In this document: positions 1 to 46,837 of the stretch, piece by piece
Layout of the letters: each line of letters begins with the position of its first letter
How positions within the stretch are numbered: the stretch's first letter is position 1
Virus record (IMG/VR): IMGVR_UViG_3300027833_000080
Location: 1-46,837 of that record
Source of the DNA: a virus
Length of the DNA stretch: 46,837 nt
Reading direction: 5' to 3' (one strand)
Made by a program: the position numbers and the translations under genes
The notes under the pieces: generated by a model
What the model saw: only the letters and a program-made list of their open reading frames with translations
What the model was told of the DNA's origin: nothing
The model's database searches: none

Positions 1-786
1 AACATTCCAGAGATCGACATCAAAGTTGACTCAATCGCAATCACAGCGGTAACCAAGAAGTTGAAAGCAAAGTGGACTCCAGAATTGGGTCAAGACTTGA
101 ACGCTTACCACAACTTGGATGCTGAGGTTGAATTGACTTCTATCTTGTCTGAGCAAATTGCTCTTGAAATCGACCGTGAAATCTTGCAAGACCTTATCAA
201 AGGCGCTACTGCTGGAACTTTCTACTGGTCTCGTTCACCTGGAATGTTCGTAAACCGTTTGACTGGTGCTGAAATTGGAGCAAACACTGCTACTCCTGAC
301 TTCACTGGTACTGTATCTGAATGGTATGAAACTTTGATTGAAACTGTTAACGACGTTTCTGCACAAATCCATCGTAAGACTTTGCGTGGTGGTGCTAACT
401 TCGTAGTTCTTTCTCCTGAAGTTGCAAACATTCTTGAGTTTACTGCTGGTTTCCGTGCAAACGTTACTGCTGACGCTGACAAAGGCGACATCGGCGCTGT
501 TAAGGTTGGTTCTTTGAACCGTAAGTTCGACGTTATCGTTGACCCTTACTTCCCACGTAACGCTATCTTGGTTGGTCGTAAAGGATCTTCTTTCTTGGAA
601 AGTGGATATGTTTACGCTCCTTACGTGCCATTGCAAGTAACTCCAACTATCTTTGGACCTGAAGACTTCGTTCCTCGTAAAGGTGTTATGACACGTTACG
701 GAAAGAAGATGGTTCGTCCGGACATGTACGGATTGGTTGTCGTTCGCGATCTTCTAGGTGGCGCTGGTGGAACACCTGCACCATAA
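1..786 (+). CDS. 23: Major capsid protein gp23, C-terminal part (5' end outside window)
   Basis: The reading frame is open from base 1, so the gene begins before the window; the TTG at 61 is internal. The visible 261 residues match the C-terminal part of T4-type gp23: an ALKA-like segment followed by ELGQDLNAYHNLDAEVEL and EIALEIDREIL-type helices, and a C-terminal RYGKKMVRPDMYGLVVVRDLL segment. In T4 this protein forms the hexamers of the head shell after cleavage by the prohead protease. A strong terminator follows the stop codon, as expected for the end of a highly expressed late unit. Codon choice is very uniform (GTT, GCT, AAC, TTC), consistent with high expression. Family assignment is confident; only the N-terminus is unseen. 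Confidence 0.93.
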   Translation, partial: NIPEIDIKVDSIAITAVTKKLKAKWTPELGQDLNAYHNLDAEVELTSILSEQIALEIDREILQDLIKGATAGTFYWSRSPGMFVNRLTGAEIGANTATPDFTGTVSEWYETLIETVNDVSAQIHRKTLRGGANFVVLSPEVANILEFTAGFRANVTADADKGDIGAVKVGSLNRKFDVIVDPYFPRNAILVGRKGSSFLESGYVYAPYVPLQVTPTIFGPEDFVPRKGVMTRYGKKMVRPDMYGLVVVRDLLGGAGGTPAP

Positions 787-811
787 TCTTATCTAACTGA
801 TAGATCTAAAG

Positions 812-841
812 CCCCTTCTCTTCGGAGTTGGGGTTTTTTTG
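812..841 (+). terminator. Rho-independent terminator after capsid gene
   Basis: A hairpin CCCCttCTC-TTCG-GAGttGGGG (812-833) has a UUCG tetraloop and is followed directly by eight T. It lies 26 bases after the capsid stop and before the next late promoter, so it insulates the capsid transcript from the fiber gene. Confidence 0.9.
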
Positions 842-859
842 TTTTTAAGGCTTCGGATG

Positions 860-867
860 ACTATTTA
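860..867 (+). promoter_or_regulatory. Putative late promoter ACTATTTA (fiber gene)
   Basis: The octamer ACTATTTA lies 32 bases before the ATG at 899, just after a terminator. The same octamer occurs in the same position before seven other late-type genes in this window. In T4 late promoters a single -10 element (TATAAATA) is read by gp55; this may be the equivalent here. Confidence 0.65.
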
Positions 868-898
868 TGGAGAACAAAGAATCCACAAGGAACACATC

Positions 899-3800
899 AT
901 GAAGTACACTTTTTCAAACTACAAATCTTACAAAAAACTCATTGTAGACAAAACAACTAAATCCACACTTGAGCAACTAGTAAGGACTGGTGACATCCTT
1001 GTTCCAAATGGTTTAGGATCCTGCAATATTGAATTGCCTGGTTTGGCTAATTCTCACGGTCTTGAAGTCATAAAGATGGCTAGAACTGACGGTGGATTTC
1101 GAATCTCAATCAACAGAGGTCGTGGACAACTTAAGGGACTTGTAATGGCTCTTGACGAGAACGACAATTGTCGTATTTTTCCCATTGCTGATAATACAAG
1201 ATCTGTCGTATTTACTGACGGCCTTGCTGATGGATCAAGCACAAAACTTTTGTCCGACTCGAACGATTGGTTTATGTGGACACTCGGAGGAAGAGCATCT
1301 GCGACTCCACCCGCCCCATACCTCTATCAGTCACCAAGCAATGGTGGACTTGCATCCAGAGAAGCTGCTGATGACGGAGAAGAGGAGAGTATTACCGGAA
1401 GAGGCGATGGAAATGGTTCCGGTGGATCTGGTGGTGGAAATGGCGCCGGAAATGGTGGTGGAAATGGCGGCGGAAATAGCTCCGAATCAGAGACCACACC
1501 CCGACCAGCGCCACTAGGTAGCTCAGTTGTTTCAGTCGACCTACTTACAATTACTTCAATAGTCGATGAGAACAACGTCTCCTATCCAATCGCCGGGGAC
1601 ACAATTGCAGCAGCTTCAACAACTTTGACATTCACAGGAACTTATCACAACGATGTACAAAGCATAACATTGTCAGGTCAGGAGACTGTAGCGCTTGGAA
1701 TCAACAACACGTGGACTCACGATGTTGCACTTAGTAGCCTAGGGCGCCACACACTGGTCTTCAGAGCATTTGCTGAAGATGGCAGTGGCTCACCCTATGG
1801 ACCGGAACGCCAAACGGCAGTTTTCGTCTTAGATGTGGAAGAATCGTCAGGTCATTTGCTAGGTTACGATCTTCTCGAAATCACACATGTGAACGGAACA
1901 GAGTGGTCAGATGGAGATTCAGTTGGCGCTATTACAATTCCATCTACAATTACGATTTCTGGAATATACCATGAGGATGTAGAGGGTGCAATAGCTAACG
2001 GAAGATCTGAATCGGGATCGCTATCTTTTGACACCAACAACAATACTTGGTCTTATACGGAGACCATAACAACAGTTGAGACAATTACTTTCTCATTTAC
2101 TGCTTCTTATGAATACGACCTAGAGACCGAAACTGTATCTATAGAATTCGCAGAAGCCATTATCGAAGGAGAAGGCGAAGGAGAAGGCGAAGGTGAAGGC
2201 GGTGGTGGTAATGTTGATCTCACACCAGATTTGTTCACAATTACATCAACAAAGGATGCAGCCAATCTTGATGTGCAAGGGTCTGTTATCTCTGCAAGCG
2301 AAGACATAACTGTCTCAGGCGACATCTTGGTCGTTGGAGCGGCTCCAAGCATCAATGGAGCATCAGTCACCGTTAACGGTGACACGTGGTCCTATACGCA
2401 AACCCTTACAAGCACAACTACTTTAGACTTTTCCTGTATAGATCCGGGTAATGCGAACAACATTGATACAGAGTCAGTCACGATTGCTCTAATTGATCCA
2501 ACTCAAGTGCTAAGTGTCCCAATCGCACAGAATCTTCCGACATTAGTCGACCAACCAGCAGCGACATTGGCCGTAACAGAGGATGGAGACATTCAATCAG
2601 TTGGAGATACTTTTGTTTTTGACACTAACAATGGAGGAACCTTTCCAACAAACGAAGATTTGTTTACAATTGAGGTTTTAATCTCTATGACAGGCAACAT
2701 GAGAGTTCTAGACTTCATCGGAACCAGCTCCTACATCGAAGTCTTGGGAAACAAGTTGGTTGCCGGTGGTACTTTGTTCACAGCAAATCCCGAGTATGTT
2801 GACTCATCTATTGTAACTTCAAGCAAGACAACCTTGATTGACCTAACTTCTCAAAACATTGACTTAACAGATGGTGTCACTAGAAGACTTGTTTTAGTTT
2901 TTGATAGAAGATGGTCAGTGGGATCTACAGCCAATGACAAAAAAGGCTCATGGAGAATTCATGGTGCAATCGGAGCTCCGGGTGGAACAACATATCACAC
3001 AGACAGATTTTTCTACTTTCCAAACATCTCTAGCAATGTTGAGCTCTTAAAGACCTCAATTAACATTGGAATGGGTAGTTTTGTACTTAAGAATCTTGTA
3101 ATTTTAGAGAATATTGACTTTGCTCCAAATCAAATTGAATATGCAATCACAAATAGTGTAACCATAATTGAAGCGATGACATCTACCACTGCGCAAAGAA
3201 TAACCACACCAGCGCATAGTGATGCCAATTTGGTAATCACTCAACCAGACATTCTTGATGAAGGAACGGGTCTTTTAAATGAAAGCTACGGTATCGTCAA
3301 TTTTCTTACTAGTGCAAAATCCTACAGTCCGGGGATGATACATTCATTGAATGACTCTTACCCAACACATGCTCATGGGAAAACGATAGCGATTGGAGTC
3401 CAACTTCATGACGAATATCCAGAGGTCTTCCCTAGTGACGACTGGCGGTGTGTCATTTCTAGATTTGCTTGGAACTCCTATGGAACAACCCAGCATCTGA
3501 GGAACCAATTCCGTGGATGGGGTTTGATGCTGAAGCACGATTCAACCACAGACACTTATAGTGTTGCATGGGTTAAACAATGTCGCAACACCATCGGGGA
3601 CGACATCGACAGTAATTATGCAGGGCTGGTCGCTGGTAGAGTAGACGGCCTAGCACTAACGAATCCAAATCAATTATCATTCATCATAAAGAGCACCCTA
3701 AGTGATACATACAGGGGATACAATTCAATCAATGTATTTCTGAACGATGCGTCGGCACCAATATTAACCTTCGATGTTGATAACTATTCATTCTCAACAA

Positions 3801-5470
3801 ACTTTGGATCGGAAATGGAACTCTGGGATGCAGGGCCAGCTCCAACAAATACCAGCCAGGAGACAAAGTTAATTCTCGGCGGACTGAGACATCAAAGCTT
3901 CACCAACAATACAGTAAGGTTGTCAATAACTGGTGTATATTCGTTTTTCAAAATCCACTATGGAATAACAGACAGCGCAACAGATCAACAATTCTTGACC
4001 GACATTGCCACATCGTTCGCCGCAATTCCAACTCTAGTTGTTTCAGATTGGGCTGAGGAAAATGTTGACTACGCAGATTTAACAACATTGTCTCTTGATG
4101 CCAATGGCGTGTTTGTAAGTTCAGACCAAAATACTACTAGTGAGTTAGCAACAATTCCTAACTACTTTGCATTCGGAGACTGGACAGCCTCGGTGGTAAA
4201 CAATAGCATTTCATTCTCTCTCTGGTTTAAATGGGATGGAGGAGTAACACCACCAACTAGTCCCTTGACATTACTAGAGTCATCTTGGACAGCCGGCTTT
4301 CCTTTTGAAATCGTAATTTCCAATCAACAATCCGTCCTAACAAATAACCGCAGTAATGCTACTCCTATTGGTGCACAAGTAACTGCTCTCTTGTCTGACT
4401 TAAATATTGACGTTATAGATGGTGGATGGCATCACATTGTGGTTACTAGATCCTATCTACAAACTAGATTCATTCCAATAGGAACCCATGATTATGTCGT
4501 AGTGGATGGGCAATTTGAATCAAGTTATGTTGCAACAGATAATCAGGCAGCTGCGCGACAGACGCGAGAAACAAATTCCAACTTTGAAGATTTTGTTTTG
4601 GGAAGTGACGGAAATGCTTTTAGTATTGATAGTGTTGAAATCAACAATGGTGTCAGTTTAACATTCAAGCAGGCAAAGTGGTTATTCGATCAGGGGAGGG
4701 GAAATGGTAGAATTGTCAATGCAGTTGCTCAACAGACTACCGATCTCTACGCAGTAGGGGCTTCGCGAATCGTTCACACATCACTCCTAAGCAGTCCGTT
4801 GATTGATGTTTCTGGTTTATCTATTGATGCAGATGGAAACTATACAGTTCCATCATCTGGTTTGGACATTAAGGACGTAAACTTTAGATGGGACACGACA
4901 CAGGGTTGGCCCGGTAAGGCATATTCATTCTGGGCTAAATGTAATACTCCAAGCAATAGCAATAAAACTTTGTTTCAACTACACTATGGCCTCGGCACAT
5001 TTATGGCAAATAACCAGGCGACTTTCGGATGGAGACTCCATACGAATACTGGAACGCTCAATCCTAAATTATCAACGACCATCGTCGCAGCACGCGAGCG
5101 GGATGGAAGGAATAACAGTTGGGCTGGATTTAGGCAGATCTTTCCGGGAGCCAACGACCTTTATTATGGAGACGAACTCGCTGTCCTAGATGGAAATATG
5201 AAACATTTCATAATTTCAATTGTAAAGAATGCCGACAAGAGTGTGACCATGAAGACATATGTAAATGGAATCCTAGTCAATGCAAAGACTGCTGGGACAA
5301 ACTCAAAGTACTGTATCCGCAACGGTCTTGTAGGAGAATTTACAGTAGATCCAATAATGACTATGAATGGAGATATTGAAGTATTGCTTGGCGAGTTTGA
5401 CGACACCGAAGCAACCAGCATTTTCAATGCAGCGAAAGTAAGCAACCCGTACGCAGCTAATTTGATATAA
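899..5470 (+). CDS. Giant Ig-like/LamG-like surface or fiber protein (1523 aa)
   Basis: The start is placed at ATG 899 because AAGGAAC lies just upstream; the frame is open earlier, from 839. After a globular N-terminal part of about 160 residues comes an acidic and Gly/Asn/Ser-rich linker (roughly residues 165-205). Three related Ig-like beta domains follow (about 215-560); each begins with a DLLxITS-like strand and contains a TWSYT- or TWTHD-like strand. Between domains 2 and 3 is a Glu-Gly repeat. The rest contains at least two LamG/concanavalin-type segments (ISFSLWFKW...GGWHHIVVTR near residue 1085-1190; AYSFWAK near 1340). Such domains bind carbohydrate or other surface polymers, so a tail fiber, whisker or Hoc-like capsid adhesin is likely. 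Its place next to gp23 under its own late promoter favours a head-decorating or fiber role. The exact virion location cannot be decided. Confidence 0.7.
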   Translation: MKYTFSNYKSYKKLIVDKTTKSTLEQLVRTGDILVPNGLGSCNIELPGLANSHGLEVIKMARTDGGFRISINRGRGQLKGLVMALDENDNCRIFPIADNTRSVVFTDGLADGSSTKLLSDSNDWFMWTLGGRASATPPAPYLYQSPSNGGLASREAADDGEEESITGRGDGNGSGGSGGGNGAGNGGGNGGGNSSESETTPRPAPLGSSVVSVDLLTITSIVDENNVSYPIAGDTIAAASTTLTFTGTYHNDVQSITLSGQETVALGINNTWTHDVALSSLGRHTLVFRAFAEDGSGSPYGPERQTAVFVLDVEESSGHLLGYDLLEITHVNGTEWSDGDSVGAITIPSTITISGIYHEDVEGAIANGRSESGSLSFDTNNNTWSYTETITTVETITFSFTASYEYDLETETVSIEFAEAIIEGEGEGEGEGEGGGGNVDLTPDLFTITSTKDAANLDVQGSVISASEDITVSGDILVVGAAPSINGASVTVNGDTWSYTQTLTSTTTLDFSCIDPGNANNIDTESVTIALIDPTQVLSVPIAQNLPTLVDQPAATLAVTEDGDIQSVGDTFVFDTNNGGTFPTNEDLFTIEVLISMTGNMRVLDFIGTSSYIEVLGNKLVAGGTLFTANPEYVDSSIVTSSKTTLIDLTSQNIDLTDGVTRRLVLVFDRRWSVGSTANDKKGSWRIHGAIGAPGGTTYHTDRFFYFPNISSNVELLKTSINIGMGSFVLKNLVILENIDFAPNQIEYAITNSVTIIEAMTSTTAQRITTPAHSDANLVITQPDILDEGTGLLNESYGIVNFLTSAKSYSPGMIHSLNDSYPTHAHGKTIAIGVQLHDEYPEVFPSDDWRCVISRFAWNSYGTTQHLRNQFRGWGLMLKHDSTTDTYSVAWVKQCRNTIGDDIDSNYAGLVAGRVDGLALTNPNQLSFIIKSTLSDTYRGYNSINVFLNDASAPILTFDVDNYSFSTNFGSEMELWDAGPAPTNTSQETKLILGGLRHQSFTNNTVRLSITGVYSFFKIHYGITDSATDQQFLTDIATSFAAIPTLVVSDWAEENVDYADLTTLSLDANGVFVSSDQNTTSELATIPNYFAFGDWTASVVNNSISFSLWFKWDGGVTPPTSPLTLLESSWTAGFPFEIVISNQQSVLTNNRSNATPIGAQVTALLSDLNIDVIDGGWHHIVVTRSYLQTRFIPIGTHDYVVVDGQFESSYVATDNQAAARQTRETNSNFEDFVLGSDGNAFSIDSVEINNGVSLTFKQAKWLFDQGRGNGRIVNAVAQQTTDLYAVGASRIVHTSLLSSPLIDVSGLSIDADGNYTVPSSGLDIKDVNFRWDTTQGWPGKAYSFWAKCNTPSNSNKTLFQLHYGLGTFMANNQATFGWRLHTNTGTLNPKLSTTIVAARERDGRNNSWAGFRQIFPGANDLYYGDELAVLDGNMKHFIISIVKNADKSVTMKTYVNGILVNAKTAGTNSKYCIRNGLVGEFTVDPIMTMNGDIEVLLGEFDDTEATSIFNAAKVSNPYAANLI
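2165..2200 (+). repeat. Six tandem GAAGGN hexamers encoding (Glu-Gly)6
   Basis: Six in-frame copies of GAAGG[A/C/T] encode a Glu-Gly linker between the second and third Ig-like domains of the fiber protein. Unit length is a multiple of three, so slippage would change linker length without breaking the frame. Confidence 0.85.
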
Positions 5471-5485
5471 TAGAAATGCATGCTT

Positions 5486-5508
5486 ATCAAACCAGAAGCT
5501 GGTTTGAT
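5486..5508 (+). terminator. Perfect 10-bp hairpin after fiber gene, possible terminator
   Basis: ATCAAACCAG-AAG-CTGGTTTGAT forms a perfect 10-bp stem with a 3-base loop, 15 bases after the fiber stop. There is no good T tract after it, so termination would be weak; it may instead protect the mRNA 3' end. The next late promoter follows within 2 bases. Confidence 0.55.
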
Positions 5509-5509
5509 G

Positions 5510-5517
5510 ACTATTTA
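5510..5517 (+). promoter_or_regulatory. Putative late promoter ACTATTTA (5539 gene)
   Basis: ACTATTTA lies 22 bases upstream of the ATG at 5539, between a hairpin and a clear ribosome binding site (AAAAGGAA). Confidence 0.65.
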
Positions 5518-5538
5518 ATAACAAAAGGAAATAAAACA

Positions 5539-5922
5539 ATGGCTAAAATCTCAAGAACACCTTATAATGGAGCGAGATACGTAACTCGTCAAATATCCAA
5601 AAGCATCACATTGAATTCTAAAATGACGGGTGAGGCCTTGTTTATTGATGCTCAAGAAGCATTGACGGTCAATCTGCCATTCTTAGATAATGGTGCATAT
5701 TTTAAGATCATCTTGAAGAATACCAATGCAGGAATAGTAACGTTGACTTTCGCATCTATGAGCGGGATTGTTTTTTCCGACAACGGCTCGGCCACATCTG
5801 CTACATCACATGAAGCAGAAACAGAGATAGTGATCCCTGCAGACAGTGCCTCTGGTTCATTTGTTGATGTACTCTGCGATGGAGAAAGGTGGTATGTCCA
5901 AGGACTCATAGCCACAGCTTAA
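5539..5922 (+). CDS. Small beta-rich virion protein, possible head decoration (127 aa)
   Basis: The ATG at 5539 has AAAAGGAAATAAAAC before it and fits the late promoter spacing; an upstream in-frame ATG (5476) would place the start before the promoter. The product alternates short hydrophobic strands with Ser/Thr/Gly turns and shows no signal peptide, so a small beta-sandwich is likely. Phage head-fiber or decoration proteins often look like this, and the gene lies in the capsid/fiber block under a late promoter. I do not recognise a named family. It shares its transcript with the coiled-coil gene that follows 23 bases later. Confidence 0.6.
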   Translation: MAKISRTPYNGARYVTRQISKSITLNSKMTGEALFIDAQEALTVNLPFLDNGAYFKIILKNTNAGIVTLTFASMSGIVFSDNGSATSATSHEAETEIVIPADSASGSFVDVLCDGERWYVQGLIATA

Positions 5923-5945
5923 GAAAAAAACCATGGAGAAATAAA

Positions 5946-6236
5946 ATGGGAATCAAGAAGAAAAGATTAAGAATAAAGATGGCGATGGCGAGAGCCGCTG
6001 CTCAATCAAAAGCTGCTGACGTTTCTGAGAAGATCACCGAAGCTGTCATTGAAGCAGTCGAAAAGATTGAAGAAGTCGTCGAAGAAGTAAAAGAAGACAT
6101 CGCTGAAGCTTTGGAAGAAACTAAAGCAACAGTAGAAGATATCGTTGAAGAAGCGCAAGAAGCAGTTGCTGAAGTACAAGAGAAAAAAGTAGCTCGCAAA
6201 ACAACTAAGCGCAAAAAGACAGCGAAAAAGAAATAA
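5946..6236 (+). CDS. Amphipathic coiled-coil protein with basic ends (96 aa)
   Basis: Start at ATG 5946 with TGGAGAAATAAA upstream; the frame is open from 5889 but that part overlaps the previous gene. The protein has three sections: a basic N-terminus rich in Lys/Arg (residues 1-22), a long acidic heptad region of the pattern EAVEKIEEVVEEVKEDI (about 27-80) that predicts a continuous coiled coil, and a Lys-rich tail (about 81-96) like those of histone-like proteins. It sits at the end of the decoration-protein transcript before a strong terminator. A DNA-contacting or scaffold-like head component is a reasonable guess; no family is recognised. Confidence 0.65.
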   Translation: MGIKKKRLRIKMAMARAAAQSKAADVSEKITEAVIEAVEKIEEVVEEVKEDIAEALEETKATVEDIVEEAQEAVAEVQEKKVARKTTKRKKTAKKK

Positions 6237-6266
6237 CGAATTATTGTTCATTTTTTAACCTCCTCT

Positions 6267-6300
6267 CCTCCGAACACTCAGGTGCTCGGGGGTTTCCTTT
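6267..6300 (+). terminator. Rho-independent terminator
   Basis: Stem CCTCCGAACAC/GTGCTCGGGGG with loop TCAG (one mismatch, one G-T pair), followed by TTTCCTTTTATTT. It closes the 5539-6236 transcript just before the next late promoter. Confidence 0.85.
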
Positions 6301-6307
6301 TATTTCG

Positions 6308-6315
6308 ACTATTTA
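6308..6315 (+). promoter_or_regulatory. Putative late promoter ACTATTTA (neck operon)
   Basis: ACTATTTA lies 20 bases before the ATG at 6335, right after a terminator; GGAGG (6323-6327) is the ribosome binding site. Confidence 0.65.
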
Positions 6316-6334
6316 GTAAGACGGAGGATTTACT

Positions 6335-7600
6335 ATGGCATTCCCAACCCTAACGCCGACATCAACAACATCGGCTATCACATTACCAGAAGACGGTGTT
6401 GAAGCAGATGTTGTATCAACTCTAGCTATTGGCTTCTATTCAACTACTGCGTTTCTATCTGGGGCTGCTTCTCAAGTAGCTTATACTCACAAACGGCTTG
6501 GTGGAGATGTCTTAGACATTGAATTGACAGCAAAGAACGTCTACAACCACTACGAGGAAGCATGTTTGGAGTATTCTTACATAGTAAACCTCCATCAAGC
6601 TAGGAACGCTCTAGGTAGCGCTCTTGGCTCTCCTACAGGGTCTTTTGATGAGAAGGGTGCACTAGATGACCCATCCTTAAATGTTGCCTTGAAATACCCA
6701 AAGTTCCAATTTGACTATGCATTTAAGATTGCAGACAAGTTCTCCACAGAGTCGGTTGTTGGTGGAACCACACCAATCCACTCTGCTTCGTTTGACATTG
6801 AACCTCTGCAGCAAGACTACGATTTGCAAGCAAGAGTTGAAGAGATCGCTGCAGGACCGAATCCCCCATCTTGGGCAAGCGAACTTGGATCCGGAGACAA
6901 GAAATATAGAATTAAGATTAGACAAATGTTCTACGTAACTCCTCGACAGATGTGGAGATTCTATGGTTACTACGGCGGCTTAAACGTTGTAGGCAACTTT
7001 CACAACTATGGACAGTACGCTGATGGCTCAACGTTCGAAGTGATCCCTGCTTGGCAGAATAAGCTGCAAGCTATGGCTTACGAAGACCATCTCTACACAA
7101 GAACATCTCACTACTCATATGAAATCATTGATAACAAACTTAGACTATTTCCAATGCCTGATAATGTAACATGCAGAACTTTCTGGTTTAGATTTTCTAT
7201 TGACGGTGGTAACCAGGCATTCGATGAAGGGGACTACGATTCAGGACTCAATGGCGTCAACAACATGAACACAATGCCGATGGAAAACCTTCCTTATGAA
7301 AGCATCAACTCAATTGGAAAACAATGGATTCGACGGTTCTCGTTGGCTCTATCAAAAGAGACTCTTGGACAAATCCGAGGCAAGTTTGGAGGAAACGTTC
7401 CCATACCCGGTGACAACATCCAACTTAATGCCTCCGACCTTTTGTCCCAAGCAGCGTCGGAACAACAAGGCCTCAGAGAAGAGCTCAACAAGCAACTTGA
7501 TGAAATGCTCTACTCCAAACTAGCAGAGACTGATAAAGCAATGGTCGACAATGCAGATGCAATTATTGGAAAAACACCGCTAAAGATCTTCGTGGGGTAA
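6335..7600 (+). CDS. Neck protein, gp13-like (421 aa)
   Basis: This is the first gene of a three-gene operon whose next two members resemble T4 gp14 and gp15, which by T4 gene order makes it the gp13 neck protein. It is longer than T4 gp13 (about 310 residues). The middle part has an aromatic-rich segment (RQMFYVTPRQMWRFYGYYGG, residues about 194-213) and WFRFSIDGG near 287, typical of a mixed alpha/beta connector protein, and the C-terminus is helical with many Gln/Glu/Leu. In T4, gp13 seals the filled head at the portal and accepts the tail. The assignment rests mainly on position. GGAGG upstream gives a firm start. Confidence 0.6.
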   Translation: MAFPTLTPTSTTSAITLPEDGVEADVVSTLAIGFYSTTAFLSGAASQVAYTHKRLGGDVLDIELTAKNVYNHYEEACLEYSYIVNLHQARNALGSALGSPTGSFDEKGALDDPSLNVALKYPKFQFDYAFKIADKFSTESVVGGTTPIHSASFDIEPLQQDYDLQARVEEIAAGPNPPSWASELGSGDKKYRIKIRQMFYVTPRQMWRFYGYYGGLNVVGNFHNYGQYADGSTFEVIPAWQNKLQAMAYEDHLYTRTSHYSYEIIDNKLRLFPMPDNVTCRTFWFRFSIDGGNQAFDEGDYDSGLNGVNNMNTMPMENLPYESINSIGKQWIRRFSLALSKETLGQIRGKFGGNVPIPGDNIQLNASDLLSQAASEQQGLREELNKQLDEMLYSKLAETDKAMVDNADAIIGKTPLKIFVG

Positions 7601-7605
7601 TATAG

Positions 7606-8091
7606 ATGTCAGAATGGGAAAGACCAACACAACCACCCTCACCAATGTTCTTCGGAGAAAAAGAAAAGAACCTTGTCAAGCAAATAAATGACGAGATCAT
7701 TGAGAGAGTTGTCGGACAACAAGTACTTTACTTTCCAATAGATGTGGAGTCGACAGATTTCCACCCTATTTATGGAGAAGCAATCGAGAAAAACTTCTTG
7801 CACCCAATTAGAGTATTCGCTTTGGTTGAGTTTCAAGGAGTCGAAACATCAGACATGGAAAACATCGCTCTAGATAAAGCAACAAAGATCAAAGTAAACT
7901 TCCACAAGAGAAGATTGGCAGAAGATCAAAACTTGTTTGTCAGAGAAGGGGACTTTGTCAGATTCGGAGAGGTTTTTTATGAGATTGTGAAACTACTCGA
8001 GCCAAAAATCTTATTCGGTCAGCCGGAAACAAGGTTTGAAGTTGGTGCTGAGTGTATAAGAGCTAGGGACGGACTATTCAATGCAGGATGA
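7606..8091 (+). CDS. Neck protein, gp14-like (161 aa)
   Basis: The gene starts 5 bases after the neck gene upstream and overlaps the gp15-like gene by 11 bases. The C-terminal segment GDFVRFGEVFYEIVKLLEPK...FGQPETRFEVGAECIR (residues about 119-155) resembles the beta-rich end of T4 gp14 (GDIVYFP..SLFEIKFVE..FYQLGKN.TYTLTCELF). T4 gp14 is about 256 residues, so this is a shorter form. gp14 forms the lower neck ring to which the tail attaches. The match is from memory and modest, but order and architecture agree. Confidence 0.6.
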   Translation: MSEWERPTQPPSPMFFGEKEKNLVKQINDEIIERVVGQQVLYFPIDVESTDFHPIYGEAIEKNFLHPIRVFALVEFQGVETSDMENIALDKATKIKVNFHKRRLAEDQNLFVREGDFVRFGEVFYEIVKLLEPKILFGQPETRFEVGAECIRARDGLFNAG

Positions 8092-8896
8092 TAACGAAAT
8101 ATCTCACCCATCAACGCTTGAGAACATAGACACAGCAATTTATCGCTTTATAGATGAAACTTTAAGCCCGAATACTATCACGAACGCGGGTCGAGAAAAA
8201 GTTAACGTCTTATGGATGGGCTCTGAAAGGACTTTTCAAATCAAAAACAATAAAGAACTAAGAGACAAGGTTGGAAAGTTAAGACTTCCGCTTATAACCG
8301 TATCTCGCTCATCTGTCTCTAGGGACGATGCCTTCAAAGGTTCTGTCCAAGCTGCCTATATTGGAGGCGACGAACGAATAACTGTACGGAAAGTCATCCA
8401 ACAAGATAAGACTCAAAACTTTCAGAACGCTTCTAGAAAGCGTCGAGAAACAGGCGACGAAACAGGTCCTGTTTTCACAAGAAAGATTGTCTACGAGACA
8501 ATTTCAATACCAAAGCCGACTTATTTGACATGTATGTTTGAGGTCAACATAAGAACGGAATACCAACAACAAATGAACCATATTCTCCCAATGTTTATGA
8601 ATAGCATGAAAAACTATTTTATCATTGAGAATAATGGTTATCAATACGAAGCCTTCATTCAAGACGATTACGGACTCAACTCAAACCAAGCAAATCTTGG
8701 TCAAGATGAGAGAATGTTTAATGCAAAAGTGCAGATCAAAGTCCTTGGATATATCAACGGAAATGACCTTGAAATGACAGAACCATTCATTAAAAGAGAA
8801 GAGTCTATCGTTGAAGTAAAGATCTCTCGTGAGCGTGTTATTACGGGAGACGATAAGCCATGGAATAAGACCGGTGAGAAATACCGAGATTTGTGA
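8081..8896 (+). CDS. 15: Tail sheath stabilizer/terminator, gp15-like (271 aa)
   Basis: The central region YETISIPKPTYLTCMFEVNIR and TEYQQQMNHILPMFMNSM (about residues 147-184) matches the conserved core of T4 gp15 (YELSIFTRYEDDMFQIVEQILPYF), followed by the VQIKVLGYI-like strand. T4 gp15 is 272 residues, almost the same length. gp15 forms the hexamer that caps the tail tube and sheath and joins the tail to the neck. The gene follows gp13- and gp14-like genes and precedes the sheath gene, exactly as expected. The start at ATG 8081 lies inside the preceding gene and has no strong Shine-Dalgarno, so translation is probably coupled. Confidence 0.75.
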   Translation: MQDDNEISHPSTLENIDTAIYRFIDETLSPNTITNAGREKVNVLWMGSERTFQIKNNKELRDKVGKLRLPLITVSRSSVSRDDAFKGSVQAAYIGGDERITVRKVIQQDKTQNFQNASRKRRETGDETGPVFTRKIVYETISIPKPTYLTCMFEVNIRTEYQQQMNHILPMFMNSMKNYFIIENNGYQYEAFIQDDYGLNSNQANLGQDERMFNAKVQIKVLGYINGNDLEMTEPFIKREESIVEVKISRERVITGDDKPWNKTGEKYRDL

Positions 8897-8913
8897 CTTT
8901 GGCTTTTGAGGCG

Positions 8914-8921
8914 ACTATTTA
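8914..8921 (+). promoter_or_regulatory. Putative late promoter ACTATTTA (sheath gene)
   Basis: ACTATTTA lies 34 bases before the sheath ATG at 8955. AAAAGGAGAA (8939-8948) is an excellent ribosome binding site, fitting a protein made in large amounts. Confidence 0.65.
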
Positions 8922-8954
8922 ATAAGAAATGAATATTTAAAAGGAGAATTTTTA

Positions 8955-11900
8955 ATGCCTACCAAGTTTGACTTTGTGTCTCCAGGAATTGAACTGAGAG
9001 AAATTGACCAATCGGCTATTGCACCGGTTCCTGAGCAAGACGGAATGCTCTTGATTGGACGTGCCAAGAAAGGTCCAGCAATGAAGCCCATCAAGATTAA
9101 CTCTATATCGAACTTCCACCAAACGTTTGGAACTCCGATGGACGGTGTTAAGAAAAACGATCCATGGAGACAGGGAAACACTGGAGCTGGAGGTTGGGCT
9201 GCATATGCTGCTGAAGCTTATCTCGCTGCGAATGTTGGTCCTGTAAAGTTTATTCGCTTAGCTGGTCTAGAAGAAAGTCCTTCAAAGTTGGCGGGATGGA
9301 ATATTGCTGCAGGTCCAAATGCAACGACTGCAACGTCCAACACTGGTGCGATGGGACTATTCGTATCTGAGGTTGATGACGCCAACATCAACCCAACAGC
9401 AGCTGCTAGTCTTCAAAACGAAATACCGGCATCTCAAGGTGGACCAACAGCAGCAGGACTTGGATTCAATGCTGAAATGCTGACGACAGTTAACGGTGGT
9501 AGTGATTTAGTACAAGGTACCACATACCATATTACATTGGAGATTCAATATCTAGATCTATTAGACCCAACAGCAAGTATTACAATTGAATTTTTTGATT
9601 CTGCCAACGGTAACACATCTACCGGAAATGCAAACGAAGACGTTGACTTAAATTCGGCAGCGACTGCAGCAGACATCAATAACCTTGTTAAGTCAGCCTT
9701 AGATGCATTCTTTGTAGATCCAGCAAATAGTGCACTTGTTAATAACTCCTTCACATACGCACAATCTCCAGCTGGTGATCCAATCACAATCACTTTAGAC
9801 GCCCTAGGTGGCTCTGGTAACACACGAACAATAACAGCTACTGGTGCTCTTGGTGGCGCTTCTACAGCAATCGCTCAAAACATTATCTCATATGATGCAG
9901 ATGATGATACCAACTTCGCTAATGTTTCTTCTAGAACATTCTCTGGCGGTGCAAGCACATCGGCTGGAAATGGTACTCTCGCAGCTATCATCTACACCAA
10001 TGGAGCTAGCGTTACCTTGACTGGTGATAGTTTTGATCCAAACACGCCCGCACCAGCAACTCGCGCAGAACGCTTCACTCGACAGAATACTTCTGGAGAC
10101 TGGACTATTAACATTACAGACGGGAACAACGCAGACACATTTGCTTTCAACTTCAATTATGGAGATGCAAGCAATATTCGTAACGTTCTAAATACAGACC
10201 CAACTCTTATCACTGATGGTGTAGGTAACAACAGCTTAAAATACTTCCTAGGAGAGTCTTTCGACTACAACGTTGAAGAGATGCTCGACACTTCGAAAAC
10301 TTTAGTAGCTTGGATTGCACACATTGATGACGGTGGAGGTTCTTTTTCAAACCACAATCAGCAACTAACTGCTGCGAAAACCGGTTGGTTTGTTGGAAAA
10401 GAAGCGTCGCAACAAAAGAGACTATTCCGCTTTGAAGCTTTAGATGAAGGAAGCGATTTCCACAAGAACTATGTTATCCGAATCAAAGACTTGAAAGAAC
10501 CATCTCGAATAAATACTGATGCAACATTTACGGTAGAACTAGCTGAGGTTGGCCAAAGCGCTTCTCAATATGTAGAAAAGTTCACTGGTTGTAGCCTAAA
10601 TGTAGATTCTACTGGCTATATTGGTAAGAAAATTGGAAACCTAAAGCTTGAATGGAATGTTACCAAGGAAAAGCAAATTACATCAGGCATCTATAACAAT
10701 GTTTCAGACTATATCCGAGTTGAGGTCGCTTCTGGTGTAAATGGTTCTCATTTACCTGTTGGTTTTGTAGGACCTGTAAATGCTGGTGATTTTCAATTTT
10801 CAGCAGATAACGCCAGCACTTCTCTAGAATGGATGAAAGGAAAAGATACACTACAGACATCAAACCCACCGGCAACTAACCTTATCAGTGGAGCATTTGG
10901 CTTTGGATACACAGCAGAATTAAAGTGGCCCACTCATGAACTTTCAACAGAAAATACAAACAATCGCAGAAACAAAAATTATCCCGCTTCATTCTTGCAC
11001 GGCTTGTCATACTATGCGCAACGTGGCGATCAATATTTTGGAGACATTGGTTATGCAAAAGCAGCCATCTCTCCTCACTTAACAGCCGATGAACCTATTG
11101 ACAGTGCTGCATACGTATTCTCTCTTGAATATCTAAATACAGACGTTCTTGGTGCATACTATCATGACGCTAGTTTGGCTAATACGAGCAATATTGCAGA
11201 CATTACAGCTCTTATTTCAGCAGGAGCTAAGCAGTTTGCAGCACCATTTTTTGGTGGAACTGACGGTGTCGATATCACTATTGAGAATCCTTTCAACGAT
11301 ACTCAATTGATTGCAGGTGGATACGCAGAATACTCTCTAGAAGTCGCTTTATCGCAAGTATCAGATTCGGACATTATTCGATATGATATGATTTCTATTC
11401 CAGGAGTTACTGCTACAAACATTACTCAAGACCTAATCTCTCTCGTTGAGAACCGTGGCGATGCACTAGCTATTGTTGACTTGGCTGGTATCTACCAAAG
11501 CAAAGAAGATAATGGTACCGCACTGCAAGGGGGAAGCGTAAATGCTATTATTGCTGAAGTCGAAAGTGGCTTCAACTCCTCTTATGCAGCTGCTTATTTT
11601 CCAAATGTTCGCATCAAAGATATATCTAACGGTAACGATTCAGTATTGATGGCTCCGCCATCGGTTGCTGCCATTGGCGCAATCTCCAAGTCAGAGTCCC
11701 AATCTCAACCTTGGTTCGCACCTGCAGGCTTTAACCGTGGAGCGCTGGCTCCTCTTGGTGGCCCCGGCGGTGCATCTGTTGTTGGAACCCTAGAGCACCT
11801 AAACAAAGCAGATCGCGATGCACTATATGATGTTAACATCAACCCCATTGCCCGTTTTCCTGCCACCGGTGAAACCGTTATCTTTGGTCAAAAAACTCTT

Positions 11901-12233
11901 CAACAAAGCGCGTCTGCTTTAGACCGCATCAACGTTCGAAGAATGATGATCCATTTAAAGAAACGTGTTGGCGATATTGCGAACACTATCTTATTTGAAC
12001 AAAGCGTTGGAGCAACATTCAGCAAGTTCAAGTCTAGAGTTGAACCAGTATTGATCACTCTTAAAAACGAGTTTGGTGTTTCTGAATATAAAGTAATTTT
12101 GGACGAAACAACAACAACACCGGATCTTCAAGATCGAAATATTATGTACGCAAAAGTGTTTGTAAAGCCGGCTAGAGCTATTGAGTTCATTGCTGTTGAC
12201 TTTGTTATCACTCAAAGTGGCGTTGAATTTTAA
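8955..12233 (+). CDS. 18: Contractile tail sheath protein gp18, enlarged (1092 aa)
   Basis: The N-terminus FVSPGIELREIDQS and the pattern of an early GRAKKGP segment are typical of T4-type sheath proteins. The C-terminal 350 residues carry the conserved sheath core: DIIRYDMISIPGV, a MAPPSVAAIGAISK-like segment, PWFAPAGFNRG, INPIARFPATGETVIFGQKTL and the INVRRMMIHLKKRV helix. T4 gp18 has 659 residues; here an extra 400 or so, rich in Asn/Ser/Thr/Ala and short beta strands, sits at about residues 125-480, where sheath proteins carry their variable outer domains. The protein forms the contractile cylinder around the tail tube. It has its own late promoter. Confidence 0.92.
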   Translation: MPTKFDFVSPGIELREIDQSAIAPVPEQDGMLLIGRAKKGPAMKPIKINSISNFHQTFGTPMDGVKKNDPWRQGNTGAGGWAAYAAEAYLAANVGPVKFIRLAGLEESPSKLAGWNIAAGPNATTATSNTGAMGLFVSEVDDANINPTAAASLQNEIPASQGGPTAAGLGFNAEMLTTVNGGSDLVQGTTYHITLEIQYLDLLDPTASITIEFFDSANGNTSTGNANEDVDLNSAATAADINNLVKSALDAFFVDPANSALVNNSFTYAQSPAGDPITITLDALGGSGNTRTITATGALGGASTAIAQNIISYDADDDTNFANVSSRTFSGGASTSAGNGTLAAIIYTNGASVTLTGDSFDPNTPAPATRAERFTRQNTSGDWTINITDGNNADTFAFNFNYGDASNIRNVLNTDPTLITDGVGNNSLKYFLGESFDYNVEEMLDTSKTLVAWIAHIDDGGGSFSNHNQQLTAAKTGWFVGKEASQQKRLFRFEALDEGSDFHKNYVIRIKDLKEPSRINTDATFTVELAEVGQSASQYVEKFTGCSLNVDSTGYIGKKIGNLKLEWNVTKEKQITSGIYNNVSDYIRVEVASGVNGSHLPVGFVGPVNAGDFQFSADNASTSLEWMKGKDTLQTSNPPATNLISGAFGFGYTAELKWPTHELSTENTNNRRNKNYPASFLHGLSYYAQRGDQYFGDIGYAKAAISPHLTADEPIDSAAYVFSLEYLNTDVLGAYYHDASLANTSNIADITALISAGAKQFAAPFFGGTDGVDITIENPFNDTQLIAGGYAEYSLEVALSQVSDSDIIRYDMISIPGVTATNITQDLISLVENRGDALAIVDLAGIYQSKEDNGTALQGGSVNAIIAEVESGFNSSYAAAYFPNVRIKDISNGNDSVLMAPPSVAAIGAISKSESQSQPWFAPAGFNRGALAPLGGPGGASVVGTLEHLNKADRDALYDVNINPIARFPATGETVIFGQKTLQQSASALDRINVRRMMIHLKKRVGDIANTILFEQSVGATFSKFKSRVEPVLITLKNEFGVSEYKVILDETTTTPDLQDRNIMYAKVFVKPARAIEFIAVDFVITQSGVEF

Positions 12234-12238
12234 TAAAC

Positions 12239-12246
12239 ACTATTTA
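12239..12246 (+). promoter_or_regulatory. Putative late promoter ACTATTTA (tube operon)
   Basis: ACTATTTA begins 5 bases after the sheath stop codon and 24 bases before the tube ATG; AACAGGAGAAA is the ribosome binding site. Confidence 0.65.
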
Positions 12247-12269
12247 CTAGTAAACAGGAGAAATACAAA

Positions 12270-12875
12270 ATGGGATTTTGGACAGAAAATACGACAGAGC
12301 CTAAAAGAAACTTTCGTTGGCGCGTAAGAATGGCAAACATCAACTTGCCAACTGGACCACTGGGTACCATACCAGGGATAACTAATGATGTATTGTGGTG
12401 GGCAAAGACAGTTGATACGCCGAGCTACAACATTACAGACGTAACTCACTCATTTTTTGATAATGAATATAAGTTTCCGGGACGAGTTCAGTGGCAGGAT
12501 GTTAGTATGACCTTGGTAGATCCTATTTCTCCAAACGCAGTCTACATTACTAACCAAATTGTTCTAGCTTCTGGATATAGTATTAAGGGCTTAACTGAGA
12601 TAAATGGAACACCCACATCAATAACTAAGTCAGGTGCAAACGCGGCTGTTGGCGATGTAACCATAGAAATTCTCAGCGGAACAGGCAACATTGTAGAAGC
12701 GTGGCAAATGAAGAATCCATTCATTACTTCTGCTAAGTTTTCAACACTAGATTATACCAATGATGATATGAGAACCATCGATCTAACTTGGAAATACGAC
12801 TATGCCACTTGTACATCCAATGATGTCAATGGGGTAGCATACGGTGGCACAAACCCCACACAGTTTGAGCCCTAA
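12270..12875 (+). CDS. 19: Tail tube protein gp19 (201 aa)
   Basis: The protein starts FWTENTTEPKRNFRWRVRM and continues with WWAKTVDTPSYNI, EYKFPGRVQWQDVSMTLVDP and PFITSAKFSTLDYTNDDMRTIDLTWKYDYA, the set of segments typical of T4-type gp19 tube subunits. gp19 hexamers stack to form the inner tube through which DNA passes. Length is close to T4 gp19 (163 residues) with a small insertion in the middle. It directly follows the sheath gene, as in T4. The next gene is a paralog. Confidence 0.88.
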   Translation: MGFWTENTTEPKRNFRWRVRMANINLPTGPLGTIPGITNDVLWWAKTVDTPSYNITDVTHSFFDNEYKFPGRVQWQDVSMTLVDPISPNAVYITNQIVLASGYSIKGLTEINGTPTSITKSGANAAVGDVTIEILSGTGNIVEAWQMKNPFITSAKFSTLDYTNDDMRTIDLTWKYDYATCTSNDVNGVAYGGTNPTQFEP

Positions 12876-12888
12876 CAAGAGGTGACTA

Positions 12889-13449
12889 ATGTCCTTTTGG
12901 ACTGATACAGAAAAACCGGTCGAACCCAAGCGCACTTATCGCTTTAGATTATCATCTGATGGCGATATTGGTTTGGGTGCGGATAAAAAAAGCTATTGGT
13001 GGAACATAAAAAAGGTTGATAAGCCTTCTTTTAATGTTAGTTCAAACAAATATCGCCTTATAAACCACGAAATAAACATTCCAGGTATTGCAGTGTGGAA
13101 CCCAATTAACATTGAAATGGTCGATGTTGGTGAGCAAGTAGATGCACTACTTAAACACCTTGGCGCATCTGGGTATAACCCTAGGAATTTAAGTGAGGAC
13201 AGCGGCATTGCGAAATCACACTCTGGTTTGCTTCTGAACCTTACGATAGAACAATTGAATGGCGCCGGTGTGGCTTTGGATAGTTGGTTGCTCGAAGGAG
13301 CATTCATAACAGATGTCAAGTTTGGCAATCTAGATTATTCATCGGACGAATTTGTAATGGTAACCCTAACAATAGCATATGACTACGCTTACTTATCTAC
13401 CTCAAGTACTGGTGCTAGTACAACGCCACCTGCCGCTGTTGCAGATTAA
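12889..13449 (+). CDS. Second tail-tube-like protein, gp19 paralog (186 aa)
   Basis: It shares the same skeleton as the preceding tube protein: FWTD.EKPVEPKRTYRFRL at the start, WWNIKKVDKPSFNV, INIPGIAVWNPINIEMVD, then WLLEGAFITDVKFGNLDYSSDEFVMVTLTIAYDYA. The two have diverged strongly, so this is an old duplication with a separate role: either a minor tube subunit or the tube initiator at the baseplate (in T4, gp54 and gp48 have tube-like folds). It is 13 bases downstream of the tube gene in the same operon, with GAGGTGACT before the ATG. Confidence 0.75.
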   Translation: MSFWTDTEKPVEPKRTYRFRLSSDGDIGLGADKKSYWWNIKKVDKPSFNVSSNKYRLINHEINIPGIAVWNPINIEMVDVGEQVDALLKHLGASGYNPRNLSEDSGIAKSHSGLLLNLTIEQLNGAGVALDSWLLEGAFITDVKFGNLDYSSDEFVMVTLTIAYDYAYLSTSSTGASTTPPAAVAD

Positions 13450-13467
13450 CAATACAATGGAGAAATA

Positions 13468-14301
13468 ATGAGTAGAAACTCAGACCGGCTTGGGCTTAAT
13501 AGCCAGCCAGAAAGCGGAGAAACACCGCCACAAATGTTTAACCCACTAAGTTTTACGGCTCCGACAGAGTTCGTAAACCTACCCTCAAAAGGTATAGGAT
13601 ACCATAAAGAACACCCATTACATGGCAGAGATTCTTTAGAAATCAGATACATGACAGCAAAAGACGAAGACACTCTTTCAAACCAATCTTTAATTAAAAA
13701 AGGCGTTGCTCTTGAGAGATTACTTGAAAACATCATCATAGAGTCCGATATTGACCCCCTAACGCTTCTTATTGCAGACCGCAACGCAATACTCATCCAA
13801 GCTCGTGGGACAGCTTACGGGTTCGACTATGAAGCTCGTGTGACATGTCCCAACTGCGAGACGAACAACACCATAGTATTTGATTTAAGAGAGCCAAGTG
13901 TTATCGGTGGATACAATGAAGACCAGAACACTGTTAGGATATCTGACGATGGACTGTTTGCAACGACACTACCGTTCTCAAAGTTCAACATCAAGTTTCG
14001 TCTGGCCAATGGAATTGAAGAAAGCAAAATTGCTCAGATGCTAATCAATGATAAGAAAGAGTTTTCCATATCCGAACAATATAAAGAAATGATATTGTCA
14101 ATTGAGGGACATACTGACCAAGATGTCATAAACCATTTTGTCGACAACATGCCAATGGCAGACTCTGCTCACTTTAAAGCATGTTTAAAACATACATCGC
14201 CATCTATCGATATCTCTGAGACGCTTATATGCAAAAGCTGCTCTCATGAGAAGGAGGTACGGGTTCCATTCGGGACCAACTTTTTTTGGCCTAACCCCTA
14301 A
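13468..14301 (+). CDS. Baseplate hub assembly protein, gp26-like with two CxxC zinc motifs (277 aa)
   Basis: The N-terminal EFVNLPSKGIGYHKEHPL segment (residues 34-51) followed by IRYMTAKDEDTLSN is characteristic of the T4 baseplate (gp26) family. Two Cys pairs, CPNC at 127-130 and CKSC at 255-258, probably bind one zinc. gp26 helps assemble the baseplate hub in T4; in position just before the tape-measure gene it corresponds to the tail assembly chaperone of other phages. The gene ends in CCC-TAA and an open +1 frame continues for 56 codons, so a frameshifted longer product is possible (see findings). Ribosome binding site TGGAGAAATA precedes the ATG. Confidence 0.72.
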   Translation: MSRNSDRLGLNSQPESGETPPQMFNPLSFTAPTEFVNLPSKGIGYHKEHPLHGRDSLEIRYMTAKDEDTLSNQSLIKKGVALERLLENIIIESDIDPLTLLIADRNAILIQARGTAYGFDYEARVTCPNCETNNTIVFDLREPSVIGGYNEDQNTVRISDDGLFATTLPFSKFNIKFRLANGIEESKIAQMLINDKKEFSISEQYKEMILSIEGHTDQDVINHFVDNMPMADSAHFKACLKHTSPSIDISETLICKSCSHEKEVRVPFGTNFFWPNP

Positions 14302-14303
14302 GG
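14281..14303 (+). other. Candidate +1 programmed frameshift site (T7 run and CCC-TAA)
   Basis: The last codons of the gp26-like gene are AAC-TTT-TTT-TGG-CCT-AAC-CCC-TAA. A proline tRNA on CCC (14296-14298) next to the stop codon could slip one base forward to CCT, after which AAG-GCA-ATG continues into the downstream open frame ending at 14470. CCC plus a stop in the A site is a known type of +1 shift site. No experiment supports it here. Confidence 0.45.
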
Positions 14304-14305
14304 CA

Positions 14306-14470
14306 ATGGAAGGTATCTACGAAGGATTCTTTATTTTGAAACATTTCGGAGGATGGTCTTTTACGGAGATTCATTCTCTACCAATCGGTCTAAGGACGTG
14401 GTTCATCGAAAGATTGAAGAAACAGTTCGAAGACGAAGCAAAAGAGATGAAGAAAGCCCAGAAGCGATAA
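14306..14470 (+). CDS. Short helical extension or small protein after gp26-like gene (54 aa)
   Basis: The frame (+1 relative to the gp26-like gene) is open from well upstream (14246) and ends at TAA 14468-14470. If it starts independently, ATG 14306 is the first good codon, but the only Shine-Dalgarno-like bases (AAGG, 14301-14303) lie just 2 bases before it, which is too close. The product has an aromatic-rich helix (GIYEGFFILKHFGGWSFTEI) and ends in a charged helix with many Lys/Glu. It may be read only as the tail of a frameshift fusion, as for tail assembly chaperones, or through coupled re-initiation. A terminator overlaps its last codons. Confidence 0.55.
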   Translation: MEGIYEGFFILKHFGGWSFTEIHSLPIGLRTWFIERLKKQFEDEAKEMKKAQKR

Positions 14471-14489
14471 ACACGCTCTGGGTTTTATT
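14457..14489 (+). terminator. Rho-independent terminator
   Basis: CCCAGA-a-GCG / CGC-TCTGGG forms a 9-bp stem with one bulge around an ATAAACA loop, followed by TTTTATTG. It overlaps the stop codon of the 14306 frame and ends the tube operon. Confidence 0.8.
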
Positions 14490-14495
14490 GTTTGA

Positions 14496-14503
14496 ACTAT
14501 TTA
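14496..14503 (+). promoter_or_regulatory. Putative late promoter ACTATTTA (tape measure/baseplate operon)
   Basis: ACTATTTA lies 24 bases before the ATG at 14527, directly after a terminator. It appears to serve the whole 14527-23429 operon, in which no further copy was seen. Confidence 0.65.
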
Positions 14504-14526
14504 GTTCATAATACGAGGGTTTACAG

Positions 14527-16863
14527 ATGGGTGATGGTGCAGAAGGTGGAGACATATCAGTAGGTGCTTTGATGAAAGCCATCAAGGGACTCAAAGATCA
14601 AGAAAGGAAAGAGTTGCTAGCCGCACTTGGTGCTTCTGGTACTAGTTCTTTCATAACAGATAGTGATGTCAAGAAAGCTGATGATTACAAAAGAGTTATT
14701 CAGGCAACAGCTGCAGCCATGGGAGACATGGCAACGGCCGCAACTGCCCAACAAGCCCTTTTGGAGTCAGACTTTTTAAAGCAAATAAAAGATATGTATA
14801 AAGATGATTCTGTTGTAGATCTCGAAAAGAAACTCAACGATGCCAGAGAGGCTATGGAAAAGTTCAAGGAGGGCGATGAAGGTGCATTAGGTAGACTATC
14901 GGGCCTAATGCCAGACGAGGCATTGAAAAGACTACAGACTGGGCTTGAACAAACTCAAAATTTAAAAGATGCACAAGAAGCATATGGACAAACGACGGAT
15001 ACGGTCGCTAAGAGTATTGGAAAATTATATGGAATAACAGATCAATACTCAACAAGTACCCTAGGAGGCCTAGTTGAACTGTCGGCTGCCTTTGGTAAAG
15101 GTGGAAAACAATCTAAATTAGCGGCAGACTCGCTTCAAATGTCTTTAAAGAAAATATTTAACATGGGAAACATCGGGCTTAACATGCTCAATGGTATAAA
15201 AGACATTTCTTCGAAAATGTTCACCAACTTTGATAATGCTCAAGCTGCTCTCGCAAAGTCGACTGCTCAAGGTGACAAGTTTAGAGGAGTTCTTTATGAC
15301 ATGGGTCGTGAAGGAAATAGTTTCGGAATCACAATGGCCAACGCGGGTGAGGCAATCGGAACCATGGTTTCACAAACATCGAATTTTACCTCAATGTCCA
15401 AGTCGCAACAAGCAAGTATCGGCTTGACTGTTGCCAAAATGGAAAAACTAGGTGTCGCGACAGCAGATTCTGCTGCTATATTTCAAAACTTCAACCAAGG
15501 CTTGGGGATGACCGCCAATGAGTCTATTGCAATGCAGACCGAACTAGCCATGGCCGGGCAGTCAATTGGCATCAGTGCATCGAAAATTACAAAAGATTTC
15601 AATGCGTCTCTTTCAACGTTGATGGTTTATGGTAGAGAGTCAGTAGATGTATTTAAAGGCATAGCAGCAGCGGCTAAAACTGCTGGTGTTGAAACTTCAA
15701 CATTATTAAATATCGCTTCCAAATTTGACACCTTTTCTGGTGCAGCAGAGGGAGCTGGAAAGTTGAACGCTCTATTGGGAACTCAACTTTCCACAACCGA
15801 AATGTTGTTGGCGACGGAAGATGAGCGCATACGAATGTTGGTTGAGTCAGTTCAGGCGCAAGGCGTCGCATTTCAAGACATGGACCGCTTTAGCCAGAAA
15901 GCAATCGCAAATGCGGCTGGTATAACAGATATGGCCGAGGCCAACCGAATATTCGGAATGTCATTATCAGAATATGACGAAAATGAAAAAAAACTAAACT
16001 CTTCGACAGCAGCACAAAAGAAGCTCGATGAGGCTATCTCTAAAACAATACCGGTTATGGACAAGTTCAAACTACTCGGTGCAGAGATTGCCGTATCTCT
16101 TCAGCCTTTTCTGGAAACACTTGAAGGTGCAGCTGATGGATTAATAAAAACGTTCCAAGGAATGGACAAGGAAACCAAGGAAATGATAGGCAACATCATT
16201 GGTTTGGTTGGCGCGTTGTTGGTTTTGGTGCCAATTTTCAAAGCAGGTGGTGCCTTGATGACTGGTCTAAAGCTGGCCGGTGCAGTATTGCTACCCGGTA
16301 TCGGTGTTGGTGGTTCTGTGGCGGCTACAGGTATGACTGCTGCTGGAACTGCTGGGGCAACGGCTGCACCAGGCCTTTTGGCATTTGCAGGGAGTACGGC
16401 TTTAATTTCACTTCAAATTATAGGCATTGTTGGTGCTGTAGGATTAGCCATTGCAGCTATTGCAATGCTCGTTCAAGCCTTTGGCTCTAGTGAGTTCGAC
16501 TTCAAAACCGCCGAAGCAGAGGCAAAATTAAAGGGTTTCGAAGCAAAAACCGCCGAGGCAGCCGCATCTATCGTAAATGGTCCACATGAGGCAGCCGTTG
16601 CATCTATTGCATCCATCGTTGGGCAGATGACAAAGCTATCGCAAGATGTAAAAGTTAGTTCCACAATTGAAAACCTGGCTCTAATTACAGCAGGTACATC
16701 TACTAGCATCACAGGCGAAAGAGTTGTTGCGTCTCAAACAAATGTGATGGCAAATGTTCAAAACTCTTTCGAGGGCTTGAATCTAAAGGTAAAAATTGGA
16801 GAGCGAGAGTTCGATGCCTATATGGAAGACTCTTTTCTTCCTAAAGTTCACGGGGCAACATAA
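14527..16863 (+). CDS. Tail tape measure protein, gp29-like (778 aa)
   Basis: The protein is long, largely helical and rich in Ala/Gln/Lys, with coiled-coil-like stretches in the first 160 residues and a strongly hydrophobic block near residues 553-658 (GNIIGLVGALLVLVPIFKAG ... LISLQIIGIVGAVGLAIAAI). This is the usual shape of tape-measure proteins, whose hydrophobic segments may help DNA cross the host inner membrane. It comes right after the assembly-chaperone-like gene, where tape measures are normally found. T4 gp29 has about 590 residues. The stop codon overlaps the next ATG by one base. Confidence 0.8.
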   Translation: MGDGAEGGDISVGALMKAIKGLKDQERKELLAALGASGTSSFITDSDVKKADDYKRVIQATAAAMGDMATAATAQQALLESDFLKQIKDMYKDDSVVDLEKKLNDAREAMEKFKEGDEGALGRLSGLMPDEALKRLQTGLEQTQNLKDAQEAYGQTTDTVAKSIGKLYGITDQYSTSTLGGLVELSAAFGKGGKQSKLAADSLQMSLKKIFNMGNIGLNMLNGIKDISSKMFTNFDNAQAALAKSTAQGDKFRGVLYDMGREGNSFGITMANAGEAIGTMVSQTSNFTSMSKSQQASIGLTVAKMEKLGVATADSAAIFQNFNQGLGMTANESIAMQTELAMAGQSIGISASKITKDFNASLSTLMVYGRESVDVFKGIAAAAKTAGVETSTLLNIASKFDTFSGAAEGAGKLNALLGTQLSTTEMLLATEDERIRMLVESVQAQGVAFQDMDRFSQKAIANAAGITDMAEANRIFGMSLSEYDENEKKLNSSTAAQKKLDEAISKTIPVMDKFKLLGAEIAVSLQPFLETLEGAADGLIKTFQGMDKETKEMIGNIIGLVGALLVLVPIFKAGGALMTGLKLAGAVLLPGIGVGGSVAATGMTAAGTAGATAAPGLLAFAGSTALISLQIIGIVGAVGLAIAAIAMLVQAFGSSEFDFKTAEAEAKLKGFEAKTAEAAASIVNGPHEAAVASIASIVGQMTKLSQDVKVSSTIENLALITAGTSTSITGERVVASQTNVMANVQNSFEGLNLKVKIGEREFDAYMEDSFLPKVHGAT

Positions 16864-17462
16864 TGAATTTCAGAGATACATATAAAACTAATAAGAGTGC
16901 AACGCTAGAGATACGCTCAGCCCAAGACAAAGCAGTGACAGTGTCTTTTCCGGCTTTTCTAACTTCATTCGGCAACAAGTTCTCCTCTCAATGGAGCGAG
17001 GAGGTCGTATATGGTAGACAAGATCCAATCGGAACTTTTCAGTCAACAAAAAGAACTATCAATGTAGGCTTTAATATTATCTCTTATGACTTAGCAGATG
17101 CTAAAGCTAATATGAACAGCATAAATAATTTAATTAAAATGCTATACCCTTCATATACCGACGCCGTGGGAGATAAGGACGCTAAACTAAATGCACTGGT
17201 GATGTCCAAAGCACCTTTGGTCGAGCTTAAGCTTGCCAATCTCATTCAAGAGCAAAATGCATACGAAAACTTTTTATTGGGATGGATTGGATCATGGTCA
17301 GCAGATCCCGTTTTGGAAATGGGAATGTTTACAGACTCCAACAAGCTATATCCAAAGGTTTACAATGCGTCATTAGATTTTACTCCGCAACATAGGGTTG
17401 ATTTGGCATTTAACAAGCCAACAACTGGAGATAAGGCAAAGTTTCCATATGATGGAGGATAA
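16863..17462 (+). CDS. Baseplate tube-cap protein, probably gp48/gp54-like (199 aa)
   Basis: The segment VVYGRQDPIGTFQSTKRTINVGFNIISYDLADAKANMNSIN (about residues 48-88; shown here in parts as YGRQDPIGTF and RTINVGFNI) followed by LIKMLYPSY is a pattern I associate with baseplate proteins at the tube base in T4-like marine phages. T4 gp48 and gp54 close the tube on the baseplate. Position between tape measure and LysM/hub genes supports a baseplate role. The exact T4 equivalent is uncertain. ATG overlaps the previous stop codon (TAATG). Confidence 0.55.
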   Translation: MNFRDTYKTNKSATLEIRSAQDKAVTVSFPAFLTSFGNKFSSQWSEEVVYGRQDPIGTFQSTKRTINVGFNIISYDLADAKANMNSINNLIKMLYPSYTDAVGDKDAKLNALVMSKAPLVELKLANLIQEQNAYENFLLGWIGSWSADPVLEMGMFTDSNKLYPKVYNASLDFTPQHRVDLAFNKPTTGDKAKFPYDGG

Positions 17463-17464
17463 AC

Positions 17465-17797
17465 ATGTCTAGATACAATTCAAGAACTCGCGGCATCAAC
17501 AAGAATGAGCAGTGGGAAAAAATACTCGAAGAAAGAGGTGTTAAAGAAATAGAGCAATATACGACGCCAAGGCTAAAGAATCCAACAGAAGAACAATTAT
17601 CTCGAATTCAGACTCGTGACTATATCTGGAAAAGTGGTGATAGGCTTTGGAGGTTGTCCGCTAGAGAACTTGGAGACCCTCGTCTATGGTGGGTGCTAGC
17701 TAAACTAAACAACAAGCCCACAGAGGCATTGTTCGAAGCAGGAGATATCGTGAAGATACCATTAAACATAGGAATTGCACTTGAGGTGCTAACATGA
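17465..17797 (+). CDS. LysM-type baseplate protein, gp53-like (110 aa)
   Basis: Residues about 55-103 form a LysM-like unit: DYIWKSGDRLWRLSARELGD-PRLWWVLAKLNN, then a GDIVKIP end. Small LysM proteins are regular baseplate members (P2 gpX, and the gp53 wedge protein of T4, which has the similar GNPQLYWVLLMCN segment). It likely helps bind the hub or wedge together and may contact peptidoglycan. It overlaps the next gene by 4 bases (ATGA) and starts 2 bases after the previous one. Confidence 0.7.
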   Translation: MSRYNSRTRGINKNEQWEKILEERGVKEIEQYTTPRLKNPTEEQLSRIQTRDYIWKSGDRLWRLSARELGDPRLWWVLAKLNNKPTEALFEAGDIVKIPLNIGIALEVLT

Positions 17798-20700
17798 GCG
17801 CAGAAGATGGAAAAATCTCCGATGACCAGTTAGAGGATCTCATAAACATAGCTAAATCTTTAGCTCCAAATGAAGAACACAGAAATATGTGGGATGAAGC
17901 CTTGAAAATCACGGCAGCTGGTGGTGCTGTCGGCGCTGTTGGTTTTTTATTACTTACAGTGATGACTGGAGGTACATTCGGAGTTGCGACAGGTGTTGTG
18001 ATGGGATTAATTGGCGTCGCTTCTCTATTGGCGTCTCAGTTCTTTGATTTCGACACAGAAAAATTTATGTACGGTGGAAAGTCAACATTTATTAACAAAA
18101 CGTTTTATGAACTTATATCTGCATTTCTTGCATCGTCAGAAAATGCGACTGGTAAAGACTACAATACAGCGATGAATATCATTAACGCAGCTGAAGCATA
18201 CATAAATAACGATAGCATGTTGTACACAGAAGATGGAACTGCCTTTATTCCATTCCAGCCTGGGACTAATTTAACAACAATAATTAAAACAATAGAGGAC
18301 CATGAGGTTGGTGAAGAAGATTTCAGCTATTATATGGTGGCACTAGGGCTTGAACTTTCTAGAAAAAATAAGAAAATAGCATACGTTCAAGTGGACGGGG
18401 ACTTCAGCTGGGAAAATGTCACAGATGCCAGTGATGTCACTGGTTTTACAACAGGGGAGGCGACGATACGGACCAGTGAAGATCAGAGAAGAATGGTAGC
18501 GGAAAAAGTTGTGGATGTTGTTGAAAGTGGGAAACTTTCAAAACTATCGGATAAAAATCTAATATCAACAATTGTTCAAAATGGTTACGGTTGGTCTGAA
18601 TATAACGAAATGCTAGCAACAAGAGCAACAGCTTATTGGGCAGAGGTAGTGAATGAGCAGGGATCTAGGGATGTTGATCTAGGAGCGAATGCTGATGAGG
18701 ACAGGAAATATTACCTAGAGCCATCTATAGAAGGAGACTCAGTAAAGATTTCAAATGAAGCACTGAACGCGGCTTGGAAACTCATAAGCGAAGAGGAGCA
18801 ATTAGATGGAGTCTCCATCACCATCGCTGGAAGCCCGTCCGATGAAGCCACCGACTTGGGCAAAGTTTTTAAAAAAACCATAAATTTTCCAACCGATATG
18901 GCTAACGATAATGCGGAAATAGAAACGTTGGCAGCATTTGATGGATTTGTTGGAAAAAAAATATATTCTTACAACTTTAAAGTACTGACAGAATTTCGTT
19001 CTTTGATGGAAGCTCCTTTCTGGATAATGTTGGCAGGAGGGGCGAAAGGGGCCATCCTCTGGTCTGCTTTTCAGGATGATGCGAGCCCAGCAGAATATAT
19101 GAAGAATCTAGTTAAGATAACATATGTTGATACGCTTATCAAACTATTTGATGACGCGCTTGATGGAAATTTAGAGGACACCATTGGAGAATACTTCCAA
19201 GCTTCAATAAACAATGAAGAATATTTAGACGTCATCATATACCCTATCATAATTGATAAGGAAATCGTCAGACGAATTGAGTATTTTAAACAACTACTAA
19301 TATTGACTGAAGATGGTGACCTAACAGACCAAGAGCGAGACGAAGCAGAAAAGAAAGCTCTAGATGCATTTCTCGTTGGAGATTTTGCTGAAGATGCTAC
19401 GACTTTAGACAAGTCTGATATTGAGAATAGGAGAAAATATTTTAAACAATGTGCTTTGATGTTGAACATGCCAAAACTTCATTCGATATATCAAAATAAG
19501 ATAAAAGAAATTTATAAAAAAGACATACCTTATCACGGAAGATTCATAACCTTGCAATGTAGCTCTGTTGAGCAAGAAGCAATGCTATCCAGTCTTATAT
19601 CTTCAGAGAAAGAACAGCAATTATTCGAACTAGCTCCCTACAAGGTGACAACGCTTGTGCCAAAGATTCGACTCTTTAAGGTTTTCGGATCAGGAAAGAC
19701 CGAGAAAGAAGTAGAGTTCGTCTTTAATAGACAAGCTACCACAGATAGAGAGAAAGCAGGAGATTCGCCACAGACAAAATTTATGGAGACGAATTTCGAC
19801 AAGGGAACAGGTGTTGGAGTAAAAGAGTTTTCTTTTGAGTTCAATGGAACAAACCCTGCCGAAGCTAGGAATGATATTAAAGCCAACCTTACTCTTTATT
19901 TCCAGTCCTTTTCAGACTTCATCCGATACAGAAAGGGTCACAACGATGAACTCTACAGATATGTTGACTTGGTAATACAACCAACTCCCGACAAGGATAA
20001 TAAGGCAAACGGTATCTACATTAAGTCAGATAGACAATACGAGCCGCAGTTCTACAGAATTAGAGCAGAAGTTGGATACTACCTTCCAACGGAAAAGGAA
20101 GGCTTTACAAAAGATGAGATCGAAGCCATTAGGGTTTCAAACAAATCATTCTTTTTGAACATGGTTGACCATGATATCAGTTTTGGCAAAGATGGAACAG
20201 TCCAGATATCAATAAACTACAGGGCATATCTAGAGTCTTTATTGAAAAACCCTAGATTAGACGCTCTTGCCTCTCCAGGGTTAATCTTAAAGAGAGAGCA
20301 AAATGGAGCAGAACTAGCAAAACAATTGCAAAAGAAAGAGTGTACGTTGTGGCAACTCAAAGAGTTGCAAATATCGCTTGCAGCTCAAGAAGAACTAATT
20401 GTTAAGCAATCACTATCCTCTATTATTAAAAGATTGCGAAAAAGAAAGGTTGTTTACAACGCAAAGATTAGTGAGGGAAGTAAAAATTTCTTTCACAGCA
20501 ATGGTTATTTTAGAAAATGCGATTTGGAGACTACCAATATTACCGAGGCGACTGACGATTCTGCAGACATTAGATTGGTCCTAGGTACAGAGCTACCAGA
20601 AAACTCTGAAGACTTTAACTTCCTAGATACAGAAAATAGAAATATACAGTTTTTCTATTTTGGAGACCTCTTATATACCATACTTGATTGCGTATATTCC

Positions 20701-22263
20701 GAGAAAGGAATATATAGGCGAGATACTGGTTTTGAAAGAAGCTCTATCATACTAGGATCATTTGAGTTTGAGTCATTTCAAGAAAGTGAGTTTGGAAATA
20801 CACTATACAATATTGCAGATATCCCCATCTCGGTTGATTTTTTTTCACGATGGTTTGTCGACAACGTTGTGAGTCAAAAAACTACACGTAAAACATTTCC
20901 AGTTATGATGTTTATTCGCAACCTATCGAATCACCTCATAAAACCTTCATTGTTAGAGAACTGTGTGAATAGAAATGTTGAAAGTCGCCTAAGGTTTCAG
21001 ACTGCTCAAGTTTCTGCTTGGAGCCCAGGTGGTGGAAACCCACTCCTAGATTCATACTCCATGGAAGGAGATAAGGGCAGAAACAATATTGCCTTAAATA
21101 TTTCAAATCTTAGAGCAGGCAAGATATTACCACTAAAAGGTGGACCGGAAGTTGATGCAGAGTCCAAGTTTCAAGACTTCCACAATTTTATAGTCCTTAG
21201 TGCACTTGGATCAACATTAACTTATACGGGAACAGGAAAGTACTCAGAGGATATAAAAAATGGTCGGTTTCACATAAATATAGGCCAGAACTCTGGTCTT
21301 GTGAAGACTTTGTCAATAAGCAAATCAGACCAACAATATATCCGTGAAGCAAGATTTTTTCAAAATGGCATCGATGGCTTGTTACAACTATCGGCTGTAT
21401 ATAAAGCCACTATTGAAATGTTTGGAAATACAATGTTCTATCCCGGAATGGAATTCTTCTTCAATCCATTCGGTATCGGAGGTACTGAGCTTGGCTCTCC
21501 TACTAATAGAAAATCCGTTGCCAATAAACTCGGCTTTGGAGGATATCATACCATCACTTCAGTAAAGTCGACTATATCTGCGGGAAAATTCTCAACGACA
21601 ATTGTTGGGCAACAATACTATTCTGGTGATGGTAGTGGAAATCCAAACTTACCCAAGAAAGATGAAAGCGATACAAGGCCAATACTCATTGGAGACTATG
21701 TACCAGAAAACTCAACCGAACCCGGTGCCTATCAAAATTGTAAAAACGCTATACTGGAAGCACAAAGCGACAAGTTCCTAGAAGATGCCACTGGTGAGGA
21801 AGCGACAGTCACTTCTCCAACTGACAGTAGGGAGGCGATCCCCAGCGTGGAAGTTGCTTCATCGGATGATGTAGGCTTTGAGGAAGGAGATCCTGGGGTC
21901 GTAACCGTCGAACTTGATGAGTTTGTCGGACCGCCAAATGTATCCACAGTAGATGTTGATGAACCAAGAATAACACCTACAGAAACAACAACCGAGGAAG
22001 AGAGACAGGAAAAAGAAGAAGAAACCACTGTTACTGTTACACAAGAGGAAATAGATGCTGAGGAGAAGGCAACGAATGCGTACAATGGTCAATACTATAT
22101 GACCATAAAACTCAGCGACACGCAAATGAAGACACAAACCGTCAATGGCAAATACATTGAGACCAATCATGGTAATTTATATTTCATGCCGGAAATCGTA
22201 GGAGGAGCAACTAAATATGGAGAATCAATTTTAGTAGACGATGAAAGGAATATAGTAAAGTGA
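17794..22263 (+). CDS. Giant baseplate hub-like protein with hydrophobic N-terminal segment (1489 aa)
   Basis: The first 100 residues contain a hydrophobic block (about 38-82: AAGGAVGAVGFLLLTVMTGG then GVVMGLIGVASLLASQFF) that could form two membrane helices. The long middle part is charged and mixed alpha/beta. Near residues 1180-1285 come YKATIEMFGNTMFYPGMEFFFNP and GFGGYHTITSVKSTISAGKFSTTI, a pattern like the end of gpD/VgrG-type hub domains, where a beta-barrel receives the tube. A Thr/Glu/Val-rich low-complexity stretch follows (about 1325-1430), then a short C-terminal domain. It probably combines hub functions that T4 divides among gp27 and others. The stop overlaps the next start (GTGA). 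Confidence 0.6.
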   Translation: MSAEDGKISDDQLEDLINIAKSLAPNEEHRNMWDEALKITAAGGAVGAVGFLLLTVMTGGTFGVATGVVMGLIGVASLLASQFFDFDTEKFMYGGKSTFINKTFYELISAFLASSENATGKDYNTAMNIINAAEAYINNDSMLYTEDGTAFIPFQPGTNLTTIIKTIEDHEVGEEDFSYYMVALGLELSRKNKKIAYVQVDGDFSWENVTDASDVTGFTTGEATIRTSEDQRRMVAEKVVDVVESGKLSKLSDKNLISTIVQNGYGWSEYNEMLATRATAYWAEVVNEQGSRDVDLGANADEDRKYYLEPSIEGDSVKISNEALNAAWKLISEEEQLDGVSITIAGSPSDEATDLGKVFKKTINFPTDMANDNAEIETLAAFDGFVGKKIYSYNFKVLTEFRSLMEAPFWIMLAGGAKGAILWSAFQDDASPAEYMKNLVKITYVDTLIKLFDDALDGNLEDTIGEYFQASINNEEYLDVIIYPIIIDKEIVRRIEYFKQLLILTEDGDLTDQERDEAEKKALDAFLVGDFAEDATTLDKSDIENRRKYFKQCALMLNMPKLHSIYQNKIKEIYKKDIPYHGRFITLQCSSVEQEAMLSSLISSEKEQQLFELAPYKVTTLVPKIRLFKVFGSGKTEKEVEFVFNRQATTDREKAGDSPQTKFMETNFDKGTGVGVKEFSFEFNGTNPAEARNDIKANLTLYFQSFSDFIRYRKGHNDELYRYVDLVIQPTPDKDNKANGIYIKSDRQYEPQFYRIRAEVGYYLPTEKEGFTKDEIEAIRVSNKSFFLNMVDHDISFGKDGTVQISINYRAYLESLLKNPRLDALASPGLILKREQNGAELAKQLQKKECTLWQLKELQISLAAQEELIVKQSLSSIIKRLRKRKVVYNAKISEGSKNFFHSNGYFRKCDLETTNITEATDDSADIRLVLGTELPENSEDFNFLDTENRNIQFFYFGDLLYTILDCVYSEKGIYRRDTGFERSSIILGSFEFESFQESEFGNTLYNIADIPISVDFFSRWFVDNVVSQKTTRKTFPVMMFIRNLSNHLIKPSLLENCVNRNVESRLRFQTAQVSAWSPGGGNPLLDSYSMEGDKGRNNIALNISNLRAGKILPLKGGPEVDAESKFQDFHNFIVLSALGSTLTYTGTGKYSEDIKNGRFHINIGQNSGLVKTLSISKSDQQYIREARFFQNGIDGLLQLSAVYKATIEMFGNTMFYPGMEFFFNPFGIGGTELGSPTNRKSVANKLGFGGYHTITSVKSTISAGKFSTTIVGQQYYSGDGSGNPNLPKKDESDTRPILIGDYVPENSTEPGAYQNCKNAILEAQSDKFLEDATGEEATVTSPTDSREAIPSVEVASSDDVGFEEGDPGVVTVELDEFVGPPNVSTVDVDEPRITPTETTTEEERQEKEEETTVTVTQEEIDAEEKATNAYNGQYYMTIKLSDTQMKTQTVNGKYIETNHGNLYFMPEIVGGATKYGESILVDDERNIVK

Positions 22264-23429
22264 CAAAATTTAACGGAAATAACAGCTTAAAAACCAGTAG
22301 GTTAGCGTTCGAAAGAGCCAAATATAAGACAGAAGCGTTTGAAGAGTCAGACGTCCATGTTCAAGACTTTAATTTTGCAGAAAGAACTTTCTATGGGCGT
22401 GTTAATAGGCTTTTAGAACCAGTCATTGTCTCTGAGGAATTTCTAAAGCCAATATCTTCAACCGATCTTGAACCATCTAGCTTTAGAGCAATCAATTTCG
22501 TAGCAGATCAATATGCAGATATGGAACTACATTTTTCGAAAGCGTGTCGGATGGGCGTTATACCCATTGATGATCCAATACTGTCAAGTTTAAAGGTCAA
22601 GAGGGCATATGAAAATCCAGTGGAAATTTTCAAACAAACATCTAGAAAGCAAATGTATTCCATATTGGATAATTTTATTTCAACAAACAAGAAGAGAATT
22701 AACTCACTATCAGACTTCCTAACACTGTTCGTAAACTTTTACACATCGAATGATGTGTCGAAAACACTAGTGCTATCAGACTTTATGAAGTCGCAAGACT
22801 CTTCTCCATATGTAAGTGGCCTATGTATTGACATAGCAGGTTTAAGTTATTCTGATGATAGTCAAAAAGAAACACAGATGTTTAACTCACCAGCATTTAA
22901 ATACTATATGAACATAGCTAAACAATATGGCTTTTCAATACATCAGAATAATCCGGGTGTTCTGATATCAGACCTAGCATCACCAGTAACGAAAGAGTAT
23001 AGAAAGAAGTATAACTTAAGAACAGTACAATCAATATTTGATATTCAATATGAAAAAACTGTTTTTTATGATTTGAAACATTTAGAGGATCTACTAATAG
23101 ATACATACAATGCATATGTTAGCAATAATCCATACAATACATATTACAAATCATGTAATAGTAATACAGTATCTTCTATTACTATAATTAATAATTCATA
23201 TAGTATAGATTATAATTATATAATTAATATATATATAAATATGAAAAACTTTTTTGAGGGTTCACCATTATCCCCATCGGTACGAAACCAAGTTATTCAG
23301 ACTGCACAGAGTATCGGTAAGTACGATAAAGAAAAGACTTTACTTTACATCGAAGACCAATTCAAATCTCATTACAGCCAGAAAGACGGCTCACTAACTT
23401 ATTTTAGAAAAAGAATAAAGAATACTTGA
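22260..23429 (+). CDS. Unknown baseplate-region protein (389 aa)
   Basis: The start is GTG 22260, overlapping the hub stop codon (GTGA), so translation is coupled. The product is helical with many Tyr, Asn and Ser, no membrane segment and no motif I recognise. It is the last gene of the long late operon and is followed at once by an early-type promoter, so it marks the border between structural and replication genes. Bases 23150-23250 inside it are extremely AT-rich and encode a run of Asn/Ile/Tyr/Ser, unlike the rest of the gene. Possible roles are baseplate wedge or hub chaperone; function unassigned. Confidence 0.6.
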   Translation: MTKFNGNNSLKTSRLAFERAKYKTEAFEESDVHVQDFNFAERTFYGRVNRLLEPVIVSEEFLKPISSTDLEPSSFRAINFVADQYADMELHFSKACRMGVIPIDDPILSSLKVKRAYENPVEIFKQTSRKQMYSILDNFISTNKKRINSLSDFLTLFVNFYTSNDVSKTLVLSDFMKSQDSSPYVSGLCIDIAGLSYSDDSQKETQMFNSPAFKYYMNIAKQYGFSIHQNNPGVLISDLASPVTKEYRKKYNLRTVQSIFDIQYEKTVFYDLKHLEDLLIDTYNAYVSNNPYNTYYKSCNSNTVSSITIINNSYSIDYNYIINIYINMKNFFEGSPLSPSVRNQVIQTAQSIGKYDKEKTLLYIEDQFKSHYSQKDGSLTYFRKRIKNT

Positions 23430-23454
23430 CACACCTCCATTATTATGTTATCTT
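23426..23454 (+). promoter_or_regulatory. Early-type promoter for polymerase operon
   Basis: TTGACA (23426-23431), 17 bases, TATCTT (23449-23454) with TGT before the -10 box. It lies 50 bases before the polymerase ATG. It is one of nine sites in the window with identical spacing. Confidence 0.8.
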
Positions 23455-23503
23455 ATAGTATCAGCTATTAATACATTATAACATATTACGGAGGACACCG
23501 CAG

Positions 23504-24691
23504 ATGTTTTTTCAACTTTTAGACAACAAATTCGATTGTGCAGGAACTTACCTTGACGGACAGTTTATTTGGGACAAGATTCCAAATGGGCTTTCGAAGA
23601 CTTGGCGTTATTCAGATCATCTCTACGGCATGGACATTGATTATGCCCAATTGCTTGTGGCTGGTAAGCCGCTGAACGACGTTTGTCCACATCACCTATC
23701 TCAACGTTGGGAAGAGGCAGGCAAACTCCTTAAGAGCCATTATAAGGCGATTGGTACTTCACAAATTGACATTTCAGATGTTTGCTTTTACGATCTCATT
23801 CCTAAAAAGCATTTACGACATTACTTCGACACCAAGAACGAGATCACAAAATGGGTGTTTGATAATGTCGAGAAACCTCAACACTACACTTTACTAAAAC
23901 ATACACAAGCAGCCGTGAAGGAATTGGGGAAACATCCAGTGAACCTAAACTCGTTTGCTGTTTACGTCGCTGCTGCTGATGACCTGAAAGCAAAACAACT
24001 TTATGATCAGTTCGGTGACTCGAAACCATTTGTTGATTATGACATATTCGGAACCATCACAGGTCGAATGACAACAAAGAAGAACTCTTTCCCAATTCTA
24101 AATCTTAAAAAAGAACTTAAGAAACATGTCAGACCAAACAATGACGTATTTTTAGAGCTGGACTTCAATGCAGCGGAAGTGAGAACAATGTTGGCACTAC
24201 AGAATCACATTCAACCCGAGGAGGACATTCATGAATGGAACATTAAAAACATTTTTAAACAAGAACTTGGCCGAGAAGAAGCTAAAACAAAATTATTTGC
24301 TTGGCTCTACAACTCCGAATCCAAAACTATCCAATCAGATTTCTACGATAGGCAAAGCCTCTTGGAAGAACATTATGACGGAGAAACGGTTCAAACCCCT
24401 TTCGGTAGACAAATCGCTTGTCCCCTTCGCAAGGCACTCAACTATCTACTCCAATCAACTTCCAGTGACAACACCCTTGACAGATTTTGCAAAATTTCTA
24501 ACTTTCTTAGGGCAACGAGATCCCATGTTGCTTTCGTTGTTCATGATAGCGTTGTCATCGACCTACACAAAGATGACAGGCGCCTAATCCCGGAACTTGT
24601 TGAGATGTTTAGTGATACCAAACTAGGTAGATTTAAGACCAATTGTTCTCTGGGCAAGAATCTTGGTGATATGAGGAGTTTCGCATGGTAG
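23504..24691 (+). CDS. Compact family A DNA polymerase (395 aa)
   Basis: Family A motifs are all in place. Motif A is LELDFNAAEVR (catalytic Asp220). Motif B is R257-x3-K261-x7-Y269, matching R754/K758/Y766 of Pol I, with Asn instead of Gly after the Tyr. TPFGRQ and LLQSTSSD correspond to the TxFGR and QGSAAD segments, and motif C is H347-D348-S349, with Ser replacing the usual Glu. TGRMTTKKNSFPILNL matches TGRLSS....LQN. At 395 residues there is no room for a full 3'-5' exonuclease domain, and the fingers are short. T4 relatives normally use a family B polymerase (gp43), which is not in this window. GGAGGACACCGCAG precedes the ATG. Loss of the motif C Glu may lower activity or change its use. 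Confidence 0.82.
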   Translation: MFFQLLDNKFDCAGTYLDGQFIWDKIPNGLSKTWRYSDHLYGMDIDYAQLLVAGKPLNDVCPHHLSQRWEEAGKLLKSHYKAIGTSQIDISDVCFYDLIPKKHLRHYFDTKNEITKWVFDNVEKPQHYTLLKHTQAAVKELGKHPVNLNSFAVYVAAADDLKAKQLYDQFGDSKPFVDYDIFGTITGRMTTKKNSFPILNLKKELKKHVRPNNDVFLELDFNAAEVRTMLALQNHIQPEEDIHEWNIKNIFKQELGREEAKTKLFAWLYNSESKTIQSDFYDRQSLLEEHYDGETVQTPFGRQIACPLRKALNYLLQSTSSDNTLDRFCKISNFLRATRSHVAFVVHDSVVIDLHKDDRRLIPELVEMFSDTKLGRFKTNCSLGKNLGDMRSFAW

Positions 24692-24888
24692 GAGATCTTG
24701 TGGTTTTGACAAACTGTTTGACAACTGGGTATAAAAATGAAGAAATTGGACTGGTTGTGAAAACTGAGCGAGTCGGCCAACTATTTACTCTATATTGGAT
24801 CATCATGTCCGATGGTGTTGAGGTCCCATTTTGGGACAGTGAATTTGAGGTGCTTGATGAAGGCAGGAGATCTAATAATAATAGTTGA
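24685..24888 (+). CDS. Small GDL-type protein, likely SH3-like barrel (67 aa)
   Basis: The ATG overlaps the end of the polymerase gene, and GGTGATATGAGGAG upstream supplies a ribosome binding site. The sequence begins VGDLVVLTN, then IGLVVKTER and a hydrophobic strand FTLYWIIM, a strand pattern seen in small KOW/SH3-like barrels. Three further genes in the window share the same opening. No function is known. It overlaps the next gene by 32 bases. Confidence 0.6.
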   Translation: MVGDLVVLTNCLTTGYKNEEIGLVVKTERVGQLFTLYWIIMSDGVEVPFWDSEFEVLDEGRRSNNNS

Positions 24889-25075
24889 GTCACTACCTGA
24901 CTGGTGTTGGTCAACATACACCACAGGCCACATAGGTTTGATTATAGATATGAGAGCAGCATCGGTGAATACTAGAGATCCAATTTATGAAATATTTTTC
25001 TTCCATAGCCAAGCTGTCCACCCGGTATTAATGAGTTTTATGAAATTGTTGAGCGAATTAGATGAAAAAAGGTGA
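24857..25075 (+). CDS. Small GDL-type protein, likely SH3-like barrel (72 aa)
   Basis: Start at ATG 24857; the frame is open further upstream but only inside the previous gene. It opens KAGDLIIIVES and continues IGLIIDMRA, the same plan as its neighbours on both sides. The C-terminal helix VLMSFMKLLSELDEKR overlaps the start of the next gene by 14 bases. The overlap chain indicates strict translational coupling. Function unknown. Confidence 0.55.
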   Translation: MKAGDLIIIVESLPDWCWSTYTTGHIGLIIDMRAASVNTRDPIYEIFFFHSQAVHPVLMSFMKLLSELDEKR

Positions 25076-25268
25076 CCTAATAACAATTAGCAACAGTCCA
25101 TGGAACACAAGGTCATTGTTTGGATATAAAAATGGAGATCTCGCAATTGTTTTGGAGATTTTTCCTTATCCAAACCAAATCAGCCTACCGTCAGTAAGAG
25201 TTTTTATCTTCCCCTCTGAAAAGATAGTTACAATTCCAACATTATATGTTAAAAAAGCAGGAGAGTGA
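25062..25268 (+). CDS. Small GDL-type protein, likely SH3-like barrel (68 aa)
   Basis: It opens KKGDLITISNSPW, then NGDLAIVLEIFPY and VRVFIFPSEKIV, again the strand pattern of a small barrel. It is the third of three consecutive overlapping genes with this opening. The stop codon ends 1 base before the start of the FtsZ-like gene, so all four form one translational unit with the polymerase. Function unknown. Confidence 0.55.
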   Translation: MKKGDLITISNSPWNTRSLFGYKNGDLAIVLEIFPYPNQISLPSVRVFIFPSEKIVTIPTLYVKKAGE

Positions 25269-25269
25269 A

Positions 25270-26076
25270 ATGATCTTAATAGGATTAGGAGAAGCAGGAA
25301 AAAACATCGTCAAGTTGTTCAAGCCTCACACAAAAAATTATAAAGTAATAATTCTTGACGAAAACGATGGTATTGATTCTCGAGAAACCGTCGAGGAATA
25401 TGACGAGCACCCAATTAAGATTAAGTCTAGGGGGCTCAAATCTCACTCTGAAGGCGTTTTGTTCCTGTGTGGGAGTGGTAAGGTTGCTGGAGCTTCTCTA
25501 CGTGTTCTAGAAGCATTTCCAACCCATCAAATGAGTGTTGTATATGTAGTTCCTGACTTGGAGTTTGCATCTAGAGAAGAGAAGATGAGACATCGCGTAC
25601 ATTTTAATGTATTGCAAGAATATGTGAGATCTGGAAAAGTAAAAGAAATGCTTATTTTGGATAATAAAATAATGACATCGTTAAATGGAGCAGGGCCGAT
25701 ATCAAACTATTACGAAAAAGTAAATTTCTTTATCTATTCAACCCTACAGAACATGTTCTATTGCACAAATGTGAAAGCGGACTTTGGTAGACTTCACGCA
25801 ACAAAAGATATTTCTAGAATCTCAACATTTGGTCTTGCCAAACTTCAAGAGGCTGAAGAGAAAATGCTTTTCCCACTTGACAACATTACTGAAACATGTT
25901 ATTATATGAATATAGAAGAAGAGGATTTGGATAATAATGAAACAGTCTTGCCAACATGTCAACAAATTGTTCGTGAAAACATTTCTAAGGAAAGAGAGTC
26001 GTCTTTTGCTATCTGGAGATCCTCTGAAGATAACTTTTATATTGCAAAACACCACACTCACTACATTCAGAACTAA
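25270..26076 (+). CDS. FtsZ/tubulin-like GTPase-fold protein (268 aa)
   Basis: ATG 25270 is chosen because CAGGAGAGTGAAA precedes it. The N-terminus ILIGLGEAGKNIVKLF followed by a KVIILDEND strand corresponds to the first loop and second strand of FtsZ. GVLFLCGSGKVAGASLRVLEAF (62-83, written in parts VLFLCGSGKVAGAS) aligns with the tubulin signature GGGTGTG region, though the glycine pattern is changed. SVVYVVPDLEFASREEKMRH and then LQEYV..VKEMLILDNKIM align with the TKPF.FEG..R and D.LI.IPND.LL segments of FtsZ. The GTP-binding loop is altered, so nucleotide binding is uncertain. It may interfere with host FtsZ or form a phage filament. It is shorter than FtsZ (about 320-380). Confidence 0.58.
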   Translation: MILIGLGEAGKNIVKLFKPHTKNYKVIILDENDGIDSRETVEEYDEHPIKIKSRGLKSHSEGVLFLCGSGKVAGASLRVLEAFPTHQMSVVYVVPDLEFASREEKMRHRVHFNVLQEYVRSGKVKEMLILDNKIMTSLNGAGPISNYYEKVNFFIYSTLQNMFYCTNVKADFGRLHATKDISRISTFGLAKLQEAEEKMLFPLDNITETCYYMNIEEEDLDNNETVLPTCQQIVRENISKERESSFAIWRSSEDNFYIAKHHTHYIQN

Positions 26077-26140
26077 TAACTATCGGTATGCTGCCACAGG
26101 TTTCGACCCATTTAATGTATAATGATATAACTCAGATATA

Positions 26141-26174
26141 TTTATAAATGAAACGTAATGTTTCATTTTATAAA
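26141..26174 (+). repeat. AT-rich inverted repeat / hairpin
   Basis: TTTATAAATGAAAC, loop GTAAT, GTTTCATTTTATAAA: 14-bp arms with one bulged A. It lies between the FtsZ-like gene and the 26191 gene and may be an mRNA-processing or weak termination structure. No T tract follows. Confidence 0.6.
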
Positions 26175-26190
26175 GACTGGAGGAAATGTC

Positions 26191-26370
26191 ATGAATACGG
26201 ACAGAATAAAACAAGAGTTGGCGGAAATGTTAGATGCCGAAAGGCGAATGCTAGAAGCACTAGCTTCTGATGCGGGCAGCGAAAAAGAGCAAAAATATAT
26301 TTGTGAAAAAATGTTTGAAGTAGTAGAGTACATTATAACCCTTAAAGAATATTTGGAGAAAATAAGATGA
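26191..26370 (+). CDS. Small helical protein (59 aa)
   Basis: Start at ATG 26191 after GGAGGAAATGTC, an excellent ribosome binding site. The product is predicted to be two helices (IKQELAEMLDAERRMLEAL and KYICEKMFEVVEYIITLKEYL), charged and without a membrane segment, resembling small dimerising helical hairpins. It overlaps the next gene by 4 bases (ATGA). Function unknown. Confidence 0.55.
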   Translation: MNTDRIKQELAEMLDAERRMLEALASDAGSEKEQKYICEKMFEVVEYIITLKEYLEKIR

Positions 26371-26534
26371 TTAAAGTAGCAGACTTGGTTTATCATGAGC
26401 GCACAAGATTGACAGGACAAGTAGTGAAAATAAGACATGACTTGGTGACAATAGTTTTTGTTACCGGAGATAAGGTCGAAAAAAAAATAAAAGACATTTT
26501 TTATGTCGAAAACCAATGGAGAATGAATGACTGA
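26367..26534 (+). CDS. Small KOW/SH3-like protein (55 aa)
   Basis: Start at ATG 26367, overlapping the previous stop. The product begins IKVADLVYHERTRLTGQVVKI and continues DLVTIVFVTGDK, the classic KOW-like order of a turn, a GxVVKI strand and a second strand. It overlaps the next gene by 8 bases. It belongs with the other tiny barrel-like proteins of this operon. Function unknown. Confidence 0.55.
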   Translation: MIKVADLVYHERTRLTGQVVKIRHDLVTIVFVTGDKVEKKIKDIFYVENQWRMND

Positions 26535-27021
26535 ACAAATTTATTACAACATGTGGGGTAGTGAAAGTGATGAACACAAAGATTATTTCTACACGATAGG
26601 AACAATCGCAAACTGGATTGGCTATGCCCTAATTGGACCAAGGCACAAACCCTACACAACGGACATCATGCCCTTGTCAAACATATCAGTACTACAAACA
26701 AAAGAAAAGTTTGGCTCACCTAGGGTCTATGTTTCACTAAGCAAAGAGACACACTTGCAAGACGCAAGACATTACAGACAAGTTTACAAAACAGCAATCA
26801 AACTTTTTCCTCAATACGAAAAAGCAATCAGGGACGGCATGGATTACACAACTTACATGTTTGATACCGAAAAACAATTAACGGAATACATTGCAACCCA
26901 AGTAGAGTGGGCTGAGAGAGTTAGAGACGGTGGGGATACGAATGAAGATTGGTTCGCCGTAAAGATGGAGTCAATTAAAGAAGATGAATCTTTTATAAAA
27001 AAAGTTTGCCTTTTTACTTGA
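26527..27021 (+). CDS. Unknown soluble protein (164 aa)
   Basis: ATG 26527 follows AATGGAGAATGA. The protein is rich in Tyr, Trp and Lys/Glu, with no signal peptide, membrane segment or recognisable motif. The central part (QDARHYRQVYKTAIKLFPQY) is helical, and the C-terminus is acidic. It ends exactly at an early-type promoter whose -35 box overlaps the stop codon. It is the last gene of the polymerase operon. Function not recognised. Confidence 0.55.
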   Translation: MTEQIYYNMWGSESDEHKDYFYTIGTIANWIGYALIGPRHKPYTTDIMPLSNISVLQTKEKFGSPRVYVSLSKETHLQDARHYRQVYKTAIKLFPQYEKAIRDGMDYTTYMFDTEKQLTEYIATQVEWAERVRDGGDTNEDWFAVKMESIKEDESFIKKVCLFT

Positions 27022-27046
27022 CAACACATCCTCAACATGTTATATT
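27018..27046 (+). promoter_or_regulatory. Early-type promoter with palindromic -10 region
   Basis: TTGACA (27018-27023), 17 bases, TATATT (27041-27046). The -10 box lies in the palindrome GTTATATTATAGTATAAC (27039-27056). A nearly identical copy is at 27989-28029. It serves the 25-residue gene at 27073. Confidence 0.82.
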
Positions 27047-27072
27047 ATAGTATAACAAATGAGGAACACAAA

Positions 27073-27150
27073 ATGGAACTAGCAATAACAGCCTTTATCT
27101 TCTTTGTCGTCTTTACTGGCTTCTGGCGATGGCTGGATGATAGAGAGTAA
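27073..27150 (+). CDS. 25-residue single-span membrane micropeptide
   Basis: ATG 27073 follows AATGAGGAACACAAA and ends at TAA 27148-27150. The peptide is MELAITAFIFFVVFTGFWRW plus LDDRE: one hydrophobic span with an acidic end. It sits alone between two early-type promoters, each with its own start site, which argues that it is a real gene. Very early small membrane peptides of phages often act on host membrane processes, but no function can be assigned. Confidence 0.55.
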   Translation: MELAITAFIFFVVFTGFWRWLDDRE

Positions 27151-27170
27151 AAAAAACTTTAAAAAAATAC

Positions 27171-27199
27171 TTGACAAGGTATCAAAACTATGTTATAAT
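27171..27199 (+). promoter_or_regulatory. Early-type promoter with consensus boxes
   Basis: TTGACA (27171-27176), 17 bases, TATAAT (27194-27199): both boxes match the bacterial sigma-70 consensus perfectly. It serves the 27231 gene. Confidence 0.87.
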
Positions 27200-27230
27200 A
27201 TAATAGTCAAACAATATTCTGGGAGGAATC

Positions 27231-27497
27231 ATGACAAATACAAACAACACAAACACTATGACCGTATACACCGGCACTTTCGTAACACAACGAGGAGAAC
27301 AGCGAACAATGAATTTTATTCGCATTTCAGAAGCACCAGATGGTGTATTCCCCATGACATTACGTGAACGAAACTTAAAAGCCGGCTATGAAACCGTGTG
27401 GGACATTGATCGTCAACAATACCGCACATTTAACTCCAATACTCAAATTGGAATCATCTCGAGTTCATCTCGTGATGTAAGCATTCGATTGTTCTAA
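27231..27497 (+). CDS. WYL_2/DUF2693-type Sm-like barrel protein (88 aa)
   Basis: ATG 27231 follows CTGGGAGGAATC. After a Thr/Asn-rich start, the segment YTGTFVTQRGEQRTMNFIRI, then LKAGYETVWDIDRQQYRTFN, matches my memory of the small DUF2693 (WYL_2) family, which has the order GTFVKKDG.LRTM.FV, VWDLD.G.FR.FN and is predicted to be an SH3/Sm-like barrel. Such proteins are common in phages. It stands under a consensus promoter and is followed by three hairpins. Its role is unknown. Confidence 0.6.
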   Translation: MTNTNNTNTMTVYTGTFVTQRGEQRTMNFIRISEAPDGVFPMTLRERNLKAGYETVWDIDRQQYRTFNSNTQIGIISSSSRDVSIRLF

Positions 27498-27510
27498 AAC
27501 TCCAAGGTTG

Positions 27511-27658
27511 AAGGTTTGCCGCTACCTACCAAAAGGCGGCCTGTTTTCCTTGACTGATAAGAAGGTTCGCGGCTACCTCTCAAAAGGCCGCTTTTTTTAT
27601 CGAACCTCCTCGGCTGATAAAAGGTTTTGTGGTCTCCTTTCAAAAGACCGCCTTTTTT
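27511..27658 (+). repeat. Three tandem degenerate hairpin units, terminator-like
   Basis: Three copies of a unit of the form AAGGTT...CGGCTACCT..CAAAAGGCCGC-TTTTTT. Stems are GCCGC/GCGGC (27518-27522 with 27536-27540), GCGGC/GCCGC (27569-27573 with 27587-27591) and GGTCT/AGACC (27631-27635 with 27645-27649). The loop always contains CAAAAG. Units 2 and 3 end in 7 and 6 T; unit 1 ends in TGTTTTCC. GATAA precedes units 2 and 3. Stem bases differ but pairing is kept, so the RNA structure is what is conserved. Confidence 0.75.
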
Positions 27659-27728
27659 CTCACGACTAGTAATCTTTCATAAGAGAACCTTGGAAGCTGA
27701 ATTCGTGAGATTTGAAACAGGAGGTTGT

Positions 27729-27824
27729 GTGCTTATTTTGATAATAACATTGTTGGTTTCGTATGAGGATCCTCAAATTATCGAGAGCGAAATCAAACCG
27801 CCTCCTCTTTCTTCACCTTATTAG
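27729..27824 (+). CDS. 31-residue membrane micropeptide with Pro-rich tail
   Basis: AGGAGG (27719-27724) lies 4 bases before GTG 27729, a near-ideal ribosome binding site; the frame is open earlier, but that part runs through a hairpin. The product begins with a hydrophobic span (MLILIITLLVSY), then EDPQIIESEI and the tail KPPPLSSPY. The short membrane anchor plus polar Pro-containing tail resembles small inner-membrane or exported peptides. The stop codon touches the tRNA-like element. Function unknown, and it could be spurious. Confidence 0.42.
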   Translation: MLILIITLLVSYEDPQIIESEIKPPPLSSPY

Positions 27825-27909
27825 CCCGACTGTACGGTTGCAGATAACTAACGTGGTCAAGGCGACCAGATAGCGTTAGAATTGTAGGGTTCAAATCCCT
27901 CCTCGGGCA
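27824..27909 (+). ncRNA. tRNA-like element with non-standard core
   Basis: The ends look like a tRNA: GCCCGAC pairs with CTCGGGC in six of seven positions, followed by A. AGGG-TTCAAAT-CCCT is a perfect T-loop consensus with a 4-bp stem. The length, 86 bases, would suit a Leu/Ser-type tRNA. The core does not fit: there is no 5-bp stem with a 7-base loop carrying U33, and no clear D-arm. Instead CTAACG/CGTTAG (27848-27853 with 27874-27879) encloses TGGTC/GACCA (27854-27858 with 27864-27868). It may be a decayed tRNA or a tRNA-mimicking RNA. Confidence 0.45.
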
Positions 27910-27988
27910 CAAAATCTGCAAAACTCGAAATCGTCAAAACTTTTTTCGACACTTTTTTGAGATTATGAAAAAAAGTTTAACTTTTTAC

Positions 27989-28017
27989 TTGACAAGCAAA
28001 CCAAAACATGTTATATT
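27989..28017 (+). promoter_or_regulatory. Early-type promoter for gp32 gene
   Basis: TTGACA (27989-27994), 17 bases, TATATT (28012-28017), within the same palindrome GTTATATTATAGTATAAC (28010-28027) as the 27018 promoter. About 90 bases of leader precede the gp32 start, unlike the short leaders elsewhere, which leaves room for translational control as known for T4 gp32. Confidence 0.82.
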
Positions 28018-28119
28018 ATAGTATAACAAAAACGAATTACAAATGGGGACGGGATGAAAAAATAGCCTGTCCACCTTAGTGATAAAACACAATAAAATAA
28101 CCAAACTTAGGAGTAAATT

Positions 28120-28893
28120 ATGGCTATTAATATAGAAGCAATGCGAGCGAAGCTCGATCAATCAAAAAACGGTAAAAAAGGAACTGGTAGAAACTCTACC
28201 ATGTGGAAGCCAAGCGCTGGTGACCAAAACATTCGTATTTTACCTACAGCGGATGGAGATCCGTTCCGTGAGTTCCACTTTCACTACAACGTAGGAAAGA
28301 ACCCTGGAATTTACTGCAATAAGCGAAATGATGGCGGTGAATGTGCTATCTGTGACTTCGCATCAAAACTTTGGCGAGAAGGGACTCAATCTGACGATCA
28401 GAATCTCAAAAACGAAGCCAAAAAACTGTTCGCTCGAAAGCGATACTATTCACCTGTTCTTGTACGAGGCCATGAAGCTGATGGTGTAAAAATCTGGGCT
28501 TATGGTAAAACAGCTTACGAAACCCTTTTGGGATATGTCTTGGACCCTGATTACGGTGACATTACAGACTCTGAAACGGGAACTGACATTAAATTGACTT
28601 ACACTTTGGCCACAGGCCCTGGTGCATTTCCAAAGACAGGCTTGCAGCCACGTCGCCGTCCATCTATCTTGTGTGACGACAGCATTGCAGATTGTCAACA
28701 ATTGTTGGATTCCGTTCCCGATATAGATAAGTTGTTTGATGTTAAGACTGCCGATGAAGTGCAAACTCTGCTGGATGGTTACTTGTCCTCCGACACTTCA
28801 GCAGAGTCTTCTTCTAATGAGACTCAACAGTATGCAAAGAAAACAGGCGAGAGTGTAGATAAGGCTTTCGCAGCGTTCATGTCTGAAGAATAG
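28120..28893 (+). CDS. 32: Single-stranded DNA-binding protein gp32 (257 aa)
   Basis: The zinc site of T4 gp32 (His-x12-Cys-x9-Cys-x2-Cys) is recognisable as H53, C66, C75 and C78 (CNKRNDGGECAIC). The N-terminal TMWKPSAGDQNIRILP segment matches the start of the core domain, and the C-terminus is acidic, ending DKAFAAFMSEE, as needed to contact partners. gp32 covers ssDNA in replication, recombination and repair and works with UvsX, the helicase and the polymerase, all found in this window. ATG 28120 follows TTAGGAGTAAATT. A strong terminator follows. Slightly shorter than T4 gp32 (301). Confidence 0.9.
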   Translation: MAINIEAMRAKLDQSKNGKKGTGRNSTMWKPSAGDQNIRILPTADGDPFREFHFHYNVGKNPGIYCNKRNDGGECAICDFASKLWREGTQSDDQNLKNEAKKLFARKRYYSPVLVRGHEADGVKIWAYGKTAYETLLGYVLDPDYGDITDSETGTDIKLTYTLATGPGAFPKTGLQPRRRPSILCDDSIADCQQLLDSVPDIDKLFDVKTADEVQTLLDGYLSSDTSAESSSNETQQYAKKTGESVDKAFAAFMSEE

Positions 28894-28917
28894 TCCTCCT
28901 GTGTTGTTTAGGGAATT

Positions 28918-28956
28918 GCCGCCCGCCCTTGGTTATAAAAGGGGCGGCTTTTTTTA
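28918..28956 (+). terminator. Rho-independent terminator after gp32
   Basis: GCCGCCC..CCTT/AAGGGGCGGC hairpin (28918-28948), very GC-rich compared with its surroundings, followed by seven T. It ends the gp32 transcript. Confidence 0.9.
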
Positions 28957-28977
28957 TTGTAAAACAAAGGAGAGGAC

Positions 28978-29589
28978 ATGTTATGGAAGACGACGCTCGA
29001 TCACAACCTGAAAGTTGTAGAATTGAGACACAACCCTGTTGTTATTAGGGTTAACAAGTTTGATGAGAAATCAGCAAAAGATTTTGCAGACAAAATTGCC
29101 ACTGCTCACAATACAGGTCAAAAGATAATCCCAGTGATTATTGACTCGTATGGCGGGCAAGTCTACTCTCTCATGAGCATGATTGCTTCGATAAGAAACT
29201 CGGAGCTGCCAATTGCAACAATTGTAGAGGGCAAGGCGATGAGTTGTGGAGTCATTCTGTTTTCTTGTGGAGACGAAGGTCATCGCTACATTACAGAGGA
29301 TGCAACCTTGATGATTCATGATGTAAGTTCAGCCTCATGGGGTAAGAACTCGGAGATTCAAGCAAGTGCAGAAGAAGTAAAGAGATTGAATGACAAGATT
29401 TATAAAATCTTATCAGAAAACTCAAACAAGTCAGAGAAGTGGTTTAATAAGAAGTTAAACGAGAAAGGCCGATCGGACTGGTTCATTGAGGCCAAAGAAG
29501 CAATTGACCTTGGCATTGCCGACAAAGTTGGAATGCCAAGATTAGAGATAAATGTAAAATTAGATATAAACCTACAGGAGGTAACATGA
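28978..29589 (+). CDS. ClpP-like serine protease (203 aa)
   Basis: The catalytic triad of ClpP can be placed: Ser89 in EGKAMSCGVIL, His114 in LMIHDVSS and Asp167 in GRSDWFIEAKEAIDLGIAD. IPVIIDSYGGQVYSLMSMI matches the conserved NSPGG region (here SYGG). The length equals a mature ClpP subunit. In bacteria ClpP forms a 14-subunit chamber fed by ClpX or ClpA; phage forms could act on host or phage proteins with host ATPases or mature phage heads. The phage prohead protease of T4 is unrelated. ATG follows AAAGGAGAGGAC; the end overlaps the lipoprotein gene (ATGA). Confidence 0.87.
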   Translation: MLWKTTLDHNLKVVELRHNPVVIRVNKFDEKSAKDFADKIATAHNTGQKIIPVIIDSYGGQVYSLMSMIASIRNSELPIATIVEGKAMSCGVILFSCGDEGHRYITEDATLMIHDVSSASWGKNSEIQASAEEVKRLNDKIYKILSENSNKSEKWFNKKLNEKGRSDWFIEAKEAIDLGIADKVGMPRLEINVKLDINLQEVT

Positions 29590-29834
29590 CGTTACTATTA
29601 ACAATGCTCTTCGCTTGCGGAGAACAGGAAGTCACAACAGAAGTGACAACCGCAACTACGACAACTCAAGTTGTTGAGACAAAGACCTTGGAGACAATTG
29701 ATGAGGCAACTACAGACAATGCAGTCGAAGTTTCTAAAGATGCTGATGATAGCACATCTGGAGAATCTAAGACAGAAGTCACACCGACTTCAACCAAAAC
29801 TATTAACACAAACGAAGGAGTAAACAATGATTAG
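29586..29834 (+). CDS. Small Thr/Glu-rich lipoprotein (82 aa)
   Basis: A very short hydrophobic start MTLLLTMLFAC ends in a lipobox (LFAC) with Cys11 as the probable lipidation site. The mature part is low-complexity, rich in Thr, Glu, Asp and Ser, with no Cys. The signal is shorter than usual and lacks a basic N-terminus, so processing is likely but not certain. GGAGGTAAC precedes ATG. The next gene, overlapping by 8 bases, encodes a second protein of the same design. Phage lipoproteins often block superinfection; that role is a guess. Confidence 0.65.
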   Translation: MTLLLTMLFACGEQEVTTEVTTATTTTQVVETKTLETIDEATTDNAVEVSKDADDSTSGESKTEVTPTSTKTINTNEGVNND

Positions 29835-30021
29835 TTTATTGATAACAATGTTCTTGGCCTGCGGCGACAAAGAAGAAGAACAAGATACAGCAGTAGATGC
29901 TGAAGAGACAACCGAAGAAACTGCTGAAGAAGTAGAAGACACGGCAGCCGAAGGTTCCGAAGAGGAAACTGGCGAAGAAACTGAGGAGACCGAAGAAGGC
30001 TCTGAAGAGGGTGAAGAGTAA
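29827..30021 (+). CDS. Small acidic lipoprotein (64 aa)
   Basis: MISLLITMFLACGDKEEEQD has a lipobox (FLAC, Cys12) after a short hydrophobic signal; the remaining 50 residues are almost only Glu, Asp, Thr, Ala and Gly. It is a sister of the preceding gene in design and position, so a tandem duplication is likely. AAGGAGTAAACA precedes ATG. Its stop overlaps the UvsX start (TAATG). The CGDKEE..DTA style is common in lipoproteins of some marine delta-proteobacteria and myxobacteria, which may hint at the host. Function unknown. Confidence 0.65.
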   Translation: MISLLITMFLACGDKEEEQDTAVDAEETTEETAEEVEDTAAEGSEEETGEETEETEEGSEEGEE

Positions 30022-31127
30022 TGACCAAAGCAGGTAAGATTGACATTAGTTCCATGAAGAAGTTCGTCAACAAGAAAGTTGGTTTGAACATCGCTCATGA
30101 CTTAAATCAAGACAATCCTACCGAGGTCAAAGAATGGATTCCAACTGGTTCACGCTGGTTGGATTCTATTACCTGCCGAGGTAAGATGGCTGGAATTCCC
30201 GTTGGGAAGATTACTGAACTTGCCGGCTTGTCTTCGTCGGGTAAGTCTTACATGGCTTGTCAAATCGCAGCTAAAGCACAAGAGAAAGGGCATTGCGTCG
30301 TTTACTTTGACGCTGAGTCTGCGATAGACCCCAAGTTCCTTAAGAACTCCGGTATTGACACCAACAATGACTTCTTGTACATTCAAGCAGTTTCAGTTGA
30401 GAAAGTTCTCGAAACAATTGAGGACTTGATGACCGAGTATGCAGAGACACAATTTCTGTTTATTTGGGACTCCATCGCAGCCACTTCTGCAGAGAAGGAC
30501 CTCGAAGGAGACTTCAACCCTCAGTCGTCAATGGCCGTCAAGCCAAGGATTTTTGCGAAAGCATTTCCAAAGCTTGCCATCCCACTGGCGAATCAACAAT
30601 GTACATTGCTGTTGATCAACCAACTTAAGACAAACATTGGTGCTCAAGGTTGGGAAGCTATGGTGACGCCATATGTCGCCCCAGGCGGGAAGGCAATTGA
30701 ATACTTTTGTTCGCTCCGCATCTGGCTCACAAAGCGTAAATCAAAAGCGTCATATGTGACTGATGGCAGCGGGCTTCGGATTGGCTCCGAAGTAAAGGTT
30801 AAGATTGAAAAGTCTCGCTTTGGCTCTGAAGGTCGCACATGTGGCTTTAAGATTCTATGGGGTAAAGACGTGGGTATCCAAGATGAAGAGTCATGGCTAG
30901 AAGCACTAAGAGCTTCGGGTTCTGAACGCTTTAAAGCTGGTGCTTGGAACAAAATCTTTGACGCGAAAGGAAAGGAATACAAATTCCAGAAGTCGCAATG
31001 GATTACGAAGCTACAAGAACCAGAGTTCCGCTCTGTTGTACTCGACATCATGGATGAAGAGATCATCCGAAAATTTGAGTCTGAAGGCAAGAACTTTAGT
31101 CTCGAAGGCGAGAACGAAGAAGGTTAA
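30021..31127 (+). CDS. uvsX: UvsX, RecA-like recombinase (368 aa)
   Basis: The Walker A loop is GLSSSGKS (residues 69-76). VVYFDAESAIDPKFLKNSGID follows as in RecA/UvsX, then the Walker B strand FLFIWDSIAA and TLLLINQLKTNIG. Length is close to T4 UvsX (391). UvsX coats ssDNA and exchanges strands for recombination-dependent replication, assisted by gp32 and UvsY. The C-terminus is acidic. The ATG overlaps the stop of the lipoprotein gene, so they share a message. A terminator and a late promoter follow, so this operon is cut off from the next genes. Confidence 0.92.
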   Translation: MTKAGKIDISSMKKFVNKKVGLNIAHDLNQDNPTEVKEWIPTGSRWLDSITCRGKMAGIPVGKITELAGLSSSGKSYMACQIAAKAQEKGHCVVYFDAESAIDPKFLKNSGIDTNNDFLYIQAVSVEKVLETIEDLMTEYAETQFLFIWDSIAATSAEKDLEGDFNPQSSMAVKPRIFAKAFPKLAIPLANQQCTLLLINQLKTNIGAQGWEAMVTPYVAPGGKAIEYFCSLRIWLTKRKSKASYVTDGSGLRIGSEVKVKIEKSRFGSEGRTCGFKILWGKDVGIQDEESWLEALRASGSERFKAGAWNKIFDAKGKEYKFQKSQWITKLQEPEFRSVVLDIMDEEIIRKFESEGKNFSLEGENEEG

Positions 31128-31147
31128 ATCCTGAAGTTACTCATAAG

Positions 31148-31176
31148 CCCCTTGACTCCGGTCTTGGGGTTTTTTA
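31148..31176 (+). terminator. Rho-independent terminator after uvsX
   Basis: CCCCttGAC-TCCG-GTCttGGGG (31148-31169) followed by seven T. The layout is the same as that of the terminator after the capsid gene. Confidence 0.88.
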
Positions 31177-31186
31177 TTTTTAAATC

Positions 31187-31194
31187 ACTATTTA
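31187..31194 (+). promoter_or_regulatory. Putative late promoter ACTATTTA inside replication region
   Basis: ACTATTTA lies 23 bases before the ATG at 31217 and just after a terminator. It drives two genes with capsid-targeting-like leaders, set among early genes. Confidence 0.65.
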
Positions 31195-31216
31195 GGGAAA
31201 TTATGGAGAACCCCCG

Positions 31217-31969
31217 ATGAAGCTAACGGAAACAAAATTAAAAGAACTAGTCAAAGAAATTCTTGACGAAGCTTGGGCCATAACAAATAAGAATAGAGCA
31301 ACTGGTCAAAATGCTGGAGCAGGGTCCCTAAGCCCTAGGCAAATGAAAAAGCCGGGCGATGGAGTAATGGCAGTTTCGCAAAATCAAGAACTGCATGGTT
31401 GGGATAAATATATTCAATTAGCAGCAGAACAATATGCAAACCTACCGAAAGAAACTCCGGAAGGAAGAAAGTCATACGAAGCCTTCGCGGAACATATAAC
31501 ATCTCTTTATCCAAAAGTGACTTCTGCTTACGACGTTTCTTTTGTTGACGACCAACCCTACAAAAGCGCCCGACACATGTCTAAGTCTGTTGCAAATACT
31601 GGGGATTTTAAAGTGTCTAGACAATTTATCCAATCTGATAACCCCGAGGAGATGGATATAAATCTTAAAAATAGAGCAGTACATGATTTCTTTGGACACC
31701 TAAATGCTAGAGGTCATGAAAGAGGTGACTATAATGCATTTTCATTCAAGGGAGAAGTAAAAGCTTATCAAAAACAGCTTCGCATGGCCTCTACTGCCGC
31801 TACACCATTCTTATTTACTGTTTTGGTGGGCCAATTATGCTACTTTTATCACTATGGAGAAAATGGTCCACTAAAAGTTGCTTTGATGCCTAATTTTGAT
31901 CCAATTAAGATAGGAAGAGTAGACGGATATAAAATAACGCTGAATGGCGATTTGGAGAGAGAACAATGA
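31217..31969 (+). CDS. Putative packaged protein with capsid-targeting-like leader and HDFFGH motif (250 aa)
   Basis: The first 18 residues, MKLTETKLKELVKEILDE, match a leader shared by several proteins in this window and contain (I/L)xE sites like those cut by the T4-type prohead protease (ILDE). The rest is a separate domain: AVHDFFGHLNARG (H156 and H161), FSFKGEVKAYQKQ (GE 179-180) and TPFLFTVLVGQLCYFYHYG. I recall this HDxxGH...GE...VGQ..Y layout from other phage proteins, possibly a metal-dependent enzyme, but I cannot name a proven activity. It is expressed from a late promoter, which supports delivery in the head. It overlaps the next gene by 4 bases. Confidence 0.65.
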   Translation: MKLTETKLKELVKEILDEAWAITNKNRATGQNAGAGSLSPRQMKKPGDGVMAVSQNQELHGWDKYIQLAAEQYANLPKETPEGRKSYEAFAEHITSLYPKVTSAYDVSFVDDQPYKSARHMSKSVANTGDFKVSRQFIQSDNPEEMDINLKNRAVHDFFGHLNARGHERGDYNAFSFKGEVKAYQKQLRMASTAATPFLFTVLVGQLCYFYHYGENGPLKVALMPNFDPIKIGRVDGYKITLNGDLEREQ

Positions 31970-32742
31970 AATTGACACCACATATTTTAAAAAAACTTAT
32001 CTTAGAAACAATCAACGAGCGCACAATGCAAAACTTTGATTCCTCAGAGTTAGAAAGTTTTTCCAAGATATCATCAAAACAATATGGAATGACCACCTTC
32101 AATACATACAACTTAAGTCAAGATGTTTCCTTAAACGAGTCTGAACGCCCGCAGTATGAATTTGATATTTATAACCCAAGTAAACCAGATCTTAGCATTC
32201 TTCAAGATTTTTTCAAAGGCATAAGTGAAAACAAGCATGCCGAGTTCCTTAGTGACTGGAAAATTGAAGACTTTAAAGACCAATGGCTTTTGGTCACAAA
32301 AGAAAGAGACGCAGGCGTAGCAAATACTAAAGATGGGCACATGGGTGCCGGATGGAACAATGGAGAGAAGAGAGGTGTTCTTAGGACTTTGATGGACCAT
32401 TGCATTCAAAATCTAGGTGGGGTATCAGGAGATCACTTTGATGGTGGCCTATCTGGGTACTATAGAAGTATCGGACTTGTTCAGATTTATGAGATGTATA
32501 CTTTTGATCCTGCTATGGCTCCAAGCAAATGGAAAAATGCACCAGTAGATGTTTTGAACCCTAAATATTCAGCATATGCTTCGGCTTTAAGTGAGGAAGG
32601 CATCGATGCGGGAAATATAAACCAAAAAACACAGCCAACAACAGCAACACTGGAGGGTTTCGAAAAAACTTTTGTTCCATATAGTACAGCGGTTCGATAC
32701 TCCAATGGAATGCCCGACATAATTTTTAGAAGAATTGCCTAG
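31966..32742 (+). CDS. Putative packaged protein with capsid-targeting-like leader (258 aa)
   Basis: The leader MKLTPHILKKLILETINE fits the shared consensus, with candidate cleavage sites LILE and TINE. The remaining part is a soluble mixed alpha/beta domain with DHCIQNLGGVSGDHFDGGLS and a Trp/Tyr-rich middle; no family is recognised. It is translated with the preceding gene (ATGA overlap) from the late promoter at 31187. It ends just before an early-type promoter. A role in the infected cell after injection is plausible. Confidence 0.6.
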   Translation: MKLTPHILKKLILETINERTMQNFDSSELESFSKISSKQYGMTTFNTYNLSQDVSLNESERPQYEFDIYNPSKPDLSILQDFFKGISENKHAEFLSDWKIEDFKDQWLLVTKERDAGVANTKDGHMGAGWNNGEKRGVLRTLMDHCIQNLGGVSGDHFDGGLSGYYRSIGLVQIYEMYTFDPAMAPSKWKNAPVDVLNPKYSAYASALSEEGIDAGNINQKTQPTTATLEGFEKTFVPYSTAVRYSNGMPDIIFRRIA

Positions 32743-32748
32743 ATTTAC

Positions 32749-32777
32749 TTGACAAACCTCCTTAGATATGTTACATT
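32749..32777 (+). promoter_or_regulatory. Early-type promoter for AlaRS-like operon
   Basis: TTGACA (32749-32754), 17 bases, TACATT (32772-32777). It begins 6 bases after the previous stop codon and 20 bases separate the -10 box from the ATG at 32797, so the leader is very short. Confidence 0.8.
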
Positions 32778-32796
32778 ATCATACGGAGGATATATT

Positions 32797-33660
32797 ATGA
32801 TAGATATAGTTGATTTATATAGACAGTTTTGCGAGAGCAAAGGAGTTCAATTCCAATTGGACGACAATGTCCGACCTTACGACAATACCACATTATTTTG
32901 CCCTGCAGGAATGCAGCAATTCAAAGAGAAGTTTAAGTCGGAAGAGACGGGAACACTAGCAAACGTGCAGTCATGCATAAGACTCAATGACCTTGAGGAG
33001 ATAGGTGATGGAACACACTATCTTTATTTTGATATGATAGGACTATTCTCTTTCAGGACTCTTACAGTTCAGCAGTCAGTTGACTTTTGGATGGAGTTCG
33101 TCGAAGGCACCCTAGCGATCAAAGTAGATTACGTCACCATCCATCCGGATAAGATGGAGGATTGGAAAAGCCTTTACGAAAACTACGATGTGGAGGTCAG
33201 ACCAGATGAAGAGTGCAAATGGACCGATGGACAAATCGGCGGCTATTGCACAGAGTTCTTTAAGGACGACGTCGAGATTGGAAACATCGTAAACCCACTT
33301 GGAACCTGCATTGACGTCGGCTTTGGTCTTCAAAGACTTAGCATGTTCGTCAACGGGAAAAACGAAGAGACTCGCGAAGAGATCCTGATACAAGCATGCG
33401 AGAAGCTACTACACTCAGGTTACTATCCGAGCAACAAGGAACAAGGCTATGTATTTCGAAAGTTGTTGCGAGAACTCTACAGATTAGGCTCAGATTGGGA
33501 TAACGAACACTATCTCAAAGAGAAGAAGAGGCAAGACAAGGTTGTAGAAAACTACAACAGAAATAAGGACAAACCCAAGTTTAAAGACAAGTCCAATGAA
33601 TGGTGGTTCGACACCATGGGAATAGATATTGATTTCATAAAAAGTCTGGAGGACAAATGA
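32797..33660 (+). CDS. Alanyl-tRNA synthetase-like catalytic domain protein (287 aa)
   Basis: ATG 32797 is chosen because the promoter lies before it and CGGAGGATATATT is the ribosome binding site. Class II AlaRS features appear in order: LFCPAGMQQFKEKF (34-46; cf. LFTNAGMNQFKD), CIRLNDLEEIG (60-70; cf. CVRAGGKHNDLENVG, with five residues missing), YFDMIGLFSF (77-86, motif 2), CTEFF (151-155), CIDVGFGLQRLSM (171-183, motif 3; cf. DTGMGLERI) and YPSNKEQGYVFRKLLREL (210-227; cf. PSNENRGYVLRRIIR). The tRNA-recognition, editing and C-Ala domains of the roughly 875-residue enzyme are absent or reduced to about 60 residues. Adenylate formation is possible; charging of normal tRNA-Ala is doubtful. 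It overlaps the exonuclease gene by 4 bases. Confidence 0.82.
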   Translation: MIDIVDLYRQFCESKGVQFQLDDNVRPYDNTTLFCPAGMQQFKEKFKSEETGTLANVQSCIRLNDLEEIGDGTHYLYFDMIGLFSFRTLTVQQSVDFWMEFVEGTLAIKVDYVTIHPDKMEDWKSLYENYDVEVRPDEECKWTDGQIGGYCTEFFKDDVEIGNIVNPLGTCIDVGFGLQRLSMFVNGKNEETREEILIQACEKLLHSGYYPSNKEQGYVFRKLLRELYRLGSDWDNEHYLKEKKRQDKVVENYNRNKDKPKFKDKSNEWWFDTMGIDIDFIKSLEDK

Positions 33661-34607
33661 AAAATGTAATAATAATTGACGCGCTGAACATGTTTCTACG
33701 CAGTTTTGTGGTGAGCCCACATATGGATAAGAGCGGTAACCCTGTAGGCGGCACCATTGGCTTTCTAAAGTCACTACAGAAGGTGGCTAGGGACTTTGAC
33801 GCTGATGAGGTTATCGTGGCTTGGGATGGCCATGAGGGCTCTACAAGAAGGCGTTCTATGAACAAGAACTACAAAGCAGGACGCAAGCCTGTGAGGTTTA
33901 ACCGTAGAATGATTGAACTATCGCCAGAGCAAGAAGTGGCAAACAAAGGCTATCAACAAGTAAGACTAATGGAGTATCTAAATGAGATGCCTGTAATTCA
34001 ACTTGTAGCAGACTTTACAGAGGCTGATGACATCATCGCTCACGTAATCAACCATCCTCGATACGAAGGTTGGCTAAAGACCATTATCTCATCGGATAAG
34101 GACTTCTATCAGTTGTGTCGAGACGGTGTTCAGATTTACCGACCAATTCAGAAAAAAATTGTTACAGAAGCATCTGTTGTTGATGAGTTCAAGATTCACC
34201 CAAAGAACTTTGCACTAGCAAGGGCAATAGCTGGGGATCCTTCAGACAACTTACCCGGAATTAAAGGAGCTGGTCTCAAGACAATAGCTAAACGCTTCCC
34301 TTTTCTCATCAGAGAAGACGAGTATGAAGTTGGAGATATTGTGAAAGACTGTGCTATGATTGCTAAGAAGCTTAAGATTCATGAGAGCATTCAAAAGGAT
34401 GAGCAGCTAATCAAAGAGAACTACAAGATCATGCAATTGCAATACCCAAACATCAGACCAATGAACCGTGAATTGATTACGAAAGCCGTCCACGACTTTG
34501 AACCAAGCTTTAATAAAATAAAGTTCACACAAATGTTATTCAGCGATGATGCCGCTCACCTCAACTTCAATGCCCTCCAAATGGTGTTTCGAAGAATAAA
34601 GAGATAA
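33657..34607 (+). CDS. 5'-3' exonuclease / RNase H-type flap nuclease (316 aa)
   Basis: IIDALNMFLRSF at the start, VIVAWDGHEGSTRRRSMNKNYKAGRK (about 53-79), DFTEADDIIAHVI and TIISSDKDFYQLC with the later GDPSDNLPGIKGAG (H3TH motif) are the acidic clusters and DNA-binding loop of the FEN/T4 RNase H family. Length is the same as T4 RNase H (305). It removes RNA primers and 5' flaps from lagging-strand fragments. The start overlaps the AlaRS-like gene (ATGA). The following gene has its own promoter. Confidence 0.9.
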   Translation: MKNVIIIDALNMFLRSFVVSPHMDKSGNPVGGTIGFLKSLQKVARDFDADEVIVAWDGHEGSTRRRSMNKNYKAGRKPVRFNRRMIELSPEQEVANKGYQQVRLMEYLNEMPVIQLVADFTEADDIIAHVINHPRYEGWLKTIISSDKDFYQLCRDGVQIYRPIQKKIVTEASVVDEFKIHPKNFALARAIAGDPSDNLPGIKGAGLKTIAKRFPFLIREDEYEVGDIVKDCAMIAKKLKIHESIQKDEQLIKENYKIMQLQYPNIRPMNRELITKAVHDFEPSFNKIKFTQMLFSDDAAHLNFNALQMVFRRIKR

Positions 34608-34613
34608 AAAAAC

Positions 34614-34642
34614 TTGACAACTGAACCATAGTAGGTTATATT
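34614..34642 (+). promoter_or_regulatory. Early-type promoter for helicase-RNR operon
   Basis: TTGACA (34614-34619), 17 bases, TATATT (34637-34642), with the dyad GGTTA..TAACC (34635-34652) over the -10 box. It serves the helicase, RNR and H1-like genes. Confidence 0.8.
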
Positions 34643-34671
34643 TAAGTAACCGAACAAGTCTGGGAGGACGA

Positions 34672-36027
34672 ATGAACGAATTTAATAAGAGCGAAACCTT
34701 TGTGCGTTTCGGAAGCAATTTTCAAGAAAACCTATGTCAGTTGATGTTTGAAGATAGGCCATTTTTTGATCAAATAACAGAAGTTTTAGATATATCATTT
34801 TTTGATAAAAAGTATTTGCAAATATTTGCTAAAGCATTGATCGACTATAGAGACAAATACAACACTCACCCAAATGTTGAGGTGATGATAACTGTTTTAA
34901 GAACAGAACTCAACCACCACGACAAGGCTGTGAGTTCCAAGGTTAGAACTTTCTTCGATAAGGTCCATAAGTCAGATGGAGTCGAAGAGTCGGAATTCAT
35001 CAAGGACAAGGCTGTTGATTTTTGCCGCAAGCAGATTCTAAAGCAAGCGATGATGAAATCCGTAAACTTGCTTAAAAATTCGTCATTCGAAGAGATTGAG
35101 AAAGTTATCAAAGATGCATTGGTCTTAGGGACTGATAATAACTTTGGTCACGACTTCCGAAAGGACTTGCTTAAGCGCTTTGAATTGAAATCACGAGACC
35201 CAGTCTCGACAGGATGGTCGCGAATGGATGAGATTGTGAAAGGCGGACTTGGTAAATCAGAACTCGGCGTAGTTGTAGCTCCGACAGGTGCTGGAAAGTC
35301 CATGGTCCTTGTTCATCTCGCCACTCAAGCACTGCTTCAAGGAAAGACTGTCGTCTATTACACCTTGGAACTTAAGGACACAGTTGTCGGTCAGCGATTT
35401 GATTGCTGTATAACTGACGTTCCATTGAATGAACACATGCAAAGACAAAAAGAAATTGTTACAAAGGTGAAAGACCTTGAAGGTACTCTAATTATCAAAG
35501 AGTATCCAACCAAATCAGCTTCCGTTTCAACCCTCAAGAATCACATTGAGAAGTTGCGTAAGCGAGGCATAGAGCCCGACATGATCTTGGTAGACTATGC
35601 CGACCTTTTGCGGCCTCCTCGGGCAACCGGAGAGAAGCGTCACGAGTTGGAGGAGACCTATGAAGGTCTTCGTGGGCTTGCCCAGTCTTATGAGATCCCC
35701 TGTTGGACAGCATCTCAAACAAACCGAGGAGGTCTTAATGCTGAAGTTATCACTATGGAAGCGATCTCTGAAGCGTTTAATAAATGTTTCGTTGCGGACT
35801 TTATCTTTTCTCTATCGAGAACTGTACAAGACAAGCAAGCGAACAAAGGCCGCCTTTTCATCGCGAAGAATAGGAATGGCCCAGATGGTCTTGTGTTTGA
35901 CGCTTTCGTTGATTGGTCTAACGTTACCATTAAGGTGTTGGACAGAGACGAATCAGCAGAGAGAATGCAATCAACGTCGGATGCGTTACAGATGCTCAAA
36001 GACAAATATGCAAAAGCAGGAAAATAA
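34672..36027 (+). CDS. 41: Replicative DNA helicase gp41 (DnaB family, 451 aa)
   Basis: A DnaB-type N-terminal helical domain (about 1-155) is followed by the RecA-like motor: LGVVVAPTGAGKSMV (GKS at 208-210), KTVVYYTLEL, DMILVDYADLLRPP (Walker B) and YEIPCWTASQTNR. Length is similar to T4 gp41 (475). The hexamer unwinds DNA at the fork on the lagging strand and recruits the primase. ATG follows CTGGGAGGACGA. It is the first gene after its promoter, and RNR follows 24 bases later. Confidence 0.92.
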   Translation: MNEFNKSETFVRFGSNFQENLCQLMFEDRPFFDQITEVLDISFFDKKYLQIFAKALIDYRDKYNTHPNVEVMITVLRTELNHHDKAVSSKVRTFFDKVHKSDGVEESEFIKDKAVDFCRKQILKQAMMKSVNLLKNSSFEEIEKVIKDALVLGTDNNFGHDFRKDLLKRFELKSRDPVSTGWSRMDEIVKGGLGKSELGVVVAPTGAGKSMVLVHLATQALLQGKTVVYYTLELKDTVVGQRFDCCITDVPLNEHMQRQKEIVTKVKDLEGTLIIKEYPTKSASVSTLKNHIEKLRKRGIEPDMILVDYADLLRPPRATGEKRHELEETYEGLRGLAQSYEIPCWTASQTNRGGLNAEVITMEAISEAFNKCFVADFIFSLSRTVQDKQANKGRLFIAKNRNGPDGLVFDAFVDWSNVTIKVLDRDESAERMQSTSDALQMLKDKYAKAGK

Positions 36028-36051
36028 AACAAACATTTACGGGAGTAAGTA

Positions 36052-37908
36052 ATGGATTTAGAGAAAAAGATTTTATCAGATATAACAGTGCACATGAAGT
36101 ATGCACGATACATGGAAAAAGAACAAAGACGAGAGAACTGGGACGAATTAGTTACCAGAAACATGTCAATGCACATCAAAAAATTCCCCAGTTTAGAACA
36201 GGAAATTCGTGAGAACTATAAGTTTGTCTACAACAAGCAAGTTCTCCCATCTATGCGCTCAATGCAGTTCGGAGGTAAGCCAATCGAGGTTTCTCCAAAC
36301 CGCATCTTTAATTGCGCTTACACACCCGCAGATGACCCTCGAGTATTCGGAGAGATTATGTTCTTGCTTCTTGGCGGAACAGGTGTTGGCTATTCAGTAC
36401 AAAACCATCATGTAGATAGTTTACCAGAGATACATAGACCATCCTCAAAGCGCACACGTCGTTTTCTTATTGGAGATTCTATCGAAGGATGGGCTGACTC
36501 AGTAAAGGCTCTTATGATGTCCTATTTTAAAGGCACATCAAAATTACGTTTTGACTTCTCGGACATCCGTCCGAAAGGCGCGAGACTAGTTACATCCGGT
36601 GGTAAGGCTCCAGGTCCACAACCACTTAGGGAATGTCTAGTAAAGATAGAAGGAGTTTTAGATGCGAAAGAAACCGGTGATAAACTCACTCCCATTGAAG
36701 TTCATGATATCATCTGCTACATTGCGGATGCAGTTTTGGCGGGGGGTATTCGTCGTGCCGCTCTCATATCTCTATTCAGTGCTGACGACGAAGACATGCT
36801 CTCGGCAAAAGCAGGAGCTTGGTGGGAACTCAACCCTCAACGAGGACGAGCAAACAATTCTGTAGTTGTAATGCGTCATCGCATTGACAAGCCTACGTTC
36901 ATGAATTTGTGGAAGCGAGTCGAAGAGTCACGTTCGGGAGAACCAGGATTCTACTTCTCAAACGATAAAGACTGGGGCTGTAACCCATGTTGTGAGATTG
37001 GTTTGAGACCAAATCAGTTCTGTAACTTGGTTGAGATCAATGTCTCAGATGTAAACACGCAGGACGAGTTGAATGCTCGCTCTCGTGCAGCATCGTTCAT
37101 AGGAACCCTTCAGGCGTCCTACACGGACTTTCATTACCTTCGCCCTGTCTGGCAACGGACAACGGAGAAAGATGCGCTCATCGGCGTCTCAATGACCGGC
37201 ATTGCATCTGGTGGAGTCCTTGGGTTAAACATGACCGAAGCATCTTTGGAAGTTTCAAAGATGAACCGCAGAGTCGCAATGCAAACTGGTATCAACCAAG
37301 CAGCACGCCAAACATGTGTTAAACCAGCAGGAACAACTTCGCTTACTCTTGGCACGTCAAGTGGCATCCATGCGTGGCATAATGACTATTACATCAGACG
37401 ACTTCGCGTTGGAAAAAATGAAGCAATCTATTCGTATCTCCTCAATAACCTGCCTGAGCTTGTCGAGGACTGTCGCTTTAGGCCACACGACACTGCTATC
37501 CTATCTGTGCCACAAAAAGCTCCTGAAGGGGCAATAACGCGCCATGAAACAGCACTTGATCTACTTGAGAGAGTTAAGAAAGTCTCTGCAGAATGGATCA
37601 AGCCCGGACACAAGAAAGGAAACAACACTCACAACGTCTCGGCAACAGTAAGCATCCGAGATGGCGAGTGGGAAACTGTTGGAGACTGGATGTGGAATAA
37701 CCGAGGTGTATACAATGGTTTGAGCGTTTTGCCTTACGACGGCGGAAGTTACGTGCAAGCTCCTTACACCGATTGCGATGCTGAGACTTATGAAAAGATG
37801 CTCTCGCTAGTCAAAAACGTTGACCTGAACCTAGTTATAGAGACGACAGATGAAACCGATCTATCAGGCGAAATCGCCTGTGGTGGCGGATCCTGCGACA
37901 TCTTTTAA
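36052..37908 (+). CDS. Class II (adenosylcobalamin-dependent) ribonucleoside triphosphate reductase (618 aa)
   Basis: The single-chain enzyme has the expected cysteines: C88 in NRIFNCAYTP and C324 in QFCNLVEIN form the redox pair, C313 in NPCCEI is the radical site with N311 and E315, and C610/C615 in CGGGSCDIF are the C-terminal shuttle pair. No Tyr radical subunit gene (NrdB) is nearby, which fits a B12-dependent monomer type (as in Lactobacillus RTPR, 739 residues; this is shorter, possibly missing parts of the allosteric insertion). It makes dNTPs for phage DNA and depends on host cobalamin. GGGAGTAAGTA precedes ATG. Confidence 0.9.
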   Translation: MDLEKKILSDITVHMKYARYMEKEQRRENWDELVTRNMSMHIKKFPSLEQEIRENYKFVYNKQVLPSMRSMQFGGKPIEVSPNRIFNCAYTPADDPRVFGEIMFLLLGGTGVGYSVQNHHVDSLPEIHRPSSKRTRRFLIGDSIEGWADSVKALMMSYFKGTSKLRFDFSDIRPKGARLVTSGGKAPGPQPLRECLVKIEGVLDAKETGDKLTPIEVHDIICYIADAVLAGGIRRAALISLFSADDEDMLSAKAGAWWELNPQRGRANNSVVVMRHRIDKPTFMNLWKRVEESRSGEPGFYFSNDKDWGCNPCCEIGLRPNQFCNLVEINVSDVNTQDELNARSRAASFIGTLQASYTDFHYLRPVWQRTTEKDALIGVSMTGIASGGVLGLNMTEASLEVSKMNRRVAMQTGINQAARQTCVKPAGTTSLTLGTSSGIHAWHNDYYIRRLRVGKNEAIYSYLLNNLPELVEDCRFRPHDTAILSVPQKAPEGAITRHETALDLLERVKKVSAEWIKPGHKKGNNTHNVSATVSIRDGEWETVGDWMWNNRGVYNGLSVLPYDGGSYVQAPYTDCDAETYEKMLSLVKNVDLNLVIETTDETDLSGEIACGGGSCDIF

Positions 37909-37921
37909 ACAGGAGAAAGAT

Positions 37922-38116
37922 ATGAGAGAAGAATTAGAAAACATTATTCGTAATTTAACTGAGATCAAAGAAGATCTCGATAAAGTAGAAGCTGGGTCTT
38001 ATGGCTATAAGTCAGCAGCCCCTCGAGCCAGAAAGGCTCTTATGGATGCCTCCAAGGACCTCCGTGAGATCCGAACTGCAGTTCAAGAACATAAGAAAGG
38101 TCACGAAGAAAAGTAA
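37922..38116 (+). CDS. Histone H1-like (Hc1-type) DNA-binding protein (64 aa)
   Basis: Start at ATG 37922 after AACAGGAGAAAGAT. The segment YGYKSAAPRARKALMDASKDLREIRTAVQEHKK (about 28-60; key KSAAPRARKALMDASKDLR) follows the bacterial histone H1-like pattern NKAAGTRVRKGMQDLKKLAQEIR, with a long amphipathic helix before it. It differs in having an acidic N-terminal half. Hc1 proteins compact DNA in chlamydiae and bacteroidetes. Here it could bind host or phage DNA. Last gene of the helicase-RNR operon. Confidence 0.62.
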   Translation: MREELENIIRNLTEIKEDLDKVEAGSYGYKSAAPRARKALMDASKDLREIRTAVQEHKKGHEEK

Positions 38117-38125
38117 ACTTTCTAT

Positions 38126-38154
38126 TTGACAACCCAATCATAATGTGTTATATT
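38126..38154 (+). promoter_or_regulatory. Early-type promoter inside a long inverted repeat
   Basis: TTGACA (38126-38131), 17 bases, TATATT (38149-38154). The -10 box forms the inner end of the left arm of a perfect 19-bp inverted repeat. It precedes the GroES-like gene. Confidence 0.8.
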
Positions 38155-38201
38155 ATAAACAAGAACATTTAATTTTGTTCTCAATATAACACATTATGAT
38201 T
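38136..38201 (+). repeat. Perfect 19-bp inverted repeat overlapping promoter
   Basis: AATCATAATGTGTTATATT (38136-38154) is repeated inverted at 38183-38201 without mismatch, around a second small hairpin AGAACA/TGTTCT (38162-38167 with 38176-38181). Eight T follow the right arm. Because the left arm is upstream of the start site, the repeat would not fold in the normal RNA; it acts as DNA (operator, cruciform) or in read-through RNA, where it would be a strong terminator. Confidence 0.88.
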
Positions 38202-38220
38202 TTTTTTATTTGGAGGAAAT

Positions 38221-38502
38221 ATGCATTTTGAACCACACAACCGGCACTTATGGATTATGCCCATTGAGGCTGAGAAAGAAGACAAGGAGTCTCCACTCTT
38301 CGTTATGCCGGAACAATACCAACCACCGAAGTCTCCCTATGTAATTGGAGAGATTCTTGCGATGGCATGTGATTGCGAAATTAGTTTAGACGTTGGAGAC
38401 TCGATTGTAGTAGATAGAACCACGGTTCAGGAGATAAAAGCCGGATCCGAGACTATTTACGTCGTTAAAGAAAATTATGTCTACGGGAGACTAGAAGAAT
38501 GA
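38221..38502 (+). CDS. GroES-like co-chaperonin (gp31 analogue, 93 aa)
   Basis: The order matches GroES: an N-terminal HNRHLWIMPIEAEKEDKESPLFVMP segment (strand, then a mobile-loop-like region), PYVIGEILAMACDCEISLDVGDSIVVD (cf. GEVLAVG...DVKVGDIVIF) and ETIYVVKENYVYGRL at the end. T4 gp31 (111 residues) replaces GroES for folding the capsid protein gp23 by GroEL, so a phage with this large capsid protein may need the same. Sequence identity to GroES is low and the assignment is by pattern. TTGGAGGAAAT precedes ATG; the end overlaps the next gene by 4 bases. Confidence 0.62.
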   Translation: MHFEPHNRHLWIMPIEAEKEDKESPLFVMPEQYQPPKSPYVIGEILAMACDCEISLDVGDSIVVDRTTVQEIKAGSETIYVVKENYVYGRLEE

Positions 38503-39401
38503 AACTTACATCTAAAACATTGAAGAATATGATCCTCGAGGCATTGTCCGAGGGTACACAAGAAACGCAATATAGAAGAATTATGGACATGCTCAGAGGA
38601 GATGTGGAGTCGGTAGACCAAACAGCTATCTTAACTCCAGAGAACCCCAAAGCTAAGCCGATGAGTCCTGAACAGAATGCTGCTCGGTCACAAGAGTTTG
38701 AAAAGGAACTCGCCGCCGCAGGGTATGGATTTAGAACTGTATCTGGCATGTATGAAGGCCCAGAGGACTCTTACCTAGTTCCTCACATGAGTTTGGATGA
38801 TGCCAAGAGATACGCCTACAAATATGGTCAAGAGTCGTTTATCCACTCAAGCAAGGGAGACGAGGGTATGAGACACAGTCTTGAATATCCAGACTATTCT
38901 GACGAAGCTACGGATGAATCTTATGATGAAGCCACGTTTGGTCCGATTATGAAAGTTCCACCAACCGTAAACATCTCTAGTTCAACACCTGCTGATTCAG
39001 TGCTTGGTCACGACGACATGGCATCCGCATCGGATTACTATTCTCATGTTCCAGACAAGAAGTGGGATGCGAAAGTTAAAGACGGAAAACCACGCCCTGC
39101 TGGTGAAAAAGCTGGAAAACGATTCTCTGTTGATTTAGACTTTGATGCATCTCAAGCACAAGGTTATGAACCAGAAGAAGACTTGGGCAATCCACGCTAC
39201 GTTAGAGAAGCAAAATACATTTTCATTAAGAAGTCGGATGTTCCTAAAACAATGGCTGCTCGAAAATTAGCTGAGTCTATTTCGATTCTCTCTAAGCAGA
39301 TAGTTGAAGGCAATAGGCTTGGATCTTCTAAGTACTACGCTAGATTGAGAATGAGATCTGCGAAAAAACAACTCGCAAATTTGATCCGGAAAACTAAGTG
39401 A
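38499..39401 (+). CDS. Putative packaged protein with capsid-targeting-like leader (300 aa)
   Basis: The N-terminus MKLTSKTLKNMILEALSE fits the leader consensus with candidate protease sites MILE and ALSE. The mature part is hydrophilic. YDEATFGPIMKVPPTVN and then a segment with the motif ARKLAESISILSKQIVEGNRLGSSKYYARL suggest helical ends. I recognise no family. Unlike the other leader proteins it is inside an early operon, but no ACTATTTA was seen close by; a late promoter further upstream or read-through would be needed. It overlaps thyX by the GTGA pair. Confidence 0.6.
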   Translation: MKLTSKTLKNMILEALSEGTQETQYRRIMDMLRGDVESVDQTAILTPENPKAKPMSPEQNAARSQEFEKELAAAGYGFRTVSGMYEGPEDSYLVPHMSLDDAKRYAYKYGQESFIHSSKGDEGMRHSLEYPDYSDEATDESYDEATFGPIMKVPPTVNISSSTPADSVLGHDDMASASDYYSHVPDKKWDAKVKDGKPRPAGEKAGKRFSVDLDFDASQAQGYEPEEDLGNPRYVREAKYIFIKKSDVPKTMAARKLAESISILSKQIVEGNRLGSSKYYARLRMRSAKKQLANLIRKTK

Positions 39402-40105
39402 AAGAAATAGAACTTTACGGAGACGGCATTGGCAAAGTCTCTTATGTCCAACATGTTGGAGATGATAAGATGATAGCTAATGCTGCCCGTGTGTCGTTCG
39501 GTCAAGACAACACCAAACCTTTAACTAAAAAAGATAAGGGTTTGATTAAGTATTTGATTAAACATAGACACACGTCACCATTCGAGCACAACTCGATTAC
39601 ATTTATGTTTGAAGTTCCAATGTTCGTAAGGTCTCAGCACATGAGACACCGGACTTGGGCTTACAACGAAATCTCACGACGATATACTGAAATTGACCTG
39701 AAGTTCTATGAACCAAAGGCTTTCAGAACACAACATGAGAGTAATCGTCAAGCCTCCAATTTAGACGGCTTGATCGACCCAATAATCACACCACGGTTTG
39801 CCGACACTTACATTAAGTCATCGGACGCCATGGTTACTTTTCACAAGCATGCTTTGGATCTATTCAACCATTTGATCGCTAAAGGAGTTTGTCGAGAACA
39901 AGCCAGAGGCGTACTTCCTCAAAATCTTTACGCAAAGTATTACGGAACTGTGAATCTATCGAACCTACTTAAGTTCATAGACTTGCGAACACATGAAGGA
40001 GCCCAGTGGGAAATTCAAAAGACTGCCGAGGCCTGCTTGGACATAGCGACCGAGATCTGGCCCTATTCAGTTGGTGCCTATAGGGAGTTGAGAGGTGAGG
40101 TTTGA
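39398..40105 (+). CDS. thyX: Flavin-dependent thymidylate synthase ThyX (235 aa)
   Basis: The ThyX signature RHRx7S is present as RHRTWAYNEIS (83-93), followed by RRYTEID. The N-terminal ANAARVSFG and the C-terminal HEGAQWEIQKTAEAC segments are also conserved. ThyX makes dTMP from dUMP with methylene-tetrahydrofolate and FADH2. Together with class II RNR it forms an oxygen-independent supply of dNTPs. The start is GTG 39398, overlapping the previous stop as GTGA. Length matches the family. Confidence 0.93.
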   Translation: MKEIELYGDGIGKVSYVQHVGDDKMIANAARVSFGQDNTKPLTKKDKGLIKYLIKHRHTSPFEHNSITFMFEVPMFVRSQHMRHRTWAYNEISRRYTEIDLKFYEPKAFRTQHESNRQASNLDGLIDPIITPRFADTYIKSSDAMVTFHKHALDLFNHLIAKGVCREQARGVLPQNLYAKYYGTVNLSNLLKFIDLRTHEGAQWEIQKTAEACLDIATEIWPYSVGAYRELRGEV

Positions 40106-40343
40106 ACGAGGCGATCTAGTGATGCTTAAGGCGGATACAACAATTTATTATTCGTTGGAAGCTGCATCCAATGTTGGAATTGTCGTAAGCACAGCGGTTC
40201 TAATGTATGCTCACACCACACCAAAAGGCGAAAAACTTAAGTTTTATGCTTATGATGTAATGTTTGATGGACGAACTTATAAGAACGTCCCAGAAGAAGT
40301 TTTAAGAGGACTAAAAAATGAAGATGAAGAAAATATTAAATGA
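40095..40343 (+). CDS. Small GDL-type protein, likely SH3-like barrel (82 aa)
   Basis: The GTG start at 40095 lies within the end of thyX, with GAGTTGAGAG upstream. The opening RFERGDLVMLKADTT and then NVGIVVSTAVLMY, LKFYAYDVMFDG and NVPEEVLRGL follow the same pattern as the 24685-25268 proteins: a short barrel with a helix at the end. No function is known. It overlaps the next gene by 26 bases. Confidence 0.6.
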   Translation: MRFERGDLVMLKADTTIYYSLEAASNVGIVVSTAVLMYAHTTPKGEKLKFYAYDVMFDGRTYKNVPEEVLRGLKNEDEENIK

Positions 40344-41037
40344 ATGGAAAAGGTTTGTCATAAACGAATCTAATCAACCATTTATTGACAAAGAGTTGGG
40401 AGCTGATTTTGATGGACACTGGTTCGGAACTTTTGACGAATGGTTGGGGGTAATTCAACACCACCCAACAGAAAATAAAAAGTGGCAAGTTTACCTAAAG
40501 CAAAACTTTCCCAAACTACAATTGCATGTAAAATCAAAGGTTTCATCAGATAAGAAAGCGACTATGATGACAAAAAAGATCATCGGCGGCCACAGTTATT
40601 ATGTCGATAAACTCTTAGGCTCTGAAGCTGCTGAGGCGCTTATTGCGATTAAGGTCGATGGTTATGTAGAGAACGCTCCAAAAGATCATGTAGAATTCTT
40701 TTTAGCCAACATGGAAAGAATTCTAGAATACGGTGGAGAAAACACAGCAGAACATAGTCAATTCAGCGGCGACGTTGCATTTTTTGCTCGACCAACGGAT
40801 TGGTGGATGTTCGGAGATGGGTTTGAAAAAACAAAGCAAGTTTTTACAACTGTAAAGGCTAACTATGAGGAACTCGGAAGCCTGCCCGGCGCATCTGAAC
40901 CTGAAGCGGAATTACCAGAACCAATCTCAGATGCCGCAGATGAGCGCACATCTGGAATGGCTGACTTCTTCTCGAAGTTTTATGATGACAATCCAGAAGC
41001 ATTAAAGCAAAAGAGGCCTCGTCGGAGTCGTAAGTGA
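40318..41037 (+). CDS. Putative packaged protein with short leader (239 aa)
   Basis: The start MKMKKILNEWKRFVINES is a variant of the leader seen elsewhere (basic amphipathic helix ending in an (I/L)NE site), close to the T4 internal-protein start MKTYQEFIAEA. The body contains GGHSYYVDKLLGSEAAEALIAIKVDGYVE and DVAFFARPTDWWMFGDGF; the C-terminal tail is acidic and Pro-rich and then basic (KQKRPRRSRK). No family is recognised. It is expressed with thyX, so its timing is not clear. The stop overlaps the next start (GTGA). Confidence 0.55.
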   Translation: MKMKKILNEWKRFVINESNQPFIDKELGADFDGHWFGTFDEWLGVIQHHPTENKKWQVYLKQNFPKLQLHVKSKVSSDKKATMMTKKIIGGHSYYVDKLLGSEAAEALIAIKVDGYVENAPKDHVEFFLANMERILEYGGENTAEHSQFSGDVAFFARPTDWWMFGDGFEKTKQVFTTVKANYEELGSLPGASEPEAELPEPISDAADERTSGMADFFSKFYDDNPEALKQKRPRRSRK

Positions 41038-41804
41038 TTCAACATGATAAGATAATCATAGGCAGGACACCATCCTGCCTTTTGTTTTCTTGGCGGACAC
41101 AGACTCCATGTATTTTAAAATCACACTTGGCCTATCACCCTTGCGACTCTCAATTTGAAGGCCTCGATTTTTCAGAGTTTAATGCCAAAACCATCACCGA
41201 GATGGTAACTAACCTGTCTTTCATTATGACTTTCACGGGCTTATTGTTGCACCCTTCAAACGTACAAAGTTTGAGGATAGATGACAAAATCAATCTCATC
41301 ACGAACAATAATAGAAAAATTGTCTACGATGCAGAACCAATTCAATTTGATGGAAAGCAGGATAAGCTATTCGATGTATACGATGAGTTTTATTGGCGAA
41401 GAGGAACTGCCCACAAGGTCCACTCCCTAGCATCGAGAGAGCGCTTCTGTAGAAGAATTGATTTCTATTCCTCCAACCGTCGCAACGTTCGCCCGGACAC
41501 GAAAGACCTCACCATAGTCTCTATTATGGACACAGAGCAACTTTTAAGTCCTGACTATGGCAATGGAGTCGTTCGCATCAAGGCGCTTAGGATGATGGCA
41601 AAAGCCGGCCTAAAAGGGCAATTGGGAATGATCAAGAATGGCAAAGAGTATTATAAGGGAATCAAAATGGACTTTCATAAGAGAGAAGCTATTCCGAGAT
41701 TTAAGCAAATGATGGGCTTTGAAGAGGCCTTCCAAATGGAACAACAAAGGGAGAAGCCATGGAAAACATTCGAGAAACTAAGGTTCAAACGAAGAATCTC
41801 GTAG
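41034..41804 (+). CDS. Unknown protein coupled to nucleotidyltransferase (256 aa)
   Basis: The start is GTG 41034 (GTGA overlap). The first residues IQHDKIIIGRTPSCLLFSW could be a beta-alpha-beta nucleotide-binding start, but the Gly pattern is not the standard one. HKVHSLASRERFCRRIDFYSS and TKDLTIVSIMDTEQLLSPDYG lie in the middle; the C-terminus is helical and basic. It overlaps the nucleotidyltransferase gene by 46 bases, an unusually long overlap that suggests the two are a functional pair. I do not recognise the family. Confidence 0.6.
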   Translation: MIQHDKIIIGRTPSCLLFSWRTQTPCILKSHLAYHPCDSQFEGLDFSEFNAKTITEMVTNLSFIMTFTGLLLHPSNVQSLRIDDKINLITNNNRKIVYDAEPIQFDGKQDKLFDVYDEFYWRRGTAHKVHSLASRERFCRRIDFYSSNRRNVRPDTKDLTIVSIMDTEQLLSPDYGNGVVRIKALRMMAKAGLKGQLGMIKNGKEYYKGIKMDFHKREAIPRFKQMMGFEEAFQMEQQREKPWKTFEKLRFKRRIS

Positions 41805-42658
41805 GTATTATTCCAATAGCCGGTCAAGAGACTCGAGACTTCAGTCAGCCATGGCCAGATTGTATGATGCCTATTGCTCCGAATTATAATTTAATTGAAG
41901 CAGCAGTGGTTGAGTGTGCATGGGCAGGTTGCAAGTCAATTTGGATTGTGGTGAATGATGATTTTGCACCAATCATTAGAAAGCGACTTGGAGACTATGC
42001 TGGAGATCCCGTCTGGGCTTATCGCTCCTTTGATCCAAATCCAAGTCATCACAAAAAGAGGATTCCAATCTTTTATACAGCGGTTCCAATGAAGCATCGA
42101 AACAAGAGAGACTCTACAGCATTCTCTGTTATTCATGGTTCTCTGACAGCATTTAAGCTAATGAGTAGTTTGTCCAACTGGACGAAACCTTCTCGCTATT
42201 ATGTGAGGTTTCCTCATAGTTATTTTCCACCATGGCAGATCCGAGAGCACCGAAAGCTTATTGGTGGAGACAAGAACTGTTATTTGACATTTCACGGAGA
42301 AGGGGTCAAAGAGGGTTCTCTTTGTTCTTTCACATTTGGAAAGGACGACTGGTTGGAATTCAGAAGAGTTATTAGATCTGGCACTGGCCTTAGACCCCCT
42401 GGGACAACTCATCTAGATGGTTTGAAGCTTCCAATCGAAGATCGATGGTCAGCACGATGGTTTAAGCCAAGTGAGGTGTTTGCCCCGCTAAATTATGATG
42501 ATGCACATGAGATAGAGATTGACGACTTCTTCAGCATTGAAAGTTGGAGTGAATATTGTACCTTCATCGGTCGGTCCGAATCATTACAAATAAAGAAGCC
42601 CGAGAGTTCCGTGCTTTTGCGCACTAGTTACAATAGAGTCGGAGGTGACGATGAATGA
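41759..42658 (+). CDS. Nucleotidyltransferase-like protein (299 aa)
   Basis: VGIIPIAGQETRDFSQPWPD and then MMPIAPNYNLIEAAVVECAWAG plus SIWIVVNDDF (about 15-67) match the start of sugar-phosphate nucleotidyltransferases (IIPAAGxGTR...KPMLPV...LIExxxExxxxAGxxxIxIVV), though the signature GxGTRxxP is altered to GQETRDFS. The C-terminal half (DGLKLPIEDRWSARWF) is unassigned. A role in activating a sugar or other group for modification of phage or host molecules is possible. AGGGAGAAGCC precedes ATG, supporting this start despite the overlap with the previous gene. Confidence 0.65.
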   Translation: MENIRETKVQTKNLVGIIPIAGQETRDFSQPWPDCMMPIAPNYNLIEAAVVECAWAGCKSIWIVVNDDFAPIIRKRLGDYAGDPVWAYRSFDPNPSHHKKRIPIFYTAVPMKHRNKRDSTAFSVIHGSLTAFKLMSSLSNWTKPSRYYVRFPHSYFPPWQIREHRKLIGGDKNCYLTFHGEGVKEGSLCSFTFGKDDWLEFRRVIRSGTGLRPPGTTHLDGLKLPIEDRWSARWFKPSEVFAPLNYDDAHEIEIDDFFSIESWSEYCTFIGRSESLQIKKPESSVLLRTSYNRVGGDDE

Positions 42659-43254
42659 GGGAACATCTTAAGTTTAAACAATTGCTAAATCAATTTAAAT
42701 CTTTAAAATTCGAAGAAGAATATGTGAAAGACTTTCTGATGGAAGCTAACGAAGATTTTGAAGAATCTTTTGATAATTATTTAAAAGAAAACGGGATCAC
42801 CATGGATGACCTCGAAGACCCTCAACAAGAGCTCGCCCCTGTGGTTGAAGATGACGGACAACTACATGAGTCAAGCACTGAATCTATAGAAATGAGGCAC
42901 TTCAAGAAAGCTCACAAAAAACTCGTCAGAATGTTGCATCCGGATCGACAACGGGAGTCTGACCCGAAGAGGGAAGAACGTGAAGAAGACTTTAAGAAAA
43001 TGACAACAGCTCTTAACGAATCTGTCTGGGCTGAATTCTTCGAGATCGCTGACAAATACGGCGTTGAACTCGACAGGGTTGAAGAGGCAAACAGGCTCCT
43101 GTTGGAAGACATAGGAAAAACGTCGGAAACTATCGAAGGAAAAAAGAGAACATTCTCGTGGTTTCTATCTCAATGCGCAGACAGTCAGGATTGCCGAGAC
43201 AATGTGATCGAGGTTTATTTGAAATCCAAATATGGTTGGATAAAAGAGCAGTAA
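42655..43254 (+). CDS. J-domain (DnaJ-like) protein (199 aa)
   Basis: Residues about 82-120 form a J-domain-like helix pair around the HPD tripeptide (95-97): HFKKAHKKLVRMLHPDRQRE, then EEREEDFKKMTTALNESVW, as in DnaJ KKAYRRLA.KYHPDKN..AEEKFKEI.EAYE. The domain is internal, preceded by 80 acidic residues and followed by about 80 helical residues with a Cys pair near the end, with no zinc-finger domain. J-proteins stimulate host Hsp70 (DnaK); lambda and other phages use this route. The start overlaps the previous stop (ATGA). Confidence 0.7.
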   Translation: MREHLKFKQLLNQFKSLKFEEEYVKDFLMEANEDFEESFDNYLKENGITMDDLEDPQQELAPVVEDDGQLHESSTESIEMRHFKKAHKKLVRMLHPDRQRESDPKREEREEDFKKMTTALNESVWAEFFEIADKYGVELDRVEEANRLLLEDIGKTSETIEGKKRTFSWFLSQCADSQDCRDNVIEVYLKSKYGWIKEQ

Positions 43255-43288
43255 CTTAAATTTGCAACATCTAAAAGGTCAATCATGA

Positions 43289-43296
43289 ACTATTTA
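43289..43296 (+). promoter_or_regulatory. Putative late promoter ACTATTTA inside replication region
   Basis: ACTATTTA 42 bases before the ATG at 43338. It drives the second pair of leader-carrying proteins plus a small membrane protein. Confidence 0.62.
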
Positions 43297-43337
43297 TAGC
43301 GAATGAAGCCCGATTATGCAAAAAAAGGAAACAAAAA

Positions 43338-43826
43338 ATGAAACTTACAAAACAAACATTAAGAAGAATTATCAAAGAAGAGCTCGAAGCAGTCATGAAC
43401 GAAGTAAGACTTGAGCCGGATCATTCTTATTTCGCATCAGATGATCAAATAACAAAGATTCGTAGCCTCCTTGACTCAGGTGACCCTGAGTTAATCAACA
43501 TGGCAAAAACACTTCTTGACACTCTCGAACCAAGCGGGGGCTTCCTTGATGACTACATGCAAAACCAAGAAGTTGGAGATGTGGAAAAGTTAGCAAACAA
43601 ACATGGCGTCGCCGGATCGATTCATGGCTCGGATTGGGATTCCCAGAAGGAAGCACTAGCGGACTGGGTTCGTGAAATAAACAAGTTTGCAGATAGAGAG
43701 CAGGGAAGAGGCCGCAGCCCAGCAGATGCCGACAAAGAGTTTGTTGGTAGGTATAATTCCGTTGTAGATACATATAAACCTAAAGGTTTGTCCGAATCAT
43801 CCAACCTTAAAGGTAAAAAGAAATGA
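43338..43826 (+). CDS. Putative packaged protein with capsid-targeting-like leader (162 aa)
   Basis: MKLTKQTLRRIIKEELEAVM shows the consensus leader, and IKE and MNE (20-23) are possible cleavage sites. The rest is a small, acidic, helical domain (ITKIRSLLDSGDPELINMAKTLLDTL) followed by a basic tail (KGLSESSNLKGKKK). No family is recognised. It is the first gene after a late promoter within the replication region, and overlaps the next gene by 4 bases. Confidence 0.62.
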   Translation: MKLTKQTLRRIIKEELEAVMNEVRLEPDHSYFASDDQITKIRSLLDSGDPELINMAKTLLDTLEPSGGFLDDYMQNQEVGDVEKLANKHGVAGSIHGSDWDSQKEALADWVREINKFADREQGRGRSPADADKEFVGRYNSVVDTYKPKGLSESSNLKGKKK

Positions 43827-44281
43827 ACATCACAAACGAGCAATTGCGAAACATCATAGCAGAAGAGCTTGCAGTTGTTCTAGCTGAAGAATCATCCGAC
43901 CTTAAAGAAAAAGAGATAACCGACCCGTGCATTTGGAAAGACCGACCATCGCACAGGCCACCAGGAATAAGCCAACCAAAGGCCCAAGAACTGTGTGATG
44001 CCCAACCGCAAGAAGGAGAACTAGAAGAGGCCAAGAAGAAGAAGAAGGCATGCAAACCATCCAAAGGTAAACGCTTCGCAAAGCGAGTCAATGGTAAGTG
44101 CCGCTCTTACGGACAGAAAGGAAAAGCAAAAGGCGGCGGTGACCGCATTAGACCCGGAACAAAGAAGGGTGATGCTTATTGTGCTCGATCTTTAAAGATT
44201 AAAAAGTGCAAGAACCCGCCATGTGCGAATGCTCTTTCACGAAAGAAGTGGAAATGTAAAGGCGCGAAGAGTCAGAAGTGA
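43823..44281 (+). CDS. Putative packaged basic Cys-rich protein with leader (152 aa)
   Basis: The leader is MNITNEQLRNIIAEELAVVL, ending in a LAE site. The second half is strongly basic with seven or more Cys and repeated KGK/RSYGQKGK motifs (KACKPSKGKRFAKRVNGKCR ... SLKIKKCKNPPC), suited to binding DNA or the inside of a DNA-filled head. The Cys may bind metal. The gene is paired with the 43338 gene and the small membrane protein on one late transcript. T4 internal proteins are likewise small, basic and cleaved. Confidence 0.65.
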   Translation: MNITNEQLRNIIAEELAVVLAEESSDLKEKEITDPCIWKDRPSHRPPGISQPKAQELCDAQPQEGELEEAKKKKKACKPSKGKRFAKRVNGKCRSYGQKGKAKGGGDRIRPGTKKGDAYCARSLKIKKCKNPPCANALSRKKWKCKGAKSQK

Positions 44282-44430
44282 TAGTCGATCTTTGGTTTAG
44301 AATGATATTCTGGAAGGCAATGTTCTTTGGGATAATGATTCCGTCCGTTGCTTTCAGCTGTTATTGGTATTTGCTCTACAGACAGCAACAAGCATTTATA
44401 AAAAAGTTAGAAGAAATGCTTGACAAGTGA
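44278..44430 (+). CDS. Small single-span membrane protein (50 aa)
   Basis: GTG 44278 overlaps the stop of the previous gene (GTGA). The product has a long hydrophobic span (LWFRMIFWKAMFFGIMIPSV then AFSCYWYLLY) and a charged helical tail RQQQAFIKKLEEMLDK. The -35 box of the next promoter lies inside its last codons. It may be an inner-membrane component for the injected or late proteins; function unknown. Confidence 0.55.
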   Translation: MIVDLWFRMIFWKAMFFGIMIPSVAFSCYWYLLYRQQQAFIKKLEEMLDK

Positions 44431-44448
44431 TCCTTAATAGGTTATATT
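44420..44448 (+). promoter_or_regulatory. Early-type promoter for nuclease-methyltransferase pair
   Basis: TTGACA (44420-44425), 17 bases, TATATT (44443-44448), with an imperfect dyad GGTTATATT/AATATACC over the -10 box. The leader to the ATG at 44473 is short and holds AAAGGAGG. Confidence 0.8.
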
Positions 44449-44472
44449 GTAATATACCCAAAAGGAGGATGT

Positions 44473-45327
44473 ATGACAATAAACAAGCTTATTCAGAAGA
44501 CAATAGAGAAGAACGAACACAAGTTTCCAAACCAACTAAGACAGCCTATAGCAGACTTTCTAAGGTACTCGCTCATAGGCTACTCTTACACACACGACCT
44601 CATGACCGAGTTGCATGCACTTATGACATTCTTGTCATCACCAATACCATCGCCCAAATTAGAAAAGAATTTCCGAACCGATAGTTTTTTTGCGGACAAC
44701 TTTTCATCTATTCAAAAGAATAAACTGTTTCCCTTCTTTTGTGCCAACATGTATGGTGTAAAGCAAAAAAACTATGGAGCAGGAGAAGCACTTTTAGCAA
44801 TGTTCTTTGATGATATTGAACAAGCAGGCAAAATTGGAGACTTCATTCTAGGAGGAAAGCATTTGGAGATAAAATCAGTTGTGCATGCAGCAAGCCTAAA
44901 GGCGCACAAGGATTCTAGTTTCCGGCCATCAAACAAGGCCTTTAAGAAAATTTATGGAGAAAAACAGAGGGGTTTAAGCCAATTTTGGAATGGTGAATTG
45001 TCACTTTTCAGCGAGTATTGCAATGCTGTCTATCCGCATTTGTCTCACGCTCTCATTTCAGAGGTTCACTCCTTACGTGATGATATCAAATGCAGACAAC
45101 ATTTGGGAACCATCATATTGAAAAAGTACAAACAAATAGATGTGTTCGACAACCTAATTGTTGTAAAACCATCAGAAGACAATGGTGATATTTCTTTTCT
45201 CAATATTGCTGACTTTTCAGCAGAAGAATTTATTAAAAAACATTTAACATTCACACCCGTACTGCATCGAGGCAAAGGCACTCAAGCATTGGGTGATGGA
45301 TACGTTGACATTAAACTAAAAAAATAG
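44473..45327 (+). CDS. Putative PD-(D/E)XK nuclease next to methyltransferase (284 aa)
   Basis: The core fits restriction-type PD-(D/E)XK nucleases: GAGEALLAMFF (E105), GDFILGGKHLEIKS with D123 and E132-x-K134, then a helix. This acidic-D-ExK order with the preceding GE helix is common in type II restriction enzymes. The rest is helical with Lys-rich stretches. It sits 8 bases upstream of a D12-class adenine methyltransferase, the standard layout of a restriction-modification pair, under its own promoter. Specificity cannot be read from the sequence. AAAGGAGGATGT precedes ATG. Confidence 0.62.
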   Translation: MTINKLIQKTIEKNEHKFPNQLRQPIADFLRYSLIGYSYTHDLMTELHALMTFLSSPIPSPKLEKNFRTDSFFADNFSSIQKNKLFPFFCANMYGVKQKNYGAGEALLAMFFDDIEQAGKIGDFILGGKHLEIKSVVHAASLKAHKDSSFRPSNKAFKKIYGEKQRGLSQFWNGELSLFSEYCNAVYPHLSHALISEVHSLRDDIKCRQHLGTIILKKYKQIDVFDNLIVVKPSEDNGDISFLNIADFSAEEFIKKHLTFTPVLHRGKGTQALGDGYVDIKLKK

Positions 45328-45335
45328 GAGAACAC

Positions 45336-46409
45336 ATGACAACAAAACAAACAAAAACAGAAACAAAGGGCGTACGATACCTAGGTTCAAAGAACAAGAT
45401 CATCCCAACCTTATTAAAGGTAATCGGTGACTTACCAGTAGACGATAAGACAATGATAGATGTATTTACAGGAACTACAAGGGTAGCACAGGCATTTAAG
45501 TCTCACGGTTGGGGTGTGACCACGTCTGACCTAGCATGGGCTTCTGAGGCCTACTCTTCAAACTTTATAGAGTTGTCTGACAACTCTCATCTTCAAAAGT
45601 ATATCGATGAAATGAATAAGTTAACAGGAGCCACTGGCTGGTTGACTGAGAACTATTGCGATGTAACAACCGAGTCCGGTGGTCTTGTGAGGGTTTGGAA
45701 ACCAAAAAATGGCAAAAAAGCCGATGTCATGCGTGATTATATCGAGACTTTAGATATATCACGAAAAGATAAGATGTGCCTTGTTACGTCCCTCATCTTT
45801 TCACTAGACAAGATAGACAACACAGTGGGCTTACAACAGGCGTATTTAAAACACTGGGCTTCGAAAAGAGTCGACACAGATTTAAAGGTATCACTGATAC
45901 CATCGGTCAAAGGTGTTGCAGGAAACCATATCACCGGCAACGCTTTGGAGATAAAGTATGATAAAGCATCGGTAGCATATTTAGATCCTCCATATACTCC
46001 TGCAGATTATTCAACATATTATCACATATGGGATAGCATTACAGCATGGGACAAGCCTAAGGTATCTCTAAAGACCAACCGAAGAGTCGATAGGGTCAAG
46101 TCTGGCGATGATCGTGACGAGAAGATGAAGTCTCCATGGTATTCAAAAAAGTCAGCACTTAAGGCAACCAAGCAACTCATTGATAGGCTGCCGGTTAAGT
46201 ACTGTGTTTTTTCTTATTCTGATGAGGGCATTATTAAGAAGGCGGACATGGAAGCGTTGTGCAACGAATATAAGTCAGTTGTATGGCATGAGAAGGAGCA
46301 CAACCGCCACGTAATGTCTCGCATTGGTGCCGGTGGTGATGAGGCCGAGAATGCCAAAAAGAAGAAGTTGTCTGAATGGATTATTGTCATTGAGAAAGAA
46401 CAAGAATAA
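45336..46409 (+). CDS. D12-class DNA N6-adenine methyltransferase (357 aa)
   Basis: KGVRYLGSKNKIIPTLL at the start is the SAM-pocket entry of the D12 class. IDVFTGTTRVAQAF (motif I, D42) and VAYLDPPYTP (motif IV, DPPY 217-220) complete the active site, and CVFSYSDEGII is typical of motif VI. It methylates adenine in DNA; with the neighbouring nuclease it would protect phage DNA from cutting, or alone from host restriction. AGGAGAACAC precedes ATG. A promoter for the UV endonuclease gene follows. Confidence 0.88.
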   Translation: MTTKQTKTETKGVRYLGSKNKIIPTLLKVIGDLPVDDKTMIDVFTGTTRVAQAFKSHGWGVTTSDLAWASEAYSSNFIELSDNSHLQKYIDEMNKLTGATGWLTENYCDVTTESGGLVRVWKPKNGKKADVMRDYIETLDISRKDKMCLVTSLIFSLDKIDNTVGLQQAYLKHWASKRVDTDLKVSLIPSVKGVAGNHITGNALEIKYDKASVAYLDPPYTPADYSTYYHIWDSITAWDKPKVSLKTNRRVDRVKSGDDRDEKMKSPWYSKKSALKATKQLIDRLPVKYCVFSYSDEGIIKKADMEALCNEYKSVVWHEKEHNRHVMSRIGAGGDEAENAKKKKLSEWIIVIEKEQE

Positions 46410-46430
46410 TAAAAAAGTTTCTCCATGCCC

Positions 46431-46459
46431 TTGACAAAATGTCTTGGGCGTGTTACATT
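46431..46459 (+). promoter_or_regulatory. Early-type promoter for UV endonuclease gene
   Basis: TTGACA (46431-46436), 17 bases, TACATT (46454-46459), with arms GTTACATTA/TAATATAAC around it. Confidence 0.8.
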
Positions 46460-46485
46460 ATTAATATAACAATCATGGAGGACAA

Positions 46486-46837
46486 ATGATTAACAACTAC
46501 AACCTAGGCTATGCCTGCATCAACAGCGAACTTTCATCACTGAAGGTGAAGGTATCAACCAACCGCACAATGCGGAAGAAGACATTCGAAGAGAAAGGTT
46601 TGGACTATGTATCCGAGATCATCCTGCAGAACGTCACAGACCTGCTAGCCATCCTTAGGTGGAATGCAAAGCACGACATTCACTTCTTCCGCATCTCTTC
46701 AGAAATTTTCCCATGGGCTTCAGAGTATGAGATGGAAGACCTTAAAGACTTCGACGCTATCGAAGAAGCCCTCTATGAAGCCGGCCTGTTTGCTAACGAG
46801 AACGACATTCGTCTCACATGCCATCCCGGCCCCTTCA
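46486..46837 (+). CDS. uvsE: UV damage endonuclease UvsE/UvdE, N-terminal part (cut by window end)
   Basis: ATG 46486 follows ATGGAGGACAA. The 117 visible residues start INNYNLGYACINSELS, then a helix with LQNVTDLLAILRWNAKHDIH, FFRISSEIFPWAS and RLTCHPGPF. This is the first half of the TIM-barrel UvdE family (cf. RFGFVS, NLRNTMRTLHYI, LYRFSSSIVPLA, RTSFHPNQF). The enzyme nicks DNA 5' of UV photoproducts and some other lesions. The gene continues past the window. Confidence 0.88.
   Translation, partial: MINNYNLGYACINSELSSLKVKVSTNRTMRKKTFEEKGLDYVSEIILQNVTDLLAILRWNAKHDIHFFRISSEIFPWASEYEMEDLKDFDAIEEALYEAGLFANENDIRLTCHPGPF

Follow-up and report, generated by a model that had tools for sequence, protein, structure and literature searches.

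Organization of the locus

The window, a stretch of 46,837 nucleotides from an uncultured T4-type phage, contains a gene for a gp26-like protein and, in the +1 frame over the end of this gene, a small gp51-like domain, this pair lying directly 5' of a tape measure-like gene. The features of the locus are the following:

13468-14301, + strand: gp26-like ORF, whose 0-frame product of 277 aa would be the short chaperone (PF12322 and phrog_150 matches)
14251-14258, + strand: Shine-Dalgarno-like AAGGAGGT inside the gp26-like gene, noted for the enrichment of GGAGG in relatives
14280, + strand: C, a non-T base that keeps the following TTT TTT T from forming a U_UUU_UUU -1 heptamer
14281-14292, + strand: putative slip site TTT TTT TGG CCT, with slip codons 14281-14283 (UUU_U) and 14284-14286 (UUU_U)
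14288-14470, + strand: +1-frame gp51-like C-terminal domain of 60 aa, beginning GLTPKAMEGIYEGFF, stop at 14468-14470 (protein conservation, homology to cyanophage gp51)
14299-14301, + strand: 0-frame stop TAA
14306-14308, + strand: ATG within the +1 frame, probably not a start
14527-16863, + strand: tape measure-like gene (phrog_1533, E=1.5e-7)

The gp26-like protein matches PF12322 with 57.2 bits, above the curated cut-off of 24.5, and phrog_150 with E=1.5e-15. An earlier note on this DNA had described a gp26-like gene ending AAC-CCC-TAA after a T7, a +1 frame open across this site and continuing for 56 codons to 14470, no proper ribosome binding site for a separate start at 14306, and a tape measure gene as the next gene. 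Our analysis bears out this description. The 3' end of the gene, read from the window, is AAC TTT TTT TGG CCT AAC CCC TAA, with the T7 at 14281-14287; the +1 frame has no stop across the slip site and runs for 56 further codons; upstream of the ATG at 14306 there is only AAGG, at 2 nt, a spacing shorter than a normal ribosome binding site requires; and the ORF that follows is the phrog_1533 match listed above.

Three further observations concern the surroundings. Two adjoining tail tube-like genes (phrog_4542) are present at 12270-12875 and 12889-13449, instead of one. The sequence ACTATTTA occurs ten times in the window, always on the + strand (860, 5510, 6308, 8914, 12239, 14496, 24780, 31187, 38452 and 43289), against 1.8 expected, several times some 30-50 nt 5' of gene starts, that of the tape measure included, and is a candidate late promoter of the window's lineage. 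Finally, a terminator-like hairpin, ATGCCC...GGGCATTTTTTT, is found in many loci (L058, L066 and L072, for instance) just 3' of the +1 ORF and before the tape measure gene; between these two genes the window has a less regular sequence than the hairpin of its relatives.

Conservation of the downstream frame and position of the probable shift

The scan of IMG/VR with the gp26-like protein as query yielded 80 loci, from 99% to 42% identity, in which the 0-frame nearly always ends with GAC TTT TTT TGG CCT, a few codons and a stop, the small domain being in the +1 frame. About 180 more loci, of which nearly all show the +1 arrangement, came from scans in which the gp26 query was that of Flavobacterium phage immuto, Microcystis phage Mel-JY01 or phage LR756508; the gp26 of Streptococcus phage GXN1 gave a single partial relative. 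The conservation set comprises 252 related viral loci, represented by 142 sequences after dereplication at 90% identity, and the related sequences are not fully independent in the counts below. Seven named phages also keep the domain in the +1 frame, which remains open past the 0-frame stop; their slip regions read as follows:

Flavobacterium phage immuto: TTT CTT TGG
Microcystis phage Mel-JY01: TTT TTT TGG
Phage LR756508: TTT CTA
Listeria phage LIS04: TTT TTT AGT
Bacillus phage SP-15: TTT TTT CAC
Streptococcus phage GXN1: TTC TTT CGT
Rhodothermus phage RM378: TTT TTT TGG

At the immuto (L082, 3333-3443) and Mel-JY01 (L083, 3234-3470) loci, database annotations have small hypothetical genes overlapping the +1 domain, their starts being either within it or further 5'.

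The second frame stays open past the 3' end of the first ORF and encodes a protein sequence conserved across 56 diverse loci, and the substitution pattern follows the reading frames. Upstream of the slip site, substitutions distribute as 222/179/581 over 0-frame positions 1/2/3; downstream they become 584/208/110, which corresponds to the third position of the +1 frame, and in the overlap between slip site and stop the figures of 53/24/31 lean towards the +1 frame.

The earlier note had placed a possible +1 frameshift on CCC-TAA, by analogy with the tail assembly chaperones encoded upstream of tape measure genes. A programmed +1 shift that fuses the gp26-like protein with the downstream frame, as in such chaperones, is supported: the +1 ORF and its frame are kept in about 250 viral loci, far more than chance would allow. 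The choice of CCC-TAA as slip site is refuted by the earlier note's own criterion, because the CCC next to the stop is not conserved: the last codon is CCC, TCC, ACC, GCC, CTC, CGA, AGA, AAA or others, and already in near relatives the CCC gives way to TCC, ACC or GCC, all of which leave Thr (ACN) in the +1 frame. CCC-TAA is present in the window and CCC-stop does work in Listeria phages (PMC5009743), but the conservation of the +1 frame starts at GGC, 5' of CCC, and the 0-frame stop varies among relatives both in position, 3-11 sense codons past the slip codon, and in identity (TAA, TGA or TAG). In one locus (L024) the usual 0-frame stop is lost and the +1 frame is kept. Slippage at CCC-TAA, which would yield the tryptic junction peptide VPFGTNFFWPNPK from the window sequence, is accordingly the least probable of all the routes considered, and we reject it. 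The conserved T-rich site lies four codons 5' of the stop that follows CCC; the T7 had been mentioned in the earlier note, and not named as the slip site.

The conserved putative slip site

The sequence TTT-YTT-TGG-CCT, several codons 5' of the 0-frame stop, is nearly invariant over the 252 loci, so that a slippery sequence is conserved near the end of the first ORF. In the 142 representatives the slip codon is TTT in 120, CTT in 21, CTA in one and never TTC. For Phe, TTC is thus used in 0/120 slip codons versus 351/1431 codons (25%) elsewhere in the gene (Fisher 1.4e-14), and at 60% dereplication the count is still 0/27 (Fisher 6e-4). The Pro codon of the motif is CCT in 142/142, versus 27% elsewhere in the gene, an invariance due in part to the fact that CCT forms a Leu codon, CTN, in the +1 frame. 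Over 113 independent pairs, the twelve bases of TTT NTT TGG CCT together have received 10 substitutions, and the third-position substitutions, some 30-40 per site in the neighbouring codons, fall to 0, 4, 1 and 0 across the motif. Either UUU_Y at the first codon, or UUU_U/CUU_U at the second, is kept in 251 of the 252 loci; L008, with TTT GTT TGG, is without a good shift site. The codon after the slip codon is UGG, rarely UAC or UAU. UUU_U ahead of a sense codon is normally a weak shifter. The search for a downstream RNA structure acting as stimulator gave no signal (mean z from -0.35 to -0.7).

Two other events on the T run would lead to the same downstream frame. A -2 slippage, with one extra Phe and the tryptic junction peptide VPFGTNFFFGLTPK, is possible on T7 and is used by phage Mu (PMC5009743), but the variants TTC TTT TGG, TTT CTA TGG and TTT GTT TGG would re-pair poorly after such a shift, and yet most of them fit UUU_Y/YUU_U for a +1 shift; we therefore hold this route to be improbable. 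Transcriptional slippage deleting one U from part of the mRNA is more improbable still: T7 is found in most members, but the immuto group (TTT CTT TGG) and the L250 group (TTC TTT TGG) have T runs of at most four and retain the +1 arrangement nonetheless. The +1 frameshift at TTT-TTT-TGG, for which the tryptic junction peptide would be VPFGTNFFGLTPK, is very probably real.

A GGAGG sequence accompanies the site in the +1 clade. This strongly conserved sequence precedes the slip codon in 31 out of 51 representatives, versus 4.2 expected from codon usage, and hardly occurs in other parts of the gene. Its distance to the slip codon, 19, 26 or 29 nt in most cases and 18-42 nt across the relatives, is variable and exceeds what the prfB mechanism allows; GGAGG may act by stimulating the shift, by causing a pause or in some other way.

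Absence of a conserved start for the +1 domain

The +1 domain could be a separate small gene, expressed from its own start or by termination-reinitiation at the ATG at 14306, 4 nt past the stop. In the window, as in its near clade, an ATG does lie just past the stop, a Shine-Dalgarno-like sequence, AAGGAGGT, is located upstream of the domain, and in L087, L260 and L265 the domain is made from its own ATG. Against this, the ATG of 14306 is conserved in the near clade only, being replaced by I, V, L or Q in other relatives, the +1-frame codons 5' of it are conserved as protein (GL[TSN]...), and the slip motif, otherwise invariant, decays exactly where a separate ATG exists: in L260, L265 and L087 this ATG is in another frame, and the motif is decayed in the first two and absent in the third (TTC TTG TAT CCT and TTC CTT TGG CCA among these loci). 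Nor is a start codon maintained behind GGAGG. A start on the TTG six codons before GGC was considered and rejected: the 0-frame Phe codon that overlaps it is TTT in 25 representatives and TTC in 22, and TTG is therefore not maintained. Near the site, the +1 frame is free of ATG, GTG and TTG in only 29 of the 142 representatives and contains scattered ones in the others, so that independent starts are unlikely because they are not conserved, and not because they are absent. We regard a separate gene as improbable, if marginally less so than the -2 route.

Relationship with gp26 and gp51 of the T4 superfamily

The +1 domain profile aligns with that of cyanophage gp51 (hhalign probability 96.5, E=7e-10, in a single comparison), and cyanophage gp51 aligns with the C-termini of T4-type gp51 (probability 97.4, E=1.4e-11, also in a single comparison). 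Aligned directly with seven T4-type gp51 tails, the +1 domain profile gives a weak match (E=0.029, probability 1.7), and the link with T4 gp51 thus runs through cyanophage gp51. T4 gp26 and gp51 both belong to PF12322/phrog_150, gp26 spanning positions 14-235 and gp51 positions 13-280 of a profile of 282, so that the C-terminal tail is absent from gp26, the short form, and present in gp51, the long form. Both have been described as hub assembly chaperones (PMC3004832). The slip motif is missing from the T4-type gp26 genes (T4 has GAG TTC TTT GAG). In a FastTree tree of 63 proteins, T4 gp26 and gp51 are sister groups (support 0.98) nested with the -1 phages described below (0.946), and all 36 representatives of the +1 type fall in one clade (0.81).

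The gp26-like protein and the +1 domain were folded separately. The predicted structure of the 0-frame protein has a mean pLDDT of 87.7. Foldseek searches with it returned nothing significant (E 3.2), and VIA-align placed the HK97 tail assembly chaperone 2ob9 first, with Z 5.7 (below Z 8), an rmsd of 5.0 and 87/104 residues, the next row being at 3.9. This best match, which concerns the N-terminal part of the model, is supportive of a chaperone fold, not proof of it. The +1 domain is predicted to form three helices (pLDDT 84) and, alone, matched none of the PDB structures; a PDB sequence search gave one weak, meaningless match.

Direction of the probable shift

In the Kyanoviridae, gp26 is likewise followed out of frame by gp51 (57 aa, for example in S-PM2), a homologue of the +1 domain. 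Unlike in the window, gp51 lies in the -1 frame, behind a U_UUU_UUC heptamer, and is annotated as a separate gene. The sequence nnT TTT TTC, which constitutes the heptamer, is present in 52/52 distinct loci, and the gp51 frame is open through it, often without any ATG; the Kyanoviridae gp26-gp51 pair (L280:8165-8364 and L281-L360) is apparently an unannotated -1 frameshift. The arrangement looks the same in pf16, ACP17, VH7D, OLIVR6 and Atu_ph07. The short length of cyanophage gp51 has been remarked upon in a paper in which frameshifting is not mentioned (PMC3037559).

The window has no X_XXY_YYZ heptamer, with C at 14280 and the product in +1, and a T directly 5' of TTT occurs in 2/142 representatives of the +1 clade versus 73 expected. 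The -1 sister group having U_UUU_UUC and the +1 clade TTT-rich codons without a preceding T, the same Phe-Phe dipeptide would carry either signal according to codon choice. A Shine-Dalgarno-like sequence is also found in the -1 clade, about 10 nt 5' of the heptamer, with a weaker enrichment (19/40 versus 9.4). This spacing resembles that of dnaX.

Discussion

The model we propose is that of one gene with two products, a short 0-frame chaperone and a minority +1 long form constituting a G/GT-like pair, and we estimate its probability at about 0.88. The majority of the ribosomes would read the 0-frame to the TAA at 14299-14301 and release the short gp26-like chaperone. In a minority of them, the peptidyl-tRNA paired with the UUU that precedes UGG would move forward by one base (UUU_U here, CUU_U or UUU_C in relatives) and translation would continue in the +1 frame, GGC CTA ACC ..., to generate the long form ending in the gp51-like helical domain. 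By analogy with lambda gpG and gpGT, many short and few long chaperones would then associate with the tape measure protein and assist the initiation of the tail tube. Homology, a conserved slip site, +1-frame coding through the overlap and the lack of a conserved start all argue for this model in the sequences compared, from which we infer the slippage itself, as well as its efficiency and a role of the two forms as chaperones of the tape measure protein.

The lambda gpG/gpGT pair likewise lies directly 5' of the tape measure gene and consists of a short form and a rarer long form with a common N-terminus and a slip near the end of the first ORF. It differs from the pair of the window by its usual -1 direction and by its protein family, gpG instead of gp26/PF12322. 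A +1 shift in a phage structural gene is known from the Listeria phages PSA, A118 and A500, on the CCC-stop that is not conserved here, and is very likely in the archaeal myovirus HSTV-2 (PMC5009743). In bacteria, UUU_Ynn is described as particularly liable to +1 slippage, and prfB shifts on CUU_U (PMC5009743); in these cases and in influenza PA-X (UUU_CGU), which the TTC TTT CGT of phage GXN1 resembles, the tRNA in the P site moves its pairing forward by one base on UUU_U, UUU_C or CUU_U, as would occur in the clade of the window. prfB differs by the stop codon in its A site, where this clade has UGG, rarely UAC/UAU, and by a Shine-Dalgarno sequence about 3 nt 5' of the slip codon, against 19-29 nt for GGAGG.

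Among long-tailed phages, T4 is listed as the exception with regard to frameshifted tail chaperones (PMC5009743). Its gp26 and gp51 share PF12322/phrog_150 with the protein of the window and are encoded by two paralogous genes, whereas the window has one gene and a frameshift; since the paralogues correspond to a short and a long form, gene duplication seems to have taken the place of the frameshift in T4. We consider it fairly probable that gp26/gp51 of the whole T4 superfamily form a single G/GT-type system, in which the shift on one ancient Phe-Phe dipeptide flipped direction by codon changes alone (U_UUU_UUC for -1 in cyanophages and their relatives; V_UUU_YUU_U, V being any base other than U, for +1 in the lineage of the window) and was lost in T4 by duplication into genes 26 and 51. 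No report of frameshifting in gp26/gp51 genes was found in the open-access papers searched, an earlier mention elsewhere being possible.

In conclusion, the best reading of these sequences is that a lambda G/GT-type chaperone pair is spread through the T4 superfamily in -1 and +1 variants; they suggest that this superfamily frameshifts widely and in both directions, T4 itself being the derived two-gene case. If true, this would explain why cyanophage gp51 resembles a truncated T4 gp51 (PMC3037559), would give T4 gp26 and gp51 a concrete and testable role, and would correct the gene calls of many cyanophages and marine phages. Furthermore, one dipeptide shifted in two directions would allow the codon choices that determine the direction of a frameshift to be compared in a natural setting.

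Follow-up and report, generated by a model that had tools for sequence, protein, structure and literature searches.

A PD-(D/E)XK nuclease gene adjoining a methyltransferase gene is the layout of type II restriction-modification (R-M) systems. The PD-(D/E)XK superfamily is very diverse, and membership does not require a match to the profile of a described family. R-M systems are also borne by viruses: those of chloroviruses have been proposed to be used against host DNA and that of marseilleviruses, which is present in one clade only, against rival viruses (PMC7253447). In addition, phage methylases that protect against host restriction have been documented, such as those of the lactococcal 936 phages (PMC4190342).

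The locus described here is probably an R-M module of type II-like organisation, located in an exchangeable slot of a tailed phage, and its nuclease represents a putative new family. The window (the whole stretch of DNA analysed, 46,837 nt) is an IMG/VR virus record derived from environmental sequencing, and annotation within it yields the gene set of a contractile-tail phage, including tail sheath, UvsX-like recombinase, DnaB-like helicase, ribonucleotide reductase, and thymidylate synthase genes. No N6/N4-type methylase was found within the window, which is a fragment of the phage, and further methylases or nucleases of the same phage may be missed.

Two other observations on the phage are recorded here. 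Five different window proteins (starts 31217, 31966, 38499, 43338, and 43823) share an N-terminal leader, M-K/N-L/I-T-x3-L-x2-I/L/M-I/V-x-E, a pattern matched by 3 of 1566 minus-strand ORFs. Genes with this leader form tandem arrays in relatives, and in L070-L076 they are found upstream of UvdE; the leader may be a capsid-targeting or prohead-protease leader. The protein encoded at 32749-33660 has an N-terminus that resembles, by eye, the core of alanyl-tRNA synthetase, and PHROGs assigns it to a family of no known function.

The gene pair and its predicted products

The pair and its surroundings comprise the following features:

43823..44281, plus strand: lysine-rich protein, function not assigned, left-hand marker of the slot (ORF list, comparison with relatives)
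44420..44448, plus strand: upstream promoter TTGACA-N17-TATATT, of a phage-wide type (sequence, relatives)
44440..44469, plus strand: left junction of the cassette, up to which the alignment to the empty site of L071 runs (alignment)
44461..44468, plus strand: ribosome-binding site AAAGGAGG of the nuclease gene (sequence)
44473..45327, plus strand: putative type II restriction nuclease of a new family, "type A", 284 aa, with E105/D123/E132/K134 (motif conservation, model)
45336..46409, plus strand: D12-class N6-adenine DNA methyltransferase, 357 aa, with motif I DVFTGTTRV and motif IV DPPY (Pfam, PADLOC, alignment)
46431..46459, plus strand: second promoter TTGACA-N17-TACATT, before UvdE (sequence)
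46452..46481, plus strand: right junction of the cassette, aligning to 4968-4997 of the empty site of L071 (alignment)
46486..46837, plus strand: UvdE (UV damage endonuclease), incomplete at the end of the window, right-hand marker of the slot (Pfam PF03851, E 3.8e-23)

A preliminary description of this DNA had proposed an R-M pair under its own promoter, with the two genes 8 bases apart. Both genes are indeed found at 44473-45327 and 45336-46409 on the plus strand, with 8 bases from the nuclease stop to the methylase ATG. The stop codon TAG overlaps the AGGAG of the methylase gene, and the nuclease gene has a good ribosome-binding site. With regard to the promoter, the proposed TTGACA-17-TATATT is present at 44420-44448 and is the top promoter-like match in the 40-46.8 kb region (11/12), but it is not special to the pair, because it belongs to a phage-wide class and the next gene, UvdE, has a copy of its own. 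This class has 27 matches in the window with up to two mismatches, against 12.2 expected, a count reached in none of 100 shuffles. Eight exact copies of TTGACA-N17-TA[TC]ATT, often with TGTTA[TC]ATT, are distributed over the right half of the window (23426-46459), and the same promoter type precedes UvdE in cassette-free relatives. UvdE itself is not part of the R-M system.

The second gene encodes a clear D12-class enzyme with predicted adenine methyltransferase activity, which matches PF02086 (E 2.7e-22; 80.2 bits against a Pfam cut-off of 22) and PADLOC MTase_II (E 1.6e-61). The segments DVFTGTTRV (42-50) and DPPY (217-220) occur in this order and are invariant or nearly so in an alignment with 14 relatives, the latter being the DPPY noted earlier (D217-P218-P219-Y220). 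Relatives of the enzyme occur in about 20 viral contigs, mostly at 57-74% identity, while the nearest annotated phage relatives are 24-32% identical. The latter include a "putative M.Tsp509I" of Thermus phage phiLo (31.8%) and proteins labelled FokI, LlaI, or "ulcer associated" methylases; transfer of a target sequence from them was rejected since such identity is too low. The genome collection yielded a single methylase match, L067 (CP070664.1, a WOR-3 MAG), in which a run of N links a phage-like methylase fragment to a long structural-looking gene; it is probably a misbinned or scaffolded phage piece.

Depletion of a target motif in the genome had been suggested as a check, and this proved non-discriminating. 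CATG is the most depleted word in the window (169 observed against 228 expected), and AGCT, GATC, CGCG, and AATT are depleted as well, so that no single motif is singled out by word depletion in the window. Depletion is also not expected to persist once a phage methylates its own DNA.

The first gene encodes the type A protein, which has the E...D...(D/E)xK residues of the PD-(D/E)XK superfamily; GE, GDF, and LEIK contain E105, D123, E132, and K134 exactly where they had been placed before. Homologues were found via methylase neighbours and then via a conserved C-terminal pattern. The other full-length sequences are 23-35% identical to the window nuclease, and in the seven full-length members E105, E132, and K134 are invariant, with D123 kept in 6/7. 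Since the four residues are co-conserved in such remote homologues, the motif is beyond chance. No match was found in Pfam (including PF15515, the MvaI/BcnI family), PHROGs, NCBIfam, PADLOC, or PDB sequences, and no usable match among phage records; a hit to PDB 2mh2 (E 0.26) was taken as chance. A profile match to a non-nuclease family, which had been named as the outcome that would count against a nuclease, did not appear in these libraries, but no described nuclease family matched either, and type A is therefore regarded as a putative new nuclease family. The genome collection gave no type A homologue, a weak negative as the search pattern was limited to the C-terminal [TNS]QA[VL][GA]DGY. 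Synonymous sites were saturated in every type A pair compared, leaving no usable dN/dS value.

An AlphaFold model of type A, built on 8 sequences, is of moderate confidence (pLDDT 74.5, pTM 0.73; four other models, pLDDT 47-64). It places E105 in a helix (103-111), D123 in a strand (123-126), and E132 and K134 in a further strand (129-135), an order of elements that agrees with PD-(D/E)XK proteins. Foldseek against the PDB gave nothing significant, with no row below E 0.38, the value of the top rows (beta-carbonic anhydrases, not significant); against BFVD it retrieved uncharacterised phage proteins with no function (best E 4e-7, TM 0.59). In a second look with the VIA aligner, 10 of 19 rows were restriction endonucleases, including MspI (Z 4.1, 144 aligned, rmsd 5.4), HinP1I (Z 4.0, 147 aligned, rmsd 4.2), Eco15I, 3ndh, PvuII, HincII, and DpnI, and 3 of 19 were lambda exonuclease; the Z scores, at most 4.1, are low on their own. 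The comparison thus backs a PD-(D/E)XK fold without proving it.

Probable exchange of cassettes and of nucleases

The slot before UvdE accepts unrelated R-M systems. In the relative L071, identity to the window is 96.5% over 3.3 kb on the left side of the pair and 93% in UvdE, but neither cassette gene is there, and just one promoter is located before UvdE. Both cassette junctions in the window align to the same stretch of about 30 nt of this empty site (4968-4997), and the slot of L070 is likewise empty. In L069, whose UvdE fragment has 99% protein identity to the window UvdE, the slot is occupied by a 228 aa MvaI/BcnI-family nuclease (MvaI_BcnI PF15515, E 1.5e-19) and an overlapping N6_N4_Mtase gene (E 3.9e-27). 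This pair is flanked by 80-nt direct repeats, 85% identical, which span the promoter, ribosome-binding site, and start codon. A pair of this kind also follows the same promoter in L097. That one slot holds either the window pair or an unmistakable type II pair is the strongest argument that the former is an R-M system as well. The comparison is based on metagenome contigs, and separate contigs joined chimerically at the shared promoter could mimic such variation; this is possible but unlikely, as the flanking identity and the two independent MvaI-type cases speak against it. The exchangeability of the cassette, which was absent from the preliminary description, is a more unusual point than the R-M pair itself.

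Nuclease partners of the methylase lineage vary too. Apart from L021/L022, where a relative of the window methylase has no evident nuclease partner, one of two nuclease types is found upstream of the window-type methylase in complete contigs: type A in the window, L003, L005-L007, L012, L015, and part of L002, and type B (165-175 aa) in L004, L008-L011, L013, L014, L016, L018-L020, and L051. The type B protein encoded at L010:3391-3900 has homologues in L004, L008, L009, L014, L016, L019, L051, and L057. Type B matches PDDEXK_11 weakly, and its model is confident (pLDDT 85.6), with a restriction-enzyme fold that resembles the type II enzymes BsaWI (Z 9.3, 145 aligned, rmsd 3.1) and BstEII (Z 9.1). 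It is under purifying selection (dN/dS 0.075, L008/L009) and is probably a second undescribed restriction nuclease family, unrelated to type A. Its profile search against the PDB returned just de novo designed proteins and a glycosidase, which were rejected as chance.

Every complete locus of either type keeps the nuclease gene and the methylase gene adjacent. A D12 methylase lies directly downstream of the type A homologue in every locus examined, while the other neighbours (dnaE, uvsX, uvdE, and others) vary; in L029 and L030-L032, type A precedes a methylase of a different, Dam-like D12 subfamily. The tree of methylases places L005/L006, which are type A phages, within a well-supported clade (98/99) that is otherwise of type B, and its starred branches require at least two changes of partner.

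A second place of this sort lies between uvsX and an ssb-like gene. L005 and L008-L010 have type A or B pairs there, L081/L085 have other D12 methylases, and L078, L086, and L087 have just a short ORF. An R-M-like pair adjoining uvsX in L083 (521-1866) consists of a D12 methylase gene and, overlapping it, the gene of a 160 aa protein with weak similarity to MunI. L005 has two modification modules in tandem, in that a GmrSD_N-like protein and a Dam-like methylase (L005:1675-3637) directly precede the type A pair.

The nuclease may also be replaced on its own. Between L012 and L015, identity is 92% for DnaE, 94% for the methylase, and 91% for dUTPase, but just 40% for the type A nuclease, and at the DNA level an identity of 0.93-0.97 gives way to about 0.5 within the nuclease gene before rising to 0.91 at the methylase. 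Because synonymous sites have changed too, recombinational replacement, independent of the methylase, appears likelier than fast selection.

Proposed role and alternative explanations

Good support for the R-M pair proposed in the preliminary description comes from the conserved motif, the tendency of the fold, the constant pairing, and the swap of the slot contents for a type II pair. Briefly, a tailed phage would carry a cassette of promoter, nuclease, and methylase. The methylase would put N6-methyladenine on a short motif in the phage DNA, and the PD-(D/E)XK nuclease would cut DNA in which this motif, the presumed target of both enzymes, is unmethylated. Because the mark would travel on virion DNA and stay hemimethylated through replication, the phage itself would escape; cutting would fall on host DNA that lacks the mark or on a co-infecting phage without the cassette. 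Whole R-M cassettes would be gained, lost, and exchanged in the slot before UvdE, with the duplicated promoter/start region as the probable site of homologous recombination, and nuclease genes would be replaceable independently of the methylase.

The patchy, swappable distribution leans to phage-phage competition. Another reading is that of a selfish cassette, whose nuclease would cut cassette-free co-infecting relatives so that recombinational repair spreads the cassette in a homing-endonuclease-like manner. Such spread is compatible with the R-M module and is possible, if doubtful. It would fit the clean presence or absence at one site between near-identical phages, the promoter repeats that supply homology for exchange, and the nuclease swapped alone between L012 and L015; however, a type II nuclease would cut many sites rather than the insertion site, making the gain less direct than in homing.

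As a variant of the R-M reading, the nuclease could serve solely to break down the DNA of the host, whether to salvage nucleotides or to shut the host off, with no role against phages. This use was proposed for chlorovirus R-M enzymes (PMC7253447), and the ribonucleotide reductase and thymidylate synthase genes of the phage are in keeping with it. We consider it unlikely, since the marseillevirus system left host DNA undegraded and could cut a related virus (PMC7253447), and since a salvage function would be expected to belong to the core genes, so that its patchy presence in close relatives agrees better with competition.

It is distinctly improbable that the methylase acts by itself, in an anti-restriction role that protects against type II enzymes of the host, beside an unrelated or decayed upstream ORF. 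The precedent of the lactococcal 936 phages (PMC4190342) and the L021/L022 relative would favour such a role, whereas the type A catalytic residues are kept over very deep divergence, each complete locus of type A or B has a nuclease gene directly upstream, the partners come from two unrelated PD-(D/E)XK-like families, and a definite R-M pair fills the same slot. A PD-(D/E)XK repair or recombination enzyme merely lying beside the methylase is highly improbable: the neighbouring UvdE is a repair enzyme and lambda exonuclease is among the weak fold matches, but other type A neighbours change while the D12 methylase stays.

More broadly, the chances seem about even that unrelated R-M modules circulate in a group of tailed phages through dedicated places (the slot before UvdE, the interval from the ssb-like gene to uvsX, and a site beside dnaE), moved by recombination at duplicated promoters, with nuclease swaps beside a conserved methylase, use against rival phages, and undescribed families (type A and probably type B). 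No description of such R-M exchange slots was found in the open-access literature, a weak negative. Restriction is usually told as a matter of bacteria against phages, and a swap slot would show phages using the same weapon; if so, phage slots would play for viruses, in contests with rival phages, the part that defence islands play in bacteria. In addition, the type A and B families may supply new enzymes that cut DNA sequence-specifically, and the pairing of a single methylase lineage with exchangeable nucleases would be a natural experiment on the matching of restriction and modification specificities.

Comparison with known systems

M.Tsp509I-like and M.FokI-like D12 methylases are the nearest annotated kin of the window methylase, too distant for their targets to be carried over. 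MvaI/BcnI enzymes (PF15515) with an N6/N4 methylase occupy the window's slot in L069 and L097 and differ from the window pair in both nuclease and methylase family, with no homology in the searches made. The "mobile regulatory cassettes" of T4-type phages (Arbiol et al. 2010, cited in PMC4177764) may be a further parallel; promoter repeats flank the L069 cassette. With type II R-M systems, the window shares two adjacent genes, a D12-class methylase, and a putative PD-(D/E)XK nuclease with E...D...ExK; it differs in a nuclease family outside the searched libraries and in the phage exchange slot. Like the R-M systems of chloroviruses and marseilleviruses (PMC7253447), it presents a complete virus-borne R-M pair; however, those viruses infect eukaryotic cells, whereas here tailed phages carry several interchangeable, unrelated R-M pairs.
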